DNA from: Nitrospira sp.
GTDB taxonomy: Bacteria; Nitrospirota; Nitrospiria; Nitrospirales; Nitrospiraceae
Assembly (NCBI GenBank): GCA_029194675.1
Contig: JARFXP010000003.1
Location: 434,001 to 498,000, forward strand
Direction: 5' to 3'
DNA length: 64,000 nucleotides
Position numbers and translations under genes: made by a program. Below are positions 1 through 64,000 of this stretch, piece by piece (positions within the stretch are counted from its first letter, which is position 1; each line of letters opens with the position of its first letter). Under the pieces are notes generated by a model, which worked only from the letters and a program-made list of their open reading frames with translations, did no database searches and was not told where the DNA came from.

Positions 1-197
1 AATCCATCCCCCCCATTGTTGCCTTTGCCGCACACAACGGTGACCGTCTTGCCCCGCAGGGGTCCCAACCGCTGTTCAAGGCAAGACACGACGCCGGACC
101 CGGCACGTTCCATCAACGTGGCCGCTGGGATATGAGCCTCCGAGATCGTTCGGCGGTCGAGCTCCTGCATCTGTGCAGCGGTGATGATCTTGGTCAT
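1..197 (-). CDS. nnr: NAD(P)HX epimerase / NAD(P)H-hydrate repair enzyme Nnr, N-terminal part
   Basis: Only the first 65 codons are in the window; the gene runs off the left edge. The visible protein begins MTKIITAAQMQELDRRT and reaches the glycine-rich GKGNNGGDG loop, the hallmark of the YjeF_N domain that epimerises damaged (hydrated) NAD(P)H. Family knowledge says the bacterial protein often carries a C-terminal ADP-dependent dehydratase domain, which cannot be seen here. It starts 42 bases downstream of the pdxJ stop on the same strand, so the two are probably co-transcribed. pdxJ and nnr are often neighbours, usually with acpS between them; acpS is absent from this gap. Confidence 0.85.
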   Translation of the reverse strand, partial: MTKIITAAQMQELDRRTISEAHIPAATLMERAGSGVVSCLEQRLGPLRGKTVTVVCGKGNNGGDG

Positions 198-239
198 GGT
201 GAACCGAAGGTGATGAACGGACCCAGCAGCTCGATGGCA

Positions 240-953
240 TCAACCGAGCAAGGTCTTCATCTCTTTCACGGCCTGTACGAGACCGACGAGAACCGCCCGT
301 GCGATGATACTGTGCCCGATGTTGTACTCGACGATTTCGGGAACATGCGTCAGGCGTTTGATGTTGTGGTAATTCAGTCCATGGCCGGCATTCACTCCGA
401 TCCCGAGCTTGTAGGCCAACTTGGCGGCGTGGGTGATCGCCTCGAATTCCGCATCGGCTTCCTTGGAGCGTGTGGCATTCGCGTAACGGCCGGTATGCAA
501 CTCCACGAAATCAGCCGCAATTTTGTGCGCGGCCCTGATCTGATTCAGATCAGGCTCGACAAAGACGCTGACCGGAATCCCTCCGTTATGCAACAGAGTC
601 ACAATGCTCTGAATTCGGTCGCGTTGTCCAACAATATCAAGCCCACCTTCAGTGGTGAGCTCCTGTCGCTTTTCCGGCACCAACGTGACGAGGTCGGGCT
701 TGATGCTCAGGGCGATCTTCGCCATTTCACCGTCGGCCGCCATTTCAAGGTCGAGCTTTGTACGGGCAATCTCGCGAAGAAGGTGAAGGTCTCGGTCTTG
801 GATATGTCGACGGTCTTCCCGCAGATGAACGACCAGGCCATCGGCTCCTGCCAGTTCGACAAGAACAGCCGCCGCCAAGGGATCCGGATCGGCTCCTCCA
901 CGTGCCTGCCGCAACGTCGCCACATGGTCGATATTCACACCAAGCCTGGCCAT
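240..953 (-). CDS. pdxJ: Pyridoxine 5'-phosphate synthase PdxJ
   Basis: The 237-residue protein condenses 1-deoxyxylulose 5-phosphate with aminoacetone 3-phosphate to give pyridoxine 5'-phosphate, the last ring-forming step of DXP-dependent vitamin B6 synthesis in the cytoplasm. The N-terminus ([17 protein letters not shown]) is the family signature, and [17 protein letters not shown] and a C-terminal GHGLNYHN segment fit the TIM-barrel phosphate-binding loops. Length matches the family (about 240). The start is preceded on the minus strand by an AAAGGAGAGGG ribosome-binding site. A large plus-strand reading frame over the same bases is a shadow. Confidence 0.95.
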
Positions 954-1250
954 CCCTCTCCTTTATTCAATCAGCCTGATCACAACCTGTGAAAAAAGCT
1001 AGATCCGGCAATCAAGCGGTATTAGTAGCAGAAAGGAACGAGATGGGGCAAGGACGGGTTCGCCGATAGACGAAGGACTGGATGAAGAGCTTCTGTCCTT
1101 GGCAGTTTCGGAACCACGTGGGAATGAGGTAAATTGACTCGACCAAAGCCCTCAATTAGAATATCTTGAATATCCGCTTTCCACATCCCTTCGCTCATGT
1201 ATCGCGATGAGTTAGTTTGGGAAATATCGAAAAGGGGTCAAAGGAAGTTC

Positions 1251-2447
1251 ATGGGGTTGGGCGAAGGTTTTTATCGAATCAAGCGGCTCCCTCCGTATGT
1301 CTTCGCGCAGGTTCAATCCCTCAAGCTTGAGGCTCGGCAATATGGCGAAGACATCATCGATTTTGGGATGGGCAATCCCGATCAACCGACGCCGCCGCAT
1401 ATCGTCGAGAAGATGATCGAGGCTGCCCGCAAGGGGAAGAATCATCGTTACTCGGCCTCGCGCGGCATCACGAAACTGCGGCACGCGATTTGTGCGTGGT
1501 ACAAGAGAAACTACGATGTTGACCTGGATCAGGAGACCGAAGCCATCGTCACCATCGGATCGAAAGAAGGGCTCGCTCACCTGGCCTTGGCACTGATCGG
1601 CCCAGGCGATGTCGTCCTGACCCCGACGCCGACCTATCCCATCCACATGTACAGCTTCATCATTGCCGGTGGTGAAGTCCGTGGCATCGAACTCCGCCAG
1701 GACAGCGATTTCTTCGAGGATCTGACGCGCGTCTATCGGCAGACGTTTCCGAGACCGAAGATCCTCGTGATCAATTTTCCCCACAATCCCACCACGGCCG
1801 TGGTGAATCAGGAGTTTTTCAAGAAGATCGTGGCGTTTGCCAAGGAGCACAACGTCATCGTCATCCACGACCTCGCCTACGCCGATCTTGTGTTCGACGG
1901 CTATAAGGCACCAAGCTTTCTTCAGATCCCGGGCGCCAAAGACTGCGGGGTAGAGTTCTACACGTTGTCCAAAGCCTACAACATGCCCGGCTGGCGGGTG
2001 GGCTTTTGTGTGGGCAATCGAGAGGTCGTCGGAGCATTGGCGAAGATTAAAAGTTACCTCGACTATGGTATTTTTCAGCCTCTTCAAATCGCCAGTGTGA
2101 TCGCTTTGAACGGCCCTCAGGACTGCGTCAAGGAGACGGTTCTACGCTATCAGAAACGCAGAGATACGCTGGTGGGCGGGCTGAATCGGATCGGATGGCA
2201 GGTCGCAAAACCGTTGGCAACGATGTTTGTGTGGGCACACATTCCCTTGCCCTATCGCCACATGGGGTCGTTGGAGTTTTCGAAACTCTTGCTCAAGGAA
2301 GCGAAGGTCGCGGTCTCGCCAGGAATTGGATTCGGCGAAGGTGGCGATGAATACGTACGATTTGGACTTGTGGAGAATGAACATCGAACCAGGCAAGCCG
2401 TCCGAGGAATTCGCAAAGCCCTCAAGCTTGATGGGGACGAAGAATGA
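1251..2447 (+). CDS. alaC: AlaC-type class I/II aminotransferase (glutamate-pyruvate aminotransferase family)
   Basis: A PLP-dependent fold-type I aminotransferase of about 398 residues. It reads very like E. coli Ala[16 protein letters not shown] at the N-terminus, [32 protein letters not shown], the [11 protein letters not shown] substrate loop, [17 protein letters not shown], and the PLP lysine in [16 protein letters not shown]. The likely reaction is alanine formation from pyruvate and glutamate; LL-diaminopimelate aminotransferase is a close alternative. The frame opens upstream at 1197, but family homology begins at the ATG at 1251, after an AAAGGAAG sequence. It overlaps hom by four bases (ATGA), so it heads an amino-acid operon with hom, thrC, an ApgM-like gene and lysC. 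Confidence 0.88.
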
Positions 2448-3757
2448 GGTCGCGCATCGGAGTCGGGATCGTCGGGTTCGGCACAGTCGGCACGGGCGTG
2501 GCCAGGGTCCTTCTCAACAATGCCGCCCTCATCAGCCGTCGCATTGGAGTGCCGATCGAGCTTATCAGGGTGGCGGATGTGGACGTGGCTAAAGATCGCG
2601 GGGTGACATTGGCTCCGGGGGTCCTCACCACAGAGGTCGATCGTGTCCTGACCGATCCAGACATCGATATCGTAGTCGAACTGATCGGTGGATACGAGAC
2701 AGCGAAACGGCTCATCCTGGATGCGATCGCCGCCGGGAAGCAGGTCGTCACGGCAAACAAGGCGCTCCTAGCCCTTCACGGAGAGGAAATTTTTGAAGCC
2801 GCCACGCGCAGAGGTGTGGACTTGGGGTTTGAAGCCAGCGTCGGCGGCGGTATCCCGGTGATTCGGTCGTTGACCGAGGGGCTCGCGGGTAATACGATCG
2901 AGTCCATCTACGGAATCATCAATGGGACGTCCAACTATATATTGTCGAGAATGACCCATGAGGGACACAGTTTCAACGAAGTCCTCCAGGAAGCACAGCG
3001 GGCCGGGTATGCCGAAGCCGATCCGGCTTTTGATGTTGCCGGGACCGATTCGGCGCACAAGCTTGCCATACTGGTCAGTCTGGCGTATGGAACACCCGTC
3101 AATTTCAAGGACATCTACACGGAAGGGATTGCGAACATCACACCGACCGATATTGCCTACGCAAAACAGTTTGGCTATACGATCAAATCGCTCGGTATCG
3201 CGAAGCTGGTGGACGGTGAAATTGAGGCTCGGGTTCATCCCACGATGCTTCCGTCCACCTCGCCCATCGCTCAAGTCGAAGATGTGTACAATGCCATCCA
3301 ACTCGTCGGCGATGCCGTCGGTGACGTGGTGCTGTACGGCCGAGGAGCCGGATCAATGCCGACCGGGAGTGCCGTGGTGAGCGACGTGATCGCGATCGGC
3401 CGGAATCTCGTTAAAGGAGCGGTCGGTCGGGTACCAGTGGCGTCGTTTCAGCAGGATCAGCGACGACCGCTCCGGCTGAGATCGATGGAAGAGATCAGCT
3501 CGATCTATTATCTGCGGTTTACAGTGGTCGATCGCCCGGGTGTGTTGGCGCAGATCGCGGGTGAGTTAGGGCGTTGTGGGATCAGTATATCATCGATGGT
3601 GCAACAAGGACGCCGCGAAGGCCAGACGGTGCCGGTGGTCATCAAGACACATACCGCGAAAGAGCGCGATGTGCAAACTGCGCTTCGTGAAATCAACCGG
3701 AGCCCCTTCGTCTCCGAACCGACCACGCTCATTCGCGTCGAAGGCAAGGATGAGTGA
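2444..3757 (+). CDS. hom: Homoserine dehydrogenase with C-terminal ACT domain
   Basis: 437 residues. Reduces aspartate semialdehyde to homoserine with NAD(P)H, at the branch point to threonine and methionine. Domains: Rossmann NAD-binding (about 1-135; [16 protein letters not shown] and [10 protein letters not shown]), catalytic domain (about 140-325; [42 protein letters not shown]), and an ACT regulatory domain (about 355-437; [22 protein letters not shown]), which in this family mediates threonine feedback. The start overlaps the alaC stop and thrC follows three bases after its stop, indicating translational coupling. Confidence 0.96.
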
Positions 3758-3760
3758 TCG

Positions 3761-4819
3761 ATGACTCGTTGGCGTGGAGTGATAGAGGAATACCAAAAAT
3801 TCCTCCCGGTCACCGAGAAGACGCCGGTTATCAGCCTGGGAGAGGGTAATACCCCTCTGATCAGAGCCACAAGGTTGGCGAAGGCGATTGCGCCGGGAGT
3901 CGAACTCTACCTGAAGTTTGAGGGAGTCAACCCCACCGGCTCGTTCAAAGACCGCGGTATGACACTCGCCATTTCGAAGGCAGTGGAAAGCGGAGCACGG
4001 GCCGTCATGTGCGCGTCGACCGGCAATACCTCCGCATCCGCTGCCGCCTACGGGGCTCGTGCCGGGTTGTCCGTGTACGTGTTGATTCCTGCCGGTAAGA
4101 TCGCCATGGGGAAGCTCTCTCAAGCGATGATGCATCAGGCGACGGTTATTCAGATCGAAGGGAACTTTGATCAGGCTCTGGCCCTCGTCAAAGATTTTTC
4201 GGCGTCGCTCCACATCGAATTAGTGAACTCGGTGAATCCGTACAGAATTGAGGGTCAAAAGACCGCGGCCTTTGAGGTCTGTGATCAACTGGGCGACGCT
4301 CCGACTTTTCATGTCCTACCGGTCGGAAATGCGGGAAATATCACCGCCTATTGGAAAGGGTACCAGGAGTATCGTGCGGCGAATCAGATCACGCGGGCGC
4401 CACGCATGATGGGTTTTCAGGCCGCAGGTGCGGCGCCGATTGTGTTGGGCAAAATCGTCGAACAGCCCCAAACCGTCGCGACTGCCATTCGAATCGGCAA
4501 TCCCGCCAGCTGGTCCGCGGCGTTGAGAGCGATGGAGGAATCGACGGGTGCGATCGATATGGTCACAGATGAAGAAATTCTTCAGGCCTACCGGGCCGTG
4601 GCGGCCACGGAAGGAGTTTTTTGCGAGCCGGCTTCCGCTGCGTCCGTTGCCGGCGTCACTAAACTGCATCGAACCAAGATTCTACGGGAGGGAGTAACAG
4701 TCGTATGCACGCTCACAGGGCATGGTTTGAAGGATGCCGATACGGCGATCAGCGTGTCGAAGCAACCGGTGACCGTCAAGGCAACGCGCGAGGATGTTGC
4801 CCGTCTCTTGAATGTCTGA
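3761..4819 (+). CDS. thrC: Threonine synthase
   Basis: 352 residues. PLP enzyme converting O-phosphohomoserine to threonine. Signatures are [20 protein letters not shown] near the N-terminus, the PLP lysine in [11 protein letters not shown], the [18 protein letters not shown] helix, and [17 protein letters not shown] for the PLP phosphate. The short form without an N-terminal extension matches the bacterial class typified by Bacillus. Because its substrate is a phosphate ester, a homoserine kinase must exist. No ThrB-like GHMP kinase is present in the cluster, and the next gene is the candidate. The frame overlaps the longest reading of the downstream gene. Confidence 0.96.
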
Positions 4820-4835
4820 AGGACGTGTGGACCTC

Positions 4836-6044
4836 ATGAGATATGTGATGGTGCACGCCGGCGGGATGGCGGACCGTCCGAGACCGGAACTCGGGGGACG
4901 CACACCGCTGCAAGCGTCAGCGACCCCCAATCTCGACCGCCTTGCGCAAATCGGAGAACTCGGTCGGCTGCTGACTCCTATGGACGGAGTTCGTCACGGG
5001 AGCGGAGTGATCGGGGCCGCGATTCTTGGGTATGACCCGCGGAAGTTTTATCCAGGTCCTGGGCCGCTGGAAGCGGCGAGTTTGGGCGTGTCCGTGGCGG
5101 AGCATGATGTCGTGTATCGCTGCACAATGGTGACGCTGAAGCCTGAGGGGGGGAAGGGTGGTGACATCAAGAAATTGGGACCGCACGTGATCATGGACGA
5201 TGCAACCGCCGGGTTGATCGAAACGGAAGAGGCCCGCGAATTGATCGAAGCTATCAACGAGCAAGTCGGCTCGGAAACCATCCAGTTTTATCCAGGCGCC
5301 GGTCATCGTCATCTGATGGTCTGGGTGGACGGGAAACCGCGCGCCCTGTGTACTGATCCACAGACGATCCTCGGTCAATCCATCGCGGATGCCTTACCAA
5401 CGGGGGATGGGTCGGATATTCTCCGGAAGCTGATGGATACCGCCCATCTTACCTTGCGTGATCATCCGGTGAACCATGAGCGGATCGCAGCGGGGAAGAA
5501 ACCGGCAAACTGTGTCTGGCTGTGGGGTGAAGGGCGAGCGGTCATGTGGCCGAGCTTGGCGGAAAAATATGACATCGTAGGGTCGATGGTGGCGACCAGT
5601 GACGTCTATCGTGGTGTGGGGATGAACGCGGGGCTCGAAGCAGTGGATCCCGATAGGCTGGCCGACGGCGATCTCCGCACCAAGGCGGCGGTGGCACTGG
5701 AGGAATTAGCCAAGAAAGATTTTGTGTATGTGCATGCTGAATTGACGGACGAGGTGATACACGGGACTGATATCAAGGCGAAGGTCCATGGCATTGAAGA
5801 GTTTGATCGCAACCTGGTAGGACCGTTGGGCGACGGTTTGGCCAAACGAGGTCCCTATCGTTTCCTCGTCATCTGCGATCACGCGGAAGATCCGCAGAGT
5901 CCGGCATTCTATGCGTTTGGTGAGGAGGGAGTGAAAGGATCGGAGACAGTCGGTCGTCGCTTCACCGAGGCCGATGCGCTCGCCGTGAACATGCCGGCTC
6001 GTGATGCGACCAAGTTCGTGCACAAGTTCTTCTCCAAAAGCTGA
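4836..6044 (+). CDS. ApgM-like alkaline-phosphatase-superfamily protein; putative non-orthologous homoserine kinase
   Basis: About 402 residues; the start at 4836 ([15 protein letters not shown]) aligns with the family start, although the frame opens at 4812 inside thrC. The body matches archaeal-type cofactor-independent phosphoglycerate mutases: [66 protein letters not shown] sub-branch of this family found beside hom and thrC has been proposed as homoserine kinase (TIGR02535), and the position between thrC and lysC fits that role. Oddity: the metal-binding Asp of the usual N-terminal GDGMAD motif reads AGGMAD, the Asp after the catalytic-type Ser (GSD) is Gly, and the usual late THT histidine motif is not apparent. 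The active site is therefore unlike a canonical phosphoglycerate mutase. Confidence 0.72.
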
Positions 6045-6049
6045 GACCC

Positions 6050-7273
6050 ATGGCGCTGGTCGTTCAAAAGTACGGAGGGACTTCCGTTGGAACGATTGAG
6101 CGCATACACCGTGTTGCCGACCGGGTGGCGCAGACGCAGCAGGAAGGGAATCAGGTCGTCGTCGTCCTCTCGGCGATGAGTGGGGAGACGGATCGGCTGA
6201 TCAAGCTCGCACATGAAGTCACCACTGTTCCGGACGAACGCGAATTGGACATGCTGCTCTCGACAGGAGAGCGGATCACCATCGCGCTTCTGTCGATGGA
6301 ATTGCGTGGACGAGGGATCAATGCCAGGTCCTTTACGGGACGCCAGGTCGGCATCATCACCGATAGTGCCCATACCAAAGCACGGATAGCACGAGTCACG
6401 GCTGATCGCATCAAGGAGGCCTTGAAGCAGGGCGTCTTACCGGTCGTGGCCGGATTCCAAGGGATCAATGAACAATCTGACGTGACCACCCTCGGCCGCG
6501 GAGGGTCCGATCTCTCTGCCGTTGCGCTGGCGGCAGCATTAAAGGCCGATCGGTGCGTCATCTTCACCGACGTCGATGGTGTCTACACGGCCGACCCCAA
6601 TATTGTGCCGGCTGCGAGGCGGATCGATAAGATTGCGTATGAAGAGATGCTGGAAATGGCGAGCCTCGGTGCAAAAGTTCTGCAAACCAGATCCGTCGAG
6701 TTTGCGGCCAAGTTCAATGTCCCAGTCGAAGTCAATTCCAGCTTCAAAGAAGGAAAGGGCACGCTCGTGACGAAAGAAGATGCGGACATGGAAGCGGCGG
6801 CCATCGCCGGCGTGACCGGAGACCGTCATCAAGCTAAGATTACGGTCGTCGGAGTGCCGGATAAACCCGGGATCGCTGCGAGAATTTTTGGCTCTGTCGC
6901 GCAAGCTCATATCAATGTCGACATGATCATCCAGAACATGAGCCAGGCCGCCCTGACGGACCTCTCCTTCACTGTGCCGCGCGCCGACCTCAAGAAAGCC
7001 GTGCCGATCATTCAATCTGTGGCGAAAGACATCGAGGCGAAATCGGTTTCTGTGACTGAAGCGATTGCCAAAGTCTCGCTTATCGGGGTGGGCATGCGGT
7101 CGCACTCGGGCGTGGCGGCGAAAATGTTTGAGGTGTTATCCCGCGAGGGGGTCAATATCATGATGATCAGTACCTCGGAGATCAAAATCTCCTGTGTGAT
7201 CGATGAGAAGTATCTCGAACTGGCCATGCGCTCTCTTCATTCGGCATTCGATCTCGATCAAGCCCAGTCCTGA
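6050..7273 (+). CDS. lysC: Aspartate kinase (aspartokinase)
   Basis: 407 residues. Phosphorylates aspartate, the first step to lysine, threonine and methionine. Amino-acid kinase domain (about 1-235): [59 protein letters not shown]. Two ACT domains follow (about 260-400): [20 protein letters not shown] and [22 protein letters not shown], the usual site of lysine/threonine feedback. It starts five bases after the ApgM-like gene and ends the operon. Together with hom, thrC and the putative kinase, the cluster covers the route from aspartate to threonine except aspartate-semialdehyde dehydrogenase. Confidence 0.96.
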
Positions 7274-7460
7274 AACGGTCAGGCGAAGATCTGGGACTCG
7301 ACGAGCAGCGTTCGTTTGCCAAGCTATTGGGGTGTGGTCCCCCTGGGTGACTTCGTCGGTTTAATCAGTGAGTTCAAGGTTCTTCGCGTGCTGCAGTCGG
7401 ACGAGGATCTCAACCGTTGCTATATAGTATCGGCTCTTTATTTCATCAAGGGGGGTTCAA

Positions 7461-7940
7461 TTGACTGAGCAGAGGACGATCGCAGCATGTTATAAAGAAG
7501 ATCACGATCGGCTGGATGAGTTGTTCAAGATCTTTCAAGCTTCGAAACGCTCGGACTTTGCCAAGGCCAAAGAAGCCTTCAAGGAATTCAAAATCGGTCT
7601 CCAGCGGCATATCGTGTGGGAAGAGGAGCTGCTGTTTCCGATGTGGGAAAAGAAAACCGGTATGATCGAGGAGGGGCCGACGCCCGTGATGCGATTTGAG
7701 CATAGCCGGATCAAGCAGCTGCTTGACGCGATTCACCAAAAGGTGGAAAGACAGAATCTTGATACCGATCAGGGCGAGCAGGCGCTGGTCAACCTATTGA
7801 GCTCTCATAATAGGAAGGAAGAACGGGCACTCTATCCTGCCATCGATAACGTCACCAGCACGGACGAACGCGCAACCGTCTTCGGCAACATGAACAGCAT
7901 TCCAGAAGACCGGTACAATAGCTGTTGCAGTCAGCACTGA
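7461..7940 (+). CDS. Hemerythrin-like HHE cation-binding protein
   Basis: 159 residues. Predicted four-helix bundle with a non-haem di-iron centre. Spaced His/Glu ligands are visible: CYKEDHDRLDELF, LQRHIVWEEELLFPMWE, VMRFEHSRIKQLLDAI and LSSHNRKEERALYPAID. The family senses or buffers oxygen, nitric oxide or iron. It begins with TTG after a strong AAGGGGGG ribosome-binding site. The C-terminus ends in a Cys pair (NSCCSQH), which could be a redox or extra metal site. A small cytochrome c gene follows 28 bases downstream and may share its transcript. Confidence 0.88.
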   Translation: MTEQRTIAACYKEDHDRLDELFKIFQASKRSDFAKAKEAFKEFKIGLQRHIVWEEELLFPMWEKKTGMIEEGPTPVMRFEHSRIKQLLDAIHQKVERQNLDTDQGEQALVNLLSSHNRKEERALYPAIDNVTSTDERATVFGNMNSIPEDRYNSCCSQH

Positions 7941-7968
7941 CGCTCATCTCGTAGAAGGGAGAGGCCGC

Positions 7969-8472
7969 ATGAGATGGGCTAGGAGTCAAACTGGGTCAAG
8001 CGCTCGAACGATTCTCACCCGTGATCTGCTCGTCAAACTGACGGCCTCCTTCAGCCTGCTCTTCGTGGGGAGCCTGGAACTGGAGCTGCTGTCTCCATCC
8101 GATTACGCCCGGGCCGAGTCCTCGACCTCACAACCGACCGTCAAGTTAAAGGGCAATGTGATGCGGGGGCGGGAGATTTTCAACGGCAAAGGCGTCTGTT
8201 ACTACTGTCATGGCATCGATGGGTATATCGGGAGAAGGCCTCGATTGGAAACCGACACTGCCGCGCTCATCGCGAGGCTGAATCCTCCGCCTTCCGATTT
8301 GCGGAATCCCGAGGCTCTGCGGCTGAAAACCAACAAGGAACGAACACGCACTATCAGAGAAGGCCATCCCGGGACCGGCATGTTCCCGGACACCACCATG
8401 ACCGATCAAGATCTCGCCGACACGCTGCTCTACCTCGCGCTCATCAGAAAAGATCCCCACCCGGGGCAGTAG
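7969..8472 (+). CDS. Monohaem c-type cytochrome, exported
   Basis: 167 residues with one haem-attachment site, GVCYYCHGIDG (CxxCH), at about residue 80. An N-terminal hydrophobic stretch (about residues 25-45) after basic residues looks like an export signal or anchor, placing the haem domain in the periplasm. The downstream PGTGMFPDTTMTDQDLADTLLYL supplies the probable distal methionine ligand and the terminal helix of class I cytochromes c. It is probably an electron carrier or oxidase accessory; the partner cannot be told from the sequence. An ATG preceded by GGGAGAGG supports the start. It lies directly downstream of the hemerythrin-like gene. Confidence 0.82.
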   Translation: MRWARSQTGSSARTILTRDLLVKLTASFSLLFVGSLELELLSPSDYARAESSTSQPTVKLKGNVMRGREIFNGKGVCYYCHGIDGYIGRRPRLETDTAALIARLNPPPSDLRNPEALRLKTNKERTRTIREGHPGTGMFPDTTMTDQDLADTLLYLALIRKDPHPGQ

Positions 8473-8562
8473 AGTCAGATAAGGTGTTCCATTTCTTACT
8501 CACGCCCGCTATTTTCACTTCCCTTAGCTTGCGATATAATTGATCCGCAGGAAGTGTGAAAT

Positions 8563-8802
8563 ATGCCCAAACCAATCCCTTCTCCACCCCTTGGATTCGA
8601 CGAGCTGCCTATCGATGAACAAATCGATTTTGTGCAGTCTCTGTGGGATCGCATTGCAGCAACTTCCGAGCAGGTCCCTGTCCCTGATTGGCATCAAAGA
8701 ATCATTCGTGAAAGACTAGCGTCATATCGGACAAATCCTGACGCAGGTCGATCATGGGCGGACGTTCGCACAGAAATCACAAACAAGTTGCGCGATCGCT
8801 GA
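8563..8802 (+). CDS. Addiction-module antitoxin-like protein (orphan)
   Basis: 79 residues. The pattern LPIDEQIDFVQSLWDRIAA and WHQRIIRERLASYRTNPDAGRSWADVR matches the short putative addiction-module component family that usually sits directly upstream of a RelE/ParE-type toxin. Here no toxin follows: the next gene is on the opposite strand. The gene is preceded by an AT-rich stretch (8520-8550) and a GGAAG ribosome-binding site. It is either an orphan antitoxin left after toxin loss or a standalone regulator. Confidence 0.75.
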   Translation: MPKPIPSPPLGFDELPIDEQIDFVQSLWDRIAATSEQVPVPDWHQRIIRERLASYRTNPDAGRSWADVRTEITNKLRDR

Positions 8803-8829
8803 TCTGACGGATGGCACGGCGACGCGTCG

Positions 8830-10062
8830 TCATGTTCGAATGAAACGAAGCCGCTTTTGGATGAGATGTTTCTGCTCTGTCAATGTTGCCTTGTCGGTTG
8901 GAAGATCAAAGAACGAAGTAATATTTCCGAGATTGGCAAACTTATGACCATGGAAAACATGGAATTCTAGCAAGGCTTCAACGTAACGCTTTAGCTGGTA
9001 TAGGAGTTTCGTGATCTCTTCATTCCGTTGGTCCATATGAACGGCAGAGTTTCTGTAATCACGTAGGTGGTGCAACACTTCTTGATGAAAGTCGCGATCT
9101 GACCAAACTGAGACGGCCCGAGTAACGGTCACTTTATGGGAGTCTTTAATTGTTGTTCTGGTCAGGTACTCCAATAAGCTCCAAAGCTTGAGGAATGCAG
9201 TTTCATGGTTTCTTTCGTCGAGGGCAACGGCATACCGCCTAAAGGCTTCCTCCATAAATGTTCTCGAATGAGATTTTGACAGTCGCTTTCTGACCTGCCT
9301 CTCGAAGCTTCTGAGCGAGTCCCAGTTTCTTCGGAGATCCATCGGTGATACCGGCTCAACGTAAGTCGGATCATACCAGAACGGGTCTGGAAGGCGTTTC
9401 CCATTCGGATAATGGAGCGAGTGTAAGGGGCCTAACAATATCTTATTGATAGGATCTCTTTTCTTTGCGTGGAGTACGACGTGGCGCTTTCTGTTAAGGG
9501 CAAAGTTCCAGATCCCTCTCAGAAGGTCAATGGTATCAAGTGCTACAATTCCAGCCTCTTCTGGGGACCGGCCCCGCGTCATTATCTGAATGTATGAGTA
9601 TGCTGTTGGTAATTCGCGATTAAGGAACTCACGGCCCAGTTTGAGAAAAACATCTCTTTGAATCTTAGAGCTGAGGTGGCAAGAGAAAATTATGCGGGTA
9701 TCATTTAAGCCCACACTCTCGCGAGCTGTAGGTATGTGGAGGGAGATATCACTGACCAGTAAATACTCCTTGATAGGCTCTCGCATGTACGCTTGCTCTA
9801 GTTTCGAGATTTCTTGCAGGAGTGCTGACTTCGTAAGTGTTTTGGACTTAGCTACGATGGCGATCCCCTTGTGAACAAACTGCCTCTTGTAGAGATCGGG
9901 AAAAGGAAAAACGAACTTGAGGGATGAAAGTAGAACGGTCACGTAGTCGTTAAACTCAAATCCAGTGAATGACACCTCCCCATTTTCGGATGTTGACTTA
10001 ATCTTCTCTAAGCCCGTAGTGATTACATCTGGGTTATAACCACTTTTCCAATCTGCACACAT
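8830..10062 (-). CDS. Hypothetical protein with C-terminal HEPN-like (Apea-type) domain
   Basis: 410 residues, function unknown. The C-terminal 130 residues look like an Apea/HEPN helical domain: a long helix containing LWSLLEYLTR, then LRDYRNSAVHMDQR, which contains the R-x4-H pattern of HEPN ribonucleases, followed by LLYQLKRYVEALLEFHVFHG. The N-terminal 280 residues are not recognised. Base composition is clearly more AT-rich than the flanking genes and codon choice differs, suggesting recent acquisition. It faces away from the oxidoreductase gene and converges on the orphan antitoxin. A defence or RNase role is possible but unproven. Confidence 0.6.
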   Translation of the reverse strand: MCADWKSGYNPDVITTGLEKIKSTSENGEVSFTGFEFNDYVTVLLSSLKFVFPFPDLYKRQFVHKGIAIVAKSKTLTKSALLQEISKLEQAYMREPIKEYLLVSDISLHIPTARESVGLNDTRIIFSCHLSSKIQRDVFLKLGREFLNRELPTAYSYIQIMTRGRSPEEAGIVALDTIDLLRGIWNFALNRKRHVVLHAKKRDPINKILLGPLHSLHYPNGKRLPDPFWYDPTYVEPVSPMDLRRNWDSLRSFERQVRKRLSKSHSRTFMEEAFRRYAVALDERNHETAFLKLWSLLEYLTRTTIKDSHKVTVTRAVSVWSDRDFHQEVLHHLRDYRNSAVHMDQRNEEITKLLYQLKRYVEALLEFHVFHGHKFANLGNITSFFDLPTDKATLTEQKHLIQKRLRFIRT

Positions 10063-10120
10063 ATATGGCCTTATCAGCTAGATTTGTAGGTTGCTGTGAG
10101 CATTGAGTTTATCTCCTTCC

Positions 10121-10450
10121 TCGTATCCTCGCATCCACAATTCGGCAGCCTTGGCCTGGTGGGAGGGCGAAGATCGGATTCAAGTCGAGTTCGCTGATCT
10201 CCGGAATTTCTTCAACGAGGCGAGATACCCGTAACAACGTTTCTTTCACGGCTTCAAGGTCGGCCGGTGGACGTCCCCGTTAGCCGGTGAGCAGGCGCTA
10301 ACCCTTGATTGCTCGCACCATGTCGCTCGCATCCTGGTCAGTCAGCGATGCGACACGGAATTGCAGATCCCTGAGAATTTCCACATGCATGCCGCCGAGG
10401 CCGAACGCGACCACTGGGCCGAAGAGCTGATCGCGAATCATGTCGATCCA
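10121..10450 (-). pseudogene. Remnant duplicate of the C-terminus of an ADP-forming acyl-CoA synthetase
   Basis: This stretch parallels 12419-12750, the 3' end of the large synthetase/acetyltransferase gene, base for base over long blocks (for example the shared GATCGGATTCAAGTCGAGTT). The second copy is broken: the codon for Tyr in the intact LTGYRG segment is a TAA stop here (near 10280), and homology ends near 10450 in unrelated sequence. It is therefore a decayed partial duplicate 2 kb from its parent, or a trace of a former tandem paralogue. No start codon or full frame survives. Confidence 0.8.
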
Positions 10451-10569
10451 TGAGCAAGATCAAAAGTTGAGTCAGAAATCGTTCGTAGTAGTCATGTACC
10501 ATACCGGGTCTGCATACTCACTAGCCGCGCTGCTCGAGCTGGTGCACTTGGCACATAAGGAAGCGGTCC

Positions 10570-11637
10570 GTGAAACATAGGCGCATTATCGTCACCCACT
10601 ACGGAGGACCCGACGCCCTGCAAGTGGTTGAAGAAGAGTGCCCAGAGCCGAAGCCCGGTGAAGTTCGAGTCCGAGTGCTGGCCGCAGGGGTGTCCTTGCC
10701 CGATCTGATGATGCGGGAAGGCATCCATCCTGAGACTCCCCCGCTGCCCTTCACGCCAGGGTGGGACCTGGTTGGTATGGTGGATCAGCTCGGTGAGGGC
10801 GTCTTCGGACTCGAGCCAGGGCAGATCGTGGCCGCGCTGCCGATCAGCGGCGCATACGCGGAATTCGTCCGGCTACCGCAACGTGAACTGGTGCCGGTGC
10901 CATCAGGGTTGGATGCAGCCGAGGCTGTCAGCATCGTGCTGAACTACATCACGGCGTACCAGATGCTGCATCGCTCCGCTAAGGTCAGATCGGGCCAGCG
11001 TGTGCTGATCCACGGCGCGGCAGGCGGCGTCGGCTCGGCCCTCTTGCAGCTTGGGCGCCTCACCGAGCTGGAGCTATACGGGACCTGTTCAGTGCGAGGG
11101 GCGTCGGCCGTTTCCGATCTCGGCGCGATCCCCATTGATTACGAGCATCAGGACTTCGTAAAAGAAATCCACCGCCGGACAGGCGAGGGCGCAGACGTTG
11201 TCTTCGACGGCATCGGTGGCACCCACATCTGGCGTTCCCGTGAAGCTCTGCGTCCCGGCGGGACGGTCGTAGCCTATGGCCTGACTGGCTCGCTCCATGG
11301 AGGCCGCTTGGCGTCCGGTCGTTCAGGCGGTCGTCATCGCTTTCGTGCAATCGCCATCTTTGGGCTGTACATTGCCGGTGGCTGGTTTCTCCCGGGTCGA
11401 AAACGGGTTGTCCCCTATAGTATCCAATGGCTCAAACGACTGAAACCGTTATGGTTTCGACAGGACTTGCTCACTCTGTTCGACCTGCTCCAACAGCAAA
11501 AGATCAAGCCGCTCATCGCGCAGCGATTCCCGCTTGCCGAGGCCAGACAGGCGCAGGAGTCGCTAGGGAAGGGCGGCGTAACAGGTAAGATCGTCCTCGT
11601 CCACAAGGGATCATTGCTTGCATCACGAAGTGCATAA
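10570..11637 (+). CDS. Zinc-independent medium-chain dehydrogenase/quinone oxidoreductase-like protein
   Basis: 355 residues of the MDR superfamily. The N-terminal GroES-like domain (about 1-125) starts HRRIIVTHYGGPDALQVVEE and holds GVSLPDLMMREG and PFTPGWDLVGMV. The Rossmann domain (about 125-290) has VLIHGAAGGVGSALLQLGRL and ADVVFDGIGG. The structural-zinc cysteines of alcohol dehydrogenases are missing, so quinone oxidoreductase-type activity with NADPH is the best guess; the substrate is unknown. The start is GTG at 10570 after AAGGAAGCGG. No operon partner is obvious; the gene sits between a synthetase remnant and a membrane-protein gene. Confidence 0.8.
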   Translation: MKHRRIIVTHYGGPDALQVVEEECPEPKPGEVRVRVLAAGVSLPDLMMREGIHPETPPLPFTPGWDLVGMVDQLGEGVFGLEPGQIVAALPISGAYAEFVRLPQRELVPVPSGLDAAEAVSIVLNYITAYQMLHRSAKVRSGQRVLIHGAAGGVGSALLQLGRLTELELYGTCSVRGASAVSDLGAIPIDYEHQDFVKEIHRRTGEGADVVFDGIGGTHIWRSREALRPGGTVVAYGLTGSLHGGRLASGRSGGRHRFRAIAIFGLYIAGGWFLPGRKRVVPYSIQWLKRLKPLWFRQDLLTLFDLLQQQKIKPLIAQRFPLAEARQAQESLGKGGVTGKIVLVHKGSLLASRSA

Positions 11638-11714
11638 CAACCACGCGTAATGCTAAGGCTCCACGCCGGTGAAGATGTCACGCGTCGGGCACGCTGAAAG
11701 ACCAAGGAGAAACT

Positions 11715-12386
11715 TTGTTCGCTGGGCACGTCGGAGTGGCATTAGTGATCGGGCGCGTTGAGCGACGCGTGAATGTCGGTATCTTTGTGACTGCGGCACT
11801 CTTGCTCGACTTCGTCCTGTGGTTATTTATTCTCCTCGGATGGGAATCGGTGAATATTCCCGAAGATTATTCCACCACACACCAACCCCACTTCGTGTTT
11901 CCCTACTCCCACGGTCTCTTGGCAGCGGCTGGCTGGTCCATCTTCGCCGGAGCACTTGCCTTGCCATTGTACTCATACCTCAAGGAAGCAAGCCGGTGTA
12001 TCGCCGCCCTTGTCGCTGTGGCAGTCTTCTCACATTGGCTGATCGATGCGCTCGTCCACCGGCCCGAAATGCCGCTGACAACCAGCACCTCCCCTACAGT
12101 GGGACTTGCCCTCTGGAACAATATGCCAGTCGCCCTCGTGGTAGAAGCCGTCCTGGTCGCACTAGGTCTGTGTTTCTTTCTCCAGCAAAGCAGACTCGCG
12201 CGTGGCAAGTCCATTGCTCTCGGAGTCCTCATCCTTATCGTCCTCATGTTCACTGTCATCGGGATGACGGTTGTCCCACCACCGCCCTCAGCATCGGCAA
12301 TGGCCGTCAGCTCATGCGTGACACTTGTGGTGGTGTGCGGACTGATCGCTTGGCTAGGAAGATTACCGCGTGACGAGCGGACCTAG
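11715..12386 (+). CDS. Integral membrane protein, metal-dependent-hydrolase-like (YdjM/DUF457-type)
   Basis: 223 residues with about six hydrophobic segments. Conserved polar residues occur within membrane helices: MFAGHVGVAL at the start, LLLDFVLW, PYSHGLLAA and FSHWLIDALVHRPEMPL. The repeated His/Asp pattern resembles the YdjM/DUF457 group of membrane proteins annotated as metal-dependent hydrolases, but no activity can be assigned. The start is TTG at 11715 after AAGGAGAAAC. Its last four bases overlap the end of the convergent synthetase gene. Confidence 0.65.
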   Translation: MFAGHVGVALVIGRVERRVNVGIFVTAALLLDFVLWLFILLGWESVNIPEDYSTTHQPHFVFPYSHGLLAAAGWSIFAGALALPLYSYLKEASRCIAALVAVAVFSHWLIDALVHRPEMPLTTSTSPTVGLALWNNMPVALVVEAVLVALGLCFFLQQSRLARGKSIALGVLILIVLMFTVIGMTVVPPPPSASAMAVSSCVTLVVVCGLIAWLGRLPRDERT

Positions 12387-15136
12387 CGCTGCGTTAAAGG
12401 TGAGTCGGCATGATTGATTCGTATCCTCGCATCCACGATGCGGCAGCCTTGGCCCGGTGGAAGGGCAAAGATCGGATTCAAGTCGAGTTCGCTGATCTCG
12501 GGAACTTCCTCAACGAGACGAGACACCCGTAATAGCGTTTCTTCCAAAGCTTCAAGATCGGCCGGTGGATGTCCCCGATAGCCGGTGAGCAGGCGGTAGG
12601 CTTTGATTCCTCGGATCATCTCTATGGCGTCGCGATCGGTGAGCGGCGTGATGCGGAACTGGACATCGCCAAGAATCTCTACGTGGATCCCACCGAGACC
12701 GAACGCAATCAAGGGGCCGAATAGGGGATCGTCAGTGACTCCGATCATCACTTCCACGCCACCGGTGACCATCGGCTGCACCAGTGCTCCTTCCATGGCA
12801 TCGAGCTGGCCGGTCTCGGCGAGTCGCGTTTTCATCGAGTCAAACGCTCTGCGAACCGCCGCTTCGTTCGTGAGATTCAACTGCACGCCGCCGATCTCAG
12901 TTTTGTGCACAATCTGATGTGAGGCCAGTTTGACGGCGACCGGATAACCGGCTTGATTCGCCAAGGCTGCTGCTTCGTCGGCTGTTCTGGCCACTCCGCC
13001 AGTCTGCACAGGCAGCCTGATCGCACTCAGGACGTTTCGTGTTTCTTCTGTCGTCAACCAGCCGGCTTCTCGGCGCGAGAGAGCTCCTGCATAGATTTCC
13101 CGCACGACTGAAAAATTCAGATCATCGAAGTCGGGCACCATCCCGGGCTGTCGTTGTCGCCATTCTCCGTAAGAGGCCGCTTTGCTGAGTACCAGTGCGG
13201 GGACCTCTGGCAAATGGTAGGCCGGAATGGTTTCAGTTTGGTAATGAAACGTACGCTCCATATCACCTTCCGCCATCCAACTGAGAAGCACGGGCTTGGC
13301 CTTCGCGCCTGCTCTGCGACCCTTATCAATTCCAGCCAGAATACCGTGGGCGATGCCGGCTGTGTCCGCCACAGTCACGGACATATAGAGGATGATCAAC
13401 GCGTCGACCTCGTCTGCCGCCAGCATTGTTTCGATCGCCTTCGCATACTGATCCGGTGTGGCCGATGCGATGAGATCCACGGGATTGTTCAGAGCGGCGA
13501 CGGCCGGAAGAAAGGAGGCGAGAGTGGCCTTGGTCCGGGCCGATAGTTCTGGAACCACCAAGGTGCCTGCCTCACAGGCGTCCGCGCAGAGGATGGCGGG
13601 TCCTCCGGCATTCGTGACGATGCCGACTCGGCGTCCAGGCGGGAGCGGTTGAGCCACAAGTCCGGTTGCCAGCACCAACATGTCATCGAGCGTCTCGGCG
13701 CGAATGACACCGGCTTGACGAAACAACGCCTCAACGGCCACATCACTCGCCGCAAGGGCCGCCGTATGCGAACTGGCGGCACGACTCCCTGATTGGGTGC
13801 GTCCCGCTTTGACTGCAACGATCGGTTTACGGTGACTCACCCTCCGTGCGATGCGGGCGAATCGGCGAGGGTTGCCGAATGATTCCACGTACAAGAGGAT
13901 CACATCGGTTGCAGGATCTTCCTCCCAATATTGGAGGAGATCGTTGGTAGAAACATCGGCCTTATTGCCGACGCTGACGAACGATGAAATGCCGAGCTGG
14001 ACACGACGCGCTCCGGCGAGGGTGGCAAGGCCCAACGCGCCGCTTTGCGACGACATCGCTACTCGGCCTTGAGGCGGAAACAGCGAGGTAAAAGTGGCAT
14101 TGAGCCTCACGGTCGGATCCGTGTTCAATATCCCGAAACAATTGGGGCCGATCATGCGCATGCCGTGCTGCCGGACCTTCGCGACCAACTGCCGCTGAAG
14201 GGTCGATCCCTCTGAGCCCACTTCCGCAAATCCAGCCGTAATGATGACGCAGGCCCTAACTCCTTTTGCAGCGCACTCATCGATCACAGATGCTACGGAG
14301 TCTCGCGGGACGGCAATGACGGCAAGATCGATTGGTTCGGTGATCGCGAGTAATGAAGGAGAAACGCTGACACCGGCGATTTCGGTCGCATGAGGGTTCA
14401 CAGGATATACGGCACCTCGAAACCGATTGGCCGTCAGCGCTTCGAGGAGACGATAACCTATACTTGTTGGATCGCGTGACGCTCCGATCACCACTACAGA
14501 CTGCGGCTGGAAAAACGGTCGGAGGGAGGCGATAGTGGCGAGGCGTTCTCGTACTTCCGCGCGGGCCACAGTGACTTCCGTTGGAATCAGCGACAATTCC
14601 ACTTCCATATCTTCGCCTTCGTAGCCTTCATGGGTGGTAAACCCCGATTCTCGAAAGACTTCTCGCATGGCCAGATTTTCAGCATGGGTTACGGCCCAAA
14701 GCTTGGTAAACCCGTAGCGGATGGCCGGCAGGGCAAGCCGTTCGAGAAGCAGTGTGCCTAGGCCCTTTCCATGGAAATCATCATCCACGGCCATTGCCAC
14801 CTCTGCCGTCTGCTCGTCCTTCGCCCAGTAGGACCCTGCGGCAATAATGCGTTGTTCTCCCTCCCTTGCTCGTGTCACGATCAAGTTGAGCTGGGAATGG
14901 GGATTGGAAGAGTCGCAGAGGCTTGCGACGGCGTCGGCTGACGGCATGCTTTCCGAAAAGAAGCGGTGACGTCTCGACTCGGGTGACAAGCGGTTGACGA
15001 ACTGTTGCAACAGCGTCGCATCAGCCGGTTCGGCCGTTCGGATGGCGGCGGTTGTTCCATCGCGCAGGATGAGCGAGCCGGAGACGACATGATCGGCCTT
15101 CAAAGGCGGAATGTAGAGAGGGCGAACGGATCTCAT
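12383..15136 (-). CDS. GNAT acetyltransferase fused to ADP-forming acyl-CoA synthetase (Pat-like)
   Basis: 917 residues. Order: GNAT acetyltransferase (about 20-180; AEVAMAVDDDFHGKGLGTLLLERL holds the acetyl-CoA loop), CoA-binding Rossmann domain (about 205-330; VVIGASRDPTSIGYRLLEAL), succinyl-CoA-ligase-like domains with a phospho-His-type motif (SRAASSHTAALA), and an ATP-grasp domain at the C-terminus (YPVAVKLASHQIVHKTEIGG). Proteins of this composition acetylate lysines on acetyl-CoA synthetase and other targets. In E. coli Pat the GNAT domain is at the C-terminus; here it is N-terminal, an arrangement known elsewhere. Whether the synthetase half is active is unknown. A broken partial duplicate lies at 10121-10450. 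Confidence 0.86.
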   Translation of the reverse strand: MRSVRPLYIPPLKADHVVSGSLILRDGTTAAIRTAEPADATLLQQFVNRLSPESRRHRFFSESMPSADAVASLCDSSNPHSQLNLIVTRAREGEQRIIAAGSYWAKDEQTAEVAMAVDDDFHGKGLGTLLLERLALPAIRYGFTKLWAVTHAENLAMREVFRESGFTTHEGYEGEDMEVELSLIPTEVTVARAEVRERLATIASLRPFFQPQSVVVIGASRDPTSIGYRLLEALTANRFRGAVYPVNPHATEIAGVSVSPSLLAITEPIDLAVIAVPRDSVASVIDECAAKGVRACVIITAGFAEVGSEGSTLQRQLVAKVRQHGMRMIGPNCFGILNTDPTVRLNATFTSLFPPQGRVAMSSQSGALGLATLAGARRVQLGISSFVSVGNKADVSTNDLLQYWEEDPATDVILLYVESFGNPRRFARIARRVSHRKPIVAVKAGRTQSGSRAASSHTAALAASDVAVEALFRQAGVIRAETLDDMLVLATGLVAQPLPPGRRVGIVTNAGGPAILCADACEAGTLVVPELSARTKATLASFLPAVAALNNPVDLIASATPDQYAKAIETMLAADEVDALIILYMSVTVADTAGIAHGILAGIDKGRRAGAKAKPVLLSWMAEGDMERTFHYQTETIPAYHLPEVPALVLSKAASYGEWRQRQPGMVPDFDDLNFSVVREIYAGALSRREAGWLTTEETRNVLSAIRLPVQTGGVARTADEAAALANQAGYPVAVKLASHQIVHKTEIGGVQLNLTNEAAVRRAFDSMKTRLAETGQLDAMEGALVQPMVTGGVEVMIGVTDDPLFGPLIAFGLGGIHVEILGDVQFRITPLTDRDAIEMIRGIKAYRLLTGYRGHPPADLEALEETLLRVSRLVEEVPEISELDLNPIFALPPGQGCRIVDARIRINHADSPLTQR

Positions 15137-15178
15137 CCCACTCCGGGGGCTTGAACGTGAAGGAAACAGCCTCTATGA

Positions 15179-15538
15179 CTAGCTGGTGATGTCGGATGGT
15201 GACACGGATCGGATATACGACAGCACATCCAGCATTTGTTGATCAGTGAGTTTGCCGCGAAAGCTGTGCATGGGGCTGAACAAGACGCCATTCGAAATCG
15301 CGATGAGCAGCTCCCAATCGGTTTTCGAGCGACTGAGCTGAGATCGAAGATTGGCAGGCGGGACAATGAGATCCTGGCTGTCTGGGCCATTTCCATCCAG
15401 TTTGGCCCCATGGCAACGGAGACATTGTTGCTCATACACGATCTGTCCGGTTTTCGAATCCCCTCGGATCACTTGAGCGAAGACCACCGAGGTCAATGCG
15501 GATATGAGCATGAACGCAGCGATCAGTACCTTTTTCAT
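15179..15538 (-). CDS. Small monohaem cytochrome c, periplasmic
   Basis: About 119 residues from the ATG at 15538 (MKKVLIAAFMLISAL), chosen over an upstream ATG because AAAGGA lies eight bases before it. A clear cleavable signal peptide ends near SVVFAQ. The haem site is CLRCHGAKLDGNGP and the likely distal Met lies in SPMHSFRGKLTDQQMLDVLSYI, typical of class I cytochromes c. It shares the strand with the acyl-CoA synthetase fusion (42 bases downstream) and the Usp gene (11 bases upstream), so it probably belongs to the stress-related transcript. Electron partner unknown. Confidence 0.86.
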   Translation of the reverse strand: MKKVLIAAFMLISALTSVVFAQVIRGDSKTGQIVYEQQCLRCHGAKLDGNGPDSQDLIVPPANLRSQLSRSKTDWELLIAISNGVLFSPMHSFRGKLTDQQMLDVLSYIRSVSPSDITS

Positions 15539-15549
15539 GTACAATCCTT

Positions 15550-16407
15550 TCATCTCAAGACGAGGACCGGACAGGTCACATGATGCACGACGGCGTGGGA
15601 CACACTCCCCAAGAGAAAACGAGAAAGGCCCTTGCGTCCATGGGAGGTCACGACCACCAAGTCCCTACCCTTCGCCTCCTGTTCAATCACCGATGCCGGA
15701 TTACCCGTGGCGACCTTCGTGCTCACCGTATAGCGAGGGTTTAAGAGTTTGGCGGCGGTCGAATTGACGAGTTCGTCCGCATAGCGTTCAGCGCCCTCCC
15801 ACCATGTTCCGGTTCCCAGCGCGTCATAGGGATCGTTGACTCCGATCGGAACGAGTGCATGAAGCACACAGAGCTCCGTGGGATCGGCAAAGGGATGTTG
15901 TGTAAGCCATTTCGCGATTCGGTCGGCGTCGTCTCGATCCTCAATGGCGACAAGTACCCGCTGAACCTTGCGAGCGGCTCCTCTGACGATCAGAATCGGA
16001 CGAGAGCCGTGCATGAGCACACGATGGGATACGCTTCCAAGTACAACCTCTGAAAGACGACTTCGTCCGCGCACGCCGACGACAATCAAGTCGGCTGAGA
16101 GGTTGTCGGCGCTGTCGAGGATGAGTTGGGCAGGACTGCCGATTTCGTTCACCTTCCTGATCGACGTCACCTCGGCCGGTACCATGGCGGCAGCACGATC
16201 CAGCAGTTGACGTCCCGAATCGACCATCGCATTGCGGAAATCGTCGTACCCTTGCACGTTGCTCGCTTGAGCGACGAACGGATGTGTCAAAATCCCTAAA
16301 TCGACGGCATGGACCAGCGTGACATCGGTCGGATGATAGAGTTGACACATCTGGGTAACGGCGGCGAACGCCTGATCCGACCAATCGACGCCGATGACGA
16401 CTCTCAT
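15550..16407 (-). CDS. Tandem-domain universal stress protein
   Basis: 285 residues with two Usp domains. The first (about 1-145) starts MRVVIGVDWSDQAFAAV and carries DLIVVGVRGRSRLSEVVLGS with VSHRVLMH. The second (about 150-285) ends RDLVVVTSHGRKGLSRFLLGS followed by VSHAVVHHVTCPVLV. The G-x2-G-x9-G(S/T) pattern of ATP-binding Usp proteins is present in both halves. The start at 16407 is preferred over an earlier in-frame ATG because GGAAAGG lies upstream and the domain begins there. It is flanked on the same strand by cytochrome c and phosphoribosyltransferase genes, a set often linked to anaerobic or starvation stress. Confidence 0.9.
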   Translation of the reverse strand: MRVVIGVDWSDQAFAAVTQMCQLYHPTDVTLVHAVDLGILTHPFVAQASNVQGYDDFRNAMVDSGRQLLDRAAAMVPAEVTSIRKVNEIGSPAQLILDSADNLSADLIVVGVRGRSRLSEVVLGSVSHRVLMHGSRPILIVRGAARKVQRVLVAIEDRDDADRIAKWLTQHPFADPTELCVLHALVPIGVNDPYDALGTGTWWEGAERYADELVNSTAAKLLNPRYTVSTKVATGNPASVIEQEAKGRDLVVVTSHGRKGLSRFLLGSVSHAVVHHVTCPVLVLR

Positions 16408-16431
16408 GGCATGACCTTTCCAGCCCAAGAT

Positions 16432-17100
16432 CTATACGGAGGACTGCGACCTCTCGCTCATCCCTTCCTCAGCCAGGTTCAAATACTCCATCACATCGTG
16501 ATCGCTGACCTGAGCGAAGTCGATATAGTGGTTGCCCACAGCCCAAAACGGGTCCGGCGTGGCAAGGACGACTAACTCATCCACCTGCGTGCGGGCCTCT
16601 CGGATGGTATCTACCGGACCAACTGGAATGGCTCCAATCAGGCGGCGTGGTTTGAGATGTCTGATGGATTGAACGGACGCAAAGAACGTGGAACCGGTGG
16701 CGATGCCGTCATCGACGAGAATGACGACGCGGTCGGCGAGCGTGGGCAATCGCCGGCCTTGTCGATAGAGGTTTTGCCGTCGAACGATCTCCTGCTGCTG
16801 CACCTGAATAGACGTCTGGAGGTCAGATCGTGAGAGGTGAAACGCGGCCATCGCCTCGGGATTCAGGTACACAGTCCCTGTCTCTCCCACCGCCCCTAAT
16901 GCATACTCGGGATTATCAGGTGCTCCCAGCTTTCGAGCGATGAAGACGTCCAATGAAAGGTGTAGTCCCACGCTCAGTTGGTACCCGATGGCCACACCAC
17001 CGCGTGGAAGCGCTAAGATGATGGCTGTCGGTTCGTCACGATACCGGATCAATCGTTCGACGAGCCGTCGACCTGCTTCTTCGCGATTCCTAAACGTCAC
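16432..17100 (-). CDS. Phosphoribosyltransferase-fold protein
   Basis: 222 residues. The PRPP-binding loop VVILVDDGIATGSTF (about residues 120-134) and the N-terminal AIILALPRGGVAIGYQL segment define a type I phosphoribosyltransferase fold. This subfamily is widespread next to Usp, Hsp20 and erythromycin-esterase-like genes, and its substrate is not established. It ends 24 bases before the Usp start and follows a small membrane-protein gene, consistent with one stress operon on the minus strand. A true nucleobase substrate is uncertain because the specificity hood is not recognisable. Confidence 0.84.
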   Translation of the reverse strand: MTFRNREEAGRRLVERLIRYRDEPTAIILALPRGGVAIGYQLSVGLHLSLDVFIARKLGAPDNPEYALGAVGETGTVYLNPEAMAAFHLSRSDLQTSIQVQQQEIVRRQNLYRQGRRLPTLADRVVILVDDGIATGSTFFASVQSIRHLKPRRLIGAIPVGPVDTIREARTQVDELVVLATPDPFWAVGNHYIDFAQVSDHDVMEYLNLAEEGMSERSQSSV

Positions 17101-17133
17101 GTGTTTTTCTTCCGCTCATTGGAGCTCATGGGT

Positions 17134-17286
17134 CTACATCAGACCGCTTGTCACGCCGACACCGATCAGGAACATTGCCAGAACGATCAGGATGGCCATG
17201 AGGAGCAGATGGTGGTGCGGCCGTACCTCATTCTGATTCCAATGGACTTCCCAGGGAACTTCCAGGTAACGAGGATGACGAAACAT
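17134..17286 (-). CDS. Small single-span membrane protein
   Basis: 50 residues from the ATG at 17286, which has a near-perfect AAAAGGAGGGG ribosome-binding site five to ten bases upstream. The N-terminal half is polar and His-rich (VRPHHHLLL) and the C-terminal half is one hydrophobic helix (LLLMAILIVLAMFLIGVGV). Function unknown. It lies between the Hsp20 gene and the phosphoribosyltransferase gene on the same strand. The strong ribosome-binding site and operon position argue that it is real. Confidence 0.65.
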   Translation of the reverse strand: MFRHPRYLEVPWEVHWNQNEVRPHHHLLLMAILIVLAMFLIGVGVTSGLM

Positions 17287-17326
17287 GATGCCCCTCCTTT
17301 TCCCAATGAAAGCTGGGGGTGAGGGT

Positions 17327-17797
17327 TCAGGCAACCTTCACTTCGATCGCTTTGGGCTTGGCCTTTTCCGTCTTTGGAAGATGGACTTTCAACAGACCAT
17401 CCTTGTATTCGGCATTGACCTTGGACCCATCGGCGTCTTCGGGAAGGACAAAGCTCCGCAGAAAGCTGCCGTACGCCCGTTCCACGCGGTGATACTTCTT
17501 GCCCTTTTCTTCCTTCTCGTATTTCCGTTCGCCGCTGATGGCAAGGACATCGTCATGGACGTTGATTTTGATCTCTTCCTTCCTTATTTCGGGCACTTCC
17601 GCTTTGATGACATACTCCTTCTCGTCTTCCGAGATATCCACCAGCGGCGACCATTCCGCGACAGTGATGGCTTCCTTCTTGTCTCCGGTAGAAACCGGTG
17701 TCCGACCGAAGAAGCTTGAGAGTCGTTTCTCCATCTCCTCGATTTCCTTGAACGGATTCCATCGCGTCGTGGGTTCCCATCTTGTCAGTCCGCTCAT
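17327..17797 (-). CDS. hsp20: Hsp20 family small heat-shock protein
   Basis: 156 residues, an ATP-independent holdase that binds unfolding proteins in the cytoplasm as large oligomers. The N-terminus TRWEPTTRWNPFKEIEEME, the alpha-crystallin core (about 45-140; EYVIKAEVPEIRKEEIKINV and YGSFLRSFVLPEDADGSKVNA) and the terminal DGLLKVHLPKTEKAKPK match class A bacterial Hsp20. The start at 17797 is chosen because AAGGAGG lies eight bases upstream; the frame extends 24 codons further. It is the first gene of the minus-strand stress set. A possible sigma-54-type promoter lies upstream. Confidence 0.93.
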   Translation of the reverse strand: MSGLTRWEPTTRWNPFKEIEEMEKRLSSFFGRTPVSTGDKKEAITVAEWSPLVDISEDEKEYVIKAEVPEIRKEEIKINVHDDVLAISGERKYEKEEKGKKYHRVERAYGSFLRSFVLPEDADGSKVNAEYKDGLLKVHLPKTEKAKPKAIEVKVA

Positions 17798-17852
17798 AAC
17801 CAGTACCTCCTTCTTGTGTAGTTTCTGAAGCCTGCCGTCAATCCGATGCCGC

Positions 17853-17868
17853 TGCATCGATGGTGCCA
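17853..17868 (-). promoter_or_regulatory. Possible sigma-54-type promoter for hsp20
   Basis: On the minus strand the sequence reads TGGCACCATCGATGCA. It has the GG and GC dinucleotides ten bases apart as required for -24/-12 promoters and differs from TGGCAC-N5-TTGCA at one position. The expected transcript start lies about 40-45 bases upstream of the Hsp20 ATG. Seen by eye only. Confidence 0.35.
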
Positions 17869-18397
17869 AGATCGCACGGTCCTACCGGGTCCTCTTGAAA
17901 ACCGATACGTTAGATGATCGGTGCCCGTCCGTCCTCCAAGGAAAGGAGAGCGGGTCTGTGGCATTACGGGTCAGGTACTCCTGAGCACCTGTTGCTTCTT
18001 TCGACATCACTGAGAGTGAGCTTGTTCCAAGCGTTCGCCGCCATCTCAACAACAGGTCTTCATAAGACTCCATCGCTGCTTTGTTCGGCGAAGATCAAAT
18101 CACACGAGAAATAAAACGAGAGCGGAGGTAGGTCCAGAGAGCTGTTTGTGAAAGGTGGAGGTCTTGGAGGGGTTTTAGGCTTCCCGTTCGGTACCGGCGG
18201 GCTTGCTCACCGCCCCAACGCTCGACCTCGGTTTGTTTGAGTGTTCCTCTCACCAAAGCCTCCGCTCACTCTTTAGATAACCGTCTTTTATGAATAGTCA
18301 ACAGCTGACCGCTTGATCACCAGCGCACATCCCGTGACCTCAATCTTGCGCGAGAGGTAGAGCACTCGGCAACAACATTGTCGTGGATCTGCTGATA
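17869..18397. other. Non-coding gap between hsp20 and the sensor kinase
   Basis: About 530 bases between divergently transcribed genes. Short frames in all directions lack ribosome-binding sites and recognisable domains. I see no tRNA, no convincing terminator and no repeat, apart from the palindrome that begins at 18398. Confidence 0.5.
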
Positions 18398-18414
18398 CTA
18401 GGCTTTCCCCTAAT
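18398..18414. promoter_or_regulatory. CTAGG-type palindrome, candidate operator A
   Basis: CTAGGCTTTCCCCTAAT, an imperfect inverted repeat about 100 bases upstream of the histidine kinase gene. Similar elements lie at 21772, 22964 and 23310, each upstream of a gene in the same island, which suggests a shared NarL/LuxR-type regulator. Confidence 0.4.
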
Positions 18415-18512
18415 CATGCCTTCAAGCTGTACTTGAGCTGATCTGATCCAGCCATTCGGCGGCCCGGCGCTCTTGCTTGCCGGCCACATGAGGCCTAGAA
18501 TTGCGCCAGCTT

Positions 18513-21053
18513 ATGCCACAAAAAACGATCAAGAAGACATCATCAGCCAAGAGGAAGGCGCCCCGGCGCGCGCGAAGCGCCAACACAACCTCGCGGTCCA
18601 GCTCGATACCGTCGGTCGAAGAAGAGCTGTTTCCTAAGGCCTTCCGTTTGAGTCCGCACCCAATCGGGATTACCGAGTTGGAAACGGGGCGTTGTCTTGA
18701 AGTCAACGCTGCATGCTTGGAAATCTTTGGGTTTCGACGCGACGAGGTGGTGGGGCAAACGACGTTGATGCTGGGGATTTGGCCTGATCCTCAAGAGTGG
18801 GTTCGGCTCATCGATCGGTTGAAGGCTGAAGGGAAAGTCCGAAATCTCGAAGTGTCCATGCGGACAAAAGATGGAGGACTGCGCCGATTTCTTATTTCAA
18901 CGGACCTGATCACCCTCAAGGGGAAACGGTGCCTGTTGACGATCGGCAACGACATCACTGAGCGGAAGCAGGCGGAAGAAGCATGGCATCAGAGTGAAGA
19001 GCGGTGGCAGCTTACCGCAACGGGGACAACCGATGGGATATGGGACTGGGACGTTGCTGGGCATACCGTGTTCTTATCCCCGAGGTGGAAGCAGCTGCGT
19101 AGCTACCACGAAGAGGAGATTGGTGTGGATGAGACCGAATGGTTGTCTCGGATCCATCCGGAAGATTTCTCACGGGTGATGACAACGGTGCAATCGTATT
19201 TCAAGAAAGAGATTCCTACGTTTCACTGTGAATACCGTACAAGGCGCAAGGACGGAACCTATTTCTGGATCAGTGACCGCGGAATTGCCGTCTGGGACGC
19301 ACAAGGACGAGTGGTTCGCATGGTGGGATCTGAAACGGACATCACCGAACGCAAACAGGCCGAGGAAACGCTTCACCGGCTTAACGAGACGCTTGAGCAA
19401 CGCATCATGACCAGGACGGCTGAGCTGAAAGAGACGAACGAACGGCTGCAGGCGGAGATCACCGAGCGCAAGCAGGCCGAGCTACTCCTGGCGGCGGAGA
19501 AGAGAGTCCTCGAACTGATTGCGATTGGAGCGGCGCTGCCTGAAGTGCTCGACACGTTGACGCGCGAGACCGAAGCGCAGTCCACCGAGGGCATGCTGTG
19601 CTCGGTGTTGCTGGCCGATGAAGAGGGACAACGTTTGTTGCACGGGGCTGCGCCGAGTTTGGCCGAAGCCTACAACGCAGCCATCCACGGCATCGCGATC
19701 GGGCCGAAGGTAGGGTCGTGCGGCACGGCGGCGTTCGAGCGCAAGCCGGTGTTCGTCAGCGATATTGCCGGCGATTCACGTTGGGCCGCCTTCAAGGACT
19801 TGGCGGCGACCCACGGATTGGGGGCATGTCACTCGACGCCGATTCTATCCAGCCAGGGCCGGTTGCTCGGCACGATCGCGATGTATTATCGCCGGCCGCA
19901 CAATCCCGGCGCTCATGATCGGCAACTGATTGAGCGGGCGACACAACTGGCGGCCATTGTGATTGAGCGCAAGCGGGCGGATGAGGCCTTGCGCGCGAGC
20001 GAGGAGCTGTTTCGCATATTTCTCAACAATGCGTTGAATGTTGCGTTCGTGAAGGGGTGTGATGGGCGGTATCTTTATGTGAATCGCCGATTCGAAGAGG
20101 CGTTCCAACTCGAGGAGGATGAGGCATTAGGCAAGAGAGATGCAGAGCTCTTCCCGCGCAATCAGGCCGAGCAGTTTCAATGTAACGATCGCTCTGTACT
20201 CGACGCAGGAGAAGCCATGGAATTTGAGGAGACGGCATGCTACGCCGACGGTCTCCATACAAGTATCGTCGTCAAGTTTCCCGTGCGAGACGGATCAGGG
20301 CAAATCTACGCGATCGGAGGATTTGTCACCGATATCACCGATCGCAAAAGGACCGAGCTGGCCTTGCAGCAGAACCAGCTGGTTCTCCAAGAGAAACGAC
20401 AAGAACTCCAAATGCTCACAGAAAAATTGCTCACGGCACAGGACAGTGAGCGCCAGCGGATCGCGCGCGACCTGCACGATGATTTCGGCCAGCGGCTGGT
20501 CGCCCTAACGCTCGATGTGGCCGCACTCGAACGGCAGCCCCCACTCTCGCCGGAGTCGCTCGGCAAGACCTTGGAGCCGGTGCGCAAAGAACTGGCGCAG
20601 CTCTCCGACGATCTGCGCCGGTTGGCCCATCGCCTACACCCGTCCTTGTTGAAACATGCGGGACTCCGGGTGGCGCTCGAAGATTATATTCAGCAGGCCA
20701 TGAAACGAACCGGCCTGTCCATCACCCTGAAAGTCGGAGACCTGCCCGATTCGCTCCCGCTTGATCTCGCGACGTGCCTGTTCCGAGTGTGCCAGGAGAG
20801 CCTTCAGAATGTCGCCAAGCATGCCAATGCGACGAAAGTCCTCGTCAAGCTGAGCGGCTCGTCGAAGGGGATCGGCCTCTCGGTGACGGACAACGGGACG
20901 GGCTTCGCTGTTCGTGACAAGAGCAGTCACCAGAAGGGACTAGGACTGACGAGCATGCAGGAGCGGCTTCGGTTGATGAACGGATTTCTCAACATCCATT
21001 CCAGGCCGGCGGACGGGACCAAGGTCTGCGCCTGGATTCCCTTTCAGGAGTAG
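18513..21053 (+). CDS. Multi-PAS/GAF sensor histidine kinase, NarL-partner type
   Basis: 846 residues; the ATG at 18513 is preferred over an upstream TTG. Domains in order: basic Lys/Arg-rich N-terminus, PAS (about 35-155), PAS-PAC (about 160-285; ERWQLTATGTTDGIWDWD), coiled coil (about 285-325), GAF (about 325-485), PAS (about 490-615), HisKA_3 dimerisation domain with the phospho-acceptor His in ERQRIARDLHDDFGQRL (about 655), and HATPase_c (NVAKHANATKVLVKLS, DNGTGF, GLGLTSMQERL). No membrane segment is apparent, so it probably senses a cytoplasmic signal. The response regulator follows six bases later, making a cognate two-component pair. A palindrome lies upstream. Confidence 0.92.
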   Translation: MPQKTIKKTSSAKRKAPRRARSANTTSRSSSIPSVEEELFPKAFRLSPHPIGITELETGRCLEVNAACLEIFGFRRDEVVGQTTLMLGIWPDPQEWVRLIDRLKAEGKVRNLEVSMRTKDGGLRRFLISTDLITLKGKRCLLTIGNDITERKQAEEAWHQSEERWQLTATGTTDGIWDWDVAGHTVFLSPRWKQLRSYHEEEIGVDETEWLSRIHPEDFSRVMTTVQSYFKKEIPTFHCEYRTRRKDGTYFWISDRGIAVWDAQGRVVRMVGSETDITERKQAEETLHRLNETLEQRIMTRTAELKETNERLQAEITERKQAELLLAAEKRVLELIAIGAALPEVLDTLTRETEAQSTEGMLCSVLLADEEGQRLLHGAAPSLAEAYNAAIHGIAIGPKVGSCGTAAFERKPVFVSDIAGDSRWAAFKDLAATHGLGACHSTPILSSQGRLLGTIAMYYRRPHNPGAHDRQLIERATQLAAIVIERKRADEALRASEELFRIFLNNALNVAFVKGCDGRYLYVNRRFEEAFQLEEDEALGKRDAELFPRNQAEQFQCNDRSVLDAGEAMEFEETACYADGLHTSIVVKFPVRDGSGQIYAIGGFVTDITDRKRTELALQQNQLVLQEKRQELQMLTEKLLTAQDSERQRIARDLHDDFGQRLVALTLDVAALERQPPLSPESLGKTLEPVRKELAQLSDDLRRLAHRLHPSLLKHAGLRVALEDYIQQAMKRTGLSITLKVGDLPDSLPLDLATCLFRVCQESLQNVAKHANATKVLVKLSGSSKGIGLSVTDNGTGFAVRDKSSHQKGLGLTSMQERLRLMNGFLNIHSRPADGTKVCAWIPFQE

Positions 21054-21058
21054 ACGCC

Positions 21059-21706
21059 GTGACTCGTCCTCGCATCCTCATAGCGGATGACCATTCACTC
21101 GTGCTGGCCGGTCTCCAAAGACTGGTTGAAGATGAAGGAGATGTGGTCGGCACCGTCAAAGACGGCCGAGCCTTGGTCGAAGAGGCGCAAAGGCTGCGGC
21201 CGGACATTATTCTCTTGGACATTTCCATGCCGCTGCTCAACGGTCTGGACGCAGCCAGACAACTCACGAAACTGGTGCCGGACAGCAAACTGATTTTCTT
21301 GACCGTGCATGCCACCCCCACCTACGTGACCCAGGCCTTTAAGGCCGGGGCCGCAGGCTACTTGATCAAAGAATCCGCGGCGGCGGAGCTCAAGGAAGCC
21401 ATTCAGGCGGTTCGGCAAGGTCGGCACTACATGACGCCGTTGGTGACCAAGGATACGATGGAGGCGACGCTCCATACATCCCAGGGGTCAGTCTGTAAAC
21501 GACCAGCGACCGCCCTCACGCCGCGCCAACGGGAAGTGCTGCAACTCATCGCGGAGGGGAAAGGCACCAGGTCGATCGCCTCACTGTTGCACATCTCTGT
21601 CAAAACCGTGGAATTCCATAGGGCCCGCCTTATGGAGGAGCTGAATCTCCATTCGACTGCCGATCTCACTAGGTATGCCGTGAGCGAGGGCCTGGTGAGT
21701 CTCTGA
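21059..21706 (+). CDS. NarL/FixJ family response regulator
   Basis: 215 residues from GTG at 21059. The receiver domain (about 1-120) has the acidic pair in RILIADDHSLVLAG, phospho-acceptor Asp in IILLDISMPLLNGLDA, the Thr/Lys switch residues in FLTVHATPTY and GYLIKES. The LuxR-type HTH (about 150-212) contains LTPRQREVLQLIAEGKGTRSI. Coupled six bases after the kinase stop, it is the kinase's partner. The palindromes at 18398, 21772, 22964 and 23310 are plausible targets; this is inference. Confidence 0.94.
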   Translation: MTRPRILIADDHSLVLAGLQRLVEDEGDVVGTVKDGRALVEEAQRLRPDIILLDISMPLLNGLDAARQLTKLVPDSKLIFLTVHATPTYVTQAFKAGAAGYLIKESAAAELKEAIQAVRQGRHYMTPLVTKDTMEATLHTSQGSVCKRPATALTPRQREVLQLIAEGKGTRSIASLLHISVKTVEFHRARLMEELNLHSTADLTRYAVSEGLVSL

Positions 21707-21771
21707 ACAGCCTCATCGTTCGTTACACGCATAGTTCGGGACTCTCATTCCGGTAATGTGTCATCGAGCAC

Positions 21772-21786
21772 CTAGGGTTTGCCTAG
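21772..21786. promoter_or_regulatory. CTAGG-N5-CCTAG palindrome, candidate operator B
   Basis: CTAGGGTTTGCCTAG is a perfect 5-bp inverted repeat around a 5-bp spacer, 72-86 bases upstream of the small-protein gene at 21858. The element and its surrounding 100 bases are partly duplicated at 22964. Confidence 0.45.
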
Positions 21787-21857
21787 TACTCTTGCGCAAT
21801 GCCTTCATCTATGATGCGTCTCGTGGAACGCAGGCCTCATCAACAAGGTGGGTGTTC

Positions 21858-22160
21858 ATGGTATTCGCGGCCATCATTGTGCGCGTGCACGGTGCGTTGG
21901 AGCAGCTCGACTCCGATTGTTCCATGGAAGAGCTGGTGACCCTCTGTCCGGAGCTCACGTGGAACCAAGCGTTCCTCGCGATCGATTACTTGAGCCGAAA
22001 CGGGCAGGTTCGTGTCACGCTGGATGGAGACAGGACCTATCGGGTGCAGGCTCATCGCGCCAGCACTGTCGAAGCTTCTCCTTCGGCGTCGGTTCCAGAC
22101 CCTATCTCCACATTGCTTCAGCAACCGGGTGATCGATGCCCAATGACACCATCACAGTAG
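21858..22160 (+). CDS. Small winged-helix-like protein, copy 1 of a local family
   Basis: 100 residues from the ATG at 21858 (AAGGTGG upstream); the frame opens further upstream without homology. The core, VHGALEQLDSDCSMEELVTL then LTWNQAFLAIDYLSRNGQVRV and DRTYRVQAH, has the helix-helix-helix-strand-strand layout of a small winged helix. Copy 2 at 23048 is nearly identical over this core and a broken copy 3 lies at 23974. Function unknown; a DNA-binding or partner-binding role beside the response regulators is inference. The C-terminal tail differs between copies. Confidence 0.7.
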   Translation: MVFAAIIVRVHGALEQLDSDCSMEELVTLCPELTWNQAFLAIDYLSRNGQVRVTLDGDRTYRVQAHRASTVEASPSASVPDPISTLLQQPGDRCPMTPSQ

Positions 22161-22202
22161 CCCGTCACCCACCTAGGTATCCAGCTTGACGAAGGAGATT
22201 TC

Positions 22203-22895
22203 ATGATCGGCACCAGCGCCACGATGCCCACCCGGACGATCGCGATTCTGAGCAGTCAGTGGCTCCTGTGTTTGGGGCTGCAGAAACTTTTCGAGAGCCG
22301 CACGACCTTCCCAGTCGTCGTACGTCCGCATCAGGGGAAGACCTCCGACGGGTTCCCCACGGAGCCGCGAACCGACGTGTTCATCCTGGATCTGGAGACC
22401 GATCCCGACGCCATCGGCACCATCAGGCAGATTCGGGAGGCCGCCCCGACCAGTAAGATCGTGCTGTTGTGCGGGATCGAGGATCAGGACCGCACGCGCG
22501 AGGCGTTTGCCTACGGCGTGGACGGTGTCATTCTCAAGGTTCAACCGCCTGAAGTCGTGCTCGCGGTGCTTGAGGCGCTGTATGTTCCCACGAAGCCCCA
22601 GGCCGCCGAGGAACGGAATGGCGCGGGGGTGAGGAGCCTCGGGGGCTCCTTCACGAAGACGGTTGAAGCCGACCCACAGTCACCGGCGTGGCCCGAGGCC
22701 TTGACCGAACGGGAACGAGAGATTATCCGATTGGTGGGAGAGGGCCTCTCGAACAAAGACATCGCCTACCAGTTGTCGATCAGCGACAGCACGGTCCGGC
22801 ATCATATGACCAACATTTTCGACAAGGTCGGCGTGCCCAATCGACAGAAGCTCCTAGTCCACGCGCATCATGTCCGCTCCCCCCCCCCCGTCTAG
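22203..22895 (+). CDS. LuxR-family regulator with degenerate receiver domain
   Basis: 230 residues, with GAAGGAGA upstream of the ATG. The C-terminal HTH (about 163-225) is intact: LTEREREIIRLVGEGLSNKDI and DSTVRHHMTNIFDKVGVPNRQ. The N-terminal domain keeps the receiver outline with the phospho-acceptor-like Asp in VFILDLETD, but the acidic pair that binds Mg is replaced by Ser-Ser (TIAILSSQWLLC), and the switch residues are also changed. It is likely a pseudo-receiver that works without phosphorylation or by binding a ligand. It sits between copies 1 and 2 of the small winged-helix family. Confidence 0.86.
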   Translation: MIGTSATMPTRTIAILSSQWLLCLGLQKLFESRTTFPVVVRPHQGKTSDGFPTEPRTDVFILDLETDPDAIGTIRQIREAAPTSKIVLLCGIEDQDRTREAFAYGVDGVILKVQPPEVVLAVLEALYVPTKPQAAEERNGAGVRSLGGSFTKTVEADPQSPAWPEALTEREREIIRLVGEGLSNKDIAYQLSISDSTVRHHMTNIFDKVGVPNRQKLLVHAHHVRSPPPV

Positions 22896-22963
22896 AACCT
22901 GTCTCACAATTGTGGGAGGAGCCTGGTGAGGCACGCTCACGCCGGTAATAGTTCATTGCGCAT

Positions 22964-22978
22964 CTAGGCGTCGCCGAG
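22964..22978. promoter_or_regulatory. CTAGG-type palindrome, candidate operator C
   Basis: CTAGGCGTCGCCGAG, one mismatch from a perfect 5-5-5 inverted repeat. It is about 70-84 bases upstream of the small-protein gene at 23048, the same position as element B relative to its gene. Confidence 0.42.
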
Positions 22979-23047
22979 TATTCCTCTGCGATACATTCAC
23001 ATACTATGCGCCGTGTGGGAGGTGGACTTCATCGAAGGAGGTGTCCT

Positions 23048-23290
23048 ATGGAGCTCGGGGCGGCCATTGCTCGGGTGCACAGTGCGTTGGAGCAGCTCGG
23101 CATCGATTGTTCCATGGAAGAGCTGGTGACCCTCTGTCCGGAGCTCACGTGGAACCAAGCGTTCCTCGCGATCGATTACTTGAGTCGAAGCGGACAGATT
23201 CGTGTCACGCGGGATGACGACAGGACTTATAGAGTGCAGGCCTATCACCCCGTCACAGGCGCGACCGTTCCTGCGTCACCAACTCCTTAG
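23048..23290 (+). CDS. Small winged-helix-like protein, copy 2
   Basis: 80 residues from the ATG at 23048, which has a strong AAGGAGG site. It begins MELGAAIARVHSALEQLGID and shares a nearly identical run of 34 codons (ending DYLSRSGQIRV) with copy 1. The upstream 100 bases, including the palindrome, are also related, so the whole transcription unit was duplicated. Copy 2 looks like the more typical form; copy 1 has a longer C-terminal tail. No function is known. Confidence 0.75.
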   Translation: MELGAAIARVHSALEQLGIDCSMEELVTLCPELTWNQAFLAIDYLSRSGQIRVTRDDDRTYRVQAYHPVTGATVPASPTP

Positions 23291-23309
23291 TAAATATTTC
23301 CACAAGACA

Positions 23310-23326
23310 CTCGGGATTCCCCTAGG
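23310..23326. promoter_or_regulatory. CTAGG-type palindrome, candidate operator D
   Basis: CTCGGGATTCCCCTAGG, an imperfect inverted repeat about 130 bases upstream of the small cysteine-rich protein gene at 23457. It resembles elements A-C. Confidence 0.35.
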
Positions 23327-23456
23327 TCGTCAACAGCATGGATTGTGCTACGGTTCACTGATTTCACAGTCCCACGAGATAGTGGCTGGAATATCTCGAT
23401 GAAACAACCTCACGATGTGTCGGGCGACTTTGCGGCTCGAAGAAGCGGAGGGGTCT

Positions 23457-23636
23457 ATGGAAACCCAGATGATTCAAGAAACCGGTTGGAAGTCCAACCG
23501 CACCAGTTCGAACGTTTGCTGCACACACCAACGGCTCATTGATGACGTCCTGACCAGGGGTGGCAAGCGGACCGGCAAGGTTCGATGTCTCGAGTGTAGG
23601 GCCATCTTCGACGATCCCTACCTAGGTTTGAAGTGA
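23457..23636 (+). CDS. Small cysteine-rich, probable zinc-binding protein
   Basis: 59 residues from the ATG at 23457 (GCGGAGGGG upstream). Two Cys clusters, NVCCTHQRLID and GKVRCLECRAIFDDP, could form a treble-clef or ribbon zinc site. It resembles short zinc-ribbon proteins but I cannot name a family. It follows copy 2 of the small winged-helix family and may share regulation through the upstream palindrome. Confidence 0.55.
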   Translation: METQMIQETGWKSNRTSSNVCCTHQRLIDDVLTRGGKRTGKVRCLECRAIFDDPYLGLK

Positions 23637-23949
23637 GGGCACAGGGTGAACGCAGGGTACTTGCCCTGCTTGTGTGGTGCCTCCTTCCAAGAGGATGCAG
23701 TCGACATAAACGATACCTAGAGCATGTGTTGGTTTGTGCGGGATCCAGCCGCAGGATTTCCTACAGCATTACCGCGAAGTGCCCCGCCCATAGAGGAAAG
23801 TCCCTGCGTCTCGGCAGCTGACTAGGGGGGCACACGTTCACAAAGGCATCATGTTCAATGATGCTTGGAGCTGTCATTTTCATTGGCGACCCTGAGTGGC
23901 ATCCAAGATGCCCGAGGAGCTTCTCCGTTCCAAGCGGGACGGAGGGCCT
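23637..23949. other. Non-coding, probably decayed sequence
   Basis: About 310 bases with no frame carrying a ribosome-binding site or recognisable domain. A half-palindrome (GACTAGGGGGG near 23820) resembles the left half of elements A-D and precedes the broken third copy of the small protein family. Confidence 0.4.
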
Positions 23950-23973
23950 ATGAAACCAGAAGGAGGAGGACAC

Positions 23974-24172
23974 ATGGAGGTCATCATTCGTTCCCCCTGG
24001 TAGCCAGCTCGAAGAAGTGGTGGTCGAATGCCACGATCTGACGTGGAACCAGGTGTTTTGTGAGTTGGACCGCATGACGCGAGAAGGACAAGTCCGACTG
24101 ACGATGAAAGGTCCCGGCCTCTACGCGTTGTCGAGTGCAACCGCGCGCAACCCCTCCCTATACAATAAATAG
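23974..24172 (+). pseudogene. Small winged-helix-like protein, copy 3, frameshifted
   Basis: An AGGAGGAGGACAC ribosome-binding region precedes an ATG at 23974 (MEVIIRS), but that frame stops at 24001. In the next frame the family core continues: SQLEEVVVECHDLTWNQVF, then CELDRMTREGQVRLTMKG and LYALSS, ending with TAG at 24170. A single-base indel, perhaps in the CCCCC run near 23995, plus loss of part of helix 1, explains the break. A sequencing error cannot be excluded. Confidence 0.65.
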
Positions 24173-24195
24173 AAAACGAAAGGAGAGATGGGATC

Positions 24196-24396
24196 ATGCA
24201 GCCACAGGCCGCAAAAGAACCCAAAAGATGAAAGAGCCCTGAATCCATTCAAAGTCGGGAGCCGGCTGCGCCCCAGAAGGAACCGGTCCATAGCCAACCG
24301 GCTTCTTCTCGTAATGATCTACAAGCCCGAATTACCGATCGCGCCTATGAACTCTACGCCGAGCGGGAAATCCTCGGTCTCGAATGCAACGCGTAA
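24196..24396 (+). pseudogene. DUF2934-like gene broken by an internal stop
   Basis: An ATG at 24196 preceded by AAAGGAGAGATGG starts MQPQAAKEPKR and hits TGA at 24229. The same frame then continues to 24396 with a segment that matches the DUF2934 core (ARITDRAYELYAER) and ends prematurely. It is therefore a disrupted and C-terminally truncated copy. DUF2934 proteins are short and of unknown role. Confidence 0.5.
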
Positions 24397-24439
24397 CAAC
24401 GTCCAGCAGGGTTGGGATGTAGGTGCCATCGCTCGTAGG

Positions 24440-24945
24440 AGCGCGAGGCCTGCCGGCAGAATGAGCCTCATGTGCGACGCGGATATTCCTGGAGGGAGGT
24501 CGAAGAGGGTGTCGTGCGCTGGCAGTTGGCGCTTGCCAGAGAAAGTCTTGCTTCAGAAGACCGCGTCGCCGTGCTGTTCAAGAACAGCACGGAATGGGTC
24601 TGTTTCGATCTGACGGTACAATCGCTTGGTCCGGAAGGTGTCATGCTGTCACGCCGTCGGGCGTCTCAAGGAGATCGTTGTCCTGTCCACCGAGGAGAAA
24701 GTCAGGCCCGGGGCTTTGGAGGTAGCGTTCATTCTGGCCCCGCTTATCGACCAGCGATGGTGGTCGGCGAGGCCGAGCCTTATCTGGCCGCGCTCTTGGT
24801 GCTGAACGCCTGGGCTTGGCGTGCCATGGACCATCGTCAACGACCTTGTCACGCCCACTTTCAAGCTGAAGCATCCCGCGATCGAGAAACGTTTCACGAA
24901 ACACCTTCTCGATCTTTACACCGGACATATGCCCCCAACCTGAAG
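24440..24945 (+). pseudogene. Decayed long-chain acyl-CoA synthetase (AMP-binding) gene
   Basis: Three pieces of one AMP-binding enzyme occur in order but in shifting frames. The N-terminal part (SWREVEEGVVRWQLALARE and DRVAVLFKNSTEWVCFDL) spans 24440-24630. A C-terminal core motif (GRLKEIVVLSTEEKV, then AMVVGEAEPYLAALLVLN) spans 24655-24825. The extreme C-terminus (FKLKHPAIEKRFTKHLLDLY) lies at 24855-24920. The central adenylation region is deleted. A functional acyl-activating fusion gene begins 33 bases downstream of the remnant. Confidence 0.8.
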
Positions 24946-24977
24946 CGCCGCAGATTCCATTCATCGGGAGAGAGGTC

Positions 24978-27800
24978 TTGAAGACATCACACGGGCAAAT
25001 TGAAACAGGGTCGGATCGCGAATCTGCGTCGGAGCTTCTCGACATTGTTCGCACACTGTTCACCGAACTTCACCGGCAAACCGGCCCGGCCCGGCCCATC
25101 ACTCTGGACAGCTCACTGGATCGCGATCTCGGTCTCGATAGTTTAGCGCGGGTGGAACTGATGTTGCGTATCCATCGTACGTTCGGCGTTGATCTGCCGG
25201 AGGACACCCTGGTTCGCGCCGAAACTCCCCGCGACTTGCTCGAAGCCCTGCACAGGGGAACCAGCGGATGGGCACGTCGTGCGCCGATCCAGTCTGTGCC
25301 AACGTTGGAATCTGCGCAAGGCGAAGCTCTCGCTGCCACCACCTTGCTCGAAGTGATCGACTGGCATGTGTGTCGACAGCCAGACCGCATCCAGGTCATC
25401 CATATCAGCGAAAGTGGCGAACAGCCCATCACCTGTCGCGATCTGACGGAGGCATCTGACCGGGTAGCCGCAGGTCTGCAACAACGTGGGCTTGAGGCTG
25501 GACAATCAGTGGCCATCATGTTGCCGACCTGTCCGGAGTATTTCTCTGTCTATTTGGGCATCCTGCTTGCCGGCGGCATTCCTGTGCCCATTTATCCACC
25601 TGCGCATTTGGCCCAAGTGGAAGAACACGTCCGCCGCCATGTCGGCATCTTGTGCAACGCGCAAGCCGTCCTGCTGGTTACGATTCCGGAAGCGCGAGCC
25701 GTGGCATGGCTGCTGCGGGTTCATGTGCCTTCACTGAGTAAGGTGGTGAGCGTGCAGGAACTGCTGCAGTCACGAGAGCCCCTGAACCGGGTGCCGGTGG
25801 CGGCGCAGGATGTGGCCTTTATTCAGTACACCTCCGGCAGCACGGGCGATCCCAAGGGCGTGGTGCTCACCCATGCCAATTTGCTTGCTAACATCCGTGC
25901 CATGGGGCAGGCGATCGGCCTCCGCCCCGATGATGTTTTCGTAAGCTGGCTGCCTCTCTACCACGATATGGGACTGATCGGCGCTTGGCTGGGTACTCTC
26001 TACTTCGGCATTCCACTGGTAGTCATGTCGCCTCTTACCTTCCTCGCCAGGCCCGTCCGCTGGCTGCAGGCAGTCCATGCTTACCGCGGGACACTCTCGG
26101 CGGCACCTAACTTTGCCTATGAACTGTGTGTCAAGAAGATCGGCGACGAGGAGCTGGTCGGACTTGATCTCAGTTCGTGGAGACTGGCATTCAACGGTGC
26201 GGAAACGGTCTTGCCGGAGACACTGACGCGTTTTGGAAGGCGTTTCGCTCAGTACGGCTTCCACTCCGAGGCGCTCACGCCGGTATACGGGCTGGCCGAA
26301 TGTTCCGTCGGACTTGCATTTCCGCCATCCGGCCGCGGCCCGCTCGTCGATCGTGTGCAGCGAGAATCCTTCACGCGTACCGGCAGCGCTGTGCCCGCTG
26401 CTCCCGACAATGCCTCTTCGCTGTCTTTTGCCTCCTGTGGGCGGCCGTTGCCCGGCCACGAATTGCGGATCGTGGATGCCTCTGGTAATGAGCTGGGTGA
26501 GCGGCAAGAGGGCCGACTGGAGTTCAGGGGGGCATCGGCCACACGCGGCTATTTCAACAATCCCCAGGCCACGTCACAGCTGTTCCATAGAGGATGGCTT
26601 GACAGCGGTGACCGTGGCTACATCGCAGCCGGCGAAGTGTTTCTTACGGGGCGGGTCAAGGACATCGTCATTCGGGGCGGACGCAACATCTACCCCCACG
26701 AAGTGGAGGAGGCGGTTGGCGAGATACCGGGGGTGAGAAAGGGCTGCGTTGTCGTCTTCGGCAGCCCCGACCCAGCCTCTGGCACTGAGCGGCTGGTGGT
26801 CCTCGCCGAAACCCGCGAGCGTGGTCAGCGTGAACGACATCACCTGCGTGAGGCGATCAACACCGCAGTCGTTGAGATCCTGGGCGAGCCTGCTGACCAA
26901 GTTGTGCTTGCACCGCCCCGTACCATACTCAAGACCTCCAGCGGGAAGTTGCGCCGCGCCGCCACGCGAGCACTGTTCGAGTCGGGATTGGCCGGCGAGC
27001 ACAGGCGTGCCGGGTGGTGGCAGGTAGCCAGTCTCACCGCGGGTGCATTGATTCCCCAGTTGCAACGTTGGGCGACAAGGGCAGCGGATGGGGGGGTCGC
27101 GGCCTGGGCCTGGTTGGTATTCTGCCTCGTGGCGCCAGTTGTTTGGCTGATTACCATCTGCATCCCGCGCCCTTCATGGGCTTGGGCAGTCGGCCGGGTC
27201 GGTGCGCGGCTATTAATGTGGCTGACCGGAACCCCATTCACGATGAGCGGACTGGAGCATGTGCCGCCCGGTACGCCTTGTGTGCTGGTGGTTAATCACA
27301 CGAGCTACCTCGACGGTATGGTCCTGATGGCAGCGCTGCCAGAACCGCTTGGCTTCGTCGCCAAGCGCGAATTGCTTGAGCAATTCATTCCGCGCCTCTA
27401 TCTCCAGCGCTTGGGCACGGAGTTCGTTGAACGCTTCGCAGCCCACGAGGGTGTGCAGGATGCTCGGAGGCTGGAGGTCGCGCTTCGCGCCGGACGTGCG
27501 TTGGTTTTCTTCCCTGAGGGCACGTTTACCCGTTCGCCCGGATTGATGCCATTTCGGATGGGGGCCTTTGTTGTGGCAGCCAACACGGGCATCCCGGTTG
27601 TGCCGGTAGCGATCTGCGGTACCCGTTCCATTCTGCGTGAGGGCCAATGGTGGCCACGGCGCGGCGCGATCAAAATCACGTTCGGTGCTCCCTTGCTGCC
27701 TGTTGCGGACGCCCTGGACGCCTTTGCAGCAGCGGTGGTACTACGCGATGCCGCCCGCGCTCATATTTTGCGACACTGTGGCGAGCCGGATATCCAATGA
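24978..27800 (+). CDS. ACP - acyl-adenylating enzyme - PlsC-type acyltransferase fusion
   Basis: 940 residues from TTG at 24978. Order: acyl-carrier domain (about 10-90) with the phosphopantetheine Ser in DRDLGLDSLARVELM; AMP-binding fatty-acyl synthetase (about 115-665) with FIQYTSGSTGDPKGVVLTH, WLPLYHDMGLIGAWLG and DSGDRGYIAAGEVFLTGRVK; one or two hydrophobic segments (about 705-750); and a 1-acylglycerol-3-phosphate acyltransferase domain (about 755-940) with NHTSYLDGM (HX4D) and FFPEGTFTRS. This predicts a self-contained machine that activates a fatty acid, loads it on its own carrier and transfers it to a lipid acceptor at the membrane. Substrate unknown. Confidence 0.9.
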   Translation: MKTSHGQIETGSDRESASELLDIVRTLFTELHRQTGPARPITLDSSLDRDLGLDSLARVELMLRIHRTFGVDLPEDTLVRAETPRDLLEALHRGTSGWARRAPIQSVPTLESAQGEALAATTLLEVIDWHVCRQPDRIQVIHISESGEQPITCRDLTEASDRVAAGLQQRGLEAGQSVAIMLPTCPEYFSVYLGILLAGGIPVPIYPPAHLAQVEEHVRRHVGILCNAQAVLLVTIPEARAVAWLLRVHVPSLSKVVSVQELLQSREPLNRVPVAAQDVAFIQYTSGSTGDPKGVVLTHANLLANIRAMGQAIGLRPDDVFVSWLPLYHDMGLIGAWLGTLYFGIPLVVMSPLTFLARPVRWLQAVHAYRGTLSAAPNFAYELCVKKIGDEELVGLDLSSWRLAFNGAETVLPETLTRFGRRFAQYGFHSEALTPVYGLAECSVGLAFPPSGRGPLVDRVQRESFTRTGSAVPAAPDNASSLSFASCGRPLPGHELRIVDASGNELGERQEGRLEFRGASATRGYFNNPQATSQLFHRGWLDSGDRGYIAAGEVFLTGRVKDIVIRGGRNIYPHEVEEAVGEIPGVRKGCVVVFGSPDPASGTERLVVLAETRERGQRERHHLREAINTAVVEILGEPADQVVLAPPRTILKTSSGKLRRAATRALFESGLAGEHRRAGWWQVASLTAGALIPQLQRWATRAADGGVAAWAWLVFCLVAPVVWLITICIPRPSWAWAVGRVGARLLMWLTGTPFTMSGLEHVPPGTPCVLVVNHTSYLDGMVLMAALPEPLGFVAKRELLEQFIPRLYLQRLGTEFVERFAAHEGVQDARRLEVALRAGRALVFFPEGTFTRSPGLMPFRMGAFVVAANTGIPVVPVAICGTRSILREGQWWPRRGAIKITFGAPLLPVADALDAFAAAVVLRDAARAHILRHCGEPDIQ

Positions 27801-27975
27801 GAACCGCTTCAGTTATTCCTCTTGGCGCCATAGCAGTGGGTTTCGAAGGTCGCTGAGCAGCCGGAACGCTTCGTCCCGCCCACCAGGTGAGTGCGGGAGC
27901 TTGGAGAACGGATCACGGACGTACCGATGTAGAAAACAGGATCAGCTTAAGGCTCTACCGGGGTGGTGATGGTTC

Positions 27976-28002
27976 AATAAGTCAATAGTCTGGTCTGACA
28001 CC
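27976..28002. repeat. RAYT/REP-type end sequence, diverged copy
   Basis: AATAAGTCAATAGTCTGGTC and the following GACACC match the 27-bp repeat at 28575 and (inverted) 35100 perfectly over the first 12 bases and partly afterwards. It is probably the end of another RAYT-associated element. Confidence 0.55.
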
Positions 28003-28574
28003 ATTTTGCGCGTGTGTTGTCCCTTTCTGCCTCAAGTCTGTCCATCCGGCTGCCCGCTTTCGCCACACTCGATCCGGTGTCTTCAGAATGCGCGCTGTCT
28101 CAATGTGAAACACCTATTATCATCCCAAACTTAAATGTTCTGCACTGTATCAACGCGTCTCGTCGCATATCGCTTCAAACCGGCTTTCTTTCAGTGGCTT
28201 GTCGAAGACGAGGTGAATGGGAACATGTTTGATTCCACAGAGATGGCTATCAATCAGCGCGCAGACATGACCGTCGGCATAACCCGAGATGGGTCGTGCT
28301 CCCTCCCGGGATGGGTATGACCTTTGCCATCCTAACCATGCAAGAAGTTGAAATGAGGATCAGCTCAAAGTAGCAGCAACGTCTCGCCAGCAAATGCCAT
28401 GGACGCGTAAGGGGAAGGTGTAAAGGAATAGCAAGGCATGAGCAGAAGCTCTTCATCCTATATCCAATGGCGCATGGGGATGATCGGGGTGTGGTGGCGT
28501 GGAGAAGCATGAATGATAAAAGGAAAGCTCTGATTGGGACAGGCATGATCGAATCGGATACTTACATTTATCCA
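28003..28574. other. Non-coding gap in the mobile region
   Basis: About 570 bases between two REP-like repeats. Short frames exist on both strands, but none has a ribosome-binding site or family resemblance. It is probably debris of transposition. Confidence 0.4.
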
Positions 28575-28601
28575 AATAAGTCAATACGCATGCCTGACCC
28601 C
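28575..28601. repeat. 27-bp RAYT/REP-type repeat, left copy
   Basis: AATAAGTCAATACGCATGCC continuing TGACCCC. An exact inverted copy lies at 35100-35126, next to a RAYT transposase fragment. This copy truncates the IS110 transposase gene on its right. Confidence 0.85.
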
Positions 28602-29131
28602 AGAATTTCGCATGCCTGGAGATCGGCGTGGAGCGTATTCACCACCCGGACTCGCTCGTTGAACAGGCGCCGGCGCCGCCGCGTCAGCCGCTTCAAGCGC
28701 TCATTCGCCACCGGGATGGTGCCGACTTCCTGCAACACGGCTTTGGCGAGCGGGAGATGCTCTCGTAGCTGAAAGAGCTCGAGCCCCTTGCGCGCATCCA
28801 GCCGATCGGTTTTGGCGGCTCCCGGAAAAATCTCTTTGAACCGGGCCAACTTGAGGTTGTTGATATTGTCGAGCCGATACCCGCGCGCCTGGATCAGCCG
28901 ATCCAGGGGGCGAGCATACCCATTGTAGCCCTCCATCGCGACGGCGACCGGCCCTGGGTAGTGTTGGTGATGGGTCTCGATACGGGCGAAGAAGTGGGCA
29001 AAGCCTTCTGGTTGATGCGTGATCGCAAACTCTTCCAGAACGGCTCCGCTCGAGAGCCCAATTGCAACATGGTGTTGCCGTGCCCCCACATCGATACCGA
29101 CTCGCAGTTCAACAGTTAGTGTGACGACCAC
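28602..29131 (-). mobile_element. IS110-family transposase, N-terminal half
   Basis: About 177 residues of an IS110 transposase from a GTG at 29131 (AGGAGGGAC upstream). The DEDD RuvC-like catalytic domain is visible: LRVGIDVGARQHHVAIG holds the first Asp, VAVAMEGYNGYA the Glu, and FPGAAKTDRLDARKGLEL the later Asp pair. The frame runs into the 27-bp repeat after DLQACEI, so the C-terminal Transposase_20 domain is missing. A matching C-terminal half in the same orientation lies at 34663-35099. Not functional alone. Confidence 0.88.
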
Positions 29132-29596
29132 GTGTCCCTCCTCCTGTAGTAGATCGTTGAGGCATCATCCCTCAGTCTCGTCTACAGTCAGAGCCACGTC
29201 TTCTGGTCAGAAGATGGCACCATCCCGGTCGACCCCTCGGATGATGCAGGTGACGGAGGCGGCATTTCAGGCAGAGTGTGCCTGACGACACAGGCCACGG
29301 ACCCCACGAGCCACACCTCCGTCAGGAGCGCGTATACCCGAATGAGGCTGCCCTGTCACCTACAAATTCCCATGGTAGACCCTAGGTATTACGCTCGATG
29401 CAACAAACTATACCGAAGGTCATCAGCAGCCACTCGTAGCGACCCCAACACCGAACGATCTGACTGGCAATCTATCCAAAGCGGACCAAAGATAGTTCAA
29501 GGCATGATGCACAATACAAAATCCGACCCCCTACTTGATCCGATAACGCCACTGTCGGGCCTAGTCTCAGAGCGGCGGACGTTCGGTGCGCGTGGG
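29132..29596. other. Non-coding gap between IS110 fragment and TIR gene
   Basis: About 465 bases. It should contain the left flank of the IS110 copy and the 3' end of the TIR-gene transcript. I see no gene and no strong hairpin terminator. Confidence 0.4.
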
Positions 29597-32500
29597 CTAC
29601 GGCCACCAGCGCGCAGCATTCTCGACGGCGGACACGGTCGCTTCGAGCGCGTCTCCGTCGCCGAGCTGGACGATCACGGGGCCGAGAACATATAGATCGT
29701 GCATGAATTGGCGCCGGATGCGCCGCACCAAGATCTTCAGCATGGCCTCCCACGTTGGAAGCAGCTCATCTCGCGGTATTACAGCGAGCGACGGCACGAG
29801 CTTGTGCAGTGCCGGTGTCCGCCACTCGGAATACGGTAGCTCGGCGGCTTCGACGGCAACTCGGCAGACTTCGTCGCGCTGGCGGCGGACGTCGCGAAGG
29901 TGCGGCACCACTCCCGCGATGGCGAGCACTCTGTAAGACGCCTTCTGGAGCGCCTTGCTCCAAGCGAGTGCCGCGTCGGCATCGACGAGCGCCGCCCAGC
30001 GAGCGTACACCTCTGCCAGCGTCTGCCCTGCCAGGTACTCGTTCTGTTTTGCGATGGCTCGGGCGGCATCAAACGCCGCCGGCAGCAGCTCCTTGGACAG
30101 CTTGGGGATGACGGCACACATGGCATTCGCCTCCCCGGAGCCGGCGGCAACTCTCCACGCAGCGTCCGGGCCATCGACGAGCGCCAGTTGACGTACCAGC
30201 GGCACGAAGGCGTCGCCGAATCGCTTCCCGTCATGGTAGTACGTGAGCTCATTACTTGAGCTCGAGTCCTCGAGACGCAGCGCTCGTCGCACCAATGCTC
30301 GCGGCAGGTGGGGTGCCAGCTGTTTGAGGATCTCTTCCGCACCCTTCCAGGCGATCTGGAGCCCGCGCTCGACGAGGCTCGATAGAAATGCCGGCTTGTC
30401 GGTGTCGGTGATGACGGGAACGAGGTACGGTATCACGCGCGCGAGCGCATAATTGTCCTCGCACTTGTCGAACCCCCGACGAGCGCGTTGTACGAACGTC
30501 GACCGCTCAGCCTCATCGTGCGCCGAGCCGATCTGCGCCCAGACGATCGCCTCGTCAGACGGGCTGCGGGACGGACTCTTGTCTTCGGCCAGTTCAAGCG
30601 CGTGGCGAAGCGCCGCGTCGCGCGCCGGCTGGGAGACACGGCTTGCGAGCGCGACCAAGCCCGCGATCTTGTATGTGGGTGTGACGATGCGGTCGCAGAG
30701 GTCGATGATCAAGGACTCGAGCTCGGCGGGCAGCTCCGCCGGCAGCTGCTCGAGCAGCTGCGCCTTTTGCCAGTCGTCGAGCTTGGCGGCGACTCCGAGC
30801 GCTAACCGTAGTATCCTCGTACGAAGCGGCAGTTCCGCAAGGGGCTCGAGGTTTCCGAGCCCACCGAGGAGGAATTCTTCGTCCGCGAGGCGGGTGCCGA
30901 GCTGCAGCGCCCGCAACAGGTGCTCTCGATCGAGCGCCGGAGACAGCTCCGCCAGTGCGCGGGCTATCGCGCTGGGGTCTTTGGCAGCATCGAGCGCCTG
31001 TATGCAGGCCAGCGCCTCGTCGAGCACGCCATTGCGCGCTTCCGCTGGCAACCAGCGCGCCACGCCCGCCATCGCCGCTATCTTGTCCTCGGAACTCGAC
31101 AACTTTCGGGCTCGCACGACAATGCGTTGCAGCGACTCGGTGTCCTGACCCTCGCAGCGTCCCGCGAGGAAGGCGACGTCCTCGTCAGGAAGCGTACCAG
31201 CCTCGGCATCGTCGATCAGCTGCTTCATGAGCGGTAGGCCCGCGGAGAGCCGGATGACGAGGCGTGCTTTGGAGAGCTCTGACAAGTGCGAGCGTCGCGC
31301 GATGTCGATCAGCGCAGCCCTCTCTTCCGATGCCACGAAGCGGGCGATCATCGTGATGGCAGTTATTGGTTCCCTTTCGGGAGACGCGCGTGACCATTCG
31401 GGGAGATGAGCGCGGAGCTCGTCGATCGCCGCACTCCGGCGCTCCTCGTCGAGGAGGGGTAACACGGCGGTCAGCGCGGAAAGCCGTTTCGGTCCCGCAG
31501 GGCAGGCCAAGGCGCAGTCAATGAGCCACGGAATGAGCTCCGGTACTCGCTGGTTGGCGGCCGTGACCTCGTCGAGATCATCCGGCGAAGGAGAGTACGC
31601 GATGGAGGACGCCACCTCGCGAAACTTGTCCCACAGAGCGACCCTCTCCGCTTCAGGCACGCAGCTCATGAGCGCGATGGCGGCCCTGACGAAGCTCCCA
31701 GGATGAACTGCATCCTGCCGCGCGAGGAGGACCCGCGCTAGACGAACTGCTTGAGCCTCGTCGAGGTGTGGGGCGAGCCGCTCGATGAGAGACGCTGGCT
31801 CAGAGGGGCGATTCCACCACTGCTCCACGGGCGGCGGCGATGGCCAGGCGGCGATGCGTGTCAGCAGCAGCTCCTTGCCCTCGTGAGCGAGCGCGCCGGC
31901 GGTCTTGGTCACAGCAAGGAGCCAGGGCAAGCGCTCGTCCGCGTCGGCTCGCTCAATCTGCTCAATGATCTCCATCAGCCAGCCGGTCCTCGTCGCTGGC
32001 TCGGTGAGCGGCAGGAGATCCATGATCGTTGCGACGCGAACGTCGATTCTCTGAATCTTGAGCGCATAGCCTTTGGCGCGCCCCGGCGTCCATAGCTTGT
32101 TCTTGACCAGCGCCACGAACATCGGAGGCGGCAGGTTCGCCGCCAGGCTTGCCAGCGTCGACTGGATGACCGCGTATCGAACCTCGAGGCCGACACCTTC
32201 CGTGGGATTCGCGCTACGCGCCTGCTCCCTGGCGCTGACGGCCGCGAGCTCCAGATCCTCCACATAGCCCGTCAGGTCGCCGGCTCCGAGCTTCTCTTCG
32301 AACCAGCCATTGCGGGAATCGGCGCGCGTCTCGAGGAGGAGCTGGTGCAACTCGGCCGGTCTGCCGGCGCGCACTAGATGGTGCGCGAGCCGCGCTCGAC
32401 AGTAGTTATCGAGAGAGCCGCCGGTCCAGCCCCGAGGAGCCCGGGCGCGGTAGGCGTCCACGAGCTTGCTGTGCAGGACTCGAAGATCTCCGGCCAGCGC

Positions 32501-34039
32501 GCGCACGTAGTCGTGTTGCACGTCGTGCAGCGCGAAGTGGCCTGGCGCACGCTTCGTGAGGAGCCAGCGCTCGACCAGCATGTCGATCACCTGCACGCAG
32601 CTCGGTTCCGGGACGCCAGCCGCCAACCAGAGGACGACGATGGCCGACTCTGGAATCGCATCGTCTTCCGGGAAGACCGCGAGGCTCGCGTAGAGATCCG
32701 TGATCTTGTCCTTGAGCGGCTCGACGTCGACGTCGCTGCGAAGAAACTCCACGCTCGCGTGCAGAGCCTGCAACAGGTTCGGATAGGGATATCCGGGCAA
32801 TCTTCGCTGCAACGCCGCGAGATCAGCAGACTGTAAAGCTTGCAGCGTCTGGCTCCAGCGATTGCGGCCACCTGCATTGATGGCTCCTACCAAGGCGGTC
32901 GCGAGCGGCAGCCCGCCACACGCGCCGGCGAGAGCGCGTGCCTCCGTCGGCAAAGCCTCGCTGTCCACGCCCGCCCAGCGAGCGAGCAGCCGCTGCGCCT
33001 CATCCGGCGACAGCAGCTGTGGCTGGATATCGCCGGTTCCGAAATCAGTCGCAAGATATTGCTGACGCGTCGTGATGAGCAATCGACAGCGGTGTCCGAG
33101 CGCGTTACGAAAGAGCTCGATAATCTCGCGGTTCCACACGTCATCGAGAACGAGCAAGGTCCTCAATGGCGCCAGAATCCTGGCGAGAGCAGCCTCCCCG
33201 CGATCGAGGTCGCCGAAATCCGTTGGTTGGTCGAAGGCCTTGGCCACGGCGACGATCAGGGATCGCTTGAGCTCATTCAGTTTGTCATTCAGGCTCGCCG
33301 GCGAAGTGTCCGCTGGCCGGCCCACGGACAACCAGACGACACCGTTCTGGAACGCGCGTCGAACGTCGGTCATGCGAGCTGCGGCAGCCGCGAGCGAAGA
33401 CTTCCCTATGCCCGGCATCCCCGTGACACACACGATCTGCCGTTCGGCTCGGACTACCGTGGGCTCGCAGACATCTTCGAGTAGGCGAGCGCGAAGCGCC
33501 GAGAGCTCGGACTCGGGCAGTACGTAGTGCGGCGGAAGCGCCGGCACCGCGCGGCGGAACGGTCCCGGTTCCTTCACCGGGACAGCGAGAATTCGCAGCA
33601 GCTCGCTGATCCGGTCGTCATATCGGGCGTCGTCGCTGAAGTCGATCCCGTGCAGCGTCTGCAGGTCCTTCGGCAAGTCGCTCCACGATCCCTGCCTCAG
33701 GATCGGGACGATGCCTTTGCCGAACAGGAACCCGTGCTGCCACTCGCTCTGCACATACCTCGAGGCCAGGGCCGCGGGTCCCACGATCGCCAGCACACGA
33801 TCGCAACTCTCGATCTCGTCGCGAATTTCTTGGAGAAAAGTGAGACTGCGGTTCGGCATATCGATGAGGTCCAACCAAGCGTGGACCCCCGCCGCAGTCA
33901 ACGTGTTGTGCAGACGCGCGACGAATTCGCTATTCTCCTTCCGTGCATATGAGAGAAACACACGACTCCCGATCGAGCCCTCGCTCGCCGAAGACACCGT
34001 CATCTCGTCTGCAGCTCCCATGTGTGGCGATTCTCGCAC
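29597..34039 (-). CDS. TIR-NB-ARC-alpha-solenoid STAND protein, probable anti-phage sensor/effector
   Basis: 1480 residues. A TIR domain (about 24-155) begins GSRVFLSYARKENSEFVARL; the likely catalytic Glu of TIR NADases is E99 in SRYVQSEW. An NB-ARC ATPase (about 175-520) has P-loop GMPGIGKSS (207-215), Walker B LLVLDDVW, sensor LLITTRQQ, CGGLPLA, and LHD (504-506) at the MHD position. Residues 520-1480 are Leu/Ala-rich helical repeats of HEAT/solenoid type, the presumed ligand sensor. Known TIR-STAND proteins oligomerise on sensing phage and then degrade NAD+ to abort infection; the trigger here is unknown. The start could also be the ATG at 34021 or 34003. It is a single gene with no partner, bracketed by IS110 and IS21 fragments. 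Confidence 0.88.
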   Translation of the reverse strand: MRESPHMGAADEMTVSSASEGSIGSRVFLSYARKENSEFVARLHNTLTAAGVHAWLDLIDMPNRSLTFLQEIRDEIESCDRVLAIVGPAALASRYVQSEWQHGFLFGKGIVPILRQGSWSDLPKDLQTLHGIDFSDDARYDDRISELLRILAVPVKEPGPFRRAVPALPPHYVLPESELSALRARLLEDVCEPTVVRAERQIVCVTGMPGIGKSSLAAAAARMTDVRRAFQNGVVWLSVGRPADTSPASLNDKLNELKRSLIVAVAKAFDQPTDFGDLDRGEAALARILAPLRTLLVLDDVWNREIIELFRNALGHRCRLLITTRQQYLATDFGTGDIQPQLLSPDEAQRLLARWAGVDSEALPTEARALAGACGGLPLATALVGAINAGGRNRWSQTLQALQSADLAALQRRLPGYPYPNLLQALHASVEFLRSDVDVEPLKDKITDLYASLAVFPEDDAIPESAIVVLWLAAGVPEPSCVQVIDMLVERWLLTKRAPGHFALHDVQHDYVRALAGDLRVLHSKLVDAYRARAPRGWTGGSLDNYCRARLAHHLVRAGRPAELHQLLLETRADSRNGWFEEKLGAGDLTGYVEDLELAAVSAREQARSANPTEGVGLEVRYAVIQSTLASLAANLPPPMFVALVKNKLWTPGRAKGYALKIQRIDVRVATIMDLLPLTEPATRTGWLMEIIEQIERADADERLPWLLAVTKTAGALAHEGKELLLTRIAAWPSPPPVEQWWNRPSEPASLIERLAPHLDEAQAVRLARVLLARQDAVHPGSFVRAAIALMSCVPEAERVALWDKFREVASSIAYSPSPDDLDEVTAANQRVPELIPWLIDCALACPAGPKRLSALTAVLPLLDEERRSAAIDELRAHLPEWSRASPEREPITAITMIARFVASEERAALIDIARRSHLSELSKARLVIRLSAGLPLMKQLIDDAEAGTLPDEDVAFLAGRCEGQDTESLQRIVVRARKLSSSEDKIAAMAGVARWLPAEARNGVLDEALACIQALDAAKDPSAIARALAELSPALDREHLLRALQLGTRLADEEFLLGGLGNLEPLAELPLRTRILRLALGVAAKLDDWQKAQLLEQLPAELPAELESLIIDLCDRIVTPTYKIAGLVALASRVSQPARDAALRHALELAEDKSPSRSPSDEAIVWAQIGSAHDEAERSTFVQRARRGFDKCEDNYALARVIPYLVPVITDTDKPAFLSSLVERGLQIAWKGAEEILKQLAPHLPRALVRRALRLEDSSSSNELTYYHDGKRFGDAFVPLVRQLALVDGPDAAWRVAAGSGEANAMCAVIPKLSKELLPAAFDAARAIAKQNEYLAGQTLAEVYARWAALVDADAALAWSKALQKASYRVLAIAGVVPHLRDVRRQRDEVCRVAVEAAELPYSEWRTPALHKLVPSLAVIPRDELLPTWEAMLKILVRRIRRQFMHDLYVLGPVIVQLGDGDALEATVSAVENAARWWP

Positions 34040-34165
34040 GAGCTACGAGGACTCGCAGCTATCGTGACGGGGTGGTCCTGCCCCACACCGTTCCGTGCTC
34101 GGCCCTTTGGACCTGCGCGCGTCCAAGGATAAGAAACTCAACCCTATCATGCGCCCCGCCGAGCT

Positions 34166-34510
34166 CTGTCAAGACCGAGGTTGGTTGTCCACAAAACACC
34201 GATGTGAGATGTCCACTTTTCACCGATGAGATTGTACAGTCTGTTGGGTTAGATCGCCACATCCGTGGTGCCCTCCCCGAGTTCGGCGGCCGAAGAGACC
34301 AGCCTTCTTCTTTTCCCGCAGTCGATAACTCTCGCCTTTGATGTTGAGCGTCGTCGCATGATGCAGGAGACGATCCAGGATCGCCGTGGCCAGGACCTGA
34401 TCGTGGAAGACCTCGCCCCAGTCCGCGAAGCTCTCGTTGCTTGTGACGATCAAGCTCCCGCGCTCGTCGCGGCGGACCAAGAGCCGGAAGAACACATCAC
34501 AAAATGGTGT
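34166..34510 (-). mobile_element. IS21-family remnant: end repeats and IstB C-terminus
   Basis: The minus strand encodes the C-terminal part of the IstB helper ATPase: DERGSLIVTSNESFADWGEV, DQVLATAILDRLLHHATTLN and KGESYRLREKKKAGLFGR. Downstream, 34180-34225 holds two related blocks beginning TGTCCAC and ending CACCGATG, typical of IS21 multiple terminal repeats. The IstA transposase and the IstB N-terminus with its Walker motifs are gone. Confidence 0.82.
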
Positions 34511-34662
34511 CAGCAACTGCATGCATGTTTGGGGTCACATGTTTGGGGTCAGCAACTGTCTTGTCTGTCAAGAGCCAACCTGGGTGTTTTGTGATTCACC
34601 CGTGAAAAATCTTCGCACACAATTGCCCGAGGAACGACGATCTCCATCGCGTCCAAGCTCTC

Positions 34663-35126
<464 letters not shown>

Positions 35127-35141
35127 GCAACTCCACTCGCT

Positions 35142-35321
35142 ATGTTCTCCCCCATGGCCCGCATGCCACGACTCGATTTCTCTGGCGGGTTCTATCATGT
35201 CTTCGCCCGCGGCAATCGCCGCACCACGATCTTCCATGACGACGCGGATTCCCGCGCCTATCTGGAACGCCTCGAGCGCTATCGCCACCGCGTAGGCGTG
35301 ACACTCCACGCCTACGAATAG
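35142..35321 (+). pseudogene. REP-associated tyrosine transposase (RAYT), N-terminal fragment
   Basis: 59 codons starting at 35142 (or the ATG at 35154): MARMPRLDFSGGFYHVFARG, then NRRTTIFHDDADSRAYLERL and YRHRVGVTLHAYE, followed by TAG. This is the opening of IS200-like Y1 transposases of the RAYT type. It stops just before the HUH motif (usually MPNHVHLL) and the catalytic Tyr, so it cannot be active. Confidence 0.85.
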
Positions 35322-35347
35322 TTCGCACGCTTTCTCATCCGTCGAGG

Positions 35348-36191
35348 TTACTGCAATCGGCGGATTTCTTCGTAATGCGTGGACACAGTCTGTCCGAGTG
35401 CCTGCCGGAGGTCCTCTCCTTGATACCAACGGTTCGCCACCTTTCGGAGGCGCGAGGCGAGTCCTCCGTCGCCAAGTGTCGACTCAGCCCACTTCACAAA
35501 ATCTTCTCGACAGTCGTGATGCTCCAAGCTTTCTAATGGGGACGGAACTTGGCTCCCGTACGGGGCGCAAGGCTCGCATCAGCTCGGCAACGTAATGACC
35601 TCGGAGGGTCACCGGATATTGGCTGAGATCGAGAACGAGAGATACCCCTCCTTCCTCGATGAGGGAGGCGACGGCGGAGGGTGAGGGAAGGGTCGCTCGG
35701 TCGCCGCTGATCGAGACGAAAGGGGGCAGCACGCACAGCCCACGAAAGTCTCCTTCGGGATCGATGAGAAGAACCTGATAGTCTTCATGGTGAAGTCCTT
35801 CTGTGATCAAACCGACCATCCACGACTTGCCGGTGGCCGAGTTGCCGAAGACTCCCAAATTAAGACCGGCTAGCCATGCAGCAGGGATATGGATGGCTGT
35901 GCCGGATTCTGCCTGCCCTAGCAAGATCGACCGCTCACGTGTGAGCGGGATATCGAGGAATTTCCCGCCCAATGAATACGCCTTGAGGGCCTGGAGCTGT
36001 GGCAAGGACATCCGCTGTTTCGATGACGGCAGGAACGGCATCGGCCACGGCGACCGCACCTCAGCCAGCGTCAGTATCGAGAGGTCGTTTTCTGCGTCGC
36101 CGAATGCTGCGAGGTTTCTTGAAGATAGACCGCACAGAGCGAGCAATCGTTCCAAACCCGAACCTTTCATCGCCCCTGGCAGCAGCACCAT
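35348..36191 (-). pseudogene. Decayed HAD-hydrolase / HerA-like ATPase fusion
   Basis: The open part (35484-36191) begins inside a Cof-type HAD phosphatase domain (LAAFGDAENDLSIL, motif IV), then passes into a HerA/DUF87-like ATPase segment with Walker A FGNSATGKSWMVGL and Walker B-like VLLIDPEGDF. The HAD N-terminus with the nucleophile Asp is missing. After LRPVRE the frame is lost. A further piece in another frame (LEHHDCREDFVKWAESTLGD to a stop at 35348) looks like the original C-terminus, so an internal deletion with frameshift occurred. The normal protein may pair a sugar-phosphatase fold with a P-loop NTPase; its role is unknown. It lies between RAYT debris and the CBS gene. Confidence 0.65.
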
Positions 36192-36197
36192 GACCGC

Positions 36198-36665
36198 TCA
36201 AATGCCGACCAGAATCCGATGTGCACTGATCGCCTTCATCGCGTGCACCACATCCTCGTACGACACAGCAGGGACGTTCTTCCCTTTAGCCTCCTGCGCT
36301 ACAAGCAGAAAATCGTTCATCGCAATGATTCCCCGGAGCACTCCATCCTCATCCACCACCGGAATTCGTCTGACCCGCTCCCGCTTCATGATGTCCAGAG
36401 CCATGTGGACATCGTCGGTCGGTCGGCAGGTGTATGCCTTCCCCGACGTCGTTTCCCACACAGTGATCTCGGACGGGGGCTTGTTCTTGGTAGCCGCAGC
36501 CACACAGATGTCGCGATCCGTAATCATTCCCACTACCTGACCGTTGATCCTCACGACAGGGAGCGCTCCACAGTCGCTGTCCCACATCATTTTGGCTGCG
36601 GTAGCCAGATTGGTGTCGGGGCTGCAACACTGGGCATCGCTGGTCATCATATCTTGGACTTTCAT
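36198..36665 (-). CDS. Tandem CBS-domain protein
   Basis: 155 residues with a pair of CBS motifs: CGALPVVRINGQVVGMITDR and DICVAAAT in the first, VRRIPVVDEDGVLRGIIAMN in the second. Such Bateman modules bind adenine nucleotides and regulate partners; a standalone protein of this size may be a nucleotide or redox sensor. AAAGGAGGT lies just upstream of the ATG. It lies six bases upstream of the decayed HAD/HerA gene on the same strand and may once have shared its transcript. Confidence 0.9.
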   Translation of the reverse strand: MKVQDMMTSDAQCCSPDTNLATAAKMMWDSDCGALPVVRINGQVVGMITDRDICVAAATKNKPPSEITVWETTSGKAYTCRPTDDVHMALDIMKRERVRRIPVVDEDGVLRGIIAMNDFLLVAQEAKGKNVPAVSYEDVVHAMKAISAHRILVGI

Positions 36666-37375
36666 GTGAGACCTCCTTTCATAAAGACAAGCTTCTGGTT
36701 TTGTGAGGGGTCTCTTTAGCCGTCATTGCCTGTTCACTGCCGTTGTAGCTTGGATCAACTGACCGAAACTGTCGGTCAGGACGTTATTCACAAGTGCAAT
36801 GAAAAAATATGGGCAAGAATGGAGCCATGAGAGGCGAGTCCTATGACCGGCGCAACTAGTTGAAATCAGTCGGCCTTGACGAAACAGATGCTTTTGTCGA
36901 ATGACCTCCCGTGAGGAGATCCGCTACAACGATCAACTCCAGGATGTCGCCAAAGGACACAGGAATCTTCAGACCGGAGAGTTCTCGTCCTATCCCTTTA
37001 TGGGTTCAACGCCCCACCGGTTATCCGATGTCGGCGAGTTTGCTCTGCAAACACTCACTCATCCTCATTCAAAACGCATCAGGAAAGGCGCAGACACCCC
37101 CAATTGCTTCTTGAACCGGGGGAAACGATTTGTCCTTAAAAACGATGAAGTCAGGGTCGGAACAAAGTCACGCAAGCTCGAACCGGCGGTGAAATGCCGG
37201 AAGAAGGTGATTCTCTATTCGACCGACGATTGTGTCGATACCCCTCTGATTGATCAGGATGAGCGCTATGGTCTCTCCTGCCTGTTTATAGGAAAAGTCG
37301 GGCAAGGAAGCCTGGTACGGCGTCTTGGCGGTTTCGTCACGAACCGTCATGAGTAATATGGGCTAAGGCGGTTGA
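36666..37375. other. Gap of about 700 bases without a convincing gene
   Basis: A plus-strand frame (36901-37356, 151 codons) and a minus-strand frame (37168-37350, 60 codons, starting 26 bases past glgX) overlap. The minus-strand frame reads more like protein (ETIALILINQRGIDTIVGRI) and continues in the same frame after a TAG (FIVFKDKSFPPVQEAIGGV), so it may be a decayed gene downstream of glgX. Neither has a good ribosome-binding site. Confidence 0.35.
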
Positions 37376-39529
37376 TTAATCGTGAGGCAGCAATCGAAGG
37401 ACGGCGAGGGACCGTGCTTCAATCTCATAGTGGTTCCCTCCCCTGATCAGGCCGGCCTTCTTGGGATGGAAGCTACTCGTGGACGTGTCGAGCAAGGGCT
37501 GCCAGCGTACGCCGCGTTTGTGTGCCGGAAGGGTAAAGGTGAGCGGCGTGTGGTGGGCGTTCAGGAGGATCAGGAGCGTATCGTCCGTGATGGGCCGGCC
37601 CTTCTCGTCGGTCTCGTCGATCGCGTCACCGGCCAGGCGTAAAGCGAGTGACTTGACATACCCCGCGTCCCAGTCCGTGTCGCTCATCTCTTTCCCGTCC
37701 GGTCGGAACCAAGCCAGATCCTTGACCATGGACCCGCGGAGGCGGCGGCCCTGGAAAAAACGCCGGCGTCGCAGGACGGGGTGTTGTTTGCGGAATGCGA
37801 TCATGTTGCGCACGAAGGACAGTAAATCGCGCTTGGCCTGGTCCACCTTCCAGTCGTACCAACTGATCTCATTATCCTGGCAGTAGGCGTTATTGTTGCC
37901 TTGCTGCGTCCGGCCGATCTCGTCGCCTCCGGAGATCATCGGCACACCTTGCGAGAGCAGCAGCAACGCCACGAGGTTCCGTTTTTGCCGTTCGCGGAGC
38001 TCGGTGACGGCGGGATCGTTCGTGGGACCCTCCGTCCCGCAATTCCAACTGAGATTATCGTCGGTCCCGTCGCGGTTCTCCTCCCGATTGGCTTCATTGT
38101 GTTTCGAGTTGTAGGAGACGAGATCGTGCAACGTGAATCCATCGTGCGCGGTGACGAAATTCACGCTGGCGAACGGACGTCTGCCGCTTCCTTCATACAG
38201 ATCACTGCTGCCCGTCAGCCGGTAGGCCAATTCGGCGACCTGTCCCCCGTCCCCTTTGACGTAGCGTCGGATGCTGTCGCGATATTTGCCGTTCCACTCG
38301 GCCCAGCCGACAGGGAAGTTGCCGACCTGATAGCCCCCCTCGCCGACATCCCACGGTTCGGCGATCAGTTTGACCTGAGACAGAACGGGATCCTGATGCA
38401 GGATGTCGAAGAAGGCGCTCAGCCGGTCGACTTCGTGCAGTTCCCGCGCCAGCGCCGACGCAAGATCGAAGCGGAAGCCGTCGACGTGCATCTCATTCAC
38501 CCAGTACCGCAAACTGTCCATGATCAGTTGCAGCGTGCGCGGGTGTCTGACGTTCAGCGTGTTTCCGCAACCGGTATAGTCGACGTAATAACGCGCGTCG
38601 CCCGGCACCAGCCGATAGTAGCAAGCGTTGTCGATGCCACGAAAACACAGGGTCGGTCCGAGGTGACTGCCCTCGGCGGTGTGGTTGTAGACGACGTCCA
38701 GGATCACCTCGATTCCCGCGCTGTGGAGGGTTTTGACCATCGTTTTGAACTCGCGCACGTGACGTCCCCTCACGGGAGACACGGCATATCGAACATCCGG
38801 GGCGAAGAAGCCGAGCGTGTTGTACCCCCAATAGTTGGTCAAGCCACGATCCTCCAAGTTCCGGTCGCGGACAAACCGATGCACCGGCAACAACTCGACT
38901 GCCGTAATGCCAAGGTCGACCAAGTGGTCAAGCACCGCCGGAGTGGTCAGGGCGGCATAGGTCCCGCGCATCCGATCCGGCACATCAGGATGCTGAGCGG
39001 TGATGCTCTTGACATGGACCTCATAGATGATGGTCTTTTCCCAGGGTGTTTTAAGCTGGCTGTCGCCTCCCCATGTGAAGGCCGGATCGATCACCACGCA
39101 CTTGGGCATATTCGCCGCATTGTCGCGCTCATCGAACGAGAGGTCCGCATGAGGGTCGCCGATGTGGTAACCGAACATGGCGTCCGACCAATCGATCCTG
39201 CCGGTGATGGATTTGGCATAGGGATCGATCACCAGTTTGTTGGGATTGAACCGGTGCCCTTCTTCAGGCTGATAGAGGCCGTGCACCCGATAGCCGTAGT
39301 GTTGCCCCGGCCAGAGTCCCGGGATGTAGACATGCCAGATCTGATCGGTACGCTCTTCGAGACGAATCCGGTGGGATTCTTTCGGAGCGTCCGGCCCGTC
39401 GAAGAGGCAGAGCTCCACGGCCGTTGCGTTCTCAGAAAAGAGCGCGAAGTTGATCCCTTCTCCGTCCCACGTCGCACCAAGTGGATAGGGATGGCCGGGC
39501 CACGTTCGTATGGACTGTCCTGCCACCAT
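37376..39529 (-). CDS. glgX: Glycogen debranching enzyme GlgX (isoamylase-type)
   Basis: 717 residues, GH13. Hydrolyses alpha-1,6 branches of glycogen or limit dextrins to release linear maltodextrins. An N-terminal CBM48 (about 10-110; [20 protein letters not shown]) is followed by the barrel with conserved regions [25 protein letters not shown] (nucleophile Asp), [20 protein letters not shown] (acid Glu) and [20 protein letters not shown]. It is transcribed away from treZ-treY with about 150 bases between them, so a shared divergent promoter region is likely. Its linear products are substrates for TreY. Confidence 0.95.
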
Positions 39530-39680
39530 CGCGTTTCCCTGTTCCGTCCGACTCCGATAGCTGTACCTTAACTATAGTAGCGGGCCGGCGCAAGTCTGGC
39601 TCCTTACCATGCACTCAATGCCTCGATCCGCTCTTGGATTAAGGAGCCTCGTTCAGGCAAACTGAAGAAAAGGTGGTCTG

Positions 39681-41558
39681 ATGGATTCACAAATCTGCAG
39701 CGCGTGGCGACTGGATCTGGGCGCGAACCTCATCGGTCCGTCGACAGTCCGGTTTCGACTGTGGGCTGCGCGCGCGAAGCATGTCTCCGTGCACGTGCTT
39801 GATCGAGGACATAAGCCGATTCCGATGGAGCCGCAAGAGCAGGGCTATTTCGACCTCACGGTCGAGGGTGTGCGGGCGGGGGACCGCTACTGGTACGTCT
39901 TGGACGGCGAGAAAGCCCTGCCTGATCCGGCCTCGCGGTTCCAGCCCGAGGGCGTCCATAAGGCTTCCGCCGTGATCGATCCCGATGCGTTCGCTTGGAC
40001 GGATCGGGGCTGGAGAGGGCTCGCGTTCAAAGACCTGATCATCTACGAACTCCATACCGGAACATTTACACCGACCGGCACATTCGAGGCGATCATCCCT
40101 CACCTAGAGTATCTCAAGCAGGACGTGGGAATCACGGCCATCGAACTCATGCCGGTCGCGCAGTTTCCCGGCACAAGGAACTGGGGCTATGACGGAACCT
40201 ACCTGTATGCACCTCATTCAACCTACGGCGGGCCGCAGGGCCTCAAGACACTCGTCGATGCTTGTCATGCCGCCGGATTAGCGGTCATTCTAGACGTGGT
40301 CTACAATCATCTTGGGCCCGAAGGAAACTATTTGGCCGCGTTCGGTCCCTACTTCACCGATCGTTACCGCACACCCTGGGGCGACGCGATCAACTATGAT
40401 GGAGCCGACAGTGACGAAGTCCGGCACTTCATCGTCAGCAATGCGCTGTACTGGGTCACCGAATACCATATTGATGCGCTCCGGCTGGACGCAATCCATG
40501 GGATTTACGATTTCGGCGCGACCCATATCCTCCAAGACCTGGCTGCGGCGGTGCACGATCAGGCCGCCCGGCTTGAGCGGCGGATTTTCGTGACAGCGGA
40601 AAGTGCGCTCAATGACGCGCGGGTCGTCACGCTTCCCGAGCAGGGAGGGTATGGAATGGATGCCCAATGGAATGATGACTTCCACCACGCACTCCGGACC
40701 GTGCTGACGAAAGAACGGGCCGGATACTATCAAGATTACGGCGGGCTCAAACATCTCGCGAAAGCCATGAATGACGGGTTCGTCTACTCCGGGCAATATT
40801 CCCGGTACCATCGGCGTCGTCACGGAAATTCGTCGACATCTTGTGCTCCATCGCGCTTCATCGTGTTCTCACAAAACCATGATCAGATCGGGAACCGGGC
40901 GTTCGGCGACCGCCTGAGCACCCAGGTTCCCTTCACGGCGCTCAAGGTCGCGGCCGCAGCCGTCCTGTTGTCCCCCAACATTCCGTTGCTCTTCATGGGC
41001 GAAGAGTCCGGCGAGACAGCGCCCTTCCTCTACTTCATCGATCATGGCGACTCGGCGTTGGTCGAAGCCGTGCGTCGGGGGCGACGGGCGGAATTTGCAT
41101 CGTTCGCATGGGAGGGGGAGATTCCGGATCCCCAGGATCCTCTCACATACGAACGGTCGCGCGTCACAATCGACGGTCCGTTGAATCCTTGTCGGGCCGC
41201 CATGCTGAAGTGGACCAGGGAGTTGATCGGTCTCAGAAAAGCGATTCCATCACTGGGCGCGGGCGGCGCCCACCCCAGGTATCATGTCCTGGCTCATGAA
41301 GAAGAAAACATGTTGGTCGCGCATTGTCGGGGAGGACAAGGGCCAGATGCCTTGGTCGTCCTCAGTTTCAACAACGCACCGGTGTCAGTGCTTTTGCGGG
41401 AGCCTGAGGGGCGCTGGCTTCTTCGATTGGACTCCACAGCACATGAGTTCGGCGGCGACGGGCAGGAACGCCTTCCGCAGGAGATTGTCATCGTGCCGGT
41501 GGGCGTGACCCTTCCTCTTCAGGCCTACGCCGTCGCGGTGTTTCTGCGGAAGACGTGA
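39681..41558 (+). CDS. treZ: Malto-oligosyltrehalose trehalohydrolase TreZ
   Basis: 625 residues, GH13. Cleaves trehalose from malto-oligosyltrehalose. N-terminal beta-sandwich (about 10-105; TVRFRLWAARAKHVSVHVLD), then the barrel: [53 protein letters not shown] (nucleophile Asp), IFVTAESALND (acid Glu) and FIVFSQNHDQIGNRAFGDRL. A C-terminal beta domain follows. AAAAGGTGG precedes the ATG. treY starts 13 bases after its stop, making a treZ-treY operon. Confidence 0.95.
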   Translation: MDSQICSAWRLDLGANLIGPSTVRFRLWAARAKHVSVHVLDRGHKPIPMEPQEQGYFDLTVEGVRAGDRYWYVLDGEKALPDPASRFQPEGVHKASAVIDPDAFAWTDRGWRGLAFKDLIIYELHTGTFTPTGTFEAIIPHLEYLKQDVGITAIELMPVAQFPGTRNWGYDGTYLYAPHSTYGGPQGLKTLVDACHAAGLAVILDVVYNHLGPEGNYLAAFGPYFTDRYRTPWGDAINYDGADSDEVRHFIVSNALYWVTEYHIDALRLDAIHGIYDFGATHILQDLAAAVHDQAARLERRIFVTAESALNDARVVTLPEQGGYGMDAQWNDDFHHALRTVLTKERAGYYQDYGGLKHLAKAMNDGFVYSGQYSRYHRRRHGNSSTSCAPSRFIVFSQNHDQIGNRAFGDRLSTQVPFTALKVAAAAVLLSPNIPLLFMGEESGETAPFLYFIDHGDSALVEAVRRGRRAEFASFAWEGEIPDPQDPLTYERSRVTIDGPLNPCRAAMLKWTRELIGLRKAIPSLGAGGAHPRYHVLAHEEENMLVAHCRGGQGPDALVVLSFNNAPVSVLLREPEGRWLLRLDSTAHEFGGDGQERLPQEIVIVPVGVTLPLQAYAVAVFLRKT

Positions 41559-41571
41559 CGCTCGTACCCTT

Positions 41572-44469
41572 ATGACGGACATGTCCACAAGCGAGCCCTC
41601 CGTACCGGTATCCACGTACCGGCTGCAGCTCAATCGAGGGTTTCCGTTCAAGGCGGCGACCGCGATCGTCCCGTATCTGTCTGCCTTGGGTATTACGGAC
41701 TGCTATCCCTCGCCTTATCTGAAGGCGACGCCCGGTAGCGAGCACGGCTACGATGTGGTGGATCCCACCGCGCTGAATCCTGAGCTTGGCACCGAAGACG
41801 AGTATCGCGAGTTCATCCGCACGCTGCACGCACACCAGATGGGCCACATCCTCGACGTCGTACCGAACCATATGGGAATTGGACGGTCAGCGAATGCCTG
41901 GTGGTTGGACGTGCTCGAGAACGGGCCCAGCTCGCGCTTTGCGCCTCTGTTCGACATCGACTGGCATCCGGTCAAGCGAGAATTGGAGAATAAGGTGCTC
42001 CTGCCGATCCTCGGTGATCTCTATGGAACGGTCCTGGAGAATCAGGAAATTGTCCTGGTGCATGAGGAGGGACGGTTCTTCATCAAGTACTATGACCATC
42101 GGCTGCCTGTCGGGCCGAAATCGTCGGCGATGGTGCTCACGCACCGCCTCGATGAACTGATCGCCGAGGCGGGAGCCTCCCCCCCCCATGTGCAGGAGTT
42201 GCAAAGCATCGTGACGGCTCTGCGCAATCTGCCCGCCAGCACGGAAACGGATCCGGATCGTGTGGAGGAGCGGAACCGGGAGCGAGACATCATCCGGCAG
42301 CGCCTCGCCACGTTGGTGCGGGATGGAGCGACCATTGCCAGATTTCTTGATGACAACATCCGGATCTTCAACGGGACGAAGGGCGATCCGCGCAGTTTCG
42401 ATCCGCTCGATGTCTTGCTCAACGATCAGATGTATCGACTGGCCGACTGGCGGGTGGCGGCGGAAGAAATTAATTACCGGCGGTTTTTCGACATCAACGA
42501 GTTGGCCGCCGTCCGGATGGAGGACGATGCGGTACTTCAGGCGTCGCACGTGCTGGTGTTCCGGCTTGTGAAAGAGGGTACGGTGACGGGGCTCCGTATT
42601 GATCACGTGGACGGCCTTTCCGATCCCGGTCGGTATCTGCGTGAGTGGCAGACGTGGGCCCAACGCGAGTTAGGCCGCCCTTTGTTCGTCGTGGTCGAAA
42701 AGATTCTCGGCAAGGACGAGCCGCTGCCAGAAACCTGGCCCGTCTCCGGCACGACCGGCTACGAATTCCTGAATCTGATCAACGGCCTCTTCGTACAGAC
42801 GACCCACGAACGGGCGATGAACGAGACTTATGTCCTGTTCATTCGCCGCCGTATCTCATTTGAGGACCTGGTCTACGAATCGAAGAAGCTGATCATGCAG
42901 GCATCCATGGCCAGCGAAATCAATGTCCTTGGACACCGATTGAACCAGCTGTCCGAACGCGATCGCCGATCGCGTGACTTCACGCTGAACAGCCTCACCA
43001 ACGCCATCCGCGAGATCATCGCCTGCTTCCCCGTGTACCGGACTTATATCGCGGAGGGTCCCGAGCCTCTGTTGGATCGAGACCGCGCATTTATCCGTCT
43101 GGCCGTGGCCAGGGCCAAGCGACGAAACCCCGCGCTCAGCGGGCGTGTCTTCGACTTCGTCCGATCCTTATTGCTGAAGGAATGGGATGAGCGGACCAGT
43201 CAGGATCGCCGGGAACAGCTCCGGTTCGTGATGAAGTTCCAGCAAATGACCAGTCCTGTGACGGCGAAGGGCATCGAAGACACGGCCTACTACCTGTACA
43301 ACCGGTTGGTGTCGTTGAACGAGGTCGGAGGTAATCCCGAGTTGTTCGGTGTGACGGTCACGGCCTTTCACAAACATCTCCGGGAGCGACAGGCGCGCTG
43401 GCCCTTCTCGCTTTCGGCCACTTCCACCCACGATACGAAGCGGAGCGAGGATGCGCGGGGGCGCATCAATGTGTTGTCGGAGATGCCTCGAGAGTGGCGG
43501 GCCTGCGTAAATCGATGGGCGAAACTCACCCGGAAGTGCAAAGTCGACGTGGAGGGACAACTCGTCCCCGATCGTAACGAAGAGTATCTACTCTACCAAA
43601 CACTCGTCGGCATCTGGCCCCTCAGGCCCCTCGATGACGCACAGTACCGTGCGTTCTGCGACAGAGTTCAGGGCTATATGAACAAAGCACTGAGGGAAGG
43701 CAAGGCCCATACGAGTTGGGTCAATCCCGACCAGGCCTACGAGGAGGCGATGCGGCAATTTGTCGACGCGATCCTCGACCGGGGCGGGCCCAATGCCTTT
43801 CTGGACGAATTCCTTCCGTTTCAGCGGCGGGCCGCTCAGTGGGGGATGTGGAATGCGTTGTCCCAAGTGGTGCTCAAAACAACGGCTCCCGGCATTCCGG
43901 ATTTCTATCAAGGGTCGGAACTTTGGGATTTCCACGTCGTTGACCCGGACAATCGTCGTCCGGTGGACTATGAGATGCGCGCTTCCATGCTGAACGAATT
44001 GCAGTGCAGGCTCGCGGAGTGCGGCTCAGATCTGCGGCCGTTGGTTCGAACCCTGCTCGCTGAACGCATCGACGGAAGGATCAAGCTGTACACGACGATG
44101 AGTACTCTGCATTTCCGTCGGGACAACCGCTCACTTTTTCATCAGGGGGAATACATCCCGCTCGAGGGTTACGGAACCAAGCAGGAGCATTGCTGCGCTT
44201 TTGCCCGTCTCCACCTGGAGCGGGCGGTGGTGACCGTCGTTCCGCGCCTCGTGGTATCGCTGACCGGCGACGCCATGAGATTACCGGTCGGATCGGATGT
44301 GTGGGGAGACACCTATGTGGCCGTGCCATCCTGGAGGCCGGATTCGGCCTATCGCAATCTCTTCACCGGCGAGAGGCTGTCGACTCAGACAGTCGAAGGT
44401 CGCCAAATGCTGCCGATGGCGGATGTATTATCTGAATTTCCTGTCGCCCTGTTGGAGCGCCTGACGTAG
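41572..44469 (+). CDS. treY: Malto-oligosyltrehalose synthase TreY
   Basis: 965 residues, GH13. Isomerises the reducing-end alpha-1,4 bond of maltodextrin to the alpha,alpha-1,1 bond. Motifs: VSTYRLQLNRGFPFKAAT at the N-terminus, HILDVVPNHMGIG, VTGLRIDHVDGLSDPGRYL (nucleophile Asp), LFVVVEKILGKDEPLPETW (acid Glu) and SATSTHDTKRSEDARGRINV. Length is in the upper range of the family. With TreZ and GlgX it forms the TreXYZ-like route from glycogen to trehalose, a compatible solute and reserve. Confidence 0.96.
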   Translation: MTDMSTSEPSVPVSTYRLQLNRGFPFKAATAIVPYLSALGITDCYPSPYLKATPGSEHGYDVVDPTALNPELGTEDEYREFIRTLHAHQMGHILDVVPNHMGIGRSANAWWLDVLENGPSSRFAPLFDIDWHPVKRELENKVLLPILGDLYGTVLENQEIVLVHEEGRFFIKYYDHRLPVGPKSSAMVLTHRLDELIAEAGASPPHVQELQSIVTALRNLPASTETDPDRVEERNRERDIIRQRLATLVRDGATIARFLDDNIRIFNGTKGDPRSFDPLDVLLNDQMYRLADWRVAAEEINYRRFFDINELAAVRMEDDAVLQASHVLVFRLVKEGTVTGLRIDHVDGLSDPGRYLREWQTWAQRELGRPLFVVVEKILGKDEPLPETWPVSGTTGYEFLNLINGLFVQTTHERAMNETYVLFIRRRISFEDLVYESKKLIMQASMASEINVLGHRLNQLSERDRRSRDFTLNSLTNAIREIIACFPVYRTYIAEGPEPLLDRDRAFIRLAVARAKRRNPALSGRVFDFVRSLLLKEWDERTSQDRREQLRFVMKFQQMTSPVTAKGIEDTAYYLYNRLVSLNEVGGNPELFGVTVTAFHKHLRERQARWPFSLSATSTHDTKRSEDARGRINVLSEMPREWRACVNRWAKLTRKCKVDVEGQLVPDRNEEYLLYQTLVGIWPLRPLDDAQYRAFCDRVQGYMNKALREGKAHTSWVNPDQAYEEAMRQFVDAILDRGGPNAFLDEFLPFQRRAAQWGMWNALSQVVLKTTAPGIPDFYQGSELWDFHVVDPDNRRPVDYEMRASMLNELQCRLAECGSDLRPLVRTLLAERIDGRIKLYTTMSTLHFRRDNRSLFHQGEYIPLEGYGTKQEHCCAFARLHLERAVVTVVPRLVVSLTGDAMRLPVGSDVWGDTYVAVPSWRPDSAYRNLFTGERLSTQTVEGRQMLPMADVLSEFPVALLERLT

Positions 44470-44602
44470 GAGCGGGGGAGCGCCCTGCAACTTGCCGTCA
44501 CGGGGGGGTGGCGATGATGCAGCCGTGATCTTCCCGCCTTGCTCGCGAGGAGGGGAGTCCGTACTACGGCTCGACCATCCATCAGGTAATAAGCGGAGAT
44601 TT

Positions 44603-45745
44603 GTGGCTGACGACATTCACAAAGTCCTACCGACATGTCACCTCCAACGATTGCTCGATGCCTTGAGTGCGAAGGGATATCGAGTTGTCGGGCCCACTGT
44701 GCGTGACGGGTCCGTCGTGTGGGAGCCAATCCGGTTCGTGTCGGATTTGCCGATCGGCTGGCGTGATCACCAAGAACCAGCTCGCTATCGGCTTGAACAG
44801 ACTGGATCCCAAGACATATTCGGGGTCGTCCATGGACCGCAATCGCTGAAGCCGTTCGTCTTTGCGCCGCGCGAGCCGCTCTTGAAGATTGAGCGGACGA
44901 AAGACGGGTTCGCCACACGTCCGATGACTCCTCAACCGGAGAAGGTGGCGGTCATCGGGGCTCGCGCCTGCGATCTCGCCGGGCTCGCCGTTCAAGATCG
45001 GATTTTTCTGAACGATGCCTATCGGGATCCTTACTACGCGGCTCGCCGTGAAGGACTCTTCCTAATCGCCGTGAATTGCACCAGAGCATTGAGCACTTGT
45101 TTTTGCGCATCCATGGAGACTGGTCCTCGCGCTAAAACCGGCTTCGATCTCGCTTTGACGGAAGTGGACGACCGACTACTCATCCAAGTGGGCAGCGAGG
45201 CCGGCCGTCATGTGCTGGAAGGTATCTCACTGTCTCCCGCTTCGGATGAACTGATCGGCGAGGGGGCGACCTGCATCGACACCTGTGCTCGAAGTCAAGT
45301 CCGCCGACTGGATCACGCTCGCTTGCCGCAAGCGCTCTACGATGCCCATGAGCACCCACGATGGGACGATGTGGCGGGGCGCTGCCTCGCTTGCACGAAT
45401 TGCACGATGGTCTGTCCGACTTGTTTTTGTCATACAGTAGAAGAGACGCCGGACCTTTCGCACCAACAAACCGCGCAGGCCAGATTGTGGGATTCCTGCT
45501 TCACCCAGGAACATGGGTATATCCACGGCAAGAATATTCGCCCAACGATCAAGGATCGCTACCGCATGTGGCTGACCCATAAGCTCGCCTCGTGGATCGA
45601 TCAATTCGGCATGTCCGGCTGCGTCGGCTGCGGTCGATGCATCACATGGTGCCCGGTCGGAATCGATTTGACTGAGGAGTTGTCGGCTTTGCTGACATCG
45701 GGAAGCCGGTCGTCGGTGACCAGCCCACAGGTAGAAGGATCGTAG
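44603..45745 (+). CDS. hydB: Group 3b [NiFe] hydrogenase, beta (iron-sulfur) subunit
   Basis: About 380 residues from GTG at 44603; the frame opens at 44492, but the first 37 codons look non-coding. It is the electron-transfer subunit of the soluble NAD(P)-linked hydrogenase (sulfhydrogenase type). Two ferredoxin-like cluster motifs lie near the C-terminus: [17 protein letters not shown] and [17 protein letters not shown] (CxxCxxCxxxCP each). Family knowledge places [4Fe-4S] clusters between the NiFe module and the flavin subunit. It is the first gene in the order beta-gamma-delta-alpha, as in hydBGDA of Pyrococcus. The gamma gene begins five bases after its stop. Confidence 0.9.
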
Positions 45746-45750
45746 CCGGC

Positions 45751-46602
45751 GTGTCGAAGGCTGATTCAATAGTAAACCCCTATGCCATCCATCCGGCGAC
45801 TATTGTCGAGAAGCTCCGGGAAGCCGAGGACATCAACACCTACCGCTTGCAGTTTGTCGACGAGCCGATGCAGCGCCGCTTTCGATTCAAGGCCGGCCAG
45901 TTCAATATGATTTATTTGTTCGGAGTCGGCGAGGTGGCGATTTCCATCGTTTCGGACCCGGATCAGCCGGAGTTTTTGGACCATACCATCCGAGCTGTCG
46001 GTCGAATCACCAAAGCGATTGCCGGTCTCCAGCCGGGGGACGTCTTGGGCGTCCGAGGCCCGTTCGGACAAGGTTGGCCGCTGGAGGAGGCGCGCAGCCG
46101 CGACGTCGTGATTGTCACGGGCGGCCTGGGTTGCGCTCCGGTGGTAGGGGCCATCGAGTACATCTTCCGTCGGCGAGCGCAATATGGGTCCGTCAAAATC
46201 CTGCACGGCGTCAAGGCGCCGCACGATCTCCTCTATCGCGAGCGATTCGATGTATGGCGGCGCTCTCCTGATACAGAAGTGTTGCTGAGCAGCGACCAAC
46301 CGGACAAGAGTTGGAGGTATCACATCGGCGTGGTGACAGAGCTGTTCGAGCTGGTATCGATCGACCCGCTGAAGACCATTGTGCTGATGTGCGGACCCGA
46401 GATCATGATGCGACTGGGCGTACCTATCCTAATAAGGCGCGGCATTCCGGCGACTGCCATTTACGTCTCGCTGGAACGCCACATGGAGTGCGGGATCGGT
46501 CTCTGCGGCCATTGCCAGATGGGTCCGTACTTTGTATGCAAAGACGGTCCGGTCATGCGGTATGACCGAGTCGAGCCTTGGTTAGGGCGGACGGGAGTGT
46601 GA
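45751..46602 (+). CDS. hydG: Group 3b [NiFe] hydrogenase, gamma (FAD/NAD(P)-binding) subunit
   Basis: 283 residues from GTG. Ferredoxin-NADP reductase fold: FAD domain (about 1-110; [20 protein letters not shown]) and NAD(P) domain (about 115-235; [31 protein letters not shown]). It ends with a [2Fe-2S] site in [19 protein letters not shown] (four Cys). It passes electrons between the beta-subunit clusters and NAD(P)(H). NADPH preference is typical of group 3b but cannot be read from the sequence with certainty. Confidence 0.93.
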
Positions 46603-46611
46603 GGCGAAGCG

Positions 46612-47433
46612 ATGCGCAACCCTGATGAGCGGCAACGGCCAAGACTGGCCGTAGTCAAGTTCGCCTCCTGCGATGGTTGCCAGCTCAGCATCTTGAATCT
46701 TGAAGAAGACCTGCTTGCTTTAGGTCGGATGCTGGACATCGCCTATTTTCCTGAGGCTTCCAGCGACATGAGGCCGGGCCCGTACGATATCGCTCTGGTG
46801 GAAGGATCGATCACAACCGCGGAGGACGCCCATCGCATTCTCGCCCTGAGAGAACAGGCGAAGGTGTTGATCACGATCGGGGCCTGTGCGACGGCTGGCG
46901 GTATTCAATCGTTGCGGAACTGGGCCGATGTCGAATCGTTCAAGCGCGCAGTCTATCCCAGCCCGGAATATATTCAGAGCCTCAGTACATCTACGCCTAT
47001 CTCGGAACATGTCCATGTGGATTTCGAACTGTGGGGCTGCCCGATCGATAAGGATCAACTCCTGCGAGTCATCATCGATCTAGTCGCAGACGTCCAACCT
47101 CGTCTACCGGCCGACAGTGTATGTCTGGAGTGCAAGCGACGGGGAAATGTTTGCGTGCTGGTCGCGAAGGGGCTGCCTTGTCTCGGGCCGGTGACCAGGA
47201 CCGGCTGTGGAGCGATTTGTCCGGGCATGGGTCGCGACTGTTATGGCTGCTTCGGCCCAAGCGAAGGCGCACGAAAGGGACCCGGCCTTCCGCCCAACAC
47301 GACCTCGCTTGCCAGGCACTTCCACAGCGAACTGCAACTTATTCCGATCGAGGTCATGCGCCGATTTCGTGGCATCAACGGCTATGTGTCGCCCTTTCGC
47401 GCGGAGAGCGATATCTGGGAGAAAAAACCGTGA
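46612..47433 (+). CDS. hydD: Group 3b [NiFe] hydrogenase, delta (small) subunit
   Basis: 273 residues. Carries the iron-sulfur relay next to the NiFe site. The proximal cluster motif is VKFASCDGCQLSILNLEEDL, with LITIGACATAGGIQSL and CLGPVTRTGCGAICPGMGRD, and a following RDCYGCFGP. The protein has no twin-arginine signal, consistent with a cytoplasmic enzyme and unlike uptake groups 1 and 2b. Cys-rich CLECKRRGNVCVLVAKGLPC is also present. It is followed by the large subunit after a 39-base gap. Confidence 0.94.
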   Translation: MRNPDERQRPRLAVVKFASCDGCQLSILNLEEDLLALGRMLDIAYFPEASSDMRPGPYDIALVEGSITTAEDAHRILALREQAKVLITIGACATAGGIQSLRNWADVESFKRAVYPSPEYIQSLSTSTPISEHVHVDFELWGCPIDKDQLLRVIIDLVADVQPRLPADSVCLECKRRGNVCVLVAKGLPCLGPVTRTGCGAICPGMGRDCYGCFGPSEGARKGPGLPPNTTSLARHFHSELQLIPIEVMRRFRGINGYVSPFRAESDIWEKKP

Positions 47434-47472
47434 TGCACACAAGGTATCCTGCCGGCGAGGATTGAGGGCACA

Positions 47473-48780
47473 ATGCCTGAAGAAACAGCGCAGACGAGGA
47501 CTATCGCCGTCGACATGGTGGCGCGCGTGGAAGGCGAAGGCGCACTCCGTGTGACGGTGAAAGGCGAAACCGTCCAAGACGTGGAGCTCAGGATCTTCGA
47601 GCCGCCGCGGTTTTTCGAGGCATTCCTGCGGGGACGACATTACGAGGAAGTGCCGGACATCGTCGCTCGGATCTGCGGTATCTGTCCGGTTGCCTACCAG
47701 ATGAGTGCTGTGCATGCGCTCGAACAGATTTTCGGTTTTCGTGTCGAGGGGGCAATCCGTGACCTGCGCCGGCTTCTCTATTGTGGAGAATGGATCGAGA
47801 GTCACGCGCTGCACGTCTATCTACTACAGGCTCCAGACTTTCTTGGTTACGACAGTGCCATTTCAATGGCGAAGGATCATGCGACCCTGGTCACCCGAGG
47901 CTTGCGGCTCAAGAAGGCCGGCAATGCGATCATGACCTTGCTTGGTGGCCGTTCTGTTCATCCGGTCTCCGTGAAGGTCGGCGGCTTCTCGCGAGTGCCG
48001 CTGCGGCGTGAGCTGGAAGCGTTGAAGGATGAACTGTTATGGGCGCGCGACGCGGCGGTGGAAACCGTGCGGTGGGTCGCAGATTTCGAGTATCCCGATT
48101 TTGCGCCGGATTACAATTACGTCGCGCTCCGGCACCCCGATGAGTATCCGTTCAATGAAGGGCAGATCGTCGCCTCCAGTGGCTTGCAGATCTCTGTGAG
48201 CGAATTCGAACAACATTTCATCGAGCACCAGGTGGCCTATTCCAACGCCCTTCACTGCAAGCTGCGAGGTTCATCCTATTTTGTCGGCCCCCTCGCGCGT
48301 TTGAACTTGAATCAGGATCATCTCACGCCATGGGCCAGACAGGTCCTGGCAGACAGGCGGATCGAGCTGCCCCTGCGTAATCCGTTCCAGGGGATCATCG
48401 CTCGGTCCATCGAAATTCTCTACGCGTTGGAGGAGTCATTGCAGCTCATCGAGCGGTATGAGCCCCCGCCCTTATCGGCGGCGCCGATCACTGTGCGATC
48501 AGGTATCGGTATGGCCTGCACGGAAGCGCCCCGAGGAATTCTCTATCATCGGTACGAGGTCGACGGCGACGGGGTGATCCGTGACGTCAAAATCGTTCCC
48601 CCGACCTCGCAGAACCAATCCCGCATCGAACAGGACTTGCGCCTGTTCATGCCGCGCCTCTTGCGCCTTCCCGATAAGGAGGCGGCGCTCGGCTGTGAAC
48701 GAGTCATCCGTTGCTACGATCCTTGTATTTCATGCGCGACACATTTTCTGAATCTGGAGATCAGGCGGGAGAGTGCATGA
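47473..48780 (+). CDS. hydA: Group 3b [NiFe] hydrogenase, alpha (large, catalytic) subunit
   Basis: 435 residues. Holds the NiFe(CN)2CO site. The N-terminal Cys pair is in [20 protein letters not shown] (RxCGxC), the C-terminal pair in [11 protein letters not shown] (DPCxxCxxH); [10 protein letters not shown] is the usual Glu-containing N-terminal motif. The 11 residues after CATH are the C-terminal peptide removed by the dedicated protease, whose gene overlaps the end of this one. The spacing and absence of a signal fit the bidirectional, cytoplasmic group 3 enzymes, and the four-subunit set supports 3b. Confidence 0.95.
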
Positions 48781-49259
48781 AGAATGACGGTTTCAGCTCC
48801 TCCTCCATTCGAATCATCGGCCTCGGCAATGAGCTGAGAGGAGATGATGCGATCGGTCTTCTAGCTGCCCGTCGGCTTCGACAAGCCGTAGGTAACCGCG
48901 CAGAGGTGATCGAGGCGGAGATGGCGGGGGTAGACCTCATGGAGTTGATGAAAGGGGCGCGCGTCACGATCCTCATCGATGCAGCGCGGAGCGGCCAGGC
49001 TCCGGGCACTGTCCGCCGACTCGATGCCTCGGCAGGTCCGATCGCTGGCCAGATCTTCCCTCGCTCGAGCCATGCCATCGGCACGGTGGATGCCCTCGAA
49101 CTGGCCCGCGTCATGGGCGTCCTTCCTGCTACGGTTATCGTCTACGGGGTTGAAGCAGGCAACACGGAAGCAGGACAAAAGCTGTCGCCCTCGGTGGCCA
49201 GGGCGTTGGAAGAAGTCGTAGCGCGAGTCCTCCGGGAATGTGAAGGGTTCCATGCATGA
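48777..49259 (+). CDS. Hydrogenase maturation protease (HyaD/HycI family)
   Basis: 160 residues from the ATG at 48777, overlapping the large-subunit stop. The endopeptidase trims the C-terminal tail of the large subunit after nickel insertion. Nickel-sensing acidic residues occur in [19 protein letters not shown] and [15 protein letters not shown], with a conserved His in [17 protein letters not shown]. The coupling to hydA strongly supports that enzyme as its target. A longer in-frame reading from 48711 lies wholly within hydA and is not used. Confidence 0.92.
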
Positions 49260-49605
49260 ACTCCATCTCATGGCTCAAGTCGTAAAGGCTGTGGAAACCA
49301 AGTTGGGTGAAACTGTGGACGGTAAGCTGTCCGCGGTGCGACTGAAAGTCAGTGCGCTGTCTCACCTATTGGCTCATGATCAGTCGGCGCTGCAGACGGC
49401 ATTTATGTTGGCTGCCGGCGGCACCAAAGCCGAAGGCGCGACATTGGAGCTCATCTCCGTCCCGAGTGATGCCTGGTGTCCACAATGCAGGCGAGATATT
49501 TCGGTCACACAATCCGAAGAGGCCTGTTCTGTCTGTGGAGGACCATTCGTCGTAGGATCAATCGAGCCCGAAGTGGTCATCCACGAATTGGTGGTTAACC
49601 GATGA
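49252..49605 (+). CDS. hypA: Hydrogenase nickel incorporation protein HypA
   Basis: 117 residues from the ATG at 49252. The N-terminal [11 protein letters not shown] supplies the nickel-binding His2. A zinc domain has CPQC and CSVCGG pairs (WCPQCRRDISV; CSVCGGPFVVG). HypA delivers nickel to the large-subunit precursor, usually with the GTPase HypB. It overlaps the protease gene upstream and hypF downstream. Confidence 0.94.
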   Translation: MHELHLMAQVVKAVETKLGETVDGKLSAVRLKVSALSHLLAHDQSALQTAFMLAAGGTKAEGATLELISVPSDAWCPQCRRDISVTQSEEACSVCGGPFVVGSIEPEVVIHELVVNR

Positions 49606-51965
49606 GCGAGGTTCTTTGTCAGCGGATACGGGTCGAGGTGGAAGGAACGGTACAGGGTGTAGGGTTCCGTCCGTTCATCTATAGGCTGGCGTCCGAGTTG
49701 GGGTTGACTGGGTGGATCAAGAACACAAGAAACGGCGTGGCGATCGAAGTAGAAGGGGCTGTACCGGTTGTGGAAACGTTTCTCCAGCGGCTGCGATCCG
49801 ACGCGCCGGCCTCAGCCTCTGCCGAAGTAATAAGCACCAGCGCCATTCCGATGCTCGACGACGAGAGCTTTTCAATCGGTCAGTGCACTGAGTCGGGTCA
49901 GCGAGCTCTTGTCATCTCGCCCGATCTGGCCACATGCGCAGACTGCCGGCGCGAGCTCAACGACCCCAATGACCGTCGCTTTCGGCATCCGTTCCTCACC
50001 TGCACACAATGCGGCCCACGCTATAGCCTGCTCACAGCGATTCCTTACGAACGCTCCAATACAACCATGGCTGGGTTCGACCTCTGCTCTGCCTGTCGCG
50101 CCGAGTATACAACCGAAGCCGATCGGCGTTTTCATGCGGAACCGATTGCCTGTCCTGCTTGTGGGCCTCGCTTGTCCTTGTGGGATGAGCAGGGTCATGA
50201 AGTCGCAGATGGAGAGAAAGCTTTACGGCGGGCGTCGGCTCTGCTCGAACAAGGGCTCATCGTGGCGGTGAAGGGATTGGGTGGGTTTCAGCTCTGGGTC
50301 GATGCGAAATCTGCGGAGGCTGTCCGGCGATTACGTGATCGGAAACGAAGATTGGAAAAGCCCTTCGCCGTATTGTTCCCTTCCGTTGATGCGATCAGAG
50401 ACTATTGCCTGTTGTCTTCAGATGAGGAGGCGGTGCTTTGCTCACAGCAGGCGCCGATCGTCCTGGTACGTAAGCGGCGAGATGTGGTTCTTGCCGATGC
50501 CGTGGCGCCGGGCAATCCCTATCTCGGCGTGATGTTGCCGGCGACGCCTCTCCATCATCTTTTGATGGCGTCGCTCCAGCGACCCATGGTCGCTACGAGT
50601 GGGAATCGTTCCGAAGAACCGATCGTGACTGATGAGCGTGAAGCACTGGTTCGACTCCAAGGCCTTGCTGACGCGTTCCTCGTGCATGACCGCCCGATCG
50701 CGAGGCCGATCGATGATTCGGTCGTGTTGGTGGTGTCCAGAAGATGCGGGATGGAAGATACCGGGCAAGCGGAAAAACCTCGAGGTGACGTGGTCATTCT
50801 TCGTCGGGCGCGAGGCTATGCGCCTCAGCCAATTAGATGGAGTGATGGCCCGTCAAATGGAAACGTGCAGGGTTCGATCCTTGCTGTGGGAGGGCATCTC
50901 AAGAACACAGTTGCCCTTCTTACGGGCAATCGCGTCGTGCTCAGCCAGCACCTCGGTGACCTTTCTACCGTCGAGTCGGACAAAGCCTTCCAACAAGCCG
51001 TCGAGGATCTCCAGCGAATGCTCCAGGTCAAACCTCAGGCTGTCGCCTGCGATTTACATCCGGATTATCGATCGACGGCATTCGCGAGAATGTTAAGCGA
51101 AGCCTTTCTGGTGCCTCTGGTTCCCGTGCTGCATCACCATGCCCATGTGGCCTCCTGCATGGCGGAACACAAGCTCAATGGTGAGGTGCTGGGTATCGCC
51201 TGGGATGGGGCGGGGTACGGAGGAGACGGACAGGTTTGGGGCGGAGAGTTTTTGATTGCGAGCTACCGGCAGTTCAGCCGGTTCGCGCATCTCCGGCCCT
51301 TTCGCTTGCCTGGTGGGGAAGCAGCCATGCGAGAGCCAAACCGGTCTGCCGCAGCGGTACTGTGGGAACTCATGGGAGAAGCGATCCTGGTACATCGTCT
51401 GCCTTCTTGGAAGGTGACGGAGAAGCAGCTTGCGCAGTTGGCAAGCTTACTCAGGTCCAGCATCGCCTGGCCCTGGACGACGAGCATGGGGCGCCTCTTC
51501 GACGCAGTGGCATCACTCACTGGATTGTGTCCACAGGCGTCCTTTGAAGGACAGGCGGCGATGGCAGTCCAATTTGCTGCAGAGCAAGATGTGAAGGCAG
51601 GCGGAGTAGGAGGAGAAGGATATCCGATCGATCTGGTGCCCAGTGATGGTCCTGATACCAAGCGGATGGCCGATTGGCGTCCCATGATCAGCGCCTTACT
51701 CGAAGACCTGCGCAGAGGCATTAATCCTGATAAGATTGCCGCCCGGTTTCATGCGGGTCTTGCCGCCGCAACTGTCAGCTTGGCTCAAGAGGCCGGCCTA
51801 CCTCGCGTCGTCCTGACCGGCGGCTGTTTTCAGAATCGGCTGCTCCTATCACTTGTGAGACAACGTTTGGAAGCGGCAGGATTCACCGTTTATAGCCATG
51901 CGTTGGTTCCACCCAACGACGGGGGCCTGTCACTCGGGCAGGCAGTGGTCGCCGCACACCAATGA
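49602..51965 (+). CDS. hypF: Carbamoyltransferase HypF
   Basis: 787 residues. Uses carbamoyl phosphate and ATP to make the thiocarboxamide on HypE that becomes the cyanide ligands. Order: acylphosphatase domain (about 5-95; VEGTVQGVGFRPFIYRLASE), two zinc fingers (ATCADCRRELNDP, TCTQCGPRYSLL, DLCSACRAEYTTE, IACPACGPRLSL), YrdC domain (about 205-390; KGLGGFQLWVDAKS) and the Kae1-like transferase (VLHHHAHVASCMAEHKL, WDGAGYGGDGQVWGGEF, LTGGCFQNRLLLSLVRQRL). The length matches the family, and it overlaps hypA by four bases. Confidence 0.96.
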   Translation: MSEVLCQRIRVEVEGTVQGVGFRPFIYRLASELGLTGWIKNTRNGVAIEVEGAVPVVETFLQRLRSDAPASASAEVISTSAIPMLDDESFSIGQCTESGQRALVISPDLATCADCRRELNDPNDRRFRHPFLTCTQCGPRYSLLTAIPYERSNTTMAGFDLCSACRAEYTTEADRRFHAEPIACPACGPRLSLWDEQGHEVADGEKALRRASALLEQGLIVAVKGLGGFQLWVDAKSAEAVRRLRDRKRRLEKPFAVLFPSVDAIRDYCLLSSDEEAVLCSQQAPIVLVRKRRDVVLADAVAPGNPYLGVMLPATPLHHLLMASLQRPMVATSGNRSEEPIVTDEREALVRLQGLADAFLVHDRPIARPIDDSVVLVVSRRCGMEDTGQAEKPRGDVVILRRARGYAPQPIRWSDGPSNGNVQGSILAVGGHLKNTVALLTGNRVVLSQHLGDLSTVESDKAFQQAVEDLQRMLQVKPQAVACDLHPDYRSTAFARMLSEAFLVPLVPVLHHHAHVASCMAEHKLNGEVLGIAWDGAGYGGDGQVWGGEFLIASYRQFSRFAHLRPFRLPGGEAAMREPNRSAAAVLWELMGEAILVHRLPSWKVTEKQLAQLASLLRSSIAWPWTTSMGRLFDAVASLTGLCPQASFEGQAAMAVQFAAEQDVKAGGVGGEGYPIDLVPSDGPDTKRMADWRPMISALLEDLRRGINPDKIAARFHAGLAAATVSLAQEAGLPRVVLTGGCFQNRLLLSLVRQRLEAAGFTVYSHALVPPNDGGLSLGQAVVAAHQ

Positions 51966-51992
51966 CGTTCGACGAGAAAGGCAGAGCCTAGA

Positions 51993-52241
51993 ATGTGTCT
52001 CGCGCTTCCAGGACAAGTTCTAAACATCGAAGATGATACGCTTCGCACGGCCACCGTGTCGTTCGGCGGGGTCACCAAATCCGTCTCATTAGCGTTGGTG
52101 CCGGAAGCTACAGTTGGTGACTATGTGATTGTGCATGTCGGCTTTGCCATCAGCAAACTGGATGAGGAAGCAGCGCGACGAACGCTGCAGACCTACGCCG
52201 ATCTGGCAGATTCTAATCCAGATCGAGGGTTTAGGCCATGA
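51993..52241 (+). CDS. hypC: Hydrogenase assembly chaperone HypC
   Basis: 82 residues. The N-terminal MCLALPGQV carries the Cys2 that binds the Fe(CN)2CO unit together with HypD and hands it to the large subunit. The body (TVSFGGVTKSVSLALVPEA, GDYVIVHVGFAISKLDEEA) is the OB-like fold. Its stop overlaps the ATG of a truncated DUF2283 fragment. In a typical operon hypD would follow; here hypD is 4.2 kb away. Confidence 0.94.
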   Translation: MCLALPGQVLNIEDDTLRTATVSFGGVTKSVSLALVPEATVGDYVIVHVGFAISKLDEEAARRTLQTYADLADSNPDRGFRP

Positions 52242-52312
52242 AGCTCGACTATCATCCGGACACTGATTCGCTCGATATCGAAAGACATATGATCAACAAG
52301 GAAGGTGAATGA
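52238..52312 (+). pseudogene. Truncated 5' copy of a DUF2283 gene
   Basis: 24 codons, overlapping the hypC stop. The first 44 bases match the start of the intact DUF2283 gene at 54964 with about four mismatches (MKLDYHPDTDSLDIE here versus MKLNYNPDTDSLYID). After that the sequence differs and stops at 52310. It forms one arm of a direct repeat around the intervening block. Confidence 0.75.
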
Positions 52313-52629
52313 TGAATGATAACGACGGGATGGTGTTTGTAGCCCACTGGACACACACGCCTGAGAATTGCCCGGGAAGAAGCAAAGAGGGAGCCACGAT
52401 GCTCAATGAGTTCTGGGCTAAGCGTGACCTTGCCGCCAAGAAAGGAGTGAAGATCCTGAGTGCCTATGTCGCCGCCACGGAACATACCTACTACATCACG
52501 GTTCAGGCTAAGGACTATCAATCCCTCTTGGAGTTTTTCGAACCGTTGGCCCCGACCCAAACCGGCGCAATTCATCCGGTTACGACGATGGATGAATGGA
52601 CGAAGCACATTGATCCGAAGGGAAAGTGA
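52309..52629 (+). CDS. DUF3303-like small protein
   Basis: 106 residues (a second ATG at 52312 is equally placed) with AAGGAAGG upstream. MVFVAHWTHTPENCPGRSKE, VKILSAYVAATEHTYYITVQ and DYQSLLEFFEPLAPTQTGAI suggest the ferredoxin-like alpha/beta fold of the DUF3303/sulfite-oxidase-like small proteins, which have no known activity. It overlaps the DUF2283 remnant and is the first gene of the block between hypC and hypD. Confidence 0.7.
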   Translation: MMNDNDGMVFVAHWTHTPENCPGRSKEGATMLNEFWAKRDLAAKKGVKILSAYVAATEHTYYITVQAKDYQSLLEFFEPLAPTQTGAIHPVTTMDEWTKHIDPKGK

Positions 52630-53071
52630 TACGTGGCTCTTCATGAGTCATTGTCCTCGACCCCGCGCTTCGCCTATCAGGCTGCCTCCACTAGCGATTC
52701 CCTCCCTTTCGGCATGGAGTGGACCGCGACGCTGAGTGCCGGAATACGGGAGCTTTTGTGCAGGAGGCTCGAAGTCCTTCCGGCCGGTTCTTACAGAAAA
52801 TAGGCGTTCTCTCTCCGTTCCCGTCCTGCTCCCCACAGTCGGCAGTCCTGTGCGGCCTCACCCCCCTTCAGTCGGACAAACCTAATTTGCTCGTGGCGCA
52901 TACTATTGGATTGCCGTGGCTAACAAACGAAGTCGAGCATCTTCGCGAAGCTAACAGTGTACTCGCATGTCCAACTATTGAGGTATTGCGTGTAGTACAA
53001 TCTCCGGCAGGCGCTTCACTCATGCTCTCATCACCGAAGTTGTTCGTGTGGCCAATGGCAGGAGAGAGTTG
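52630..53071. other. Non-coding gap
   Basis: About 440 bases. A 117-codon frame (52719-53072) lacks a ribosome-binding site and reads like non-coding sequence. No RNA gene or repeat was recognised. The promoter of the following lipoprotein gene should lie here. Confidence 0.4.
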
Positions 53072-53425
53072 ATGACTCACAAAACAATCGAGAAAGTGGG
53101 CCGGATCCTACTGGTATGCCTCATGGCGTCCGGTGGGTGCGCTTCGCGTGAACCTCTCGATTCGAGCTCGGATGATCCCTCATATGACCAAACAGCCATC
53201 ACTAATCTCTATCGGAATCGAGCCGCTGACATGCACGAGAAGGCCAATGCGCAAGCGACGGCCGCGACGCGTTATGAAGCCCTCTTTGGACCTGAGGCGG
53301 ACTTGGTCTCCGGTGCGCGCTCATTGGCAAGCTACTACGAACAAACCGCAAAAGAATTCGAACGTCTGGCCGAGGCGCATGCGTCCGTGGATCGCACTAG
53401 GCAACGCCCGACGACGGTCCCATAA
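53072..53425 (+). CDS. Small predicted lipoprotein
   Basis: 117 residues from the ATG at 53072 (GGCAGGAGAGAG upstream). The signal peptide ILLVCLMASGGCASRE contains a lipobox ending at Cys24, so the mature protein is lipid-anchored. The rest is helical and Ala/Glu-rich (ADMHEKANAQATAATRYEAL), perhaps a short coiled coil. Family not recognised. An SPFH lipoprotein gene follows 47 bases downstream and may be its partner. Confidence 0.72.
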   Translation: MTHKTIEKVGRILLVCLMASGGCASREPLDSSSDDPSYDQTAITNLYRNRAADMHEKANAQATAATRYEALFGPEADLVSGARSLASYYEQTAKEFERLAEAHASVDRTRQRPTTVP

Positions 53426-53472
53426 TCATGCAGGCTCACCGGAATGGATGACGCAAGGAAGAGGAGGAATCT

Positions 53473-54348
53473 ATGAAACATTCTGTGAAAGCTCGTGTAC
53501 TTCTTTTGCTGATCCCGATAGTGGTGCTCCTCCAGAGCTGCAGTACTACGGTTAATCCAGGCAATCGCGGGTTGCGTTGGTACCCTCTCACGGCGGGACT
53601 GACGAAGGAACCGCTCAAGGAAGGATTCTACTGGCGCGCTCCCTGGAACGATGTCTTCGTGTACGACACGAAATGGAAGACCTTCAAAGAAAAAGTGGAT
53701 GTGCTGACCGCTGACGATCTCCCGGTGACTGTGTATGCCGCGATCACCATGCGCCCCATCCCGGAAGAAATATATTTTCTGGCGCAGGAAGTGGGGTATG
53801 AATGGTACAGGGAATTGGTTCACGCGCAATTATTGTCGGCTGTGCGCGCGGTCGTCGCGAACTACACCATGGTCACGCTTCCTGAGCGCAGCAGCGAAAT
53901 CGGAAATAAGATCGAAGCCGTCGTGGTCGAAGCGTTAAAAGGGCGCCATCTGGACGTCTACAACGTGGCACTCTCGGAAATGGAGTTTTCGCAGATGGTG
54001 TTGCGAGCCATCGAACAGAAGCAGGCGAAGGAGCAGGAAAAAGAGCAAAAGGACTTCGAGGTGGTGATTGCACAGCGCAACGCCGAGATTGCCCGGATTC
54101 ACGCGAAAGGCGAGGGTGATTCGTTGAGGATTCGCGCGGAAGGCGAGGCCGAAAGCATGAGGATCCGGGCCATAGGACAGTCGCAGGCGCAGGAGATCAT
54201 CACCAAAACGTTGACGCCGGATTACTTGCGGTTCAAATTGTATGAGAGTCCCAATGCCAAAACTCTCATCGTGCCTGACAAGCTCAATGTTCCAATAATT
54301 GTCAACCCCGGAACCGATCACCCACGATCGGAGTCGCCATTGCGCTGA
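53473..54348 (+). CDS. SPFH/prohibitin-like lipoprotein
   Basis: 291 residues, with GAGGAGGAAT before the ATG. The N-terminal signal LLLLIPIVVLLQSC has a lipobox Cys at about residue 23. The SPFH domain (about 30-190) includes NRGLRWYPLTAGL and LKEGFYWRAPWNDVFVYDTK, and a charged coiled coil (about 185-250; QKQAKEQEKEQKDFEVVIAQ, GEGDSLRIRAEGEAESMRIR) matches prohibitin/HflK-type scaffolds. It probably forms a membrane ring or microdomain in the envelope. The lipid anchor in place of a transmembrane helix is less common. Confidence 0.85.
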   Translation: MKHSVKARVLLLLIPIVVLLQSCSTTVNPGNRGLRWYPLTAGLTKEPLKEGFYWRAPWNDVFVYDTKWKTFKEKVDVLTADDLPVTVYAAITMRPIPEEIYFLAQEVGYEWYRELVHAQLLSAVRAVVANYTMVTLPERSSEIGNKIEAVVVEALKGRHLDVYNVALSEMEFSQMVLRAIEQKQAKEQEKEQKDFEVVIAQRNAEIARIHAKGEGDSLRIRAEGEAESMRIRAIGQSQAQEIITKTLTPDYLRFKLYESPNAKTLIVPDKLNVPIIVNPGTDHPRSESPLR

Positions 54349-54439
54349 GTGTGCATGCGATCAATGGACCGCATCTGATGCAGGAGCCAACACAGAAGCA
54401 CCGCTTCCCATCATTCGGATTTTTGGTGCGGCTACTGGC

Positions 54440-54583
54440 GGAGAGGGAAGCGAATCGAGGGAGGAAGTTCGATCTCTGGTTCCCGAAGCGATTGCGCTGC
54501 ACATAGAGGGATTGAAAGTACAGGGTCAACCGATTCCGGCTCTAGCCTCCACAAGCGATCACGTCGAAGTAGCAGCTGCATAA
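54440..54583 (+). pseudogene. HicB antitoxin C-terminal remnant
   Basis: About 45 codons: GSESREEVRSLVPEAIALHI, then EGLKVQGQPIPA and HVEVAAA. This matches the C-terminal half of the HicB RNase-H-like domain. The N-terminal strands and the usual HicA partner are missing, and the frame upstream is unrelated sequence. Confidence 0.7.
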
Positions 54584-54616
54584 CATCTACGTCTTGGATT
54601 ATGAGGACTACCACTA

Positions 54617-54910
54617 ATGGCTATGCACAATCCTCCTCATCCCGGCGAGTTCATTATCCAGGTCTATCTGGAGCCCAACAATCTGAGCGGCCGCGAACTG
54701 GCCGGAAAGCTCGGTGTGGCTGCTTCAACGCTGAATCGCATTCTTACGGGTACGAGCCGTATCAGCCCTGAAATGGCGCTACGCCTCTCCAAGGCTCTTG
54801 GCCGTTCTCCGGAAAGTTGGCTTGCCATGCAGTACAATCACGATCTCTGGCACGCCAAGCGGCATGTGAAGCTCGGCAAGGTCGGGAAAGTCCGGCTCAC
54901 GGCGGCGTAG
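54617..54910 (+). CDS. higA: HigA/VapI-type antitoxin, XRE-family HTH protein
   Basis: 97 residues. Begins HNPPHPGEFIIQVYLEPNNL, then SGRELAGKLGVAASTLNRIL and ISPEMALRLSKALGRSPESW: the HigA family helix-turn-helix. HigA represses its own operon and neutralises the HigB mRNA interferase. No higB precedes it here; the preceding sequence is the HicB remnant, so this is an orphan antitoxin or a repurposed regulator. Confidence 0.88.
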   Translation: MAMHNPPHPGEFIIQVYLEPNNLSGRELAGKLGVAASTLNRILTGTSRISPEMALRLSKALGRSPESWLAMQYNHDLWHAKRHVKLGKVGKVRLTAA

Positions 54911-54963
54911 AAGAACTTTGCAGCCGAGTCGGCAAGCAACTGAAAGGATCCGGGGTTTCAACC

Positions 54964-55182
54964 ATGAAGCTCAACTATAATCCGGACACTGATTCGCTTT
55001 ATATCGATCTTTCTGAAAGACCGAGCGTAGAAAGTCGCGAAGTGTCCGAGGGCGTCGTGCTCGATTACGATTCGAGTGGACGGCTGGTCGGTATAGATAT
55101 CGACAATGCCACCAACAAGGTCGAACTACAAAAACTGATCCTCAGTAAACTTCCCGGCAAGATCGAAACCGACGCAGCCTAA
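54964..55182 (+). CDS. DUF2283 family protein
   Basis: 72 residues from the ATG at 54964. MKLNYNPDTDSLYIDLSERP and VVLDYDSSGRLVGIDIDNAT match the DUF2283 family, often found next to toxin-antitoxin genes (commonly with BrnT- or DUF4258-type partners) but of unproven function. It lies 53 bases after higA. Its first 44 bases are repeated at 52238, and another DUF2283 gene begins at 63863. Confidence 0.85.
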   Translation: MKLNYNPDTDSLYIDLSERPSVESREVSEGVVLDYDSSGRLVGIDIDNATNKVELQKLILSKLPGKIETDAA

Positions 55183-55238
55183 TGCCCCGCGTCCGTATAA
55201 GAACCCACGATAAATAGCCCCACGTCGTACCTCATTGA

Positions 55239-55259
55239 AACGCCAACAATTATGGCGTT
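55239..55259. repeat. Perfect 7-bp hairpin
   Basis: AACGCCA and TGGCGTT flank a seven-base loop. No T-run follows, so it is not a standard terminator. It lies within the 170-base gap between the DUF2283 gene and the cassette-like genes and could be part of an attC-like site or a weak terminator. Confidence 0.4.
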
Positions 55260-55354
55260 ATGCTCGAAACAGTCGGTGGCGTGTTGTAAGGTCGGAACAC
55301 GGCCCATCCGTCTCTTACGCGGATCGGCCTAAACAGTGTTAGCCAGGTAAAGTG

Positions 55355-55567
55355 ATGTCCAGAACTCAACGAGACTTTGCGGCTCGGTCAGCTGAAGAGC
55401 GAGAGTGGATGCTCGATAACACTTGGTGCGATGCATGTGGCGAGGCTGACCTGGGAATGAGCTCGCCCCAGGAGTACGACGAGAATGGTCGCGTTTATCT
55501 GGAAGGGCGCTGTCGGAAGTGCGGGCAAGCAGTTCGGTCGGAGATCACTGAGAAGGGTGCTGGCTAA
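55355..55567 (+). CDS. Small zinc-ribbon-like protein, possible integron cassette gene
   Basis: 70 residues from the ATG at 55355. Two CxxC pairs (TWCDACGEADLG and GRCRKCGQAVRSE) suggest a zinc ribbon. A GTTAGCC sequence lies 11-17 bases before the start and the TAA stop lies inside GGCTAACA, the left core of an attC-like site, exactly as in integron gene cassettes. Function unknown. Confidence 0.7.
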   Translation: MSRTQRDFAARSAEEREWMLDNTWCDACGEADLGMSSPQEYDENGRVYLEGRCRKCGQAVRSEITEKGAG

Positions 55568-55639
55568 CAAGTCGCTTCAGCCGATGTCGGTCTCGTTGCC
55601 TCCCTCTTCGTCTACCGGTGCTGATCTTCAACGTTAGAA
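55563..55639. repeat. attC-like site of an integron gene cassette
   Basis: The site begins GCTAACAAGTCGCTTCAGCC and ends CTTCAACGTTAGAA, so its two ends are imperfect inverted copies of each other (CTAAC...CAGC against GCTG...GTTAG). The order of boxes resembles class 1-type attC elements. The right core GTTAGAA deviates from GTTRRRY at the last base. No integrase gene is present in the window. Confidence 0.65.
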
Positions 55640-55644
55640 CTTTA

Positions 55645-56238
55645 ATGACTATTGATTCATATCTGAAGAAGCAGACAGAGATCGTAAGGTGGATCAACAA
55701 TCACCTCGCTCGCCCCTTCTCTGTGGATCGGAAACGCCAGCTTGCGCTTGCATGCTTCGACCTCGCGATTGAACATCATGCAGGAATATGCTTGCTTTGC
55801 ACATCCAAGCTGTACGGCCCACTGTATGCCCTCTTAAGAGTTGAATTTGAGGCGCTCGGAAGGGGCCTATGGCCATCTCACGTTGCCACGGACGAGGATG
55901 CTAACCGGTACGAGAAGGACGAACTGGATATTGGATTCGGCACCTTACTTAGTCTGGTGGAATCCCAGGTTGGCTTGCCGAACGGTCCGTTGTCCACACT
56001 CAAGTCCAAGCACTGGTCGATCTTCTGCAGCTTCACGCATACCGGATATCAGGCGCTTGTTCGCAGAGTCACGCAGACGCACACAGGTCCCATAAACTAT
56101 CCTGCAGATGAGGTGATCTCCGCTCTCAGCCTGGCGGGGACTTTTGCACTACTTGCGGCAACGCAACTCTCCACCATGGCTGGTGATCAAGACTTGGTCG
56201 ACACTACGCTGGCCAAAGCGAGAGAGTATGCGAGTTGA
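55645..56238 (+). CDS. Hypothetical helical protein, possible second cassette gene
   Basis: 197 residues from the ATG at 55645, six bases after the attC-like site; the frame opens further upstream through that site. Mostly helical with conserved-looking KRQLALACFDLAIEHHAGIC, LRVEFEALGRGLWPSHVATD, SIFCSFTHTGYQALVRR and SLAGTFALLAATQLSTMAGD. It resembles a family of unknown function (DUF6988-like) often carried in accessory DNA; I am not certain of the family name. No attC-like site was recognised after it. Confidence 0.65.
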   Translation: MTIDSYLKKQTEIVRWINNHLARPFSVDRKRQLALACFDLAIEHHAGICLLCTSKLYGPLYALLRVEFEALGRGLWPSHVATDEDANRYEKDELDIGFGTLLSLVESQVGLPNGPLSTLKSKHWSIFCSFTHTGYQALVRRVTQTHTGPINYPADEVISALSLAGTFALLAATQLSTMAGDQDLVDTTLAKAREYAS

Positions 56239-56470
56239 GCGTTCTAAATAGCGGTTTGAGTGGGAGCTCCTACACAGGAGATTTTTGCCCACTGGTGGGT
56301 TCCATCTTCGCTGTGCTCGAAAGCCGCCGGTGGGCTTGGTCGTCCGGCGGACATGTATATTGCAAGGCAAAGTTGAGATTCCCGTGTGGCCCTGAATTAC
56401 CGTTCTGGTACTTCTTGGCTGATTGAGCTCGATTAGATTCTTAATAATGGTGATGTAAGGAATCACGATC

Positions 56471-57580
56471 ATGAAGTACGTGGATGAATTTCGCGATCGC
56501 GCTGTGGCGACTGCGTTGGCGGAGTGGATCAAGAAGACGGTGCGCCGGCCTTGGACGATCATGGAGGTCTGCGGGGGGCAGACCCATGCGATTGTGCGGT
56601 TTGGGCTCGACAGCCTGTTGCCGAAGAACCTTGAGCTCGTTCATGGACCTGGCTGTCCGGTCTGCGTGACTTCAGTGTCGTTGATCGACCAGGCCGTCTG
56701 CATCGCATCATTGCCGGGAGTGATCTTCTGCTCGTTCGGCGACATGTTGCGTGTTCCCGGCTCCCGTGGGGATCTGTTTGGAGTAAAGGCGGCAGGCGGA
56801 GATGTCCGGATCATCTACTCCCCGCTGGATGCGCTCGAACTGGCTTGCAAAAATTCCGATCGCGAGGTTGTCTGTTTTGCCGTAGGCTTCGAGACCACTG
56901 CGCCGGCCTGGGCCATGGTGGTCACGCAGGCGAAGCAGTTGAGCATCACGAACTTCAGTCTGGTGATTGCTCACGTGCTGGTGCCACCGGCGATGGAGGC
57001 AATCCTCTCGTCGCCACAGAATCGGATTCAAGGCTTCCTGGCCGCAGGTCACGTTTGTACCGTGATGGGCTATGAGGAGTATGAATCCATCGCGCAGCGA
57101 TATCGAGTCCCGATCATCGTGACCGGGTTCGAGCCGCTCGATGTTCTCGAAGGGGTGGCCATGTTGGTGAGTCAGTTGGAGGAGGGACGCGTCGGGGTTG
57201 AGAATCAATACGCACGATCGGTCAGCCGGGAAGGGAACCGACAGGCCAAAACGATCGTCGGACAGGTGTTTGAACCGACTCCTCGTGCTTGGCGAGGCAT
57301 CGGCGAGATTCCCGCGAGCGGCCTCCGTCTCAAATCTGCTTACCGTGCTTATGATGCCGAGGTAAAGTTTCAGCGGGAACTTGCACAGCTCACCGAAGGC
57401 ATTGAAGATCCAGAGTGCCGGAGCGGGCTGATTCTTCAAGGACTGCTCAAACCAATGGACTGTCCAGCGTTCGGGACTCGCTGCACACCGGAGCAGCCGT
57501 TAGGCGCGCCAATGGTGTCGAGCGAAGGGGCCTGTGCCGCCTACTATCGATACCGTTCCCGCGCCACAGCTAAAGCCTAG
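56471..57580 (+). CDS. hypD: Hydrogenase formation protein HypD
   Basis: 369 residues. Iron-sulfur scaffold on which the Fe(CN)2CO unit is assembled with HypC. Signatures: [40 protein letters not shown] (redox Cys pair), [17 protein letters not shown], and the C-terminal Cys residues ([28 protein letters not shown]) that bind the [4Fe-4S] cluster. Its start follows AAGGAATC. It is separated from hypC by 4.2 kb of unrelated genes and followed 17 bases later by hypE. Confidence 0.95.
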
Positions 57581-57597
57581 ACGGGAAGAGCGAGCGA

Positions 57598-58659
57598 ATG
57601 ACTGTGAGTGACAACAAATCCTTTGAGCTGGCTTGCCCCTTGCCGATCGAATCAAAAAAGACCATACAGCTTGCGCATGGCGGGGGCGGGCGGCTCATGC
57701 AGGAGCTGATTCACGATGTATTCCTGCGAGCCTTTCACAATCCCATGCTGGAACCCCTACACGACGGCGCGACCTGGCCTGTGGGAAAAGGAACGCTCGC
57801 CTTCACCACAGATTCCTACGTTGTGCGTCCGCTGTTTTTCCCCGGCGGCAACATCGGAAGTTTGGCGGTAAACGGGACAATTAACGATCTGGCCATGTGC
57901 GGCGCCAAGCCGCTGTATCTGAGTGCGGGATTCATTCTGGAGGAAGGACTGCGTCTGGACGTACTGCAACGAGTCGTGAACGCGATGGCTGAAGCTGCAC
58001 GAGCTGCGGGTGTGCCGATTGTCACCGGCGATACGAAGGTTGTAGATCGGGGCAAAGGTGACGAAATTTTCATCAATACAGCCGGTGTTGGTTTAGTGCA
58101 GCCCGGTGTTCGCGTGTTGCCGACGTTGATACAACCGGGTGATGCGATTCTTGTGAGCGGCGATCTTGGTTCCCATGGTGTGGCCGTGCTGAGTGTAAGG
58201 GAAGGATTGACGTTTTCCGGCAATATCGAAAGCGATTCGGCGCCGGTGCATAATATCATTGCTGATCTGATCGACAGCGGCATCGAAATCCATTGTCTGC
58301 GCGATCTCACACGCGGTGGCCTGTCTAGCGTGCTGAATGAACTGGCTGTTGCGGCGAAGGTCGGTATGGTGGTCGAAGAGCCTACAATTCCTGTTCGTGA
58401 GCCTGTGCGTGGAGTCTGCGAGCTATTAGGGCTCGATCCACTCTATGTGGCGAATGAGGGTCGCTTTGTTGCGATCATACCGGCTCCACAAGTTGATGTC
58501 GCGCTGACCGTGATGCACCGACATGAGGCAGCGCGCCTAGCTGCTCACATCGGCGTTGTGACAGACCGCGATCCTCCGATGGTGGTCCTGCGGACTGTGG
58601 TTGGCACGCATCGTGTACTCGATCTGTTATCGGGTGAGCAACTGCCGCGAATCTGTTGA
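57598..58659 (+). CDS. hypE: Hydrogenase maturation factor HypE
   Basis: 353 residues. Dehydrates the carbamoylated C-terminal Cys to the thiocyanate that supplies CN. Purine-biosynthesis-like ATP-binding fold: LAHGGGGRLMQELIHDVF, LAVNGTINDLAMCGAKPLYL, DTKVVDRGKGDEIFINTAGV and VSGDLGSHGVAVLSVREGL. The C-terminus is PRIC with the reactive Cys as the last residue, as required. It is the last hyp gene in the window. Confidence 0.96.
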   Translation: MTVSDNKSFELACPLPIESKKTIQLAHGGGGRLMQELIHDVFLRAFHNPMLEPLHDGATWPVGKGTLAFTTDSYVVRPLFFPGGNIGSLAVNGTINDLAMCGAKPLYLSAGFILEEGLRLDVLQRVVNAMAEAARAAGVPIVTGDTKVVDRGKGDEIFINTAGVGLVQPGVRVLPTLIQPGDAILVSGDLGSHGVAVLSVREGLTFSGNIESDSAPVHNIIADLIDSGIEIHCLRDLTRGGLSSVLNELAVAAKVGMVVEEPTIPVREPVRGVCELLGLDPLYVANEGRFVAIIPAPQVDVALTVMHRHEAARLAAHIGVVTDRDPPMVVLRTVVGTHRVLDLLSGEQLPRIC

Positions 58660-59062
58660 GCTGTGAAGTGGGACGGGAAACTGCTCCTTATGGCCACACT
58701 AACTTCCAGTCGTCTTCTGTAGTTGTTGGTACCTTTACTGAAATCCGATCTCAAAGTTTGACACCTCCATTTCGACCGTAGCATTCCGTGACAGTATGCA
58801 GTGAGATTCAGTGGATTTTCTCTCAAGTTCGACACAGAACCGAACCGTAGACACTACGAAGACCAGCACTTTTACTATGTTCAGACTTGACAGCAATGGC
58901 TACTCGTTAGTACTCCTAGGGTTATCAGCAGTGGAAGGGTTATGCCATCACGATCTATAGTTTTGTCCATGTTGTTCACTCTGTCGCGCCGGACCTTAGA
59001 AGGTAATCGTGCACCGGTCATACTTTCTGCAGCATCGATGAACAACCATCCGTACCCACAAG
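58660..59062. other. Gap of about 400 bases without a gene
   Basis: No frame with a ribosome-binding site, no tRNA and no clear terminator after hypE. The 3' part may be decayed upstream sequence of the oxidoreductase remnant that begins at 59063. Confidence 0.4.
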
Positions 59063-59329
59063 GTGGTGACGAATCTTAATGTTATGATCGTGCAGGATCT
59101 GACCTTGCTCCATCAAGTTGAACTCTTCGCCGGCTTGATCGCGAAGGGCTCGGTCCTCATCAATTCGACCTTCTCGTTGGAAGAATTAGGGATCGGAGAA
59201 TTCTCGAAGTCGATTTCGGCAGATCAGGCATGCCTTCTACCTGCCTCGAACATCGGAGTCAAGCACATAGAACGCCCCATCGCGACTACCCATGTTGTGT
59301 GGGCGATGGAATCCCCTAACCACCGTTAA
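59063..59329 (+). pseudogene. Fragment of a 2-oxoacid:ferredoxin oxidoreductase gamma subunit
   Basis: 88 codons. MIVQDLTLLHQVELFAGLIA, then GSVLINSTFSLEELGIGEF and ACLLPASNIGVKHIERPIAT, match the middle of the gamma domain of pyruvate/2-oxoglutarate:ferredoxin oxidoreductases. The N-terminal GxGGQG nucleotide-type loop and the C-terminal third are missing, so it is a remnant. In Nitrospira-like organisms such enzymes run the reductive TCA cycle; the working copy must be elsewhere. Confidence 0.7.
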
Positions 59330-59352
59330 CAGGTCTCGTTCGAGGTCGGCAT

Positions 59353-60828
59353 ATGTATATCGTCATGGTGGCGACAGAATGCGCTCCGGTGGCCCAAGCC
59401 GGCGGGTTGGGTGATGTTGTGTTCGGTCTGAGCCGGGAAGTGGAACTTCGCGGTCACGCGGTGGAAATTGTTCTGCCGAAGTACGATTGCATGCGATACG
59501 ACCACATCTGGGGGCTGCGCGTGACTTTGGCAGACTTATGGGTGCCGTGGTACGGCGGTGCGGTGCATTGCTCGGTGTGGTTCGGCTACGTGCATGGCCG
59601 CAAGTGCTTCTTTATCGAGCCGCACTCGCAGGACCATTTTTTCAATCGTGCTTCTTACTACGGGTTTCCGGACGAGTATATGCGGTGGGCTTTCTTCAGC
59701 AAGGCCGCCCTCGAATTCCTGTTGCGGACCAACAAACGGCCTGACGTGATTCATTGTCACGACTGGCACACGGCGCTTGTTCCGGTGCTGTTGTATGAAA
59801 TTTACCAGCGCGCCGGCATGCACGATCAGCGGGTGTGTTACACCGTGCATAATTTCCGGCACCAGGGGATTGCCGGGGAGAACATCCTTTGGGCGACGGG
59901 CCTCTGCCGTCCTCAGTACTATTTCCATCCTTACCGGATGAGGGACGACTTCAACCACGCGGCAGTGAATTTGACGAAGGGCGCAATCCTGTACTCGAAC
60001 TTCATCACAACCGTCTCGCCGCAGCATGCTTGGGAGGCTCGCCACACAGACCAGGGATTCGGGCTTGGGCACTCGCTGTCTGTACACCAAGGCAAATTCG
60101 GCGGCGTGCTCAATGGGGTGGATTACGAGACCTGGAATCCCGAGATCGAGAGGTTGATTCCCCATCGATACGGCGAGAACAGCTTGGAGAGAAAATACGC
60201 GAACAAGGAGGCGCTACGCGACCGATTCTGGTTGCGCAAAGACTATAAGCCGATCATCGCTTACGTGGGACGTCTAGATGCCCAAAAGGGGGTCGATCTG
60301 ATCCGACATGCGTTGTTCTATTCATTGGCGAATGGCGCACAGTTTGTGCTCCTAGGCCCGAGCTCGGAACACGGGGTACACGAACATTTCTGGCAGTTGA
60401 AGCACCACTTGAACGATCACCCGGACTGTCACCTGGAAATAGGATTCAGCGAAGACCTGGCCCATCTGATCTATGCCGGCGCGGACATAGTCGTTGTGCC
60501 CAGTCTCTTCGAGCCTTGCGGGCTCACGCCGATGATTGCGCAGAAGTACGGGACTGTCCCAATCGTGCGGGCGATTGGAGGGTTGCTCAACAGCGTGGTC
60601 GATCGCGACTATAGCGACAAGCCGGCCGAGGAGCGCAACGGCTACGTTTTCCATCAGGCGGACCATGGCGGGGTCGAGTCGGCCTTACGTCGAGCCATAG
60701 GGCTGTGGTACCGCTATCCGGAAGAATTTCGCCGACTGATGGTCAATGGCATGCGCCACGACTTTTCATGGAGCCGACCGGGCATGGATTACATCAACAT
60801 CTACAATCATATCCGGCACAAGTGGTGA
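59353..60828 (+). CDS. glgA: Glycogen synthase GlgA (GT5)
   Basis: 491 residues. Elongates alpha-1,4-glucan from ADP- or UDP-glucose. GT-B fold: APVAQAGGLGDVVFGLSREV at the N-terminus, PDVIHCHDWHTALVPVLLYE, GGVLNGVDYETWNP, IIAYVGRLDAQKGVDLIRHA and VPSLFEPCGLTPMIAQKYGT. Oddity: the nearly invariant Lys of the KxGGL sugar-nucleotide loop is Gln15 here. All other motifs look intact. A GH57 gene follows 27 bases after its stop, probably as one operon. Confidence 0.93.
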   Translation: MYIVMVATECAPVAQAGGLGDVVFGLSREVELRGHAVEIVLPKYDCMRYDHIWGLRVTLADLWVPWYGGAVHCSVWFGYVHGRKCFFIEPHSQDHFFNRASYYGFPDEYMRWAFFSKAALEFLLRTNKRPDVIHCHDWHTALVPVLLYEIYQRAGMHDQRVCYTVHNFRHQGIAGENILWATGLCRPQYYFHPYRMRDDFNHAAVNLTKGAILYSNFITTVSPQHAWEARHTDQGFGLGHSLSVHQGKFGGVLNGVDYETWNPEIERLIPHRYGENSLERKYANKEALRDRFWLRKDYKPIIAYVGRLDAQKGVDLIRHALFYSLANGAQFVLLGPSSEHGVHEHFWQLKHHLNDHPDCHLEIGFSEDLAHLIYAGADIVVVPSLFEPCGLTPMIAQKYGTVPIVRAIGGLLNSVVDRDYSDKPAEERNGYVFHQADHGGVESALRRAIGLWYRYPEEFRRLMVNGMRHDFSWSRPGMDYINIYNHIRHKW

Positions 60829-60855
60829 GATCGGGCCGGCAGGAGGATACGGCCT

Positions 60856-62319
60856 ATGACTGAACTTCAGGAATATGTCGATGGTTTGCCCAACATCTCC
60901 GGGTGGGAACAGTTGACCGAACGTGCTTTGATGGACGCTGCCGTGAGGTCGAGGTACCTTCCCGAGAGTCGACTCGACTTCAAGCGCATTAAGAGCGCCG
61001 CTGCTGTGGCGCTGCATATGCATCAGCCACTGATTCCCGCCGGCGGTGACGAGATCCGCAGCGCCGAGATCATCAGCAATCTCAAGTACATGATGGATCA
61101 CCAGGGTATTGGCGATAACCATAATGCGCCCGTATTCGTCTGGTGCTACAAACGCATGGGGGAGATCATTCCGCAACTCATCCATGAAGGCAAAGAACCG
61201 CGCGTCATGCTCGAGTATTCGGGCACGCTGCTCCACGGCATGCGTCAGATGGGACTGCATGAGGTGTTCGACAACCTGAAGCGGATCACTTGTGATCCCC
61301 TCTATCGCCATGCGGTCGAATGGCTCGGATGTCCGTGGGGCCACGCGGTCGCCCCTTCGACACCGGTCCAAGATTACCGATTGCACGTCAAGGCCTGGCA
61401 ACATCATTTTGCCGCCATTTTTGGTCTTGAGGCCCTGTCCCGTGTCCGTGGTTTTTCTCCGTCTGAGATGGCCTTACCCAACCATCCAGACGTCGCCTAC
61501 GAATTTATCAAGATCTTGAAGGATTGCGGCTTCACCTGGCTGCTTGTTCAGGAGCACACGGTGGAGCAGCCTGCGACCGGCGCCGGACCGGAGCGCAAGC
61601 ACATCCCTCATCGGCTCGTCTGCCGGAATTCTCACGGAGAGAGCGAGAGCATCGTCGTCCTCATCAAGACCCAAGGCAGCGATACCAAACTGGTCGGGCA
61701 GATGCAGCCCTATTACGAAGCCAAGGGCTTGTCCCGATGGACGATCGGCGGGGTGTCTGTTCCGCCGTTGGTGACTCAAATCGCCGACGGGGAGAACGGC
61801 GGTGTCATGATGAACGAGTTTCCTCCCAAGTACCAGGAGGTCGTACGCGAGAGTTCAGGCACGGACCGGCCTCTGATGAACGGCACCGAGTACTTGGAGC
61901 ACCTCTTCGCCTCCGGAGTCACGGATGAGGCGTTGCCCCTGCTGCAGCCGCTGTTCCAGAAGCGCATTTGGGATCGTTTCGAGCCGGGCGGCGGGCCTCA
62001 GCGGTTGGCTGAAATCATCAAGAACCTGGAAAGAGAAGACCAACGCTTCCATATGGAAGGAGGTAGTTGGACCAACAACATCTCCTGGGTTCAGGGCTAT
62101 GAAAGCCTGATCGGGCCGATGGAAAAAGTCAGCGCGCTCTTCTACGACAAAGTCATTAGGAAGGGTGTCCCCTCGCGCGACCCTCGCTATCGCAACGCGC
62201 TGTTCCATTTGATGGCCTCTCAGACCAGCTGTTATCGCTACTGGGGACAAGGGCTGTGGACAGACTACGGGCGTGAAATCTGTCGACGGGCGGAGCAGAT
62301 CCTCTTTCACGACTTTTAG
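60856..62319 (+). CDS. Glycoside hydrolase family 57 protein
   Basis: 487 residues, with CAGGAGGATAC upstream. The GH57 barrel begins AAAVALHMHQPLIPAGGDEI (conserved His in HMHQP). Later segments include VMLEYSGTLLHGMRQMGLHE, the probable nucleophile region GFSPSEMALPNHPDVAYEFI (Glu in SEMA), and VGPTTSF-free C-terminal helices such as SWTNNISWVQGYESLIGPME. The family covers alpha-amylases, 4-alpha-glucanotransferases and branching enzymes; the coupling to glgA suggests a glycogen-branching or amylolytic role. Confidence 0.85.
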   Translation: MTELQEYVDGLPNISGWEQLTERALMDAAVRSRYLPESRLDFKRIKSAAAVALHMHQPLIPAGGDEIRSAEIISNLKYMMDHQGIGDNHNAPVFVWCYKRMGEIIPQLIHEGKEPRVMLEYSGTLLHGMRQMGLHEVFDNLKRITCDPLYRHAVEWLGCPWGHAVAPSTPVQDYRLHVKAWQHHFAAIFGLEALSRVRGFSPSEMALPNHPDVAYEFIKILKDCGFTWLLVQEHTVEQPATGAGPERKHIPHRLVCRNSHGESESIVVLIKTQGSDTKLVGQMQPYYEAKGLSRWTIGGVSVPPLVTQIADGENGGVMMNEFPPKYQEVVRESSGTDRPLMNGTEYLEHLFASGVTDEALPLLQPLFQKRIWDRFEPGGGPQRLAEIIKNLEREDQRFHMEGGSWTNNISWVQGYESLIGPMEKVSALFYDKVIRKGVPSRDPRYRNALFHLMASQTSCYRYWGQGLWTDYGREICRRAEQILFHDF

Positions 62320-62409
62320 CAGGCTGCAGAAAAACTCCGTTGATGCCGACGATGCTGCGCCAGAACCTTTCTGGGACGAGTCTCTGTGAGTTGGTGTCGT
62401 GAACGGGCC

Positions 62410-63198
62410 ATGACATCAGTCGTTGCCGTCGTGATTGTCTTTACAGCGATAGTGCTGCTCTCGGCCTGCGCTTCACCTGTCGAGGGCTTGTGGCCTCCTC
62501 CTCTGGAGTCTGAAACTAAGACCATCGCGGTATCGCTTGACACATGGCATGCGGTGATCGCCTTTCCTCGTAAAAACGGAACTGACGAATCAGCACTCGG
62601 GTCTCAACACACATATTATGAAGAGTGGGGCTATGCGGAGCGCGCCTGGTACCTGGAGGGAAAGACGGGCATGAGCGGCGTTGGGCGAGCACTGTTCTGG
62701 CCGACCGAGGGTGTCGTGGAGGTCGGACACTATGATCGGCTCTGGGCGGAACGCACGCCCCAGCCACCTTCCACGCTTTTCACTTTTCGTCTGACCGAAG
62801 AGGGCTATCAGCGCCTACATCGGCATTTGCATGCGACTCTGCTGAGGGAGGAGCCAGTGGCCTCCTTTGGACAATCTGTGTTTTATCCCGCGAAGCGTTC
62901 GTACCATCTGTTTCATACCTGTCACCAGTACGCAGCTCATGCCTTGCGAGAGGCTGGTTTGCCGCTCTCGCCATTTTGGGCCTTCAACCGAACGAGCTTC
63001 GCCTGGCAACTGCAGCGCGCCGCAAAGATTGCTGAGTCCAATGGGTGGGGTCAGGTGAGAATGAAAGGAAGTCACCGCCAATTTCATCATCCGACGAAGA
63101 AAGGGACCATGACGGTTGCGCGAAAGCCCAACGTTGACATTCCGCCCGGTACGTTAAATAGTGCGTTCAAGCAAGCTGGGCTTAAGAAGGAACGGTGA
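62410..63198 (+). CDS. DUF2459-like lipoprotein fused to a HicA toxin domain
   Basis: 262 residues from the ATG at 62410 (frame opens at 62386). Residues 1-20 form a lipoprotein signal (IVLLSACASP, lipobox Cys). Residues about 38-200 resemble DUF2459: VSLDTWHAVIAFPRK, YYEEWGYAERAWYLEG, YHLFHTCHQYAAHALREAGL. From about residue 203 a HicA mRNA-interferase fold follows: AESNGWGQVRMKGSHRQFHH and TLNSAFKQAGL, with the active-site-type His in GSH. The HicA part lacks only its first helix residues. A toxin tethered to an exported lipoprotein could not meet mRNA in the usual way, so this looks like a deletion-generated fusion. A complete hicBA pair follows 197 bases later. Confidence 0.78.
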   Translation: MTSVVAVVIVFTAIVLLSACASPVEGLWPPPLESETKTIAVSLDTWHAVIAFPRKNGTDESALGSQHTYYEEWGYAERAWYLEGKTGMSGVGRALFWPTEGVVEVGHYDRLWAERTPQPPSTLFTFRLTEEGYQRLHRHLHATLLREEPVASFGQSVFYPAKRSYHLFHTCHQYAAHALREAGLPLSPFWAFNRTSFAWQLQRAAKIAESNGWGQVRMKGSHRQFHHPTKKGTMTVARKPNVDIPPGTLNSAFKQAGLKKER

Positions 63199-63394
63199 AG
63201 GGTATGCGATACCAAACTGTAGATAAACACCGGACTTTTCAGTAAACTTGGTTGCGACAAGCCGTCCGGATAATTGTCTTTTCGCCGATAGGCTGGACAG
63301 TTCGTTCGCCGAGACTTCTGCGCGAGCCGGAAGCTGCCGGTCCGTGCGGTAGTTCCTCTGTTAAGAGATATTGAAGAACATAAGAGGGGTTGCC

Positions 63395-63601
63395 ATGAAG
63401 TTTACGATTACCATCACGCGCGACGAGGATGGAATGTACATCGCTGAGTGCCCGGCTATTCCAGGATGTGTCAGCCAAGGCAAGACGGAAGCAGAGGCAC
63501 AAGCCAATGTGCAGGACGCCATCAAGCAATGTCTTGAAGTGCGTTCCGAGATGGGGATGCCGCTGACCATCCTCACTCGCCAAGTGGAAGTCATCGCATA
63601 A
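63395..63601 (+). CDS. hicB: HicB family antitoxin
   Basis: 68 residues from the ATG at 63395 (AGAGGGG upstream). MKFTITITRDEDGMYIAECP and AIPGCVSQGKTEAEAQANVQ define the RNase-H-like HicB fold. It is the short form without a C-terminal DNA-binding domain. The stop TAA shares its last base with the hicA start, so the two are translationally coupled. The antitoxin precedes the toxin here. Confidence 0.92.
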   Translation: MKFTITITRDEDGMYIAECPAIPGCVSQGKTEAEAQANVQDAIKQCLEVRSEMGMPLTILTRQVEVIA

Positions 63602-63828
63602 TGCTGCCGGTTCCTCTTCTTTCCCCTTCCGACGTCATCAAGATGTTTCAGCGCCGTGGCTGGCAGATAGTTCGTCAGAAAGGCAGTCATATCATCATGA
63701 CGAAACCAGGCCACATTGTCACTCTTTCGATACCAAATCACCCGGAAGTGGCACGAGGCACGTTGCGCAGTCTTATTGCAAAAGCAGGACTGACAATCGA
63801 GCAGTTCCTCGACGCCTCGAACAAGTAG
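63601..63828 (+). CDS. hicA: HicA family mRNA-interferase toxin
   Basis: 75 residues with a double-stranded-RNA-binding-like fold: SPSDVIKMFQRRGWQIVRQK, GSHIIMTKPGH (active-site His in GSH) and ARGTLRSLIAKAGLTIEQFL. HicA cleaves mRNA and tmRNA when free; HicB binds and blocks it. All features needed for activity appear present, so this is probably a working toxin-antitoxin pair. Confidence 0.92.
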   Translation: MLPVPLLSPSDVIKMFQRRGWQIVRQKGSHIIMTKPGHIVTLSIPNHPEVARGTLRSLIAKAGLTIEQFLDASNK

Positions 63829-63862
63829 GCCAGGGTTCAACGCTGCTCAAGAGAGGCATCCC

Positions 63863-64000
63863 ATGGCAGAAGTCATAGCCATCCTGAGCCTGGTCCCGCA
63901 ATCCTTGCACCTGCGTTCCAACCATCTGTGGTTCGATTACGACGACGAAGCGGATGTGCTGTATATCAGCTTGAGAAAGCCACAACGCGCGACCGACAGC
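63863..64000 (+). CDS. DUF2283 family protein, N-terminal part
   Basis: 46 codons in the window, continuing beyond the right edge. After a 20-residue leader (MAEVIAILSLVPQSLHLRS) the DUF2283 start appears: HLWFDYDDEADVLYISLRKP. It follows hicA by 34 bases on the same strand. A second DUF2283 gene lies at 54964. The leader may not be translated if an internal start is used. Confidence 0.65.
   Translation, partial: MAEVIAILSLVPQSLHLRSNHLWFDYDDEADVLYISLRKPQRATDS

Follow-up and report, generated by a model that had tools for sequence, protein, structure and literature searches.

A probable integron without a recognizable integrase, with its own attI region, between hypC and hypD of a Nitrospira genome

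How did genes laid out like integron cassettes come to lie between hypC and hypD in a Nitrospira genome with no recognizable integron integrase? The window, the 64,000-nucleotide stretch of DNA analyzed here (contig C3, positions 434001-498000), comes from a 5.2-Mb genome in 16 contigs that is 99.2% complete, and several ORFs separate its hypC and hypD genes. Toward hypD the order is a DUF2283 gene, a 155-bp element, a 70-aa ORF with four cysteines, an attC and a DUF6988 gene. An earlier note on this DNA gave coordinates and a base-level description that proved correct: the first ORF (ATG at 55355) has its TAA stop inside GGCTAACA (55562-55569), and a palindromic site ends in CAACGTTAGAA at 55639, with the second ORF starting at 55645. 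The length of 77 bases that it gave for the site becomes 78 if the first G of GGCTAAC is included. The features needed for the argument are as follows.

51993-52241, + strand: hypC, left neighbor of the variable interval (NCBIfam TIGR00074, 89.9 bits, cut-off 48)
55190-55344, + strand: attI region (Pc-attI element), 155 bp, immediately behind the DUF2283 gene, homologous to intI-adjacent regions
55235-55264, + strand: putative Pc, TTGAAA-18-TATGCT, a promoter-like pair conserved in element copies
55328-55344, + strand: attI core, with L box CCTAAAC, 3-nt spacer AGT and R box G^TTAGCC
55339-55633, + strand: gene cassette 1 (TTAGCC ... CAACG), 5' R box and attC R'' complementary at 7/7, attC found with covariance model R1
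55355-55567, + strand: cassette 1 ORF, 70 aa, four-cysteine, zinc-ribbon-like, no family over cut-off
55562-55639, + strand: attC of cassette 1, with R'' GGCTAAC, L'' GCTTCAGC, L' GCTGATC and R' GTTAGAA, found with covariance model R1
55645-56238, + strand: cassette 2 ORF, 197 aa, DUF6988 (PF22491, 83.2 bits, cut-off 27)
56242-56248, + strand: putative R'' relic TTCTAAA of the cassette 2 attC
56471-57580, + strand: hypD, right neighbor (NCBIfam TIGR00075, 497.5 bits, cut-off 192.8)

We read 55190-56248, with a probability of about 0.87, as an integron without an integrase, consisting of an attI of about 155 bp with a promoter-like site, cassette 1, and cassette 2 with an eroded attC. The attC at 55562-55639 is real. 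It was recognized by R1, a covariance model trained on 23 attC-like sites at 13 loci around Nitrospirota intI genes, one of which (L052) carries an intI fragment; the window site was excluded from training, and, strict R''/R' matching having yielded only 14 attCs, that criterion was relaxed for the training harvest. With filters off, over 64 kb and both strands, the site is the top match in the window (+ strand, 25.3 bits, E 4.3e-4), about 12 bits above the runner-up (13.4 bits, E 0.38); the covariance-model check that the earlier note had proposed for the palindrome thus found its match there. Other measures are less decisive. The site reaches only E 0.035 in a genome-wide search, and a simpler R/L pattern scan, in which it is the sole match on both strands, is not significant alone because Markov shuffles give 0.45 matches per 64-kb strand. 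Its plain-DNA fold is no better than that of shuffles on either strand (z +0.44 and +0.72), so that it would have escaped a test by folding alone. R'' and R' match at only 5/7 positions, as is expected because R' comes from the next cassette. A class-1-like attC pattern had no match in the genome. The counterpart of the window attC in the sister genome G332 has eroded.

The identity of the 155-bp element follows from its relatives. Over about 155 bp it shares 76-77% identity with the sequence that directly follows intI at two loci, L050 (intact intI) and L052 (the intI fragment), the value for the region next to the intact intI of genome G352 being 77%; with the region just 3' of an intact intI in L040 the identity is 71%. 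At L050 an intact intI (452 bits, cut-off 265), about 30 bp, the element and two successive attCs follow one another, all one way, and because of this order the element is by position the attI of that integron: it adjoins intI in an intact relative and cassettes come next. The L050 intI reads toward the element, a reverse layout. A further locus with an intact intI, L041 in G288, has no element match directly behind the gene and shows a possible intI 3'-end relic with an attI 5 kb along the array. Across 44 aligned copies, found with the window element as query, which favors the element ends, conservation increases around 55182-55196 and declines within the R box, from 55341 on; the alignment also contains 17-bp inverted arms. 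The crossover would fall between G55338 and T55339. The attI core occurs with up to 3 mismatches at 9 places in the genome, against 0 for a reversed-pattern control. The GTTAGCC that had been reported ahead of the first gene is indeed present (55338-55344), and it ends an attI region with a promoter-like site rather than another attC; the latter reading is ruled out by the 3-nt L-R spacing and the intI-linked homologues. The possibility that the element is a long attC of a DUF2283 cassette was likewise rejected, there being no conserved 5' R'' and the left neighbors varying.

The putative Pc is the sole promoter-like match in 54950-56500, and a single copy is not above shuffles. In 36 of the 44 aligned copies the best promoter-like pair sits at this place with a spacer of 17-18, 33 of them with TTGAA-, and the highly conserved block holds a TTGAAA-N17/18-TATGCT or TATTCT pair. 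Conservation of the pair could be simple homology; to judge from its sequence and place, the putative Pc would drive transcription of the cassettes.

Because the 5' TTRRRY and the R'' of a cassette come from the same circle, the attI R box should complement the R'' of the next attC. In the window GTTAGCC is the exact reverse complement of GGCTAAC (7/7), and cassette 1 has both marks of a gene cassette, a 3' attC of the form R''-L''...L'-R' and a 5' TTRRRY complementary to its own R''. The rule was examined with the nearest downstream attC for 29 of 36 elements, seven with an attC at least 1.3 kb away being left out. Of the 25 pairs whose core match is at least 18/22, 12 agree at every one of the four variable positions, and the agreement over all pairs is 77 of 100 positions versus a mean of 60.5 with shuffled partners, none of 20000 shuffles reaching either observed value. 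Rare boxes also match at 7/7 (GTTATGC/GCATAAC in L040, GTTAGGG/CCCTAAC in L193); the misses are L063 and L095:1461 (2/7) and L092 and L120 (4/7). All 59 element-attC pairs lie on the same strand, a count that covers 52 R1 attCs at E<=0.04 and leaves out weaker ones, duplicate loci and most loci lacking an element; 42 of 111 element matches had an attC in reach, and the few duplicate loci among the 111 had none. Among R1 matches with E 0.05-1 there are seven opposite-strand rows at five places, of which four mirror a correctly stranded attC (L041, L212 and L227, L229), two lie over the G332 element and one is in L074.

With the cassette 1 protein as the only query, relatives came up in Nitrospira sp. 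UBA2083 (90%), the closest named relative encountered, and in a Myxococcales MAG (60%). DUF6988 is present in 9 of the 147 genomes of the family, and in G234 (L200) its gene sits between two R1 attCs, starting a few bases past one and stopping inside the next, so that the family travels as a cassette at least in that genome. Behind cassette 2 the window scan gave no R1 match at E<=10; the putative relic lies three bases past the stop and matches the reverse complement of GTTAGAA at 6/7, and the rest of the attC is not recognized. Candidates for a second attC picked by eye after DUF6988 in the window and G332 (GTTAGAT, GTCCAGC) were not convincing. Between cassette 2 and hypD a terminator-like hairpin with a T run (56267-56280, +) is not above shuffled background. 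Rfam gave 0 matches on the window and only tRNA on four further loci.

The absence of a recognizable integrase, as the earlier note had it, is borne out genome-wide. None of the 27 candidates, all of which were scored, matches TIGR02249 over its cut-off; the two best full-length ones pass the XerD and XerC cut-offs, and the genome yielded no intI with the IntI-specific region that marks a complete integron. Beyond XerD/XerC, the clearest trace of IntI is a 41-residue C-terminal relic at C4:340937-341059 (L063, G000:C4:332000-346000, 8938-9060, - strand) with an attI core 180 bp behind it, which together look like the decayed remains of a second integron. Ahead of two more attIs of the genome there may be shorter traces, AGVRSSLNGM* (L069) and the very short DGM* (L062). 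An intI could be missing from the 16-contig assembly at 99.2% completeness. With at most 5 candidates scored per genome, IntI over cut-off is found in at least 91 of 395 genomes of the phylum sample. Of 124 element-bearing loci, most of which span 1.5 kb per side, 11 (8 distinct places) show IntI or a piece of it.

On this basis the following history is proposed. An IntI tyrosine recombinase would have joined cassette circles at the G^TTAG of attI, each new cassette landing directly behind Pc and co-oriented with the hyp genes. Given that the genome has no recognizable IntI, the array is expected to be fixed by now, still expressed but without further cassette exchange unless IntI arrived in trans. 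The attI unit of the window belongs to a Pc-attI repeat family scattered over Nitrospirales genomes.

The element is indeed widely dispersed. With at most 10 candidates scored in each, at least 64 of 79 genomes of the genus have a match to the window copy; with at most 4 scored, the L050 copy is matched in at least 98 of 196 genomes of the class, spread over 13 of 50 genera. In the eight genomes for which every candidate was scored, match rows number 2 to 18 per genome; the 14 rows of the genome studied here resolve into 11 distinct copies, one short piece and two rows that mirror the inverted arms, or about 11 copies. Copies outside the locus are solo, tandem or beside intI relics. The further attCs that the earlier note had suggested seeking in the genome number at least 14 at E<=1.2e-3 and at least 20 at E<=1, the scoring having covered 150 of the 2873 first-look candidates. 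A CALIN-like cluster at G000:C2:1126529-1129572 (-) has four attC in 3 kb.

Several arrays outside the hyp locus share a conserved flank, G^TTAATGCGACAGGGCTGAGG...GGCCG, behind their last attC. A scan of 198 sequences gave 30 matches to this distal flank in 22 of them; 27 matches are distinct, and in 14 of the 27 another element starts within 111 bp. In L089 (1649-1717) the distal flank abuts CCTAAACATAG directly, an arrangement that, judged from its sequence, would be an empty platform. The flank is also seen with integron arrays in L047, L192, L193, L196 and L225; it is absent from the window and the hyp loci at E<=1e-3. An apparent shared gene before some elements was set aside, as it resembles the distal flank and leader of a preceding platform. 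We tentatively suggest, as a possibility somewhat short of even odds, that the Nitrospirales Pc-attI unit with its distal flank is a multiplied, ORF-less integron platform. Genomes would then hold 10 or more docking stations, alone or in tandem (attI-cassette-attC-flank-attI-...). Every station would have a promoter of its own, and one IntI, often lost, would serve them all in trans; one station, fixed between hypC and hypD, would be a widespread cassette hot spot of the genus, and L089 an empty station.

The hypC-hypD interval is variable across the genus. hypD occurs in 48 of 79 genus genomes, and 40 hyp regions were compared in addition to the window; most of the first 20 were picked for an element near hypD, so that the counts are not prevalences. 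hypC was seen in 36 of the 41 regions, window included, and its distance to hypD is less than 100 bp in 4 of the 36 and 0.8-8.5 kb in 30 (the 2.5 kb of L156 is an overestimate, as hypD itself is included). Genes recurring in the interval (51993-57580 in the window) include HigA-like and DUF2283 genes among others, and a HigA-family antitoxin gene lies at 54617-54910 of the window (TIGR02607, 101 bits). The element is found upstream of hypD in 27 regions, hypC being in view in all except L119 (26/27), and all 50 copies are in hyp orientation (L137, L139 and L156 dropped); shared descent may explain part of this bias. Cassettes in a hydrogenase locus, which had been called unexpected, are so for the window taken alone, but not in the light of the many related genomes with the element between hypC and hypD.

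Comparison of these loci locates the boundary of the element. In 28 alignments between the window element and other hyp loci, from which G332 was set apart because it has the same cassettes, the breakpoints fall at 55338-55345 (14), 55321-55336 (7) and 55270-55291 (7, partial copies), and none falls later. At L135 in genome G394 the DUF2283 gene and element match at 85.5% up to 55344, after which the right flank differs. Only G332 shares the window cassettes (87%), with the attC eroded and DUF6988 broken.

How do other explanations fare? The 'CALIN-type' label of the earlier note is not quite right, even though its cassette anatomy and missing integrase stand: the upstream GTTAGCC belongs to attI, and the locus has one recognizable attC, against the two or more, without intI, that are the default for a CALIN. 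A plain CALIN, meaning stray attC cassettes that entered a secondary site without an attI of its own, would agree with the lack of a nearby intI and the single attC, and cassette insertion at attG sites is known (PMC12444791, in part). It is nonetheless improbable in view of the 155-bp homology to the attI region behind intI, the 3-nt L-R spacing, which is unlike that of the training attCs, the fit of the attI R box to the first attC, and L135, which shares the left flank and differs on the right. Far more remote still is a chance palindrome between ordinary operon genes with no integron history. The shuffle-like fold, the pattern-scan background and the weak genome-wide E would suit it, and it is contradicted by several independent lines: the R1 match in the window, the attI homology, the 7/7 junction and the behavior of DUF6988 as a cassette elsewhere.

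The strongest competitor concerns the origin of the element, which might be a self-mobile repeat, MITE-like or REP-like, one copy of which inserted after intI and came to serve as attI. Its 17-bp inverted arms, the multiple match rows in each of the eight genomes, the existence of truncated copies and the excess of copies far beyond the number of intI genes all point this way. Such an origin does not, however, account for conservation that stops inside G^TTAG, for an R box that predicts the R'' of the next attC, or for the common strand of all 59 attC pairs, and we consider it rather doubtful. The element can be both mobile and an attI. We favor the integron without an integrase. The attC, the attI homology, the fit of R box and R'', the common orientation and the lack of an intI over cut-off are observed, and the activity of the promoter, the past action of IntI, the present inactivity of the array and the way in which the attI unit multiplied are inferred.

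An attI is usually taken to be single in an integron and to lie beside intI (PMC9024848, PMC3607928, both in part). The present data add a family of attI sites whose consensus can be tested and predicts which R'' the following cassette has; there are many copies per genome, most of those examined having no intI in view. If these are functional, many places on the chromosome could take up and express cassettes, and surveys by intI or attC clusters would undercount integrons in Nitrospira, a key nitrifier group. A search of open-licence PMC papers returned nothing on orphan or dispersed attI, or on Nitrospira integrons beyond two CALINs, those reported in Ca. Nitrospira inopinata (PMC9024848). 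According to excerpts of that paper, attI sites outside class 1 are poorly described and not detected, and IntegronFinder 2 by default asks for two attC, while a single-attC CALIN can be real.

Among known systems, also taken from excerpts of the papers cited, CALINs (PMC9024848) resemble the locus in having attC-bearing cassettes without an integrase, but the cassettes of the window are preceded by an attI with a promoter-like site. The reverse layout, with intI reading toward attI, is that of the Treponema-type chromosomal integrons, of which intI-less relics are reported in T. phagedenis (PMC3607928); that type assumes one attI per integron, whereas a Nitrospira genome contains numerous copies of attI, the majority with no intI close by. 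The decayed Xanthomonas integrons at ilvD (PMC12444791) are similar in their fixed chromosomal place, often inactivated intI and retained cassettes, and extra CALINs are found at conserved loci there; where kept, however, the Xanthomonas intI is at one ancestral locus, whereas in Nitrospira the attI unit itself is repeated and dispersed. Comparable too are the delta-attI-type cassettes of class 1 and 2 integrons (PMC12901181), in which attI serves as a recombination site inside arrays and four architectures have been shown to work. The commonest of these are short attI1 fragments (14-18 nt types) that replace attC, whereas in Nitrospira whole Pc-attI regions, some with the distal flank, are involved.
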